Assembly (NCBI GenBank): GCA_034189865.1
Contig: JAXHTV010000023.1
Location: 1 to 38,141, forward strand
Direction of reading: 5' to 3'
Length of the DNA stretch: 38,141 bases
Origin: Pseudomonadota bacterium
GTDB lineage: Bacteria; Pseudomonadota; Gammaproteobacteria; UBA5335
Shown: positions 1 to 38,141 of the stretch, piece by piece
Layout: each line of letters begins with the position of its first letter
Numbering within the stretch: position 1 is the stretch's first letter
Program-made: the position numbers and the translations under genes
Notes under the pieces: generated by a model
Database searches by the model: none
Told to the model about the DNA's origin: nothing
What the model saw: the letters and a program-made list of their open reading frames with translations, nothing else

Positions 1-1251
1 CGGCAGATGGATATTCTCGCCGCCAGCGTTTACCTGCGTTATCTGGAGCACGGCGGACAAACGTTGCGCTTTCCCGACAACGGCTATCGCGGCGCCTACG
101 TGAACGACATCGCGCAGGCGCTGCACACGGAGCATGGCGCGCGGTTCGTTCACGGGGTCGATGCCCTGTTCGGCAATGTGCCGCCCGACGCCGCACAGGG
201 TGGCGACAAGGAAGCTCACATCGACGCCCTGGTGGCCAACACCAAAACGCTGTTGGGAGCGGATTACGCCGCGGTGTTCGATGCCGGGCTGAACGCCATT
301 TTGGAGGATATTCGCCAGGATCTGGCCGAGTTCGGCGTCACCTACGACCGCTGGTACTCGGAGCGGGAGCTGGTGGCCAGCGGCGCGGTGGAGGCCACCT
401 TGGCGGAGCTGAAACAAGCCGGGCACATTTATAGCCAGGACGGCGCTCAGTGGTTCCGCTCCACCGATTTCGGCGACGAGAAAGACCGGGTGGTGGTCCG
501 GGAAAACGGCGTGGCGACGTATTTCGCCTCCGACATCGCCTATCACCGGGAAAAGCGCCAACGGGGCTTTGACCAACTCATCGATGTCTGGGGCGCCGAC
601 CACCACGGCTACGTGCCACGGGTCAAAGGTGCGTTAAAGGCGGTGGGGGAAGACCCGGACCGACTGCACGTTTTGCTGGTGCAGTTCGCCATTCTCTACC
701 GGGGCAAGGAGAAGGTTTCCATGTCCACCCGGGCCGGCGAGTTCGTGACCCTGCGCGAGTTGCGCGAGGAAGTGGGCAACGACGCGGCGCGGTTTTTCTA
801 CGTATTGCGCTCGCAAGATCAACATCTGGACTTCGACCTGGAACTGGCCAAGAGCGAGAGTACGGATAATCCCGTTTATTACGTGCAGTATGCCCACGCC
901 CGAATTTGCAGCGTGTTCAACCAACTGACCGAACAGGGCCGCAGCTTCGACCGCAACGCCGGCGAAGCGTCCCTGGCGCTGCTGGACAACGACCACGAGC
1001 AAGCCTTGATCACGGCGCTGTCCCGTTACCCGGAAATCATCGAAGCGGCGGCGCGCAACTTCGCACCCCACCTCCTGGCCTATTACTTGCGCGAGTTGGC
1101 CCAGTCCTTTCACACCTATTACAACGCCCACACCTTTTTGGTGGACGAAGACGCGCTCCGTAACGCCCGGCTGTGCCTGATTGCCGCCACCCGGCAGGTG
1201 TTGCGCAACGGATTGAATCTGCTCGGCGTGTCCGCGCCGGAGAGCATGTAA
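1..1251 (+). CDS. argS: Arginyl-tRNA synthetase, C-terminal part (5' end outside window)
   Basis: Class I synthetase that charges tRNA-Arg with arginine in the cytoplasm. The reading frame is open from the first base of the window, so the true start lies upstream; about 416 residues are present, compared with roughly 575-590 in the full family, so the N-terminal tRNA-contacting domain and the first part of the catalytic fold are missing. Visible are the conserved segments DIWG-like '[12 protein letters not shown]', the KMSKS-loop equivalent 'VSMSTRAG', and the all-helical DALR anticodon-binding domain ending in '[10 protein letters not shown]', with the methionine end typical of ArgRS. The SPOR gene begins three bases after the TAA, so the two are probably cotranscribed, an order (argS then SPOR protein) also known in Pseudomonas. 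Identification is secure; truncation is only a window effect. Confidence 0.96.
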
Positions 1252-1254
1252 GCC

Positions 1255-1866
1255 ATGGCCAACAGCCGGCGACCGCGACGCCCCAGCAAACGCCGCTCCA
1301 AATCCACCCGCAGCAAGCGACAGCAAAACGCCCTACCGGCCTGGGCGTGGCTGGTGCTGGGCATGGCGGTGGGCCTGACCATCGCCGTGGGTGTGTATAT
1401 CGCCACCCAAGGCCCACAGGCCCCGAAAACCGCCACCATCACCGAGCAAGTCAAACCGCCGCCGGCCAAGGCGCCGGCCGCCAAAGCGCCAGAACAGGAA
1501 AAGGAAGAACCCAAGGGCATGCAGTTCGACTTCTACAAGCGGCTGCCCCAGCTTGAAGTGATTATTCCGGAGGCCGAGAACGGCGCGGGCCGGCCCCAGA
1601 TCAAACCGCGCGCCGAGGCACTCAAGCCCGGTCGCTATGCCCTGCAGGCGGGATCGTTCCGGCGCTTTGAAGACGCCGACCGGCGCAAGGCCAGCCTGGC
1701 GCTCATCGGTGTGGAATCGCAGATTCAAAAAGTGGTGATCGACAGCGCCGAGACCTGGCACCGGGTGCGCATCGGGCCGTTTAACGATCCCGAAGCACTA
1801 GAGCGCACACGCGCGCGCCTGGAGCAAAACGGCATCGAAACCCTGGTGATCCGGCTGTCGGGCTGA
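1255..1866 (+). CDS. SPOR-domain inner-membrane protein (FtsN-like)
   Basis: Predicted bitopic membrane protein that binds denuded septal peptidoglycan through a C-terminal SPOR domain. The 203-residue product has a very basic N-terminus (residues 1-25, rich in Arg/Lys), one transmembrane helix at about 30-50, a Pro/Ala/Lys-rich periplasmic linker at 55-85, and a SPOR domain at about 125-203 containing 'YALQAGSF' and 'RVRIGPF'. The size and architecture resemble FtsN and the argS-linked SPOR protein of Pseudomonas. It starts three bases after argS, which argues for an operon. FtsN-type action in cell division is inferred from architecture; SPOR proteins have several other roles, so no gene symbol is given. 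It converges on uvrD with about 40 bp between stops. Confidence 0.88.
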   Translation: MANSRRPRRPSKRRSKSTRSKRQQNALPAWAWLVLGMAVGLTIAVGVYIATQGPQAPKTATITEQVKPPPAKAPAAKAPEQEKEEPKGMQFDFYKRLPQLEVIIPEAENGAGRPQIKPRAEALKPGRYALQAGSFRRFEDADRRKASLALIGVESQIQKVVIDSAETWHRVRIGPFNDPEALERTRARLEQNGIETLVIRLSG

Positions 1867-1905
1867 CCGCCATCAGACATCAGCGGGTTGGCAAGGCGTG
1901 AGGAC

Positions 1906-4059
1906 TTACACCGCTTCCAGCTTGGCGTAGCCCATCACCAGCCATTTGCTGCCGACTTGCTCGAAATTCACCTGCACCCGAGCCTGCGGCCCGGCCCCTT
2001 CCAGATTCAGCACAATGCCTTCGCCGAACTTGGGGTGACGCACCATCTGCCCGATTTTGAACGCACCACCAGCGCCCGCCATGGGCTGGCGGTCGTGCAA
2101 CACCGGCCGGCTGATCTGCACCCGGGGCCGTACGTCCTCCACCAACTCCGCCGGAAGCTCTTCCAGAAAACGGGAGGGAATACCGTACTGCTCGGTGTTG
2201 TAGAGCCGGCGCTTCTCGGCGTAGGTGAGATACAACTCCCGCATGGCGCGCGTCATGCCGACGTAACATAAACGTCGCTCTTCTTCGATCCCCGCGCCGT
2301 CTTCCAGCGATCGCTGGTGGGGGAAGAGGCCATCTTCCATGCCCGTCATGAACACCACCGGGAACTCCAGCCCTTTGGCGGAATGCAAGGTCATGAGCTG
2401 CACGCAGTCTTCCCACTCATCGGCCTGGCCTTCGCCCGCTTCCAGCGCGGCGTGGGTGAGGAAGGCCACCAGCGGCGAAACCCCCTCCAGGTCGGCTTCG
2501 TCCGGGCGGAATCCGCGCGCGGCGTTGATCAACTCCTGTAAGTTTTCCACCCGGGCCTCGCCCCGCTCGCCACCCTCCTGGGCGTAGTGGTCCATGAGCT
2601 TGGATTGAACAATCACCTCGCCGACCTGGTCTTCCAGGCTGAGTGATTCGACCCGCCCGTCCATCTCGTCAATCAACACCACAAACGCACCCACGGCGTT
2701 GGCGGCCCGGCCACTGCCCGCGGCCACAAACCGGGTGGCGGCTTCCCACAACGACAGGCCGTTTTCGCGAGCCAACTGGCGAACCGCGTCCATGGTGCGG
2801 TTGCCGATGCCCCGGGTGGGCAGGTTCACCACCCGCTCGAAGGAGGCATCGTCATGGCGATTGCAGATTAACCGCAGATAGGCCAAGGCGTCTTTGATTT
2901 CCGCCCGTTCGAAGAACCGCAAACCGCCATAAACCCGGTAGGGAATAGCGTGCTGCATCAAGGCTTCTTCAAACACCCGCGATTGGGCGTTGGAACGATA
3001 CAGCACGGCGATTTCGCGGCGTAACGAGCCCTGTTCCTCATGGCGGCGAATCCGGTCGAGCACAAACTGCGCTTCGTCGTACTCGTTGAAGGCGGCGTAG
3101 AGCCGGATGGGATCGCCGGTGGAACCGTCGGTCCAAAGCTCCTTACCCATGCGCCCGGTGTTGTGGGCGATCAGGCCGTTGGCGGCCTTGAGAATGGTAC
3201 TGGTGGAACGGTAGTTCTGCTCCAGCCGGACAATTTGCGCGTCGCGAAAATCGCGCCCGAACTGCTGCAAGTTTTCCACACGGGCGCCGCGCCAACTGTA
3301 AATGGACTGATCGTCGTCGCCCACCACGAACAGCTTGCCGGTGGTGCCGGCCAACTGCCGAAGCCACCGGTATTGCAGCGTATTGGTGTCTTGAAACTCG
3401 TCGACCAGAATGTGGCGAAAGCGCGCCTGATAGTGCGCCAGCAGGTCGGGGTCGTCACGCAACAGCTCGAAGCTGCGCAGCAGTAACTCGGCAAAATCCA
3501 CCAGACCGCCGCGGGCACAGGCGGCCTCGTAAGCGGCGTAGATTCGCGTCATTTGCTGATAGATGGGGTCCCCGGTATCCGCCAAGTCCCCTGGACGCAG
3601 ACCTTCTTCCTTGCGATTGTTGATAAACCACTGGACCTGGCGCACCGGCCAGCGGCTTTCATCCAGCTCCAGGCTGCGCAAGACCCGTTTCACCAAACGC
3701 CGCTGATCTTCGGTGTCCAGCACCTGAAAACTTTGTGGTAATCCGGCTTCCTGCCAGTGCTGGCGCAGCAAGCGGTGGGAAACGCCGTGGAAGGTTCCGA
3801 TCCACATGCCGCCGCTGGGAACGCCCAACAACTGCTCAATGCGCCCGCGCATTTCCGCCGCCGCCTTGTTGGTAAAGGTCACGGCCATAATGCTCCAGGG
3901 CGAAATGCCTTCCACCCCCACCAACCAGGCCACACGATGAACCAGCACGCGGGTTTTGCCGCTACCCGCGCCCGCCAACACCAAAACCGGCAGCGCCGGC
4001 GCGCCCACGGCCTCACGCTGGCGCTCGTTCAAGCCTTCCAAAATCGCGGTCACATCCAT
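1906..4059 (-). CDS. uvrD: DNA helicase II UvrD
   Basis: Superfamily 1A 3'-5' helicase for nucleotide excision repair, mismatch repair and removal of recombinase filaments. The 717-residue length is close to E. coli UvrD (720). Visible motifs are Walker A 'GAGSGKT' (residues 30-36), motif Ia 'TFTNKAA', Walker B 'VDEFQDTN' (219-226), motif III 'GDDDQSIYSWRGA' (247-259), motif IV around 'QNYRST', and 'LMTLHSAKGLEF' plus 'VGMTRA' in the second RecA lobe. The C-terminus keeps the Tudor-like tail ('VRHPKFGEGIVL'), which is characteristic of UvrD/PcrA and absent from Rep. It is divergent from the lipoprotein gene at 4120; the 60 bp between them holds no CTG-N10-CAG SOS box that I can see, unlike E. 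coli uvrD. The ribosome binding site is weak. Confidence 0.96.
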   Translation of the reverse strand: MDVTAILEGLNERQREAVGAPALPVLVLAGAGSGKTRVLVHRVAWLVGVEGISPWSIMAVTFTNKAAAEMRGRIEQLLGVPSGGMWIGTFHGVSHRLLRQHWQEAGLPQSFQVLDTEDQRRLVKRVLRSLELDESRWPVRQVQWFINNRKEEGLRPGDLADTGDPIYQQMTRIYAAYEAACARGGLVDFAELLLRSFELLRDDPDLLAHYQARFRHILVDEFQDTNTLQYRWLRQLAGTTGKLFVVGDDDQSIYSWRGARVENLQQFGRDFRDAQIVRLEQNYRSTSTILKAANGLIAHNTGRMGKELWTDGSTGDPIRLYAAFNEYDEAQFVLDRIRRHEEQGSLRREIAVLYRSNAQSRVFEEALMQHAIPYRVYGGLRFFERAEIKDALAYLRLICNRHDDASFERVVNLPTRGIGNRTMDAVRQLARENGLSLWEAATRFVAAGSGRAANAVGAFVVLIDEMDGRVESLSLEDQVGEVIVQSKLMDHYAQEGGERGEARVENLQELINAARGFRPDEADLEGVSPLVAFLTHAALEAGEGQADEWEDCVQLMTLHSAKGLEFPVVFMTGMEDGLFPHQRSLEDGAGIEEERRLCYVGMTRAMRELYLTYAEKRRLYNTEQYGIPSRFLEELPAELVEDVRPRVQISRPVLHDRQPMAGAGGAFKIGQMVRHPKFGEGIVLNLEGAGPQARVQVNFEQVGSKWLVMGYAKLEAV

Positions 4060-4119
4060 CGCCGTATCTTACCAGAGAGGCTCTTGGGCCAGCCCCGCTC
4101 CTGAGGTTATATTTCTCGA

Positions 4120-4698
4120 ATGATCTCCAAACTCCCCAGAGCAAACCGGCATACCTCGCTGCGCATCGCATTACTCGCATTGGCATGCTTCACCGCCGGG
4201 TGTGTCTCCGATGGCGCGCTGGCTCCGCCCCGCTCGGCGGAGACCGGTTTGGTCTACGGCCGCCTGTCCGCCGGGCAGATCGGCATTTACTCGATTTACC
4301 TCTACCGGGAAGGGCACCATTACCTGGTGCCGTTCACCGCGCCCACCGCCTACCCGGATGCCCAGGGCCGGTTCGTATTGGAGAATGCCCCACCGGGGGA
4401 CTACTTTATCGCCGGCTTCTCCGATGGCCGCAGGAACTACTGGGTCACCCAAACCGCCGGACCGGCCACCGTGCCGCTGACGCCGGGCGGACTGGCCTAT
4501 CTCGGCAGTTTTGTCGTTGAACCGCGTCCACGTCCGGAGCTAGACCAGCGCGAGGTGCGCCTGCGGCCGGATCCGGCTGCCGATGAACGCGAGATAATCC
4601 AATGGCTGCTCGCGCGGGTCGCGGGAACGGCGTGGGAGAATCGCCTGCGGCAACGCGAGGTGGAGCTCGACCCGCCACGCCCGTCACCCGACCACTGA
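4120..4698 (+). CDS. Putative outer-membrane lipoprotein with a transthyretin-like fold
   Basis: Unrecognised 192-residue protein. The N-terminus is a lipoprotein signal: basic residues, a hydrophobic stretch, then lipobox 'TAGC' with Cys28 as the predicted lipidated residue. Residues about 40-130 contain 'YPDAQGRFVLENAPPGDYF', a pattern typical of carboxypeptidase-regulatory-like/transthyretin-like beta-sandwich modules. The tail is charged and Pro/Arg-rich. A weak TGAGG lies about 14 bases before the ATG, and TTATAT overlaps the spacer, which could be a -10 element. The AGCS symporter starts 27 bp downstream on the same strand. Function is unknown; a structural or ligand-binding role at the envelope is the most that can be inferred. 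Confidence 0.72.
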   Translation: MISKLPRANRHTSLRIALLALACFTAGCVSDGALAPPRSAETGLVYGRLSAGQIGIYSIYLYREGHHYLVPFTAPTAYPDAQGRFVLENAPPGDYFIAGFSDGRRNYWVTQTAGPATVPLTPGGLAYLGSFVVEPRPRPELDQREVRLRPDPAADEREIIQWLLARVAGTAWENRLRQREVELDPPRPSPDH

Positions 4699-4725
4699 CC
4701 CCACCGCAACACCCAAGGAAGGACC

Positions 4726-6093
4726 GTGAACGAATTGATTGCCGGACTGACAGAATTCACCGGACAGATCTCCGGTCTCCTGTGGAAAAACGCCCTGACG
4801 CTGTTGATCCTGTTGGGCGTGGGGGCGTATTTGACGGTGCGCACCGGCTTCGTGCAACTCGGCGGGTTTCGCCACGCCTTCCATATCGTGCAAGGGCGCT
4901 ACAGCCAGCCAGACGCGCCGGGGGAAATCTCCCACTTTCAGGCGCTGGCCACGGCCCTGTCGGCCACCGTAGGCACGGGCAACATTGCCGGGGTCGCCAC
5001 CGCCATTTCCCTCGGCGGTCCGGGCGCCTTGTTCTGGATGTGGGTAACGGCATTTTTCGGCATGGCGACGAAATTCGCAGAATGCTCACTGGCATTGCGA
5101 TTCCGCGAAGTCAGCCCCGACGGCGAAACCGCCGGCGGCCCCATGTATACCTTGCTCAACGGCTTGAACATGCGCGCCATGGCCATGGCATTCGCCGCCT
5201 TCGCCATGATCGCCTCCTTGGGAATCGGCAACATGGTTCAAGCCAATTCCGTGATGGACGGGCTGGGGCAAATCTTTCCCCAGCTCAGCGCGCACCGCTG
5301 GTGGGTGGGGATCGGCGTAGCCTTGCCGGTGGGCATGGTGATCATCGGGGGAATCCGGCGGATCGCCCGCACCGCCAGCGCCTTGGTGCCCTTTATGGCG
5401 ATTCTGTATATCAGCGGCGCGCTATTGGTGCTGTTGAACCATGTGGACGCCATTCCCGGTGCCCTGTTGACCATCTTCAATCATGCGCTCAATCCCTGGG
5501 CCGTGGGCGGCGCGGTGGTGGGCGAGGCCATCCGCTGGGGCGTGGCACGGGGCTTGTTCTCCAATGAGGCGGGCCTGGGCTCCTCGCCCATGGCCCACGC
5601 CGCGGCACGCACCCACGAACCGGTCCGTGAGGGCCTGGTGGCCATGCTCGAACCGTTCATCGACACGCTGGTGATTTGCACCCTCACCGGACTGACCATC
5701 ATCGTGACCGGTGCCTATCTCACCGCGCCTGACGGGGTGGTGGGCGCGGCGTTGACCACCTATGCTTTCGACCAAACCCTCGGCACGGCCGGTGCCGCGG
5801 TGGTCAGTCTCGGCCTGACGCTCTTCGCCTTCTCCACCATGATCGCGTGGTCGTATTATGGCGACCGCAGCGCGCGCTTTTTGTTCGGCGAACAGGCCGT
5901 GTTGCCCTACCGGGTGGTGTTCACCTGCCTGGTGGCGGTCGGCGCCGCCTTGCCGTTGGAACTGGTCTGGAACATCGCCGACATCACCAATCTCTTGATG
6001 GCCGTGCCCAACTTGATCGCTCTGGTGATGCTGGCCGGCCTCGTGGCCAAGCTGCGGCGTGACTATTTCGCATCCCATTTTCCCGGTCGATAA
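4726..6093 (+). CDS. Sodium:alanine/glycine symporter, AGCS family
   Basis: Inner-membrane secondary transporter of the alanine or glycine:cation symporter family, importing small neutral amino acids with Na+. The 455-residue length fits the family. The signature 'ALSATVGTGNIAGVATAI' is at about residues 79-96, 'AGGPMYTLLNG' follows, and 'RGLFSNEAGLGSSPMAHA' lies in the middle of the protein; about ten hydrophobic segments are spread along its length. The start is GTG at 4726, supported by AAGGAAGGA seven or so bases upstream. The gap to the lipoprotein gene is only 27 bp, leaving no room for a glycine riboswitch. The substrate (alanine, glycine or another) cannot be told from sequence. Confidence 0.93.
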   Translation: MNELIAGLTEFTGQISGLLWKNALTLLILLGVGAYLTVRTGFVQLGGFRHAFHIVQGRYSQPDAPGEISHFQALATALSATVGTGNIAGVATAISLGGPGALFWMWVTAFFGMATKFAECSLALRFREVSPDGETAGGPMYTLLNGLNMRAMAMAFAAFAMIASLGIGNMVQANSVMDGLGQIFPQLSAHRWWVGIGVALPVGMVIIGGIRRIARTASALVPFMAILYISGALLVLLNHVDAIPGALLTIFNHALNPWAVGGAVVGEAIRWGVARGLFSNEAGLGSSPMAHAAARTHEPVREGLVAMLEPFIDTLVICTLTGLTIIVTGAYLTAPDGVVGAALTTYAFDQTLGTAGAAVVSLGLTLFAFSTMIAWSYYGDRSARFLFGEQAVLPYRVVFTCLVAVGAALPLELVWNIADITNLLMAVPNLIALVMLAGLVAKLRRDYFASHFPGR

Positions 6094-6219
6094 TACATGG
6101 CCCGCATCGTGTCGACCTCGCGGGAATGGGTAGATTCGATGAAACGATCTGCGCACGATTCCCATCCGCCACCGGTCAAACCCTGCGCGCCACGATGAGA
6201 CACTGAGGACCCGACGATT

Positions 6220-7974
6220 TTGACCGGATACCGCGACAACTGGATCGCTTTTGGCCGATGGCTGATCCTGCTCACAATCTTGAGCAGCGCTTCGGCCTGG
6301 GCGCAGCAAGTGACCGTGTCCATCGAAGGACTACCCCGCGATCTGCAAACCAATGCCGAAGCGAGCGTCACGCTGGCGCGCATGGCCGACCGAGAGCTCA
6401 CGCCCGCTCAGATTCGCCGTCTGCATACCGACGCGCTTGAAGAAATCCGCCGAGCCCTAGAGCCCTTCGGCTACTACCAAACAGATATCCACTCGAGCTT
6501 GAAGCAAACCGCCGAGGTTTGGACAGCACGTTATGTGGTCGATGCGGGACCGCCGGTGCGCATCACGGATATCGACATTCAAATCCTTGGGCCCGGCGAA
6601 GAAGACCCGGCGATCCAACGGGTGGCGCGCAGCTTTCCGCTCAAAGTCGGAGATGTGGCCCTTCATCGCCGCTACGAAGACGGCAAACGTCGCATGATGC
6701 GCGTGGCCAACGAGCGGGGTTACATCGAAGCCCGGATGGCCACCAAGCGTTTAGAAGTGCGGCCCGATACCCTCGCCGCCCGTGTGGTTCTGCGGATGGA
6801 GACGGGCATCCGCTACTGTTTCGGTGAAGTGACGCTGCAGCAGGACGTCATCAACCCGGACTTTCTGGCCCGGTTTGTGCCGTTTGAAACCGGTGAGCCG
6901 TACTCGGCCGACCGCCTGCTGCAATTGCAGTACCGCCTGTTGGATGCCGAGTACTTCTCCACCGTGGACGTGGTTCCACGGCGCGATCTGGCAAAGGACT
7001 GCCAGATTCCCATTGAGGTCGAATTGGCGCCCGCCAAGCGCAATCGCTACACCCTCGGCTTGGGCTATGGCACCGATACCGGCGCCCGGGCGCTGATCGG
7101 TTACACCAATCGCCGGGTCAACCGCCGAGGACACCGAATCAACGTGGATGCCCGACTGGCGGAAACCGGCAACGGGGTGGATGCACGCTACGTGATACCG
7201 ATTGATCAGCCGGCCACCGACAATTTGGCCCTGTTGGGCCGGGTCTTCGATGAGGACATCGACGATCGATTCAGCCGCATCCGTAGCCTGGGCGTGGCCC
7301 GCAACAACGTGTTCGGACGGTGGACACGAACCCTCCGGCTGATGCTGGAGAACGAAACCTTCGACATCGGTTTGGGCGCCGACCCGCAACGCTCCGATGC
7401 GCTGATACCGGGCTTGAGCTTCAGCTATGTGAGCGTGAACGACCCGTTGGCCACGGATCGGGGCTATCGCTGGTCGGTGGACCTTCAGGGCGCCCACGAG
7501 GCGGCCGCCTCAGACATCACCTTCGCCCAGGTCTTGACCAACGTTCGGACGGTGTACCGGGTTTGGCCCCGCGGCCGGTTTCTGGCCCGCAGCGATCTGG
7601 GATACACCAGCGTCAACGGTTTCGATGACCTCGCCCTGTCCAAGCGATTCTATGCCGGGGGCGACTACAGCGTGCGCGGCTACGACTACAAATCCCTGGG
7701 CGCCATCGATGAAGGTGGCCGCAACATCGGCGGTCGGTACCTGTTCACTCTGGGCGTCGACTATGAACACCGCGTCTACAAAGATTGGTCGGTGGCGGTG
7801 TTTTACGATGCGGGTAGCGCCTTCAACGACACCGAGCCGGACCTCAAGCAGGGAGCCGGCGTGGGCTTGCGCTGGCAGACCCCGGTCGGTCCTCTGCGAA
7901 TCGACGTTGCCCACCCGTTCGACGATCCGGACACCGACTACCGCCTTCACCTGACCTTCGGGCCGGATTTGTGA
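6220..7974 (+). CDS. tamA: Translocation and assembly module subunit TamA
   Basis: Omp85-family outer-membrane protein that partners TamB in outer-membrane biogenesis (autotransporter insertion and, in current models, phospholipid transport). The 584 residues fit TamA. A signal peptide ends near 'ASAWAQQ' (about residue 29), POTRA repeats occupy about 30-275 ('DTDALEEIRRALEPFGYYQ'-like first POTRA), and a 16-strand barrel follows, with 'KRFYAGGDYSVRGYDY' (the conserved lid-lock/VRGY-type motif) and a C-terminal strand ending in 'LTFGPDL'. The chosen start is TTG at 6220 because GAGGA lies about ten bases upstream and the signal peptide immediately follows; no in-frame ATG exists nearby. Its TGA overlaps the tamB ATG by one base, so translation is probably coupled. 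Confidence 0.93.
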   Translation: MTGYRDNWIAFGRWLILLTILSSASAWAQQVTVSIEGLPRDLQTNAEASVTLARMADRELTPAQIRRLHTDALEEIRRALEPFGYYQTDIHSSLKQTAEVWTARYVVDAGPPVRITDIDIQILGPGEEDPAIQRVARSFPLKVGDVALHRRYEDGKRRMMRVANERGYIEARMATKRLEVRPDTLAARVVLRMETGIRYCFGEVTLQQDVINPDFLARFVPFETGEPYSADRLLQLQYRLLDAEYFSTVDVVPRRDLAKDCQIPIEVELAPAKRNRYTLGLGYGTDTGARALIGYTNRRVNRRGHRINVDARLAETGNGVDARYVIPIDQPATDNLALLGRVFDEDIDDRFSRIRSLGVARNNVFGRWTRTLRLMLENETFDIGLGADPQRSDALIPGLSFSYVSVNDPLATDRGYRWSVDLQGAHEAAASDITFAQVLTNVRTVYRVWPRGRFLARSDLGYTSVNGFDDLALSKRFYAGGDYSVRGYDYKSLGAIDEGGRNIGGRYLFTLGVDYEHRVYKDWSVAVFYDAGSAFNDTEPDLKQGAGVGLRWQTPVGPLRIDVAHPFDDPDTDYRLHLTFGPDL

Positions 7975-10900
7975 TGCGTAAGCTGGCCGTGGTGCTTGTG
8001 GTCTTGGTCGCGGTGGTGATCGCGATCGGCTACGGCGCAATCCACAGCACCCGTCTGCCGGTTTGGGCCGCAGCGCAAGCCAACCGACATTGGGAGGCGT
8101 TAACCATCGAGGGGGTCTCCGGCCGACTGGCCGGACCCCTGAACGTAGAACGGCTCACGGTGGAAACGCCCGCCGTTCGGGTGACCGTGCAAAACGCCCA
8201 ACTCAAATGGACCCTGCGTCGGCTGCTCGGCCGCACCTTGGATATCGAAGCGCTCTCAGCGAAAAGCGTTCAGGTAGAACTTCGCGAACACAACGGTGCG
8301 GAACCCGCTTCCGGCGAGCCGTTCGAACTCCCGGACATCGACGTTCCCCTCACCATTGACTTGGGCCGGCTCGCGGTGGGCCAGCTGCACATCACGCCGG
8401 CCGGTGGCGAGCGCGTCTCGTTATTCGACTTGGCCACCTCCATCCATGCCGACGGCGCCGAATGGACCGTCCGCGAGCTTGCCCTTCGGCATGAAATGGC
8501 CGAGATCAAGGCCTCGGGAAATATCACCACCCGCGCCACCTATCCCTTGTCGGTGCAATTGGCGACGATGCTCTCTTTGCCCGACATACCGCCCTGGCCG
8601 GTGACCCTCACGGCAAACGGCGACCTCGACACGCTTGTGCTTACGGCGGATGGCCAATCGCCCTATCCGGTTACGCTCACCGGGCGAATAGACGATGTGC
8701 CGAAGCTCGGGCTCTGGACGCTGGAGGCCAACGTCCAGAGCCTCGACTTGAGCCAAGTGCGACCGGACCTGCCGGCGCTGACCACGGGGGGCACCCTCCA
8801 GGCCCGAGGCGAGGGCCTCGCCGCCGACATCCGCGCCGACGCGTTTGCCAAAGGGCTGGCGGGTCTCGATGCCGTGATTCATCTCTCGGCACACTGGGAA
8901 GATGCCACACTGCGGGTGGATGAACTGACGGCCAGCGGAAACATCGGCACGCTGCAAGGGCGCGGCCACGCCCGTTTGGGCACCCTGGACGACACCCAAA
9001 TCGAAGCCGCCTTGGATTGGCAAGCGCTGCGTTGGCCCGCCCTGGATCACTGGAACAGTCCCAGCGGCCAGACGCGGATCAGCGGTTCACCGAGCGCCTA
9101 TCAGGTGCAAATCGAAGGGCAGTTCGAAGGACCACCGCAGCAGATGCCTTCCACCCATCTTTCGCTCGCGGCCCATGGCAACCTGGAAAGCCTTGCGATC
9201 GACCGTCTGCAGGTGGACACGCTCGATGGGCAGATCACCGCCACCGGGGCCTTGAACTGGTCTGACGGACTGGATTGGACGGCGCGCGCAGAAGGCCGCG
9301 AGCTCAATCCGGGGGTGATGGATGCCGCTTGGCCCGGCCGCCTGGGTTTCGCCCTCACCACCGAGGGCCGGTACCAACAGCGCCTGAGCACCCATGTGCA
9401 CGTGGAGAAACTGTCCGGTCGGCTCCGCAACCAAGCCGTGGATGGCCAGGCGGAACTGGATTGGTCCGACGAGACGCTCCGCATCGACGCGCTGGCGCTG
9501 CGTATCGCTGATGCCAGGCTGAATGTATCGGGTCGCTGGAACGCCGGTTGGGATTTGGCCGGATCGATGGATGCACCCGATCTGTCTCGGGTACTGCCCC
9601 AAGCCGGGGGCGCGCTGGCCGCCCGGTTTACGCTGCAAGGCAAACCCGAGGCGCCCGAAATCACGGTCAACGCCGACGCCACCGATTTGGCATGGGATGC
9701 GCTGCGTATTCAGTCCTTGGCGCTGACGGCGGATCTATCGCCCCAAGCCAACCAGCCCCTCACGGTGGACCTGAAGCTTGAACAAGCGTCATTGGGGGAC
9801 CAATCCGTGCAATCAGGACGCGTTCTGGTCGATGGTACGGCCGCTGGGCACCAGATCCGTGCCACGGCACAGTCCGCCCAGGGTCAGTTGGACTTGATGG
9901 CTGAGGGCGCTTGGCGTCCGGCCGAACAGCAATGGGCCGGCACCCTGAATCAGCTCGCGCTGGTGTCGAAGCCGGACACCGCGTGGGTCATGACCGAGCC
10001 CACAGCGCTCAGCGCCGGACCGAAGCGGGTCAGCTTAAGTTCGCTGTGCCTGCGCCATGAGGGTGAGTCGCTTTGTGTCGAAGGCCGCTGGCAAGGCGCC
10101 GCGGGTTGGCACGCGCTGGCCGAGGTGACATCACTCCAGCTGGATAGAGCGCAGGCGTACATGGGTGACGACCACCGCCTTGAAGGCGTCATCAGCGCCC
10201 GCCTGGAAGCAAAAGCCGGCAGTGACGGCGCCGTGTTCGCCCAAGCGGAGACCACCAGCGACCAGCTGCGGGTCTTGACCCGTCCCAGTGCCGACGAAGG
10301 TCAGGGTTGGCGGGAGCTTCTGAGCGTGCGTGCGATCCGTCTCGATGGCCACTGGGACGAAGCCGGCATCCGTTTGGAAACGCGTGCACGCGTGGATCAA
10401 ACCGGCAGCTGGCAAGGCCGCTGCGTGATTCCCGGCGTGCGCCAACCGGCCCAGTTCGCCACCGCCGAGATGCGCGACTGCCAGCTCTCCGCCGATCTGC
10501 CCGACGTGGATTTCGTGGCGTTGTTTGTTCCCGCCTTGGCCGATGCCAAAGGGTCACTCAAAGCGGAATTGAGCGCCCGCGGCCCGGTGAGCGAACCGAT
10601 TTTCAACGGCCGGGTCGAGCTGGTGGATGGCGCGGCCGAGATTCCCGATTTAGGGCTTCGACTTCAGGCCATCACCCTCACGCTCACCACGGTTCCGGGC
10701 GACCGGCTCGCCTGGGTTGGCCAAGTTAACTCGGGCGACGGCCACCTGGATACGGAAGGCAGCCTGGCGTTGCAAGCCGGTGAGTTATCCCTCGAGGGAA
10801 AACTCACCGGTCGGAATTTTGCCGTGATCCGCACCGCCGAGGCCGCCGTCGATGTCACACCGGATCTTCGGTTCGCCTATTCGCCAGCGGAGTTGAGTGT

Positions 10901-11729
10901 TTCCGGTCAGGTGCTCATTCCCACGGCGGATATCACCCCCCGCGATCTCTCCAGCACCGTACAAGCTTCACCGGACGTGGTGATCGTGGATCCCGCCAAG
11001 ACCACCGCCGAGCCGAAACCGCGTCCGCTCTCGTTGGATGTCACCGTGGCCTTGGGCGATGCGGTCTCGTTTGAAGGCTTCGGACTGCGCGCGAAGCTGG
11101 GTGGAGAACTGCGCTTTCGAGACGGACCGAACGAGCAACCCCTGGCGACCGGCCAGTTGCGCGTGATCGAAGGCCGCTACAACGCCTATGGCCAACCGCT
11201 GGAGATTGAAACCGGACGGATCATTTATACCGACGCGCCCGTCGACAATCCGGGCCTGGATTTGCGTGCCGTGAGGCGCCTGGAAGAAGTGCAAGTAGGC
11301 GTGGATGTCCGCGGTACGCTGGCTCAACCCCAGCTGACGCTGTTCTCGTCGCCGCCCATGTCCGATTCGGACATTCTCTCCTATTTGCTGTTCGGGCGAC
11401 CCATGGCGCAATCCTCATCCCAGGACAGCCGTCGGGTGGCCGGAATTCTGGCCGCGACGCGTTTGTCCGGGGGGCAGATTCCAGGCGAACGACTGGCCGA
11501 GCGACTGGGCATCGAGGAAGTCTCGCTGGAATCTCAAGGCGGGGTCGAGGAAACCGAACTGGTACTCGGACGGCAGATCTCGCCGCGGCTATTCGTCAGT
11601 TACGGCGTGGGCTTGTTCGGCAACCAGTCCACTTTCCGGACGCTGTACCGTTTGAGCCGCCGCTGGACGCTCAAAACCGAGTCCGGCGTCGACCGCAGTG
11701 CCGACATCATATTCACCATCGAACGCTAA
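7974..11729 (+). CDS. tamB: Translocation and assembly module subunit TamB (AsmA/DUF490 family)
   Basis: Long periplasm-spanning protein anchored in the inner membrane that forms the TAM complex with TamA; AsmA-like proteins of this type form a hydrophobic groove thought to carry lipids. The 1251 residues comprise an N-terminal signal anchor ('VVLVVLVAVVIAIGYGAI', about residues 6-23), a very long repetitive beta-rich body with recurring 'G.L....' patterns, and the DUF490/TamB domain in the last ~350 residues, with 'GRYNAYGQPLEIETGRIIY' and 'PPMSDSDILSYLLFGRPM'. I chose ATG 7974 over the GTG three bases earlier because ATGA-type overlap with the tamA stop is the usual coupling geometry. Length is close to E. 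coli TamB (1259). Confidence 0.94.
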   Translation: MRKLAVVLVVLVAVVIAIGYGAIHSTRLPVWAAAQANRHWEALTIEGVSGRLAGPLNVERLTVETPAVRVTVQNAQLKWTLRRLLGRTLDIEALSAKSVQVELREHNGAEPASGEPFELPDIDVPLTIDLGRLAVGQLHITPAGGERVSLFDLATSIHADGAEWTVRELALRHEMAEIKASGNITTRATYPLSVQLATMLSLPDIPPWPVTLTANGDLDTLVLTADGQSPYPVTLTGRIDDVPKLGLWTLEANVQSLDLSQVRPDLPALTTGGTLQARGEGLAADIRADAFAKGLAGLDAVIHLSAHWEDATLRVDELTASGNIGTLQGRGHARLGTLDDTQIEAALDWQALRWPALDHWNSPSGQTRISGSPSAYQVQIEGQFEGPPQQMPSTHLSLAAHGNLESLAIDRLQVDTLDGQITATGALNWSDGLDWTARAEGRELNPGVMDAAWPGRLGFALTTEGRYQQRLSTHVHVEKLSGRLRNQAVDGQAELDWSDETLRIDALALRIADARLNVSGRWNAGWDLAGSMDAPDLSRVLPQAGGALAARFTLQGKPEAPEITVNADATDLAWDALRIQSLALTADLSPQANQPLTVDLKLEQASLGDQSVQSGRVLVDGTAAGHQIRATAQSAQGQLDLMAEGAWRPAEQQWAGTLNQLALVSKPDTAWVMTEPTALSAGPKRVSLSSLCLRHEGESLCVEGRWQGAAGWHALAEVTSLQLDRAQAYMGDDHRLEGVISARLEAKAGSDGAVFAQAETTSDQLRVLTRPSADEGQGWRELLSVRAIRLDGHWDEAGIRLETRARVDQTGSWQGRCVIPGVRQPAQFATAEMRDCQLSADLPDVDFVALFVPALADAKGSLKAELSARGPVSEPIFNGRVELVDGAAEIPDLGLRLQAITLTLTTVPGDRLAWVGQVNSGDGHLDTEGSLALQAGELSLEGKLTGRNFAVIRTAEAAVDVTPDLRFAYSPAELSVSGQVLIPTADITPRDLSSTVQASPDVVIVDPAKTTAEPKPRPLSLDVTVALGDAVSFEGFGLRAKLGGELRFRDGPNEQPLATGQLRVIEGRYNAYGQPLEIETGRIIYTDAPVDNPGLDLRAVRRLEEVQVGVDVRGTLAQPQLTLFSSPPMSDSDILSYLLFGRPMAQSSSQDSRRVAGILAATRLSGGQIPGERLAERLGIEEVSLESQGGVEETELVLGRQISPRLFVSYGVGLFGNQSTFRTLYRLSRRWTLKTESGVDRSADIIFTIER

Positions 11730-11758
11730 TCGCGCGGCCCGGGGCGACCACCCCCTCG

Positions 11759-11802
11759 TTCAACAGGCCTCAAACCCCGCAGAACGAGAGATCACTGTTG
11801 AA
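11759..11802. repeat. 8-bp inverted repeat in the tamB-lptM gap
   Basis: TTCAACAG at 11759-11766 is repeated as CTGTTGAA at 11795-11802, giving perfect arms separated by 28 bp. There is no T-tract, so it is not an obvious terminator for tamB. It lies upstream of a possible -10 element TATACT at 11840-11845, for which I see no good -35. The rest of the 150-bp gap shows nothing else. It could be a weak operator or chance. Confidence 0.3.
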
Positions 11803-11879
11803 GCAACCACGAGCATAGGCAATCCGGGAGCCGTCGATCTATACTGCTCGCCTGTGTTCCCACGACCCCGATTCCTACG

Positions 11880-12011
11880 ATGATCTGGCGCAGCACCCCG
11901 ATTTTTCTATTTGCACTTTGGATATTGGTCGGTTGCGGCCAAAAGGGCGATTTGTATTTTCCCGACGAGCCGCGGGAAGATCCTGCCGCCCAAACCCAAC
12001 GAACAAACTAA
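11880..12011 (+). CDS. lptM: LPS translocon maturation chaperone-like lipoprotein LptM (YifL)
   Basis: Small outer-membrane lipoprotein that in E. coli helps native disulfide formation in LptD during LPS translocon assembly. The 43-residue ORF has a short signal peptide ending in lipobox 'LVGC' (Cys19), followed by the diagnostic 'GQKGDLYFP' segment found just after the lipid-modified Cys throughout the YifL/LptM family, then a polar tail. It sits 18 bp upstream of lysA, the same position it occupies in many gammaproteobacteria. TATACT about 35 bp upstream may be its promoter -10. The presence of two DsbA proteins in this window is consistent with a disulfide-dependent envelope, but a link is inference. 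Confidence 0.9.
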   Translation: MIWRSTPIFLFALWILVGCGQKGDLYFPDEPREDPAAQTQRTN

Positions 12012-12029
12012 AACTCCGCACCTGAAAAC

Positions 12030-13280
12030 ATGGATCATTTCAATTACCGAGACGGCCGGCTTTTCGCCGAAGATGTTGACCTTCAAACGCTGGCGGAACG
12101 CTTCGGCACCCCGGCCTATGTGTACTCCCGCGCCACCATTTGCCGCCACTTCCGCGTCTTCTCGGAAGCTCTGGCCGGCCAGGCTCATTTGCTTTGCTAT
12201 GCGGTCAAGGCCAATTCCAATTTGGCGGTGCTGAACCTGCTGGCAGGATTGGGCGCCGGCTTCGACATCGTGTCGGTCGGCGAGCTGGAACGGGTACTCA
12301 GGGCCGGCGGCGACCCCGGTAAGGTGGTGTTTTCCGGCGTCGGCAAACGAGCGGATGAAGTTCGCCGCGCGCTGGAGGTGGGCATTCGCTGTTTCAACGT
12401 GGAATCCGAAGGCGAACTGGAGCGAATCGACACCATCGCCCGGGAAATGGGGGTCCGCGCGCCAGTCTCCTTGCGGGTCAATCCGGACGTCGACGCCCAA
12501 ACCCATCCGTATATCTCCACCGGACTGAAGGAAAACAAATTCGGCATCGATATCGCGGTGGCGGAGTCGGTCTACCACCGCGCACATCAAATGGATGGGA
12601 TACGGCTGGAAGGCATCGACTGCCACATCGGTTCTCAATTGACCGGAACCCAACCCTTTGTCGATGCCTTGGCACGGGTGCTGGCGATGGTCGATCGCCT
12701 GGCCGAAGCCGGCATTCATTTACGCCACATCGATGTGGGCGGAGGGTTAGGCATCCGCTATCGCAACGAAACGCCGCCGACGCCGGATGAGTATGTACGC
12801 GCCTTGCGGCCCAGTTTGGCGGGGCGTGATTTGGAAATTCTCTTTGAACCCGGGCGGGTGATCGTGGGCAACGCCGGTGTGCTGCTGACCCGCGTGGAGT
12901 ACCTCAAACCGCATGGCGAACGGGCGTTTGCCATCGTAGACGCCGGCATGAACGATCTGATTCGCCCGGCGCTTTACCACGCCTGGCAGGACATCGTGCC
13001 GGTCATCCAACGCGACGGGGCCGAAGGCCAATGCTACGACATTGTGGGTCCGGTCTGTGAAACAGCCGATTTTATCGGCCGGGAACGTCAACTGAACCTC
13101 GAGCCCGGCGATATTTTGGCGGTGCGTTCCTCGGGTGCGTACGGCTTTGTGATGAGCTCGAACTACAACTCGCGGCCACGTCCGCCGGAAATCATGGTCG
13201 ACGGCGCACAAGCTCATGTGGTTCGAGCACGGGAAAGCATCGATACCTTGATGCTCGGCGAATCACTGCTGCCCAATTGA
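12030..13280 (+). CDS. lysA: Diaminopimelate decarboxylase
   Basis: PLP-dependent fold-type III enzyme making L-lysine from meso-diaminopimelate, the last step of lysine synthesis. The 416 residues match the family. The PLP lysine is in 'CYAVKANSN' (Lys60); 'HIGSQLT' carries the phosphate-contact histidine, 'VGGGLGIRY' is the glycine-rich phosphate loop, and 'VCETADFIG' supplies the catalytic cysteine from the partner subunit of the dimer. ATG 12030 is 18 bp after lptM; the ribosome binding site is poor, so translation may depend on lptM. In many gammaproteobacteria dapF follows lysA, whereas here polA does. Confidence 0.96.
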   Translation: MDHFNYRDGRLFAEDVDLQTLAERFGTPAYVYSRATICRHFRVFSEALAGQAHLLCYAVKANSNLAVLNLLAGLGAGFDIVSVGELERVLRAGGDPGKVVFSGVGKRADEVRRALEVGIRCFNVESEGELERIDTIAREMGVRAPVSLRVNPDVDAQTHPYISTGLKENKFGIDIAVAESVYHRAHQMDGIRLEGIDCHIGSQLTGTQPFVDALARVLAMVDRLAEAGIHLRHIDVGGGLGIRYRNETPPTPDEYVRALRPSLAGRDLEILFEPGRVIVGNAGVLLTRVEYLKPHGERAFAIVDAGMNDLIRPALYHAWQDIVPVIQRDGAEGQCYDIVGPVCETADFIGRERQLNLEPGDILAVRSSGAYGFVMSSNYNSRPRPPEIMVDGAQAHVVRARESIDTLMLGESLLPN

Positions 13281-13300
13281 CGAGTGAACAGCAAACGGCC

Positions 13301-16024
13301 ATGAGCGATTCAGACACAATCCCGCCGGAAGCCGGTCGTCCCACCGAGCTGGTGATGGTGGACGGCTCGTCGTACCTCTATCGGGCGTTCCACGCCTTGC
13401 CGCCGCTGAGCAACTCCCGCGGCCAACCCACCGGTGCGGTGTATGGCGTCATCAACATGTTGCGCAAACTGCTCCGCGAGCACCAGCCCCAGCGTATCGC
13501 CGTGGTCTTCGACGCGCCCGGCAAGACCTTTCGGGACGAGTTGTTCGAGTCCTACAAATCGCATCGCCCGCCCATGCCGGACGATTTGAGGTCGCAGATC
13601 GAACCGTTGCACGCCGCGGTCTCGGCCATGGGTATTCCCTTGCTGCAAATTCCCGGCGTCGAAGCCGACGATGTCATCGGCACGCTGGCGCGGCAGGCAG
13701 GCGATGCGGGTATCCACACGCTGATCTCCACCGGCGACAAGGACATGGCGCAACTGGTCAACGGCCACGTGACGCTGGTCAACACCATGACCGGCACCGT
13801 ATTGGATCGCCAAGGGGTGATCGACAAGTTCGGCGTGCCCCCGGAGCGCATTATCGACTACCTGGCGCTGGTGGGAGACAGCTCGGATAACATTCCGGGG
13901 GTTCCCAAAGTCGGCCCGAAAACGGCAGCCAAGTGGCTGAACGAATACGGCAGCTTAGATGAGATCATCGCGCGGGCCGAGGAAATTCCCGGCAAAGTGG
14001 GCGAGTCGTTGCGTGCCAACTTGCCTCAACTGGAGTTATCCCGCCTGCTGGCCACCATCCACTGCGACGTCAAACTGGCCGAAAGTCTCGACCAACTCTC
14101 GCCCAGCGAACCCGACACGGACAAACTCCGAGAACTGTATACGGAGCTGGAGTTCGGCGGGCTATTGCGAGAACTGGAAGCCGACCAACCCGATCCGCCG
14201 CGGGGGTCGGAGTCTCCCCGTCGCTACCAGACGGTGTTGGATCAAAAAACCCTGGATGGTTGGCTTGAGCGGATCAAACATGCCGACCTGTTCGCCTTCG
14301 ACACGGAAACCACCAGCCTCCGGTACGACAAAGCCGAAGTTGTGGGGGTTTCTTTCGCCATCGAGCCCGGCGAAGCGGCCTACGTGCCACTGGCTCACAA
14401 CTACATAGGCGCGCCGGAGCAATTGAACCGGGAAGCCGTTTTGGCGCAGCTCAAGCCTATCTTGGAGGACCCAAAGCACGCGAAGGTCGGGCAGAACCTC
14501 AAATACGACAAGAACGTGCTGGCCAATCACGGCATTGAGCTGACCGGCATTGCCCACGACACCATGCTGCAATCGTATGTGCTCAACAGCACCGCCGGCC
14601 GCCACGATATGGATTCGATGGCGTTGCGGGAGCTCGGCGTGACCACCATCAAGTTCGAAGACGTGGCCGGAAAAGGCGCGCGACAGCTGGGGTTTGACGA
14701 AGTCGAAATCGAAAAAGCCGCCGAGTACGCAGCCGAAGATGCGGACATCACACTCCGATTGCACCAATCCTTGTGGCCACGGCTCAACAAAGAAACCCGT
14801 CTGCGCGCTGTCTACGAGGAAATGGAAGTCCCTCTGGTTCCCGTTCTGTCGCGAATGGAACAAACCGGGGTCTTGGTGGATCCCGAGCTGCTGCGCCGGC
14901 AAAGTCAGGAACTCGCCGAAGCCATGGCGGAACTCGAAGTGAAGGCCCACGATGAGGCGGGGCAAGCTTTCAACCTCGGTTCCCCGAAACAACTTCAGGA
15001 AATCCTATTCGACAAACTGCAATTGCCGGCACTGCGCAAGACCCCGAAAGGCCAACCCTCGACGGCGGAAGACGTGTTGCAGGAACTGGCTAACGACTAC
15101 CGCTTGCCGCAACTGATTCTGGAATATCGCTCGCTCAGCAAGCTGAAGTCGACGTACACCGACAAGTTGCCGGATTTGATCAGCCCCAAGACGGGGCGTA
15201 TTCACACCTCCTACCACCAAGCGGTCGCCGCCACCGGGCGCCTCTCCTCGTCCGAACCCAATTTGCAGAATATCCCCATACGAACCGCCGAAGGACGCAG
15301 GATCCGAGAGGCATTTGTCGCCCCGAAAGGGTATCGCATCCTCTCGGCAGACTATTCGCAAATCGAGCTGCGTATCATGGCCCATCTCTCCGGTGATGCG
15401 GGCCTGCTCAAAGCGTTTGCCGAAGGCAAGGACATTCACCAAGCCACGGCCTCGGAGGTATTCGGCGTGTCGCCGGACCAAGTTTCGGCGGACCAAAGAC
15501 GCTCGGCCAAGGCGATCAATTTTGGACTGATCTATGGGATGTCGGCGTTTGGCTTGAGCCGCCAACTGGGCATTGAGCGTAGCGCCGCGCAAACTTATGT
15601 AGACCGGTATTTTGATCGCTATCCGGGCGTTAAAGACTTTATGGACCGAATCCAGGCACAAGCCCACGAAGACGGCTATGTCGAGACGGTCTTCGGGCGA
15701 CGGCTTTATCTGCCGGAGATCAACTCACGCAACGCCCAGCGGCGTCAGTACGCCGAGCGCACTGCGATCAATGCGCCCATGCAGGGTACCGCGGCTGACA
15801 TCATCAAGCGCGCCATGCTCGCAATCGACCGATGGCTGAACACATCGAACAACGGGATACGTATGATCATGCAGGTACACGACGAGTTAGTGTTCGAAGT
15901 ACCGAAATCACAGATCTCCGACGCCGAAACCACGGTTAGAAAATTTATGATTAGCGCAGCCGAGCTAAAAACGCCGCTGGATGTAGATGTCGGAACCGGT
16001 AGAAACTGGGGCGAGAGTCACTAA
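13301..16024 (+). CDS. polA: DNA polymerase I
   Basis: Repair and Okazaki-fragment-processing polymerase with three activities. The 907 residues contain an N-terminal 5' nuclease ('LVMVDGSSYLYRAFHALPP' and the H3TH region near 'DSSDNIPGVPKVGPKTA'), a 3'-5' proofreading domain with the acidic pair in 'FDTETTS' (Asp334, Glu336), 'NLKYDKN' and 'EDADITLR', so proofreading looks intact, and the family A polymerase with 'SADYSQIELRIMAHLSGD', 'RRSAKAINFGLIYGMS' and 'VHDELVFEV'. An upstream in-frame TTG at 13277 would overlap lysA, but ATG 13301 fits the family N-terminus better. It lies 20 bp after lysA, so it may share its transcript. Downstream is the small-RNA region. Confidence 0.96.
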   Translation: MSDSDTIPPEAGRPTELVMVDGSSYLYRAFHALPPLSNSRGQPTGAVYGVINMLRKLLREHQPQRIAVVFDAPGKTFRDELFESYKSHRPPMPDDLRSQIEPLHAAVSAMGIPLLQIPGVEADDVIGTLARQAGDAGIHTLISTGDKDMAQLVNGHVTLVNTMTGTVLDRQGVIDKFGVPPERIIDYLALVGDSSDNIPGVPKVGPKTAAKWLNEYGSLDEIIARAEEIPGKVGESLRANLPQLELSRLLATIHCDVKLAESLDQLSPSEPDTDKLRELYTELEFGGLLRELEADQPDPPRGSESPRRYQTVLDQKTLDGWLERIKHADLFAFDTETTSLRYDKAEVVGVSFAIEPGEAAYVPLAHNYIGAPEQLNREAVLAQLKPILEDPKHAKVGQNLKYDKNVLANHGIELTGIAHDTMLQSYVLNSTAGRHDMDSMALRELGVTTIKFEDVAGKGARQLGFDEVEIEKAAEYAAEDADITLRLHQSLWPRLNKETRLRAVYEEMEVPLVPVLSRMEQTGVLVDPELLRRQSQELAEAMAELEVKAHDEAGQAFNLGSPKQLQEILFDKLQLPALRKTPKGQPSTAEDVLQELANDYRLPQLILEYRSLSKLKSTYTDKLPDLISPKTGRIHTSYHQAVAATGRLSSSEPNLQNIPIRTAEGRRIREAFVAPKGYRILSADYSQIELRIMAHLSGDAGLLKAFAEGKDIHQATASEVFGVSPDQVSADQRRSAKAINFGLIYGMSAFGLSRQLGIERSAAQTYVDRYFDRYPGVKDFMDRIQAQAHEDGYVETVFGRRLYLPEINSRNAQRRQYAERTAINAPMQGTAADIIKRAMLAIDRWLNTSNNGIRMIMQVHDELVFEVPKSQISDAETTVRKFMISAAELKTPLDVDVGTGRNWGESH

Positions 16025-16108
16025 ACAATACTTAACATCGGCCAATAAATCAGGTGGTTAAGGTTAATTAAACGACAATAACTTCGTTGTAAAAAACCAA
16101 ACCCTTTT

Positions 16109-16125
16109 CATTTGAACTTCAAATG
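16109..16125. promoter_or_regulatory. 17-bp palindrome over the sRNA -35 element
   Basis: CATTTGAACTTCAAATG is a perfect dyad with 8-bp arms around a central C at 16117. It exactly covers the GAACTT that I read as the -35 of an ECF-type promoter (16114-16119). The position suggests an operator for a dimeric regulator, but a palindrome of this size could arise by chance and no regulator is identified. Confidence 0.45.
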
Positions 16126-16140
16126 GCGCAAAATGTCTGT
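16114..16140 (+). promoter_or_regulatory. RpoE/AlgU-like (ECF sigma) promoter of the polA-engB sRNA
   Basis: GAACTT at 16114-16119 and TCTGT at 16136-16140, separated by exactly 16 bp, match the RpoE/AlgU consensus (GAACTT, 16-17 bp, TCTGA) at nearly every position. Transcription would start near 16145-16148, just before or within a strong stem-loop. In Pseudomonas the sRNA ErsA in the same locus is driven by the envelope-stress sigma factor AlgU, which makes this reading coherent. Confidence 0.6.
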
Positions 16141-16145
16141 GAGAC

Positions 16146-16267
16146 GGGTGCCGCAATAGCACCCGTTTCCTACCCTGAGTAAGCGGGCCCATCGATATCC
16201 CCCAAGATCAGGTGGGTTCCGAACAGCCACGGCAGTCTCCCCCTTTAGACTGTCGTGGCTTTTTTTT
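16146..16267 (+). ncRNA. Candidate envelope-stress small RNA in the polA-engB gap (ErsA/Spot 42 position)
   Basis: A transcript of about 122 nt is predicted from the ECF-type promoter to the terminator. It would begin with a perfect stem (arms at 16144-16151 and 16159-16166, 7-nt loop), continue through a largely unpaired middle carrying CCCCC at 16199-16203, and end in a long terminator whose loop is CCCCCTTT. C-rich single-stranded patches are what Hfq-dependent RNAs use to cover Shine-Dalgarno sequences. The polA-engB gap houses Spot 42 in enterobacteria and ErsA (about 130 nt) in Pseudomonas. Homology to ErsA is inferred from locus, length, promoter class and layout; I could not align it. 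The alternative is a plain bidirectional terminator between convergent genes. Confidence 0.6.
16225..16267 (+). terminator. Rho-independent terminator of the sRNA (and polA)
   Basis: AGCCACGGCAGTCT (16225-16238) pairs with AGACTGTCGTGGCT (16247-16260) with one G-U pair, giving a 14-bp stem with an 8-nt C-rich loop and a run of eight T at 16260-16267. This is the strongest intrinsic terminator in the window. Confidence 0.93.
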
Positions 16268-16281
16268 ACGGTCGTAAAACG

Positions 16282-16911
16282 CTAGTGCGCAGCCACGCTC
16301 TCATCTTCCAACCCGCCCGGGTCCAACCAGCGGGCCAACCGTGTGCGCGCGTCATCCCACCCCATCGCTTTGGTGGCTGAAAAAAGTTGAACGGTAAACA
16401 AATCTCCCGATAATTCTTCCAACTGTTTTCTCACGCGAAACAGAACCTGCGTCGCCGCCCCGCGGCTGAGCTTGTCTGATTTCGTCAAAAGGACATGGCA
16501 AGGCAGCCCCGCTTGCGCGCACCAGTTCAATAACTGTTGATCGAAATCAGTCATCGGGTGTCGGACATCCATGATGACGAACACCCCCTTTAAGCTATCG
16601 CGACCGGCCAAATACTCGCCGATCAACTTCCCCCAATGCCGGCGTATGGCTTCAGGCACTCGGGCAAAACCATAGCCCGGCAAGTCGACCAGGCGGGTGC
16701 CATCGTCAAATACGAAAAAATTGATCAATTGCGTGCGCCCTGGCGTGCGACTGGCACGCGCCAACCCTTTCCTTGACGTTATCGCATTGATCGCACTGGA
16801 CTTTCCCGAGTTCGAGCGACCGGCGAAAGCCACCTCTGCCCCACTGTCAACGGGCAAACTCCGTAACCGATCAGCACTGATTAAAAAGGAGACGTTGCGA
16901 AAATCTTTCAT
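16282..16911 (-). CDS. engB: Ribosome biogenesis GTPase EngB (YihA/YsxC)
   Basis: TrmE-Era-type GTPase needed for assembly of the large ribosomal subunit. The 209 residues show G1 'GRSNSGKSS' (31-39), G3 'DLPGYGFARV', G4 'TKSDKL' and G5 'SATKAMG', in the correct order. It converges on polA and is divergent from cytochrome c4, as in Pseudomonas. The stop is only 14 bp beyond the T-tract of the sRNA terminator. Start ATG at 16911 is the family start ('FRNVSFLISA'). Confidence 0.95.
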   Translation of the reverse strand: MKDFRNVSFLISADRLRSLPVDSGAEVAFAGRSNSGKSSAINAITSRKGLARASRTPGRTQLINFFVFDDGTRLVDLPGYGFARVPEAIRRHWGKLIGEYLAGRDSLKGVFVIMDVRHPMTDFDQQLLNWCAQAGLPCHVLLTKSDKLSRGAATQVLFRVRKQLEELSGDLFTVQLFSATKAMGWDDARTRLARWLDPGGLEDESVAAH

Positions 16912-16928
16912 AAAATGCTTGAGCTTGG

Positions 16929-16959
16929 TTGACCGTCTTGCGGGCGCTCAGTGTAAAAT
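16929..16959 (+). promoter_or_regulatory. Possible sigma-70 promoter of the cytochrome c4 gene
   Basis: TTGACC at 16929-16934 and TAAAAT at 16954-16959 resemble -35 and -10 elements; the 19-bp spacer is longer than ideal, and a 17-bp spacer would use the poorer TGTAAA. It lies in the 152-bp divergent region between engB and the cytochrome gene. Confidence 0.35.
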
Positions 16960-17063
16960 TAGCGACCCGAAAGTACATGGGCGCCCGCATTGTACGTTAT
17001 TGTCGACTGCACTGTTGACCCCGTCACAAGCGGATACCGCTTGCTCAGGAGGCCTTCCGAATC

Positions 17064-17675
17064 ATGAATAAACGGCTCGCAGCCATCGTTACGCTTATCG
17101 CCATCGGCGTCATGAACCCCGTTTATGCCGGAGGCAACGCGGAAACCGGGAAAGCCAAAGCGGTTCCTTGCGCCGCTTGTCACGGAGCGGATGGCAACAG
17201 CGTCAACGGCACATGGCCCAAGTTGGCCGGACAGCATGCCCAGTACATCGAATCGCAGCTTAAGGCCTTCCGTTCCGGCGAGCGAAGCAACCCGCTCATG
17301 ACTGGGCAGGCGGCAGCTCTAAGCGATCAAGACATTCTCGATTTAGCCGCCTATTACTCTGAGCAGACGCTCAAGCCAGGTGTCGCCGATCCCGATAAAG
17401 TGGATCTGGGCCAGACGATTTATCGCGCGGGCAACGCCGACACCGAGGTTTCGGCATGCATGGCCTGCCACGGACCTTCAGGCAAAGGCAACGGTCCTGC
17501 GGGTTATCCACGTATCGGCGGGCAGCATGGGGCCTACGTGGCCGCACAGCTTAAAGCCTATGCCTCCGGCGAGCGTGGAAACACCACCACCGGCCGAATG
17601 ATGCAAGATATTGCCTCTAAGATGAGCGACAAAGAAATCGAAGCGGTGGCATCGTTTGTTGAGGGACTCTATTAA
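17064..17675 (+). CDS. Dihaem cytochrome c4
   Basis: Periplasmic electron carrier with two c-type haem domains, usually feeding terminal oxidases such as cbb3. The 203-residue precursor has a signal peptide (cleavage near 'VYAGG', about residue 22) and two homologous halves, each with a CxxCH site: 'CAACH' at 36-40 and 'CMACH' at 132-136. Met residues after each site ('PLMTGQ' and 'GRMMQD') are likely axial ligands. AGGAGG lies 11 bases before the ATG. The order engB / cytochrome c4 / dsbA is the Pseudomonas arrangement. An oxidoreductase nearby fits with haem attachment needing redox control of cysteines, though that link is inference. Confidence 0.93.
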   Translation: MNKRLAAIVTLIAIGVMNPVYAGGNAETGKAKAVPCAACHGADGNSVNGTWPKLAGQHAQYIESQLKAFRSGERSNPLMTGQAAALSDQDILDLAAYYSEQTLKPGVADPDKVDLGQTIYRAGNADTEVSACMACHGPSGKGNGPAGYPRIGGQHGAYVAAQLKAYASGERGNTTTGRMMQDIASKMSDKEIEAVASFVEGLY

Positions 17676-17714
17676 TAGTATATTGATGTTATGTGTTATC
17701 TAAGCATATAAAAA

Positions 17715-17786
17715 GACGGCCAGACCACTGGCCGGTCGAGGGCTTATAAGTCGAAGGCTTATAAATTGACGGTCAGACCACTGACC
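17715..17786. repeat. Twin dyads flanking a 15-bp tandem repeat, upstream of dsbA
   Basis: Two similar dyads, GGCCAG-ACCA-CTGGCC (17718-17733) and GGTCAG-ACCA-CTGACC (17771-17786), lie 53 bp apart, close to five helical turns. They share the frame GACGG.CAGACCACTG.CC, and the difference is compensated in both arms. Between them GTCGAGGGCTTATAA (17735-17749) and GTCGAAGGCTTATAA (17750-17764) form a back-to-back repeat with one mismatch. There is no T-tract, so a terminator for cytochrome c4 is unlikely. The dsbA ATG is 13 bp after the second dyad. Confidence 0.75.
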
Positions 17787-17799
17787 AAGTGAGGGGACT

Positions 17800-18543
17800 A
17801 TGAAGAAGGATGGGCAACTAGAAGCCCGCCGGTGCGTGTCCCTACGATGGATGTTTTGTTTGTGGACGGCTCTGGTGTTTGGTCTGTCCACAGCGACACA
17901 GGCACTGGCGGAAATTTATACTGAGGGAACCCATTACACGAGGGTTTCCGACCCGGGGCGTGTGCATCAGGGTGAGCTTGTCGAAGTCGTGGAATTTATG
18001 TCCTACGGCTGTGCGCACTGTAGCAAGATGGAGCCCCATCTCAATCCTTGGGTGGAAGAGCACGAAGATCGTATCGATTTCGTCCGCATTACCCACGGAG
18101 AAAGCACTTACAACAGCTGGTGGGGACGTTACGGTCAAGCGTTCTACGCTTGTAAAGCGCTTGGTGTGGTGGGAGATAAGTTGGAGCAAATTCACCACGC
18201 GTTCTTCGAAGCGATCCATCATGACCACACGCTGAAGAGCAACAAACGCCAGATCGCGAAATTTTTGTCGCATTTCGGCATTTCGGAAAAGCAATTCTAC
18301 GCGGCTTATGATTCGCCAGACGTGGAAAGCTTGGTCGAAGACGCCGATCAACTGTGGCGCCGATTTTCGATTCGAAAAACCCCGACGTTCATCGTTAACG
18401 GGAAATACGAAGTTAATCCCGGGGATCTTTCCAAATTGGACTATGATGACCCGAAAGCAGAGACCTTGAAGGTCATTGAATATCTCGTTCAACTGGAAAG
18501 CGGGACGGAAAGCGCGCAAGCCTTAACGGCTTCCATGCGATAG
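17800..18543 (+). CDS. dsbA: Periplasmic thiol:disulfide oxidoreductase, DsbA family (CAHC active site)
   Basis: Thioredoxin-fold protein that introduces disulfides into exported proteins. The 247-residue product has an unusually long basic N-terminal region, a hydrophobic segment (about 18-36) ending 'TQALAEIY', the redox motif 'SYGCAHCSKMEPHL' with Cys71 and Cys74, the helical insertion, and the cis-proline loop 'RKTPTFIVNG' (Thr194-Pro195). GAGGGG precedes the ATG at 17800; a start at the Met18 codon (17851) would give a more normal signal peptide, but lacks that site. The dipeptide between cysteines is Ala-His, not the Pro-His of E. coli DsbA, which would be expected to change the redox potential. 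It is followed by a good terminator. A second DsbA is at 30465. Confidence 0.9.
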   Translation: MKKDGQLEARRCVSLRWMFCLWTALVFGLSTATQALAEIYTEGTHYTRVSDPGRVHQGELVEVVEFMSYGCAHCSKMEPHLNPWVEEHEDRIDFVRITHGESTYNSWWGRYGQAFYACKALGVVGDKLEQIHHAFFEAIHHDHTLKSNKRQIAKFLSHFGISEKQFYAAYDSPDVESLVEDADQLWRRFSIRKTPTFIVNGKYEVNPGDLSKLDYDDPKAETLKVIEYLVQLESGTESAQALTASMR

Positions 18544-18568
18544 TACGCCCCACACCGACCGAGAACTG

Positions 18569-18600
18569 GTAAGGCCCGCATCACGCGGGCCTTACTTTTT
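18569..18600 (+). terminator. Rho-independent terminator after dsbA
   Basis: GTAAGGCCCGC (18569-18579) pairs perfectly with GCGGGCCTTAC (18585-18595) across a 5-nt loop and is followed by TTTTT. It ends the dsbA transcript 26 bp after the stop. Confidence 0.92.
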
Positions 18601-18739
18601 GCGATCCATCATATAATCAGGGAAAGCGAGTCTTCGGGACATGGCGTGCCATCAACCAGTGAACTCACACCATACCGCGCCGGTAACCGACGTATAATGA
18701 ATTTATTGGCGGTCACGGATCTGCACACAACAGTCTTCG

Positions 18740-20749
18740 ATGGAACACGGATTTTTCTTTGAATTACTGATCATTCTCACCACCTCCCTCGGTGTGATCG
18801 CCCTATTCCATCGTTTCCGCATCCCCGCTACACTTGGCTACCTGAGCGTGGGCGTGTTGATTGGACCCGGTGGCCTGAGCCTCATTACCAATCAGCATGC
18901 GATTGAATACCTCGCTGAATTTGGCGTGGTGTTTCTCTTGTTCTCCCTCGGACTGGAGTTTGCGCTGCCCCGCATGATAGCCATGCGGCGGGCTGTTTTC
19001 GGTATGGGCCTGACCCAAGTTTTGGTCTGCACCTTGGCCTTTTTCGCGGCCGCCAGCCTCATTGGTATGCGCACCGAAACCTCGCTGATCATCGCCGGCG
19101 CCTTTGCGCTGTCTTCCACCGCCATTGTCACCAAAGAGTTGACCCTCGGACGGCAACTACACGCCCGATTCGGCCAGCTGGCCTTCGCGGTGCTGCTACT
19201 TCAGGACTTGGCCTCGGTATTCTTCCTGGTGATGATCCCGACCTTCGCGCTTGGCGGCGATCACATGCTCTGGGCCATGGGCTGGGCATTGATGAAGACG
19301 GTGGCGTTACTCGGGATTCTCATGATCGTCGGCGCCCGCATCCTGCCCTTCATTTTCATGGAAGTGGCAAAGTCCCGTTCCGAAGAGCTATTTGTCCTGG
19401 CCGCCATTGTCGTCGTGCTATTGGCGGGCGCATTAACGCATTTGGCCGGTTTATCGATGGCATTGGGCGCTTTTATCGCCGGCATGATGCTGGGCGAAAG
19501 TCATTTCCGGCACCAGATCGAAGCAGAAATACGCCCATTTCGAGACGTCCTGCTCGGCATTTTCTTCGTGACCGTTGGAATGCTGATGGATCTGCGCGTC
19601 CTGGCGGAGGCTTGGTACTGGGTGATCTTAATCACCCTCGGCGTGATGGTCTTCAAGACCCTCACCATTACCGTGATTGGACGTCTACTCCGCGAGACCT
19701 GGGACAATAGCCTGAAAACCGGTATTTCCCTGGCTCAGGGAGGAGAGTTCGGTTTCGCCATGCTAGCCGTCGCTGCAAGCAATGGCTTGGTCGGGCCAGA
19801 GACCAGCGCCATCGTGCTGGCCTGCATCATCCTGAGTATGACGCTGACTCCCTTACTCATTCGTTCAAACAGTCAGCTCACCCAGATTCTGTTGCCACGG
19901 GCCTCGTCATCCCAGGGCGGCCAATCAGTTTCTCTGGGAAGCGTCGAGGCGGCCACCGCCAAGCTCAACAACCATGTGGTGATTTGCGGCTTCGGACGGG
20001 TGGGACAAGCCGTGGGACGATTTCTCCGCCAGGAAAAGATACCCTTTGTTGCGGTCGATTCGGACCCGATTCGGGTTCAGGAAGCGACGCTGGCGGGCGA
20101 GAATGTCCACTATGGGGACTCCCGACAAGGGGCGCTGCTCCGCGCACTGGGTCTGGAACGGGCTCGGATGGTGGTAATCGCCTTCGACAATTTCCCGCAA
20201 GCGCAAGTGGTCTTAAACCAAATACGTAGCATCCAACAAGAAGTGCCCGTATTGGTGCGGACCGCGGACGACTCACATTGGGAAGAGTTGCGCGAGGCAG
20301 GAGCAACCGAGGTGGTACCAGAAACCCTCGAAGGCAGCCTGATGTTGATATCCCACGTCCTAACCATGCTGGAAGTGCCGGCCTACCGGATCCGTGAACG
20401 CATCAGAGAGGTACGCTCCCAGCGATACCAGTTGCTGCACGGTTATCTTCACGGTGAGCGATCACGGACGACAGACAATGCCGGCAATCCGGTGGATGTA
20501 ATTCATGCCGTGCCACTGGCGGAAAAAGCATACGCCGTGGGTCGCACGTTAGAAGAATTGGCGCTGGAACGCACCGGGCTTTACGTACAAGCGCTGCGTC
20601 GCCGGGGGATTACCTGGCAAAACCCGGACGCACAAATCGCGCTGGAAGCCGATGACATCTTGGTGTTGCTGGGTACCGCTCAGCAGATTGAGAGCGCGGA
20701 AAATTTTCTGTTGGGGGGTGGCGAGCTGTGGACCGCGGCGATTAGCTAA
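18740..20749 (+). CDS. CPA2-family monovalent cation:proton antiporter with TrkA domains (KefB/KefC-like)
   Basis: Inner-membrane K+ or Na+/H+ antiporter. The 669-residue protein has about twelve transmembrane segments in residues 1-385, including the unwound-helix signature region 'GAFALSSTAIVTKEL' and 'LLLQDLASVFFLV', then a cytoplasmic TrkA-N (RCK) domain whose nucleotide loop is 'ICGFGRVGQAVGRFL' (about 414-428), and a TrkA-C domain ending near 'LEADDILVLLGTAQQ'. The RCK domains bind nucleotides and gate transport; glutathione gating as in E. coli Kef is possible but not shown. TATAAT at 18693-18698 may be its -10, with a poor -35. The DUF442 gene follows after 58 bp, a gap containing the 12-bp palindrome CCCCCGCGGGGG. 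Confidence 0.92.
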   Translation: MEHGFFFELLIILTTSLGVIALFHRFRIPATLGYLSVGVLIGPGGLSLITNQHAIEYLAEFGVVFLLFSLGLEFALPRMIAMRRAVFGMGLTQVLVCTLAFFAAASLIGMRTETSLIIAGAFALSSTAIVTKELTLGRQLHARFGQLAFAVLLLQDLASVFFLVMIPTFALGGDHMLWAMGWALMKTVALLGILMIVGARILPFIFMEVAKSRSEELFVLAAIVVVLLAGALTHLAGLSMALGAFIAGMMLGESHFRHQIEAEIRPFRDVLLGIFFVTVGMLMDLRVLAEAWYWVILITLGVMVFKTLTITVIGRLLRETWDNSLKTGISLAQGGEFGFAMLAVAASNGLVGPETSAIVLACIILSMTLTPLLIRSNSQLTQILLPRASSSQGGQSVSLGSVEAATAKLNNHVVICGFGRVGQAVGRFLRQEKIPFVAVDSDPIRVQEATLAGENVHYGDSRQGALLRALGLERARMVVIAFDNFPQAQVVLNQIRSIQQEVPVLVRTADDSHWEELREAGATEVVPETLEGSLMLISHVLTMLEVPAYRIRERIREVRSQRYQLLHGYLHGERSRTTDNAGNPVDVIHAVPLAEKAYAVGRTLEELALERTGLYVQALRRRGITWQNPDAQIALEADDILVLLGTAQQIESAENFLLGGGELWTAAIS

Positions 20750-20807
20750 CCGCTATGTGGCCGCCCCCGCGGGGGACACCCGCACCCATGACTTGGAGAA
20801 ACAACAT

Positions 20808-21365
20808 ATGCCCAAACACAAACGACTGTTGGTCGGGTTCGGTTTGATCATGCTGGCCAGCGCAATACCAGTGCATGGCGGAACCCTGACGCCTGATAAA
20901 AATTCCGCAGGAGACTTATCAATGGAAGCGACACTTGTTCCCATACCTAACGCCAAACAGCCTGAAACAGGCATTCTGACAGGCGGCCAACCCACCGCAG
21001 AACAACTGGATCAAGCCCAGGCCGCGGGTTACAAAACAATCGTTAACCTGCGCCCCGCGGCAGAAATGAAAGAATGGAACGAAGCCCAGAAAGTTGAGCA
21101 ACTGGGCATGAAATATGTCTTAATCCCGGTCGCTGGCGGGGCCGACTTGTCGGACACCAACACCCAGGCTTTGGATGCCGTACTGGCGAACCCGGACAAC
21201 TACCCGGTGATGGTTCACTGCGCCAGTGGGAACCGTGTCGGGGCGCTATTCGCCTTACGAGCGGCCCGAATTCAGGGTAAAGACGCCGAAGAAGCCCTGA
21301 AGATCGGCGAAGCCGCCGGACTCACCGGCCTGGCCCCCGTCGTTCGCGAATTACTGGCAAAGTGA
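20808..21365 (+). CDS. Exported DUF442 protein (phosphatase/sulfurtransferase-like)
   Basis: 185-residue protein of the beta-lactamase-hydrolase-like/DUF442 family. The start is ATG 20808, preceded by GGAG and followed by a signal peptide ('LLVGFGLIMLASAIPVHG', about residues 7-24). The DUF442 core has 'TGGQPTAEQLDQAQAAGYK', 'VNLRPAAE' and the catalytic loop 'HCASGNRVGAL' (Cys138, Arg143). The loop is CX4R, as in DUF442 proteins studied as sulfurtransferases, and one residue shorter than the CX5R of true tyrosine phosphatases. Export to the periplasm is notable for this fold. It lies downstream of the KefB-like gene on the same strand and converges on the NhaP gene. Substrate unknown. Confidence 0.82.
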   Translation: MPKHKRLLVGFGLIMLASAIPVHGGTLTPDKNSAGDLSMEATLVPIPNAKQPETGILTGGQPTAEQLDQAQAAGYKTIVNLRPAAEMKEWNEAQKVEQLGMKYVLIPVAGGADLSDTNTQALDAVLANPDNYPVMVHCASGNRVGALFALRAARIQGKDAEEALKIGEAAGLTGLAPVVRELLAK

Positions 21366-21378
21366 GCAACTCCGAGAA

Positions 21379-21397
21379 CCGGAGCGTGCGGTGAGAC

Positions 21398-21412
<15 letters not shown>
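21379..21412. repeat. Hairpin at convergent junction, enclosing the nhaP-type stop codon
   Basis: CCGGAGCGTG (21379-21388) and CACGCTCCGG (21403-21412) are perfect 10-bp arms around a 14-nt loop; inside the loop GTGAG/CTCAC can pair further. The stop codon of the minus-strand antiporter gene (21398-21400) is in the loop. No T-tract follows in either direction, so termination would have to be factor-assisted or the structure serves RNA stability. Confidence 0.75.
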
Positions 21413-22642
<1,230 letters not shown>

Positions 22643-22653
22643 ACGGGTAATCG

Positions 22654-23391
22654 TCAGTTTGAGTGGGATGGATAAACGCGTACCGGTGAGCCCACGCGAA
22701 GGCCCAGCCCCCCATCGGCACGCCCCTGATTGACGGCGATCTCGACCAGGCCATTCGAATTTTCGTACCAGAAAGCGGCCCCCGCCGGCACATCCGAAAA
22801 AGTCCGGGCGAACGGAATCTGATGGCTGTCAAGCGCCAAGGCATCCGACGCTTTGAGATGACTTGCTCGCAAACCGGTCATGGCATTGCCGTAGTGATCG
22901 ACGTAGATGATCTCGGCCAGATCTTCCGGCCATTCCAGGCCGATGGCCGGCTGACCCATGGGGGCGGTTTCCAAATCCTGACCGGCGACCACACGAGCCG
23001 CAGCAGGCGCGAACACATCCCGGCCGTGAAAGGTGGCAGACAATCGGGACCGAGCGCCGATCAGCTCCCGCCAATGCGTTTGATCCGCCCGGCGAGCGAC
23101 CACACTGAACAAACCGTTGTCGGGGCCGATGAAACATCGCCCGTCGGCCGTCAAGACCACGGCCCGACGTTCGGACCCCACGCCCGGGTCAACCACCCCC
23201 ACGACGATGGCACCGACCGGCAGTTGGTCCACAAGCGCCGCCAACAGATAAGCGGCCGAGCGCGGTCGAAACGGTGGTAAATCGTGGCAGAGATCGACAA
23301 CGGCGACGTCAGGATACACACGTGCAATGGCCGCACGCATCTGACCTACGTAAGGACCGTCCGCACCAAAATCGGTAAAAAGGAATATCAT
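22654..23391 (-). CDS. S-adenosylmethionine hydrolase / SAM hydroxide adenosyltransferase (DUF62)
   Basis: Member of the fluorinase/chlorinase fold family; bacterial and archaeal housekeeping members split SAM to adenosine and methionine with water rather than halide. The 245-residue form starts at ATG 23391, giving the usual N-terminus 'MIFLFTDFGADGPYVGQM'; a TTG 21 bases earlier is possible but less likely. Conserved residues visible are Asp7 in 'TDFGADGPY', the triad Asp69 and Arg76 in 'DPGVGSERR' and His122 in 'FHGRDVFAP', which is the hydroxide-type Asp-Arg-His set, and 'YVDHYGNAMT' in the second domain. It precedes the NhaP gene by 11 bp in a likely two-gene operon. Why a SAM hydrolase is paired with an antiporter is unknown. 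Confidence 0.88.
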   Translation of the reverse strand: MIFLFTDFGADGPYVGQMRAAIARVYPDVAVVDLCHDLPPFRPRSAAYLLAALVDQLPVGAIVVGVVDPGVGSERRAVVLTADGRCFIGPDNGLFSVVARRADQTHWRELIGARSRLSATFHGRDVFAPAAARVVAGQDLETAPMGQPAIGLEWPEDLAEIIYVDHYGNAMTGLRASHLKASDALALDSHQIPFARTFSDVPAGAAFWYENSNGLVEIAVNQGRADGGLGLRVGSPVRVYPSHSN

Positions 23392-23496
23392 ACGGAGCTT
23401 CTCGGCAGCCAATCGGGTGTCTTCAGTCGCTCGGTCGTGGATAACTTACCCATCTGCACTCGGCGTTTCCAGCGAATGTCTAATTGAGTATCCAGA

Positions 23497-25401
23497 ATGA
23501 TTCAGCTGAATCAGATCACGCTCCGCCGCGGGCCGGAACCGTTGCTGGAGAATACCAGCGCAACCATTTTTCCCAAACAACGAGTAGGACTGGTCGGTGC
23601 CAACGGCAGCGGAAAATCCACCCTGTTGGCATTGCTGTTAGGGGAACTGGGCACCGAGACCGGTGAAGTCAGCCTACCACGCAATTGGGTGATATCCCAT
23701 TTGCAGCAACACACCGAGCCGGTGGAGAAATCGGCCCTGGATTTCGTGCTCGATGGTGACTCGGCCTTTCGCGCCGCGCAACGGGAACTCGCTGAAGCCG
23801 AAGCCAGCGGCGATGGCCAACGCATCGGCACTGCCCACGAAAAACTCGAACAAGTGGGAGGCTACACCGCGACCGCGCGGGCCGGCCAGTTGCTTGACGG
23901 GCTGGATTTCAAACCCTCCGACCAAAGCCGACGCGTCGCTGAGTTCTCCGGCGGTTGGCGGGTACGACTGAATTTGGCGCGCACCTTGATGAGCCCGTCG
24001 GATTTGATGCTGCTGGACGAGCCCACCAACCACTTGGATTTGGAAACCGTACTGTGGCTGGAGCAATGGCTGCGGAATTATCCCGGCACCCTGGTGATCA
24101 TCTCGCACGACCGTGAGTTTCTCGACCAGGTGGCCGATCACATCATCCACATCGACCACAAACGCTTGATCAGCTACACCGGAAACTACACGGATTTCGA
24201 ACGCCGAAGGGCAGAGAACATGGCGCGCCAACAGGCCGCGTATACTAAGCAACAGCAAGAAACCGCCCGCCTTCAACGGTTTATCGATCGATTCCGCGCC
24301 AAAGCGACCAAGGCCCGAGCCGCTCAAGCGAGAATCAAAACCCTGGAACGCATGGAAAAGCTCGCGCCGGCCCACGCCGACTCGCCGTTTCATTTTGAAT
24401 TTCCGGAACCGCCGGGCGCATCCGAACCGCTGTTGCAGCTTGAAGGGGCGAGTTTGGGCTACGAGCGGCATCGGATTCTATCGGGCGTCAACTTGAGCTT
24501 GCGAAGCGGAGACCGAATCGGCCTGCTCGGACCCAACGGCGCCGGAAAATCCACCCTGATTCGAGCGCTGGCCGGGGACCTGATGCCTCAAAGCGGGCAC
24601 CGGCACGTCGCCAAAAATTGCCGGGTGGGGTATTTCGCTCAGCACCAGTTGGAGCAACTCAATCCCACCGACAGCCCCTTGTCCCATCTGCAACGCTTGG
24701 CACCGGAAGCGGACAGCCAATCCCTGCGCGACTTTCTCGGTGGATTCGGATTTGGAGGTGATGCGGCGCTGGAGCCCATTGGCCCCTTGTCCGGAGGTGA
24801 AAAAGCCCGTCTGGTCTTGGCGCTACTGGTCTGGCAAGCGCCCAACCTGTTGTTATTGGATGAGCCCACCAATCATCTGGACATGGACATGCGCCACGCG
24901 CTCACGGTCGCCCTGCAGGGATTCGAAGGCGCCGTGGTGACGGTATCCCATGATCGTCACCTGCTGTCTGAAACGGTGGATCGCTACTGGTTGACGGCCG
25001 AAGGCACCGTGCGCGAGTTTGCCGGCGACTTGAACGATTACCGCCGTTGGCTTAGCGAGCAATCGCCAAAAGCTGCGGACAGCACGCGCGCCAAAAACCC
25101 AACCCCAAACAGCGCAGAAGATCGGAAAGACCAGCGGCGGCGTGAGGCGCGCTCGCGCGAGGCTTTGCGCCCCCTGAAATCGCGCGCCGACTCGCTGGCC
25201 GCGAAAATCGACGCCTTGGGCCAAGAACTGACCCGGATCGAAACCGAACTCGGGGAACCGACGCTGTATGACGCCGAACAAAAAGCTCGACTGACCGAGC
25301 TGTTGCAACGCCAGGGGGCGCTACAAAACCAGCGAGAGCAACTCGAATCGGAGTGGCTGGAAGCGGAAGAAGCCCTGGAGCAGGCCCGGGAAAGGCTTTA
25401 A
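23497..25401 (+). CDS. yheS: ABC-F ATPase, YheS type
   Basis: Soluble tandem ABC protein that acts on the ribosome as a translation factor rather than a transporter. The 634 residues are near-identical in length to E. coli YheS (637) and follow it throughout. The first domain has Walker A 'GANGSGKST' (34-42), 'FSGGWRVRLNLARTLM' and 'LLDEPTNHLDLE'; the linker (P-site tRNA-interaction motif) region carries 'FIDRFRAKATKARAAQARIK'; the second domain has 'GPNGAGKST', 'LSGGEKARLVLALLVW' and 'LLDEPTNHLDMDM'. A charged coiled coil ('RKDQRRREARSREALRPLKS') forms the C-terminus. No membrane segments. It converges with the phytase-like gene. Confidence 0.93.
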   Translation: MIQLNQITLRRGPEPLLENTSATIFPKQRVGLVGANGSGKSTLLALLLGELGTETGEVSLPRNWVISHLQQHTEPVEKSALDFVLDGDSAFRAAQRELAEAEASGDGQRIGTAHEKLEQVGGYTATARAGQLLDGLDFKPSDQSRRVAEFSGGWRVRLNLARTLMSPSDLMLLDEPTNHLDLETVLWLEQWLRNYPGTLVIISHDREFLDQVADHIIHIDHKRLISYTGNYTDFERRRAENMARQQAAYTKQQQETARLQRFIDRFRAKATKARAAQARIKTLERMEKLAPAHADSPFHFEFPEPPGASEPLLQLEGASLGYERHRILSGVNLSLRSGDRIGLLGPNGAGKSTLIRALAGDLMPQSGHRHVAKNCRVGYFAQHQLEQLNPTDSPLSHLQRLAPEADSQSLRDFLGGFGFGGDAALEPIGPLSGGEKARLVLALLVWQAPNLLLLDEPTNHLDMDMRHALTVALQGFEGAVVTVSHDRHLLSETVDRYWLTAEGTVREFAGDLNDYRRWLSEQSPKAADSTRAKNPTPNSAEDRKDQRRREARSREALRPLKSRADSLAAKIDALGQELTRIETELGEPTLYDAEQKARLTELLQRQGALQNQREQLESEWLEAEEALEQARERL

Positions 25402-25420
25402 CGGCGTTGCTACAGCGAAC

Positions 25421-25449
25421 GCTCCCGCCCGTTTCAAGCGGGCGGGAGC
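25421..25449. terminator. Hairpin between yheS and the phytase-like gene
   Basis: GCTCCCGCCCG (25421-25431) pairs with CGGGCGGGAGC (25439-25449) around a 7-nt loop: an 11-bp GC-only-type stem 19 bp after the yheS stop. No T-run follows on either strand, so intrinsic termination is uncertain; it may be a bidirectional or Rho-assisted terminator. Confidence 0.5.
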
Positions 25450-25493
25450 GCCACTGCGATCAATCAGGCCAGATGAGCAGGTCGATCACGCTC

Positions 25494-27884
25494 CTACAAC
25501 TCGACTTCGCCGACGAAAGTCGCATTCAAGCGTAGCAGCTGGGTTTCGCCATTGGAATCGTCGACGCCATCATTGTCGTTGACGACCAGGGCGGTTCCGT
25601 CCGCGAGCGCGGCCAGACCCTCGATCTTCTCCAGAACCGGACCGGCGGTGACTTCAAGATCCGGCACCAGATCCCGAACGAGCGTTTTCTCCAGCACCGG
25701 GAATTTAGGCGCTGCCGGTTCCATGACGGCCGGGGCGACTGCCGTGTCTGTGGCGGCCGGCTCAGACGGTTCGGGCAACGGCTCCACGCGCGCGACGGAG
25801 AAGCGATAGATGCGCTTGATCACGGCGTCGGTTCCAGCCTGATTGTCCCGTTCGATCACCGCGAAGCGTTCATCGCCCAAGTACGTCAGATCGGACAAGC
25901 CAACCCAGCCGCCGTTGTCCGATTCAGGCTCTTCCAGGGGATAGTAGTAGAAGGCCCACTCACCACTGCCGGTGTCGTAGCGACCGATACGTGCCAGCCC
26001 GTCTGGATCTTCATCCCACTCGCGCTGGAATGCGACGAAAACCTGCTCGGAGGGGGCTGTCATGACGGCCCCCGGCATGGATTCACCTGCGACTGCGGCA
26101 ACGCCCTCGAAACCGAAACGGATCTGAAAATCATTCACCGCATCGGGTAAGGTGACGACGTCTTCGATCACCCCGGTGGCGGAGACCTTAAGCAGCAGAT
26201 TCAACACCTCGTCGCCGTCCCCGGCGGCGCCGCTGCCCTCAGAAACCAGCCAAAAACCCCCGGCCGGACTGACGGCAATACCTTCCAAGTCGAGATTCAC
26301 CGTGAACTCGGCATCGCCATTCACCAAACCCGGATCCACGGCCGATAACGCACTGCCGCTGTCGCTGAGCACAATCTCGCCGTCGATCACGGCCGGCGAG
26401 GTGGACAGATCCAAGGCAAAGATCCGGCTCTTGGCATAGAAGCTGTCATGCACCGTGTAAGCACGGTCTTCATCGTCCGGGGCCACAGACAAGCCGGACA
26501 GCGCCCCCCACGGGATCGGCGTGCCGTCTTCCCGGTCCGCCGATTCAACGGTGGGATAAACCGGAACCTCGGCCGTGAGGCTGTAAATCGTGATACGGGA
26601 GCGGAACTTGTCGCCCCGGTCATCCTTTTCGCTGGCCGCCACGAGCAAGTTGCGTTGGGGAATGGCCAACAAACCTTCCGGCCCGACGCCGGTGGGTAAC
26701 ACTTGAACCAACTCATTACGGCCCAACAACCCCAAACGATAGACGAAGATCAAGTTGGCGCGTTCGGAACCGACGAACAGAAAACGATTGGCGCCAAAAC
26801 GCCCGTATTCCACATTCTCGGGCTCGTTGCCCTTGTTTTCGGACCGATTTTCCGGGTAATGCCCGACCCGCACCGCCATCTGATCAAGGGTGTTGCCGGA
26901 ACTGAACAAGACACCGCCCCAACTGCCGTAGAGGGTGAAGCCGCGGCTTCCGCCGAACAAGTCACCCTCATCGGCCGTGGCGAATACCAACGGCGACACC
27001 CAAGAAACGCCATCCGGCTCACGCGGAACCTCGGCCAGCGAACCGGTTAGCTCGATAAAGTCGTTCTCGGCAATATCTACACCCTCGAGATCGACGGTCC
27101 CGGCCTCCCAGTTGCGGTACACCCGGCCGGAAGGCAGATGAACCAAGGCGAGGTGATTGTTCTCCTGGAACGAGACCACCGCCACATTGGCCTTGTTGAT
27201 GTCGACATACTCCGGTTCCGGGTCAGTGGGGAACAAATTGGGAATGCCAACAAACGACACATCGCGGGAAGTCCAGTCGGCAGGCTCTCCAACCAAGTCG
27301 AAGATGGTCATGCTGCCTGCAGGTGCCTGAGGCGGCTCACCGTCACCCAGGTCTTCGTCTCGCTCGTTTTCGATCACCACGGCTGCGAAGCGTTTATCCG
27401 GACTCACGGCGACCGAATCCGGCTGGCCGAATAGATCAAAGGTCTCCACCATCATTTGAGTGGTGAGGTCGATCACCACCAACTCACCACTGGTGGTCAC
27501 GAAATCCACGGACGTGTTAACCGCCACCAGTGCGTAGTTCCCCGCGACCGCAACCGATGTCGGCTCACCGGAAAGCTCGACCGTACCTGCCGGAACCGGG
27601 CTGGCGGGATTGGTGATATCGACGAACCCGACAAGCTCAAGCTCGCTGTCCGTGTAGATCAATGTATTGCCGTCGTCGCTGGCAGCGACGATTTCGGCCA
27701 CCGTTTCTTCGTCGACATCGGTGTTCAGAAACACCGGAAAATGGGCAATCCGCTGGAAATAGCGCTCCGTATTGGCTCGCAGTTCCGCAATCGGCCCTTG
27801 GGCAAATGCATTGGGAACGGATACGGCGGCAATGGCGCAGCCCACGAGACATCGTCGGACAAATCGACGCAGCAGCGAATTCAT
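25494..27884 (-). CDS. Large exported beta-propeller protein with a C-terminal esterase-like phytase domain
   Basis: 796-residue protein exported by a signal peptide (residues 1-29, ending 'PNAFAQG'). Residues about 50-440 form a choice-of-anchor-I/YncE-like propeller with repeated strands such as 'SVAVAGNYALVAVNTS' and 'SVAVSPDKRFAAVVIEN'. Residues about 450-790 match the esterase-like activity of phytase family, with 'LSGLSVAPDDEDRAYTVHD', 'LDLEGIAVSPAGGFWLVSE' and 'GLAALADGTALVVNDND' typical of that fold. AAGGAG precedes the ATG. Enzymatic activity (phosphoesterase) is inferred from family name only. An A/E/P-rich linker ('PSEPAATDTAVAPAVMEPAA') interrupts the second domain. There is no visible lipobox or transmembrane anchor, so it is periplasmic or secreted. 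It stands alone, convergent with yheS. Confidence 0.8.
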   Translation of the reverse strand: MNSLLRRFVRRCLVGCAIAAVSVPNAFAQGPIAELRANTERYFQRIAHFPVFLNTDVDEETVAEIVAASDDGNTLIYTDSELELVGFVDITNPASPVPAGTVELSGEPTSVAVAGNYALVAVNTSVDFVTTSGELVVIDLTTQMMVETFDLFGQPDSVAVSPDKRFAAVVIENERDEDLGDGEPPQAPAGSMTIFDLVGEPADWTSRDVSFVGIPNLFPTDPEPEYVDINKANVAVVSFQENNHLALVHLPSGRVYRNWEAGTVDLEGVDIAENDFIELTGSLAEVPREPDGVSWVSPLVFATADEGDLFGGSRGFTLYGSWGGVLFSSGNTLDQMAVRVGHYPENRSENKGNEPENVEYGRFGANRFLFVGSERANLIFVYRLGLLGRNELVQVLPTGVGPEGLLAIPQRNLLVAASEKDDRGDKFRSRITIYSLTAEVPVYPTVESADREDGTPIPWGALSGLSVAPDDEDRAYTVHDSFYAKSRIFALDLSTSPAVIDGEIVLSDSGSALSAVDPGLVNGDAEFTVNLDLEGIAVSPAGGFWLVSEGSGAAGDGDEVLNLLLKVSATGVIEDVVTLPDAVNDFQIRFGFEGVAAVAGESMPGAVMTAPSEQVFVAFQREWDEDPDGLARIGRYDTGSGEWAFYYYPLEEPESDNGGWVGLSDLTYLGDERFAVIERDNQAGTDAVIKRIYRFSVARVEPLPEPSEPAATDTAVAPAVMEPAAPKFPVLEKTLVRDLVPDLEVTAGPVLEKIEGLAALADGTALVVNDNDGVDDSNGETQLLRLNATFVGEVEL

Positions 27885-27904
27885 TAGGCACTCCTTGTTC
27901 TGAA

Positions 27905-27937
27905 GCCGGAACCGCTTAGACCCCCCACGGCTCCGGC
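27905..27937 (-). promoter_or_regulatory. 5'-UTR hairpin of the phytase-like gene
   Basis: Read on the minus strand, GCCGGAGCCG (27937-27928) pairs with CGGTTCCGGC (27914-27905) with one G-U pair; the 13-nt loop contains six consecutive G. The hairpin is 8-15 bases ahead of the AAGGAG ribosome site of the phytase-like gene. It could control translation or protect the 5' end; no known riboswitch is recognised. Confidence 0.4.
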
Positions 27938-28046
27938 AAAAGGAGTGAATTTACTGGGCAAAGGTTGCGTGGATATTAAGCCACCGGGACCCAGGTCGCT
28001 CGGAACTGCAGGTTAAACCCATCGCGCGCACAAAAATCGGAGCCCG

Positions 28047-28078
28047 AAAACAAAACGCCCCCGACAGAAGCGGGGGCG
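28047..28078 (-). terminator. Rho-independent terminator of the EF-hand gene
   Basis: On the minus strand CGCCCCCG (28078-28071) and CGGGGGCG (28063-28056) form an 8-bp stem with a 7-nt loop, followed by TTTTGTTTT (28055-28047). It lies about 30 bp after the EF-hand stop and closes the minus-strand cluster. Confidence 0.9.
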
Positions 28079-28109
28079 TGCGAAGGAAAATTGGTGGCGG
28101 AAGAACGGA

Positions 28110-28424
28110 TTACTCGTCGTCAGCCTTGGGCTTACCCGCTCCCTTCGGCTTGTGTTCCTGGATACGTTTGTGCGCTTTTTTGGCGGCCGCATCGACTTCC
28201 TCACGCGTGAGATAACCGTCTTCGTCGCTGTCCATGCGCTTAAACCGATCCTCTGCATTGGCTGCGTGCTCCGCCGCGGAAATCTTCCCGTCACCGTCCG
28301 TATCCACGCGTTCGAACATCTGGTTGATTCGATTGTTCGCTTTCGGGGGTACTGCCAGGGCCGATACCGTCCAGACCATGCCGACAACCAATGTGAATAA
28401 GACAACTGAGGCTTTTTTGCTCAT
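28110..28424 (-). CDS. Small exported EF-hand calcium-binding protein
   Basis: 104-residue protein with a signal peptide (residues 1-24, 'VVLFTLVVGMVWTVSALA') and two canonical EF-hand loops: residues 41-52 (Asp41, Asp43, Asp45, Gly46, Ile48, Glu52) and 65-76 (Asp65, Asp67, Asp69, Gly70, Leu72, Glu76). The Lys-rich tail 'AKKAHKRIQEHKPKGAGK' is basic. I start at ATG 28424, not at upstream in-frame codons, because AAGGA lies nine bases before it and the signal peptide follows directly. A calcium-sensing or buffering role in the periplasm is inferred. It lies 60 bp after the unknown 336-residue gene and has its own terminator. Such EfhP-like exported EF-hand proteins occur in Pseudomonas, but I do not claim orthology. 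Confidence 0.86.
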   Translation of the reverse strand: MSKKASVVLFTLVVGMVWTVSALAVPPKANNRINQMFERVDTDGDGKISAAEHAANAEDRFKRMDSDEDGYLTREEVDAAAKKAHKRIQEHKPKGAGKPKADDE

Positions 28425-28483
28425 GCTTTTAGGTCCTTTTAGAAACTCAGGTCTAAGCTTTGGCAACCACGCCATGAATTCGT

Positions 28484-29494
28484 TCAATCGTGACGAAGCT
28501 GGCCGTGGTCCGATCGAAAATCGTGCCACCGAAACCAAGTCCGGCGCAAAAGGCCAAAACAGAGCATGATCCCGCCCAAAAGGATCATCCAGATCGCCAT
28601 CGCCACGGGCAACCTCGGAAGAGCCAACCACGTTGCCAGCTCGTCGAACAACGCCGGTAACAGGCTGGGATGGCGCACCAGCACATAACCCACCCCAATC
28701 ACGGCCCCGATTTTGCCCGTCCTCGCCAGAGACGCCGCGAGGGGACCACGGGAAGCGAGTTGATATAGTCGCGCGGCACTCGCGGGCGCGACCCCTCCCG
28801 AGGATGCCGCGCTCACGCGGCGCAAGCGCGCGCCTCGGACCGCCATCTTGGCCCCGCCGATCGCCAAGCCGGCGGGAACGACGATCGCCGCATCCATCGT
28901 GGCGGGAAGCCAATCCCGAGGGCCGATTTCTTCCCCCAGCTTGAATTTGCGTTCCAGGCCGCGAATGCCATCGGCGGTCAGCAGCGCCAGGAACTCCAGT
29001 ACCTGCTCGGTGCGGTTCCGGTAGACGATGCCATCCTCGCCTTGAAAAAACTGCCCCAGAAAGTCGTAACCACGATCATGAATGGCACTGACGGCAACCC
29101 AACCGTCTTGTGCGGCGGAAAGATCATCGACCGCGGGAGAGTCTCCCATCCAATGGTCGACGATGGGTATGACCGCCTCGCCATAGTCTCGGACAATGGA
29201 TTGAAACACCGGGTCCGAGCCGTAAACCTGCAAGACCCGTGGCGCACGTTCCGGATACTTGATCAGCGCAATTCGCGCTTTCAGCAGTAGCTCCGGATCG
29301 GTGGCCCAATCGAATAGTACCGCCCGTACGGGATCCGGTTCAGCGGCCAGCCGCGCGGCCGCCTCAGCGCCCACGAGCGGCGTTAACTCGATCTCGGCCA
29401 GCTGCCAATCCACTGACGGTGGCTGCCAGAAGACAGCCAAGCACCCCGCAACGACCGCGGTAAAACTCAACACACTCATCCAGCGGAGAAACAT
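28484..29494 (-). CDS. Unknown membrane protein, 336 residues
   Basis: No family recognised. The start is an N-terminal hydrophobic segment (residues 5-23) containing 'VAGC', which could be a lipobox at Cys18 or just a membrane anchor. A soluble, helix-rich region follows (about 30-185), with 'LLLKARIALIKYPERAPRVLQVYG' broken up by charged residues, and then hydrophobic stretches at about 197-213, 262-275 and 292-315 ('AIWMILLGGIMLCFGLL'), ending in an Arg/His-rich tail. AAGGGGGG is just upstream of the ATG. It lies 31 bp after the M15 peptidase gene and 60 bp before the EF-hand gene, which argues for a common transcript. A function in envelope handling is possible from context only. Confidence 0.7.
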   Translation of the reverse strand: MFLRWMSVLSFTAVVAGCLAVFWQPPSVDWQLAEIELTPLVGAEAAARLAAEPDPVRAVLFDWATDPELLLKARIALIKYPERAPRVLQVYGSDPVFQSIVRDYGEAVIPIVDHWMGDSPAVDDLSAAQDGWVAVSAIHDRGYDFLGQFFQGEDGIVYRNRTEQVLEFLALLTADGIRGLERKFKLGEEIGPRDWLPATMDAAIVVPAGLAIGGAKMAVRGARLRRVSAASSGGVAPASAARLYQLASRGPLAASLARTGKIGAVIGVGYVLVRHPSLLPALFDELATWLALPRLPVAMAIWMILLGGIMLCFGLLRRTWFRWHDFRSDHGQLRHD

Positions 29495-29525
29495 TGCGCC
29501 CCCCTTCAGTCAACTGACGCCTTGC

Positions 29526-30320
29526 TCAAGGTAAACGCGCCGCCTGCACGTGCATCCAATCGAAGTTGCGGCTGCGCCCCAGGCTAACCCAGCCTTCATT
29601 CTCCCAACATGCCCACCAGGGCTCATACTCCGGTCGAGCCAATTGGGCCTGGTGCCGCCCCCAGTTCAATTGGTTGCGTTCCGGGTCGTAGTCGATCGCG
29701 ATCCCCCAGGCATGGGTCGACCACGTGCTGCCGCCGCGCTTTTGGCGCTTGGCGAAGCAACCGCCCCACAAGTCCAACCCCAGCGCCCGAATTTCCGTCA
29801 TGCCATAGGTGTCGAACACCTGTTGTAAAACACGTTGCAGCGAGGCTTCGACTTTCGGATGACAGACAAAGGAATCGACGACCTTCCGCTTGTCCCAAGC
29901 CAAACGGTGCGGATAAGGCAATTGCACGCGGACCAGTTGTTCCGCGACAGGGCCGAAGTAACCGGTGAGATCGTCCTCACTCTGCGTCGGCCAGCCATTG
30001 GGATTCGCCGGTGAAGGTATCGGCTGGTCCCGCCAAGGCGACGGCAAACTCCCCGTTTCTTTGAGGGCGACCAAACATTCCAGACCGTAACGGGTTCGCG
30101 GTCCGAGATAGCCATCGACGGGGCCCACATCGATACCCTGCTCACCGCACAGAATCTGCACACAGCCAATAATCTTGCGTGTTCTGGGCCATTCGGCCGG
30201 TAACTCTGGCAGTTCGGACAGGGCCGCGTCCGTCATCGGACCGGCGATACCATCGATGGCGCCAGAGTATAGCCCCCGCGCCTTGAGCGCTTCTTGAACC
30301 AGCCTTATCGTTTGTTTCAC
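29526..30320 (-). CDS. Peptidoglycan-binding M15-type peptidase (endolysin-like)
   Basis: 264-residue predicted zinc D,D- or L,D-carboxypeptidase/endopeptidase of family M15. Two peptidoglycan-binding type 1 repeats occupy residues 1-90 ('VQEALKARGLYSGAIDGIAG' and 'GIDVGPVDGYLGPRTRYGL'), and the M15 catalytic part has 'STHAWGIAIDYDPE' (His203, Asp210) and 'NFDWMHVQ' (Asp254, His257), giving the HxxxxxxD and DxxH zinc/catalytic set. The start is GTG 30320 with GGGAGAC upstream. There is no signal peptide, as in phage endolysins, which need a holin or another export route. No other phage gene is visible. It heads the minus-strand cluster with the unknown membrane protein. Confidence 0.8.
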   Translation of the reverse strand: MKQTIRLVQEALKARGLYSGAIDGIAGPMTDAALSELPELPAEWPRTRKIIGCVQILCGEQGIDVGPVDGYLGPRTRYGLECLVALKETGSLPSPWRDQPIPSPANPNGWPTQSEDDLTGYFGPVAEQLVRVQLPYPHRLAWDKRKVVDSFVCHPKVEASLQRVLQQVFDTYGMTEIRALGLDLWGGCFAKRQKRGGSTWSTHAWGIAIDYDPERNQLNWGRHQAQLARPEYEPWWACWENEGWVSLGRSRNFDWMHVQAARLP

Positions 30321-30464
30321 CTGTACGTCTCCCGGACAACAATGGATCGCTCAGCATCGCGACCATGAGCCGATATACTCGAAAATCGCGCCCGACCTCA
30401 GGGCCGTTTTCGCCCAATGACATGATATCTTGTGCCCACTGGCTGATTCAGAGGAAGTCTTTTG

Positions 30465-31124
30465 ATGAAAAAAGTGATCGCGCTGCTGCTTTTAATGGTC
30501 GTCACGACCACCCATCCGCTCCAAGCGGCAGAGGAACCATTCGAAGCCGGCGTTCATTATCGTGAGCTTTCACGCACCCTCCTTTGGGGAGACAGCGACA
30601 AAGTGGAAGTGGTGGAATTCTTCTGGTACGGCTGCCCCCATTGTTATCAGTTCGAGCCCACCTTGAGTGCCTGGCTGGCCGACAATGGCGAGACCGTTAA
30701 TTTTGTCCGGGTGCCGGGGACCAACAACCGCTACAACCCGCTGTGGGACCTTCACGCTCAGGCCTACTTCGTATCGCAGTCCCTGGGTGTCAGTGATAAA
30801 ACCCACGGCGTGCTGTTCCACGCGCTTCACAACCCTGAATCGAAAAAACGCCTGGCAAGTCGCGAGGAAATTAAGGACGTATTTATATCCCAAGGCGTGG
30901 ACGCGGACGCCTTCGACCAAGCCTGGAACGCCTTTCTCGTGAAAACCAATCTCAACCGTGCTGAGCAGCTTGGCGAGGCCTATGGCGTCGGCGGCGTACC
31001 GGCCATGGCCGTAGCCGGAAAATACGTGGTGGACTCCCGGGTACCCAAAGGATTCAGCCAGATGATGGAGGTCGTGGACTTCCTCGTGAAACGGGAACTG
31101 AACCGCCGCAGCACAGCCGAGTAA
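30465..31124 (+). CDS. dsbA: Periplasmic thiol:disulfide interchange protein DsbA, second copy (CPHC)
   Basis: 219-residue DsbA with a clean signal peptide (residues 1-22, ending 'HPLQAAEE'), the classical active site 'WYGCPHCYQFEP' (Cys57, Pro-His, Cys60) and the cis-proline loop 'VGGVPAMAVAGKY'. GAGGAAG sits eight bases before ATG 30465, which is therefore preferred to the TTG three bases earlier. This is the copy most like E. coli DsbA; the other (17800) has CAHC. It is divergent from the M15 gene. A decayed YCII gene begins immediately after its stop, so nothing functional is cotranscribed until tag. Confidence 0.93.
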   Translation: MKKVIALLLLMVVTTTHPLQAAEEPFEAGVHYRELSRTLLWGDSDKVEVVEFFWYGCPHCYQFEPTLSAWLADNGETVNFVRVPGTNNRYNPLWDLHAQAYFVSQSLGVSDKTHGVLFHALHNPESKKRLASREEIKDVFISQGVDADAFDQAWNAFLVKTNLNRAEQLGEAYGVGGVPAMAVAGKYVVDSRVPKGFSQMMEVVDFLVKRELNRRSTAE

Positions 31125-31127
31125 ATC

Positions 31128-31349
31128 TCAACCGATTCCGACCGTCGCGATCGTGCCGGCGAGTATCTGGAAGCTCACAACCAACGGTTGAAGTGCGGAT
31201 TTGATGACGGCGTGTTCTTACTGGCCGGCGGTCTTCAACCGAACGTGGGGGGAGGAAGACCCCTTTGTCTCGGCCGATGTCGTGACAGCTAGATTCTCGA
31301 CGTCACCCCGGCGCGCGCCGATGGCCGACTCAAATTTCTGTTGGCCTGA
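31128..31349 (+). pseudogene. Remnant of a YCII-family (YciI-like) gene
   Basis: Three fragments of one YCII-domain protein lie in three successive reading frames. Frame 1 (from about 31128) reads 'DRAGEYLEAHNQRLKCGF' then 'DDGVFLLAGGLQPNVGGG', as in the dimeric ferredoxin-like YCII fold; frame 2 (from about 31252) reads 'EEDPFVSADVVTA', normally about 20 residues further on; frame 3 (31293-31349) reads 'ILDVTPARADGRLKFLLA' and then stops. The start codon and first strand are missing, the middle has lost about 17-20 codons, and there is a one-base loss between 'VVTA' and 'ILDV'. The order of the pieces is intact, so this is a decaying gene, not chance similarity. Confidence 0.8.
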
Positions 31350-31385
31350 AAATCCTTTTCACGCTCATCCGAGGATGCCCAGCAC

Positions 31386-31997
31386 ATGAGCAACACGACT
31401 CAGGGTCCCGACGGCCATAGGCGCTGTCGATGGTGCAGCGCGGCACCGGAGTTTTTGCACTATCACGATACCGAGTGGGGCTTTCCCGTAGGCGATGACC
31501 ACCGCCTGTTCGAGAAACTGAGCCTGGAGAGCTTTCAGTCCGGCCTGAGCTGGCGCACCATCCTGACCAAACGCGAAAACTTCCGCGCCGCCTTTTGCGA
31601 ATTCGATTTCGACCAGATCGCGCGCTTTAGTCAGCGTGACGTGGACCGTCTGCTCAATAACGAAGGAATCGTTCGCCATCGAGGAAAAATCGCCGCGGTG
31701 ATCAACAACGCCGAGCGCGCGCGTGAACTGGTCCGCTCGGAAGGATCTCTCGCCGCTTTCATCTGGCGTTACGAACCTAAAAACGACGGGCTCGCTGAGC
31801 CGCAATCGGTTTCGACCTCAGAAGAATCCATTGCCCTGTCGAAAGAACTCAAAAAACGGGGATGGAAATTCATTGGCCCCACAACCGTGTATGCTTTCAT
31901 GCAAGCCATGGGATTGATCAACGACCACGTCAGCAACTGCGTGATCCGGGCGAAAGTCGAGCACGCGCGGCGGCATTTCGAACGGCCTGGCAGTTAA
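31386..31997 (+). CDS. tag: DNA-3-methyladenine glycosylase I
   Basis: Helix-hairpin-helix base-excision enzyme that removes 3-methyladenine from alkylated DNA. The 203 residues include the structural zinc ligands Cys14 ('RCRWC') and His27 ('HYHDTEWG', 13 residues later, as in E. coli Tag) and the C-terminal 'NDHVSNC' with its His and Cys four apart. The 'LSLESFQSGLSW' segment holds the catalytic-pocket Glu, and 'WKFIGPTTVYAFMQAMGLIND' is typical. GAGGA precedes the ATG. It stands alone between the YCII remnant and the tRNA gene. Confidence 0.95.
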   Translation: MSNTTQGPDGHRRCRWCSAAPEFLHYHDTEWGFPVGDDHRLFEKLSLESFQSGLSWRTILTKRENFRAAFCEFDFDQIARFSQRDVDRLLNNEGIVRHRGKIAAVINNAERARELVRSEGSLAAFIWRYEPKNDGLAEPQSVSTSEESIALSKELKKRGWKFIGPTTVYAFMQAMGLINDHVSNCVIRAKVEHARRHFERPGS

Positions 31998-32122
31998 CGA
32001 TCGCCGGCGACAAAGACGTCGCTCCAGCAGCGGAACCGGGGCCGTGAGAACCACCGACCCCCACCACACCATCGCGGATACTCAGCCGCCCGGCAGGATT
32101 CCGGCATGTGGTCGCCTGGGAA

Positions 32123-32199
<77 letters not shown>

Positions 32200-32210
32200 G
32201 AAGGCTGGAA

Positions 32211-32239
32211 AGCATACCCCGAACCTGGTTGATCGTCCA
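32211..32239 (-). promoter_or_regulatory. Promoter of tRNA-Arg
   Basis: On the minus strand TGGACG (32239-32234) and TATGCT (32216-32211) are separated by 17 bp and end 11 bases before the tRNA 5' end, leaving a short leader. The match is moderate, but the spacing and position are right. Confidence 0.5.
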
Positions 32240-32371
32240 TGGCACCGAATGCGGCGGGTATTTTTCCCGCGGACCTTTTCGGTATACTTAGCCGCCAATT
32301 GAATCAGCGGCGTCGTTTTCGGCGGCGCAACTGATGCGAATTTCAGGTTGATCGCCAAGTAGGAGTGTCTC

Positions 32372-32869
32372 GTGACAGAGCACGATAACAACTCAATTAA
32401 TACCATGATGGCACTGCTGGCCCTCATGGTGGGCTTCGCCATTTTGATCGGCGTTTTGGCCTACGTGATTACCAGCTTCACGGCTGCCGATGCCGACGAA
32501 CCGATGGTTCGCGAGGCCATCAGCCAACGTCTCGAGCCGGTTGGCCAAGTTCGAACCGAAGCGGACGGAGAACTCCCCACGGCCATCGAAGTCGCCACCG
32601 CGGAGCCCGCATCCGAACCGCAGAGCGGTTCCGAGGTTTACCAGAACGCCTGCGCGGCTTGTCATGCCAGTGGCGTTATGAACTCGCCGCGTTTGGGCAA
32701 CAAAGGCGATTGGGAGCCACGGCTCTCTCAAGGCTACGAGGCCGTGGTGAGCAACGCCATCAACGGAATCAGAGCCATGCCACCGCGCGGCGGCAACCCG
32801 TCCCTGAGCGATGAGGAAGTGGAAGCGGCGGTACGCCACATGCTGGAAGCCAGCGATTTGGCGCCCTGA
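32372..32869 (+). CDS. Membrane-anchored cytochrome c5
   Basis: 165-residue monohaem cytochrome. A transmembrane anchor (residues 12-36, 'ALLALMVGFAILIGVLAYV') leads to a disordered linker rich in Glu/Ala/Pro and a class I c-type domain with 'CAACH' (Cys94-His98) and axial Met136 in 'IRAMPPRGG'. It probably carries electrons to a terminal oxidase at the periplasmic face. The start is GTG 32372 with AGGAG seven bases upstream. The cytochrome c5/rep/comM neighbourhood recalls Pseudomonas. Its transcript is ended by the hairpin at 32890. Confidence 0.92.
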   Translation: MTEHDNNSINTMMALLALMVGFAILIGVLAYVITSFTAADADEPMVREAISQRLEPVGQVRTEADGELPTAIEVATAEPASEPQSGSEVYQNACAACHASGVMNSPRLGNKGDWEPRLSQGYEAVVSNAINGIRAMPPRGGNPSLSDEEVEAAVRHMLEASDLAP

Positions 32870-32889
32870 CGGACTGCACCATCATCTTC

Positions 32890-32917
32890 AAGAAGGCTGC
32901 CGCAAGGCAGCCTTCTT
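32890..32917 (+). terminator. Hairpin terminator after cytochrome c5
   Basis: AAGAAGGCTGCC (32890-32901) pairs perfectly with GGCAGCCTTCTT (32906-32917) around a GCAA tetraloop. The T-tract is poor (only TTCTTG), so termination may be weak; the same sequence reads as a terminator-like structure in reverse too. Confidence 0.7.
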
Positions 32918-33002
32918 GTATGCACCATCGGAATTCGCTGGACGAATCGACCGAATTCCACCAGTTAAGTTACCCACCCCATTAAGAAAGCGAGAATAAA
33001 AA

Positions 33003-33440
33003 ATGCTATTGATGCGACCGACGATGAACCGACCATTTTTTCGATCCCTGTGGGCCTGTGGCCTGATGGCCACGCTGCTCGCCCCGACCGCCGCGCTGGG
33101 CGCATGCCAATTCACGGTAAACGTCAACAACCCCGCCGACGCCGAGTCCATTGCGCACGTGACGAAACTGGGTGTCAAAGTGAAGGGCGGCACGTGGCGC
33201 AACATCCAACAAGGCGGGAAACGGGTGCTCTCGGCCGGACAAACCTACACAGAATCGTTCAAGCCGACGATTTCCGGCGACTGTGACGCTAATCGACGCT
33301 ATCGCGCCAAAGTCAAATGCAAGAAAGAAGGGGGATTGCTGGGCTTCTCCTCCACGGTTTCGAAAGGCTGGCGCTACACGCCGAGCGAGACCGGCTGGAT
33401 CAGCCGGGAAACGGTGAACATCGACACCCGATGCCCGTAA
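33003..33440 (+). CDS. Small exported protein with four cysteines, unknown function
   Basis: 145-residue protein with a signal peptide (cleavage near 'AALGA', about residue 34). The mature part is short and basic and has exactly four cysteines (35, 94, 106, 144), suggesting two disulfides, so it is a plausible DsbA client. 'CKKEGGLLGFSSTVSKGWRY' and 'TWRNIQQGGKRVLSAGQTY' suggest beta strands, but no family is recognised. Three in-frame ATGs (33003, 33012, 33024) are possible; the last gives the shortest, most normal signal peptide. It converges on rep. Confidence 0.72.
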   Translation: MLLMRPTMNRPFFRSLWACGLMATLLAPTAALGACQFTVNVNNPADAESIAHVTKLGVKVKGGTWRNIQQGGKRVLSAGQTYTESFKPTISGDCDANRRYRAKVKCKKEGGLLGFSSTVSKGWRYTPSETGWISRETVNIDTRCP

Positions 33441-33460
33441 CACAAACCGACTGATGTCCT

Positions 33461-33492
33461 CGGCACCGGGTCGGGTCACTCGCCCGGTGCCG
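33461..33492. repeat. Hairpin around the rep stop codon
   Basis: CGGCACCGGG (33461-33470) and CCCGGTGCCG (33483-33492) form a perfect 10-bp stem with a 12-nt loop. The rep stop (33476-33478, minus strand) lies in the loop. No T-tract follows on either strand. Confidence 0.75.
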
Positions 33493-35503
33493 CCTCGCCA
33501 CGCAACAACTCGCGAAGCGCTGCGAGCTGGCTACGCCCTCTCTCCATGCGCTGAGCGGGATCCACCGCCATGCCCGGCTTTTCCCACTCCACACTCTCAG
33601 GCGGCAACTCGCTTAGGAATCGGCTCGGCTCCCGATCGACTTCCTCGCCACCCATCCGCCGCGAACCGGCGTAGGTGATCGTGAGTGTTTTTCGGGCACG
33701 AGTGATCCCCACGTAGGCCAGCCGGCGCTCCTCTTCTATTGTCCCGGCATCGATGCTGTTGCGGTGAGGCAACAACTCCTCCTCTACGCCCACCATATAG
33801 ACATGGTCGAACTCCAGCCCCTTGGCGCTATGGAACGTCATGAGCTGAACCGCATCTTCGCTGGTCTGATCGTCCCGGCGCTCCAACATGCCGATAAGAC
33901 TGATATGCGCCAGCAAGGCTTCCAGCGTGGGCTCGCCATCCCATTTCTCTTGTAACCGGCTCAGCCAACCCACCAGATCGTTGACGTTCTCTTGCCGTCG
34001 TTCGCCCGCACGCCGATCCTTGCTGATCTCAATCAGCCAGTTGGCGTAATCGATGGAATCGAGCAGCCGTTTCACACAAGTGGTAGCGGACTCTTCCGCC
34101 GCGACGCGCTGCATGCCGATGACCCACTCGGCGAATTGATGCAAACGGTCCAAGGCCCGTTCCGAGACGTGAGCGGCCAGCCCCATCTCATGACAAGCCG
34201 TCAATAGGCTGATCCCGCGTGTTTGGGCATAGAGGCCCAGTTTTTCCAGGGTACTGGCGCCGATTTCGCGGCGCGGGGTGTTGACGATCCGCAAAAAGGC
34301 CGCGTCATCGTCCGGGTTGTACAACAACCTCAGATACGCCATCACATCGCGCACTTCCGCGGCGTCGAAAAAGGAACTGCCCCCGGTGATCCGATAGGGC
34401 ACCTTGTGTTCCCGTAGCGCCCGCTCGAACGCGCGGGCTTGGTGATTGCTGCGGTAGAGGATGGCCAGATCACTGTAACGAAGCCGCTTTTGGAAATGGC
34501 GTTGCAGCAGCTCGGAGACCACCCGTTGGACCTCGTCCTCCCCACTCTCGCAGGCCACGATCCGAATCGCATCTCCCCGCCCCAAGGCGCTCCAAAGACG
34601 CTTTTCGTACAAATGGCTGTTGTGGGCGATCAATCCGTTCGCCGCTTTCAGTATGGTTTCGGTGGAACGGTAGTTTTGTTCCAGCTTGACCACCTTCAAG
34701 ATGGGGAAGTCGGCTTGTAGCTGTTGCAGATTTTGTGGGCGGGCACCGCGCCAAGCATAGATGGACTGGTCGTCATCGCCGACCACTGTGAAACTGGCCC
34801 GAGGGCCGGCTATGCGTTTGAGTAAACGATACTGGGCCGCGTTGGTGTCCTGGTATTCGTCCACCAAGATATGTCGGAAGCTGTTCTGCCAGGTTTCGCA
34901 TACGGCCGGATCGCGCTCCAGCAGCCGGACGGGCAGCGCGATCAAATCGTCGAAATCCACCGCATTGTAGGCGCGCAAATGCCGTTCGTATTCGCCGTAG
35001 AGACTCGCTTCCCGGTAGGTGGTGTCGTCTTCGGCTTGCGCCAGCGCATCCTCCGGTGTCACCAATTCGTTTTTCCAGGTCGAAATGCGCGACTGCAGGA
35101 CGGCAACCTCCTTGTCGCCCACCCCGGTGTCCCGACGCGTCAGTTCTTTCAACAAGCCCCGGCTGTCTTCCGTATCGAACAGCGAAAATTTAGACTTCAA
35201 GCCCACCGTATCAGGCTGCCGTCTGAGGATCTGCAGGCCCAGGCTGTGAAAGGTGGATGTGAGCGGTCCGCGACCTTGAACGTTCCGCATCAAGGCGCTC
35301 AGGCGCTGCCCCATTTCTCGGGCCGCCTTGTTGGTGAACGTGACGGCCACGATTTTCGATGGCGAATAACCACATTCGTTGGCCAAAAAGGCGATCTTTT
35401 GCGTGATCACCCGCGTCTTGCCACTGCCGGCGCCGGCCAAGACCAACAACGGCCCGTCGGCATAGCGTACGGCTTCGTCCTGCTGCGGATTAAGCTTGGC
35501 CAT
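33476..35503 (-). CDS. rep: ATP-dependent DNA helicase Rep
   Basis: 3'-5' superfamily 1A helicase that clears proteins ahead of the replication fork through DnaB. The 675 residues compare with 673 in E. coli Rep. Motifs: Walker A 'GAGSGKT' (24-30), 'VDEYQDTN' (214-221), 'GDDDQSIYAWRGA' (242-254), 'EQNYRST' and 'LMTFHSAKGLEF'. Unlike the UvrD at 1906 it lacks the C-terminal Tudor-like domain. Start 'MAKLNPQQDEAV' matches the family. It lies downstream of comM on the same strand, with 129 bp between, in the Pseudomonas-like order. Confidence 0.95.
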   Translation of the reverse strand: MAKLNPQQDEAVRYADGPLLVLAGAGSGKTRVITQKIAFLANECGYSPSKIVAVTFTNKAAREMGQRLSALMRNVQGRGPLTSTFHSLGLQILRRQPDTVGLKSKFSLFDTEDSRGLLKELTRRDTGVGDKEVAVLQSRISTWKNELVTPEDALAQAEDDTTYREASLYGEYERHLRAYNAVDFDDLIALPVRLLERDPAVCETWQNSFRHILVDEYQDTNAAQYRLLKRIAGPRASFTVVGDDDQSIYAWRGARPQNLQQLQADFPILKVVKLEQNYRSTETILKAANGLIAHNSHLYEKRLWSALGRGDAIRIVACESGEDEVQRVVSELLQRHFQKRLRYSDLAILYRSNHQARAFERALREHKVPYRITGGSSFFDAAEVRDVMAYLRLLYNPDDDAAFLRIVNTPRREIGASTLEKLGLYAQTRGISLLTACHEMGLAAHVSERALDRLHQFAEWVIGMQRVAAEESATTCVKRLLDSIDYANWLIEISKDRRAGERRQENVNDLVGWLSRLQEKWDGEPTLEALLAHISLIGMLERRDDQTSEDAVQLMTFHSAKGLEFDHVYMVGVEEELLPHRNSIDAGTIEEERRLAYVGITRARKTLTITYAGSRRMGGEEVDREPSRFLSELPPESVEWEKPGMAVDPAQRMERGRSQLAALRELLRGEAAPGE

Positions 35504-35632
35504 AGATCATCAAATGGGTGGAAGACCGCCCGATAGGGCGCATTGGATTCGATTCGGCTTACCTAAGCCAAAGGCTACCAGTCCGCCGGCAGGAGAAACA
35601 GAGTTGACAAATCCAGGTCAGGCAAAACTCGA

Positions 35633-37144
35633 TCAGCGCATGGCCCGATCCAGCTGCCGGTACTGAATTGCCTCGCCGATATGGGCTTGCTCAATAGCAG
35701 TCGAACCTTCCAGATCAGCGATGGTACGGGCCACTTTCAAGATACGGTGATAGGCGCGCGCCGACAGGCCCAGTTTTTCGATGGCTTGCTCCAGCAATGC
35801 CCGCACGGACGCGGTGAGGTCACAGACCGCGGCCAATTCGCGAACGGCCAGATGAGCGTTGGGACCCCCCTGACGATCCTGCTGCTGTGCCCGGGCCCGC
35901 ACAACCCGGGAACGGATCTCCCGGCTGGAAGGTGCCGGCGTGTCGGGCTGGGCCAGCAACACATCCTGCGGCACGGGTGGCACTTCCACATGCAGGTCAA
36001 TCCGATCCAGCAGCGGCCCGGAAAGACGCGCCCGATATCGGCGCACTTGGTCCTCGGTACAGCGACAGCGGCCGCGCGGATCACCTAGATGACCACAGGG
36101 GCAGGGATTCATGGCCGCGATGAGCTGAAATCGGGCGGGAAAAGTCGCTTGGCGAGCCGCCCGCGAAATGTGAATCTGGCCCGTCTCCAAAGGCTCCCTC
36201 AACACTTCAAGAACCCGACGATCAAACTCCGGCAACTCGTCCAAAAACAACACACCATGATGGGCCAATGAAATCTCACCCGGCCGCGGAGAAGATCCAC
36301 CGCCCACCAAAGCCACGCCCGAGGCGGTGTGGTGCGGCGCCCTGAAAGGCCGCTGGCGCCATTGGGCGGGGCGAAATTCCGCATTTGCCACCGATAGAAC
36401 TGCCGCCGTCTCTAACGCTTCCGTCTCTGTCAGCGGTGGCAAAATCCCGCAGAAGCGCTTGGCCAACATGCTCTTGCCGGTGCCTGGCGGGCCGATCATC
36501 AGCACGCTATGACCACCGGCTGCACTGATTTCCAAGGCCCGCTTGGCGCCGTGCTGTCCCCGGACATCGGCCATGTCGTCGCCGTCCGGTACGGTGGCAG
36601 ATGGCTCCGCCGGCACAGCCAGCGGTAAACGGCCCTGGCCGGAGAGGTGGGCACACACCGCCAACAGGTGATCGGCCCCAAGCACCGCCAAACCTTCGAT
36701 CAAGGCAGCCTCATCGGCGTTCTCGGCGGGCAGGATCAATTGGTGCTGGACCTCCCGGCACTTGAGCGCCGCCGGCAGGGCGCCGCGTATTTTTCGCAAG
36801 GCGCCGTTCAAGGAGAGCTCACCCAAAAACTCGTATGCGTCGAGCTCCCGTGAGGGAATCTGCCCCGAGGCAGCCAGGATGCCCAAAGCAATAGGCAAAT
36901 CGTACCGGCCACCTTCTTTGGGCAGATCGGCTGGGGCGAGATTGATGGTGATCCGCCGGGCGGGAAACTCAAACCCGACATTGATCAGCGCCGCGCGCAC
37001 GCGATCCTTCGATTCTTTGACCGCGGTCTCGGGCAAACCCACCACCGACAGCGACGGCAGGCCGTTGGCGATATGGACTTCTACGCGCACCAGCGGCGCG
37101 TCCAGCCCCGTTTCCGCCCGACTCATGACAGTAGCCAAACTCAT
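35633..37144 (-). CDS. comM: ComM/YifB, magnesium-chelatase-like AAA+ helicase
   Basis: Hexameric AAA+ branch-migration motor that promotes integration of incoming single-stranded DNA in natural transformation. The 503 residues include an N-terminal Lon-protease-like fold (about 1-180), Walker A 'GPPGTGKS' (218-225), Walker B 'GVLFLDELPEF', a cysteine-rich 'NPCPCGHLGDPRGRCRC' insertion, and the C-terminal Mg-chelatase helical domain. It starts 43 bp downstream of ubiK with GAGGGAAG as ribosome site, consistent with an operon. Natural competence cannot be claimed from ComM alone, since many non-competent species retain it. Confidence 0.93.
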   Translation of the reverse strand: MSLATVMSRAETGLDAPLVRVEVHIANGLPSLSVVGLPETAVKESKDRVRAALINVGFEFPARRITINLAPADLPKEGGRYDLPIALGILAASGQIPSRELDAYEFLGELSLNGALRKIRGALPAALKCREVQHQLILPAENADEAALIEGLAVLGADHLLAVCAHLSGQGRLPLAVPAEPSATVPDGDDMADVRGQHGAKRALEISAAGGHSVLMIGPPGTGKSMLAKRFCGILPPLTETEALETAAVLSVANAEFRPAQWRQRPFRAPHHTASGVALVGGGSSPRPGEISLAHHGVLFLDELPEFDRRVLEVLREPLETGQIHISRAARQATFPARFQLIAAMNPCPCGHLGDPRGRCRCTEDQVRRYRARLSGPLLDRIDLHVEVPPVPQDVLLAQPDTPAPSSREIRSRVVRARAQQQDRQGGPNAHLAVRELAAVCDLTASVRALLEQAIEKLGLSARAYHRILKVARTIADLEGSTAIEQAHIGEAIQYRQLDRAMR

Positions 37145-37179
37145 GGTCTTCCCTCACCGCTCACGATGGTACCGGAAGC

Positions 37180-37200
37180 GCTGAACGCTAATCGTTCAGC
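37180..37200. repeat. Hairpin around the ubiK stop codon
   Basis: GCTGAACG (37180-37187) and CGTTCAGC (37193-37200) form a perfect 8-bp stem with a 5-nt loop consisting of the ubiK stop (minus-strand TAG, 37188-37190) and two further bases. It lies between ubiK and comM and lacks a T-tract; it may set their relative expression. Confidence 0.7.
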
Positions 37201-37448
37201 TTGTTTTTCAGCTGCGCTTCCAGCTCAGCCGTGCGCAGCTCAAGTTCGGTCAGCTTTGCTCGGGTCTTGTCTAAGACTTTCTTCTGGACGTCGAACTCAT
37301 CCCTCGGCACCAGATCAAGTTGCGCCAACGCAGAATGAAGAATCGCACGAAAATTATTCTCGAGATCGCGCCGCAGGACACCTAGCCCGGAAGGCACTTT
37401 GTCCGCCAAACGGCTCGCGACATCGTCCACAAAAGGATTACGTTCCAT
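37188..37448 (-). CDS. ubiK: Ubiquinone biosynthesis accessory factor UbiK (YqiC)
   Basis: Small protein of the BMFP/DUF526 family that supports aerobic ubiquinone synthesis with UbiJ. The 86-residue product, started at ATG 37448 (AGGAG about ten bases upstream), has the family N-terminus 'NPFVDDVASRLADKVPSG', 'DLENNFRAILHSALAQLDLV' and 'PRDEFDVQKKVL', then a heptad-rich C-terminal coiled coil ('LELRTAELEAQLKN'). Upstream in-frame extension is not family-like. It is divergent from glnK and 43 bp upstream of comM. Confidence 0.9.
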   Translation of the reverse strand: MERNPFVDDVASRLADKVPSGLGVLRRDLENNFRAILHSALAQLDLVPRDEFDVQKKVLDKTRAKLTELELRTAELEAQLKNKLND

Positions 37449-37500
37449 TGCCCGCCATCTCCTGTCGTCGGCGAAGTAAGCCAGTATAACCCAGTCTTTG

Positions 37501-37530
37501 TGCACCATAACGGGGCACCTTTTTGGTGCA
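37501..37530 (+). promoter_or_regulatory. Two overlapping NtrC-type sites upstream of glnK
   Basis: Consensus is TGCACC-N5-GGTGCA. Site 1 is TGCACC (37501-37506), ATAAC, GGGGCA (37512-37517); site 2 is GGCACC (37514-37519), TTTTT, GGTGCA (37525-37530). Each has 11 of 12 conserved bases, and the two share bases, with centres 13 bp apart. They lie about 130-140 bp upstream of the start predicted for the sigma-54 promoter, a normal enhancer distance. They are also 50-80 bp upstream of ubiK on the other strand. Confidence 0.75.
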
Positions 37531-37625
37531 ATATGATTCACCTCCCCCCCTCTGGACCGCGCACTTGGCCGCAACGGCGCCCAGCTGCCGGGGGAGAACC
37601 AGCGATTCATTAACTTGTCAGCTTC

Positions 37626-37641
37626 TGGCACAGAAACTGCT
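37626..37641 (+). promoter_or_regulatory. Sigma-54 (RpoN) promoter of glnK
   Basis: TGGCACAGAAACTGCT matches TGGCAC-N5-TTGCW with the invariant GG and GC elements in the exact -24/-12 spacing; one base of the -12 box differs. Transcription would begin near 37651, about 135 bp before the glnK ATG. Together with the upstream NtrC sites it implies nitrogen-limitation control. The 337-bp gap 37449-37785 otherwise shows no gene. Confidence 0.8.
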
Positions 37642-37767
37642 GTGGTTCCGCGACGGTCTGTCCGCTGGCGCTGCATCGTTGGCGACACCAATCAAGGAAA
37701 ACCTCGCTGGGGCTGAGGCGATGGCGCAAACGCAATATCGCGTAGTCGCAAGCGGCCCACCCGATAG

Positions 37768-38124
<357 letters not shown>

Positions 38125-38141
38125 CCCTCGCTCAATTGGAA

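Follow-up and report, generated by a model that had tools for sequence, protein, structure and literature searches.

Locus and anatomy of the RNA

Does the gap between polA and engB in this genome hold a small RNA gene of its own, and if so, to which known RNAs is it related? We addressed this question in a 38,141-nucleotide stretch of contig JAXHTV010000023.1 (hereafter the window), for which the initial annotation had proposed an ErsA-like stress RNA between the two genes. That placement is correct. Pfam analysis confirmed both neighbours, identifying polA (13277–16024, forward strand) by PF00476 (E 1.4e-168) together with exonuclease domains, and the convergent engB (yihA; 16282–16911, reverse strand) by PF01926. 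The RNA gene lies between the ends of these two housekeeping genes at 16024 and 16282. In L017, a relative from the same GTDB family but another genus, the RNA was lost or moved, because the polA–engB gap there spans only ~76 nt and holds no RNA.

The RNA is ~125 nt long (16144–16268, forward strand), close to the original estimate of about 122 nt. Its 5′ stem-loop SL1 (16141–16169) is perfect, as had been claimed, with 11 pairs at pairing probabilities of 0.96–1.0 in the predicted fold. Judging from the promoter spacing, the 5′ start probably lies at 16144–16146, and the first 3–5 nt of SL1 may precede it. A rejected alternative hairpin, CCCGUUU/AAGCGGG, which would replace SL1, reaches −9.0 kcal/mol alone and has a probability of 0 in the full ensemble. 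SL1 is followed by a core, CCTACCCTGAGTAAGCGG (16169–16186), predicted to be mostly unpaired and proposed here as the seed, by the predicted hairpin SL3 (16184–16221) with its loop CCCCCAAG, and by an intrinsic terminator (16225–16268) identified from the fold and a terminator scan. The latter comprises a hairpin of 14 pairs with a C-rich loop (16225–16260) and then eight T, exactly as first described. The two C-rich patches noted initially are present, although the predicted fold leaves three accessible: CCTACCCTGAGTAAG, largely unpaired at about 16169–16183, the CCCCCAAG loop at about 16200–16206, and CCCCCTTT in the terminator loop at 16239–16246. Positions 16141–16267 fold with −59.7 kcal/mol (z −6.7), a stability reached by none of 200 shuffles; folding from a start at 16145 gave z −5.8.

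The reading-frame list contains frames of 21–42 codons that overlap this stretch, as a short protein-coding gene would require. Among all short reading frames over the stretch, however, no forward-strand frame spans the whole RNA. The one that begins within it is 21 codons long, and both long frames across it lie on the opposite strand. The RNA also varies in length and carries paired substitutions across relatives, and we regard a coding gene as scarcely credible.

Conservation of the RNA family

The polA-downstream stretches of relatives follow the same plan of promoter, 5′ hairpin, C-rich hairpins and terminator. From alignment A1 of 12 such RNAs, none of them from the window's GTDB family, we built the covariance model R1, whose structure was derived from the folds of the 12 seed RNAs with the window left out. 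R1 matched the window RNA over its full length (1–123 of 123; 41.0 bits, E 6.5e-11), and at a threshold of E <0.001 this was its sole match in the window's genome (41 bits, E 4.3e-10). A search of 100 sources returned 51 matches, nearly all directly 3′ of polA. A lack of conservation in relatives, named by the initial annotation as evidence against its reading, was not what we found, as R1 matched 186 of 369 Gammaproteobacteria genomes at E ≤0.001. Because R1 contains no knowledge of the flanking genes, their presence serves as an independent check: polA and/or engB lay within 1.5 kb of 29 of the 30 best matches and of 16 of 20 matches at ~38–43 bits, the range of the window RNA. An engB homologue adjoins family members in many genomes, and the window RNA itself lies beside both genes.

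Of 349 genomes drawn from across the phylum, 43 matched R1 at E 1e-4; ten of these 43 belong to other classes and score weakly. Weak matches outside Gammaproteobacteria (about 24–33 bits) occurred in G402, G403, G455, G466, G500 and G645, and could be ar14-like RNAs or chance. Several genomes carry the RNA in tandem after polA. G178 (locus L135, C33:13148–13902) and G285 (C8:6556–7495), which belong to one family, each yield five R1 matches, of which at least four are consecutive; L084 has three copies (2699–3265) and several other genomes have two. Each copy may have different targets.

All 29 of the 29 modelled pairs showed two-sided changes in the alignments. The covariation score was 0.556, compared with 0.170 for shuffled and at most 0.135 for slid controls, a level that is optimistic in that alignments fitted to the model favour the model's structure. 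Values were similar with 73 distinct sequences (0.556–0.575 versus 0.17–0.19 shuffled and at most 0.14 slid), and the distance from the slid controls is large. Helix 1, corresponding to SL1, covaries across the family, and helix 4 of alignment A3, the terminator, reaches 93.5% pairing and shows changes in either strand. The SL3 helix is poorly registered in R1 (36–41% paired); its CCCCAA motif is found in 59 of 75 family members.

These data also bear on whether the locus is nothing more than a terminator serving both polA and the convergent engB, without an RNA gene of its own. The position of a strong hairpin and T8 between convergent genes would fit such an arrangement, as would the outcome of the generic terminator scan, which found one site against a shuffle mean of 1.0 and did not exceed its own shuffles. 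However, covariation and conservation are seen along the entire RNA, in SL1 and in the unpaired core as well, the RNA has its own promoter (see below), and in some genomes the whole RNA unit is repeated in tandem. We consider a mere shared terminator very improbable.

A promoter shared with rpoE

Upstream of the RNA lies an exact match to a sigma-E (RpoE/AlgU)-type promoter, GAACTT-N15-GTCTG (16114–16139, forward strand), in which GAACTT (16114–16119) and GTCTG (16135–16139) are separated by 15 nt, or by 16 nt if read to TCTGT. By its sequence, the locus thus has the sigma-E/AlgU-type promoter that characterizes ErsA. The pattern GAACTT-N15-GTCTR has two exact matches in the 2.9 Mb genome, one at the RNA locus and one upstream of rpoE (C7:35070–35095, minus strand), ~50 bp before the start of that gene, a recurrence that substantiates the promoter type assigned initially. 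The count by itself is unremarkable, because the reversed pattern, used as a control, also occurs once in the same genome. The weight lies with the second site, which occupies the position of the rpoE promoter; the sigma factor RpoE is expected to have a self-controlled promoter. The genome encodes one RpoE above the NCBIfam cut-off and one Hfq.

The element recurs in most of the family. At a score of at least 9 of 12, it precedes 61 of the 75 members at a constant offset, versus 4% of shuffles, although 10 of the 61 are seeds, picked partly by promoter; without the 12 seeds, our own count gave 51 of 63. Scoring of the 75 members detected no full sigma-E element at true sX13 loci or in a Rudaea relative, and the promoter type is therefore not constant across the family.

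In a different reading, the window RNA belongs to the same family and pairs in the same way but is constitutive, free of RpoE control, its GAACTT and GTCTG being accidental. Under relaxed Rfam limits, sX13 was indeed the first model to match the window RNA (27.1 bits, E 0.0021), and sX13 is reported to be constitutively expressed (PMC3771888). Yet the exact promoter pattern occurs solely at the RNA and before rpoE, and the element stands at a fixed offset in most family members. A constitutive RNA is, in our judgement, improbable, and control by RpoE is the reading we retain.

An exposed core and a candidate target

The segment TTCCTACCCTGAGTAAG is identical in the window and in four relatives of the same GTDB family (L018, L022, L023 and L024). 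The SL1 stem of the window is unlike that of these four, and the terminator stems vary by paired changes. At the position of the core, other families have a hairpin, SL2, with the loop CCTCCCT, a motif that is common but not universal (47 of 75 members). No canonical SL2 hairpin with a CCTCCCT-type loop forms in the predicted fold of the window RNA, where the core CCTACCCTGAGT, common to the same-family relatives, is mostly unpaired. Because the core is invariant in these relatives and predicted to be mostly unpaired where others have the CCTCCCT hairpin, it suggests an exposed seed.

Whole-RNA duplex energies were set aside because they ignore the RNA's own structure. For the core, the best predicted duplex among 30 window genes (−26.5 kcal/mol) was with the leader of a cytochrome c (cyt c4-type) gene at 17064, where the candidate site CCGCTTGCTCAGGAGG (17037–17052, forward strand) covers the ribosome site. 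Among 20,000 shuffled leaders keeping AGGAGG, none was as good. This leader also contains a perfect hairpin, CAAGCGG-ATA-CCGCTTG (17027–17043), directly 5′ of the ribosome site, which has AAGCGG in common with the RNA core. As a class-wide conserved target, cytochrome c4 was rejected, with only a marginal difference between own and cross pairs (mean rank 0.455, p 0.047). Because the site lies partly inside the leader hairpin and other families do not clearly preserve the pairing, the cytochrome c4 gene is a candidate target for the window's genome only. The phytase-gene leader, suggested earlier as a target, did not rank with the 14 strongest duplexes predicted for the window.

Proposed mode of action

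Taken as a whole, the locus very probably encodes an RpoE-driven small RNA that blocks ribosome sites with its C-rich patches and that is a homologue of ErsA and sX13 within a family of polA–engB RNAs. We infer expression, direction of regulation, Hfq use and targets of the window RNA as follows. RpoE (sigma-E) holoenzyme would transcribe the free-standing gene from its own promoter, and the intrinsic terminator would end the transcript. Under envelope stress, RpoE would raise both its own level and that of the RNA. The patches CUACCCUGAGUAAG in the core, CCCCCAAG in the SL3 loop and CCCCCUUU in the terminator loop would then halt the translation of several mRNAs by pairing with their G-rich Shine-Dalgarno regions, probably with Hfq. 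The RNA may thereby act on envelope genes, as the initial annotation proposed.

Relationship to ErsA, sX13, anti-hemB and Spot 42

At gathering cut-offs, Rfam found nothing in the window except a tRNA. The window RNA scores below the cut-offs of ErsA (50 bits), sX13 (50 bits) and anti-hemB (49.5 bits), and the covariance-model search suggested with the initial annotation, for ErsA (RF01719) and Spot 42 (RF00021), left the window unmatched by either model even when relaxed to E 10. The proposed likeness to ErsA is nevertheless supported at the level of homology through R1, which was made without either RNA, while sX13 is the nearer model. For Spot 42, the shared locus stands; kinship was rejected, as R1 left the Spot 42 locus L091 unmatched and the Spot 42 model gave no match in the window.

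We examined the reach of R1 across the named families. In 29 genomes around the Pseudomonas-like G169 (so called from its PrrF match), ErsA was above its cut-off in 19, and in 16 of these 19 R1's best match was the same place. All three true sX13 loci were matched by R1 at 35–36 bits, and R1 also matched a Rudaea locus (L088) that passes the cut-off of the sX13 model. Other R1 members gave sub-threshold scores with anti-hemB, ErsA and ar14. The anti-hemB model (RF02837, Burkholderia) matched 167 of 369 Gammaproteobacteria genomes at E 0.001, largely at R1's places, but gave no match at that threshold in the window's genome. Only 20 passed its own cut-off, and all 20 over-cut-off loci tested were R1 matches; because 167 genomes match at E 0.001, the greater part of the membership is concealed by the anti-hemB cut-off and name. 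RF01719, RF02232 and RF02837 are assigned to no clan in Rfam, and R1 therefore links three families that have no clan in common.

The window RNA is a member of a family far broader than its named examples. The sX13 study, which drew a comparison with Spot 42 and alpha-r7, did not settle whether other bacteria encode similar RNAs at polA, nor whether such RNAs share a mode of action (PMC3771888). R1 answers the first half of this question, as about half of the sampled Gammaproteobacteria carry a similar RNA at polA. In the literature covered, which omits most subscription journals, we found no paper uniting ErsA, sX13, Spot 42 or anti-hemB and no description of the breadth of the ErsA/sX13-type family. 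RNAs of the window's type would offer a ready RpoE-regulon RNA for many species.

Compared with the known systems, the window RNA resembles Pseudomonas ErsA (Pseudomon-1, RF01719) as a C-rich small RNA with a sigma-E/AlgU-type promoter, and differs from it in primary sequence and stems. ErsA has targets of the algC/oprD type; it depends on AlgU and, aided by Hfq, represses algC (PMC8395346). With sX13 of Xanthomonadaceae (RF02232), whose model matches it along its whole length, it shares the position downstream of polA and C-rich loops, which in sX13 are reported to act on G-rich mRNA motifs; sX13 activity does not require Hfq (PMC3771888). Unlike the window RNA, sX13 loci lack the full sigma-E element. 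Spot 42 of Enterobacterales (RF00021) is alike in its position after polA. Common descent of ErsA, sX13, anti-hemB and the window RNA is the simplest reading of these sequence relationships, and convergence on C-rich hairpins and a terminator could formally still account for the resemblance. We lean, with some reserve, towards a single ancestral RNA, mostly RpoE-driven and equipped with C-rich loops that block Shine-Dalgarno sequences, from which ErsA, sX13, anti-hemB and many unnamed polA–engB RNAs would derive and whose SL2 would have opened into an exposed seed in the window's lineage. This reading predicts that ErsA-type and sX13-type targets obey one rule and, if true, would rank the family of the ancestral RNA with the most broadly distributed envelope-stress small RNAs in Gammaproteobacteria.
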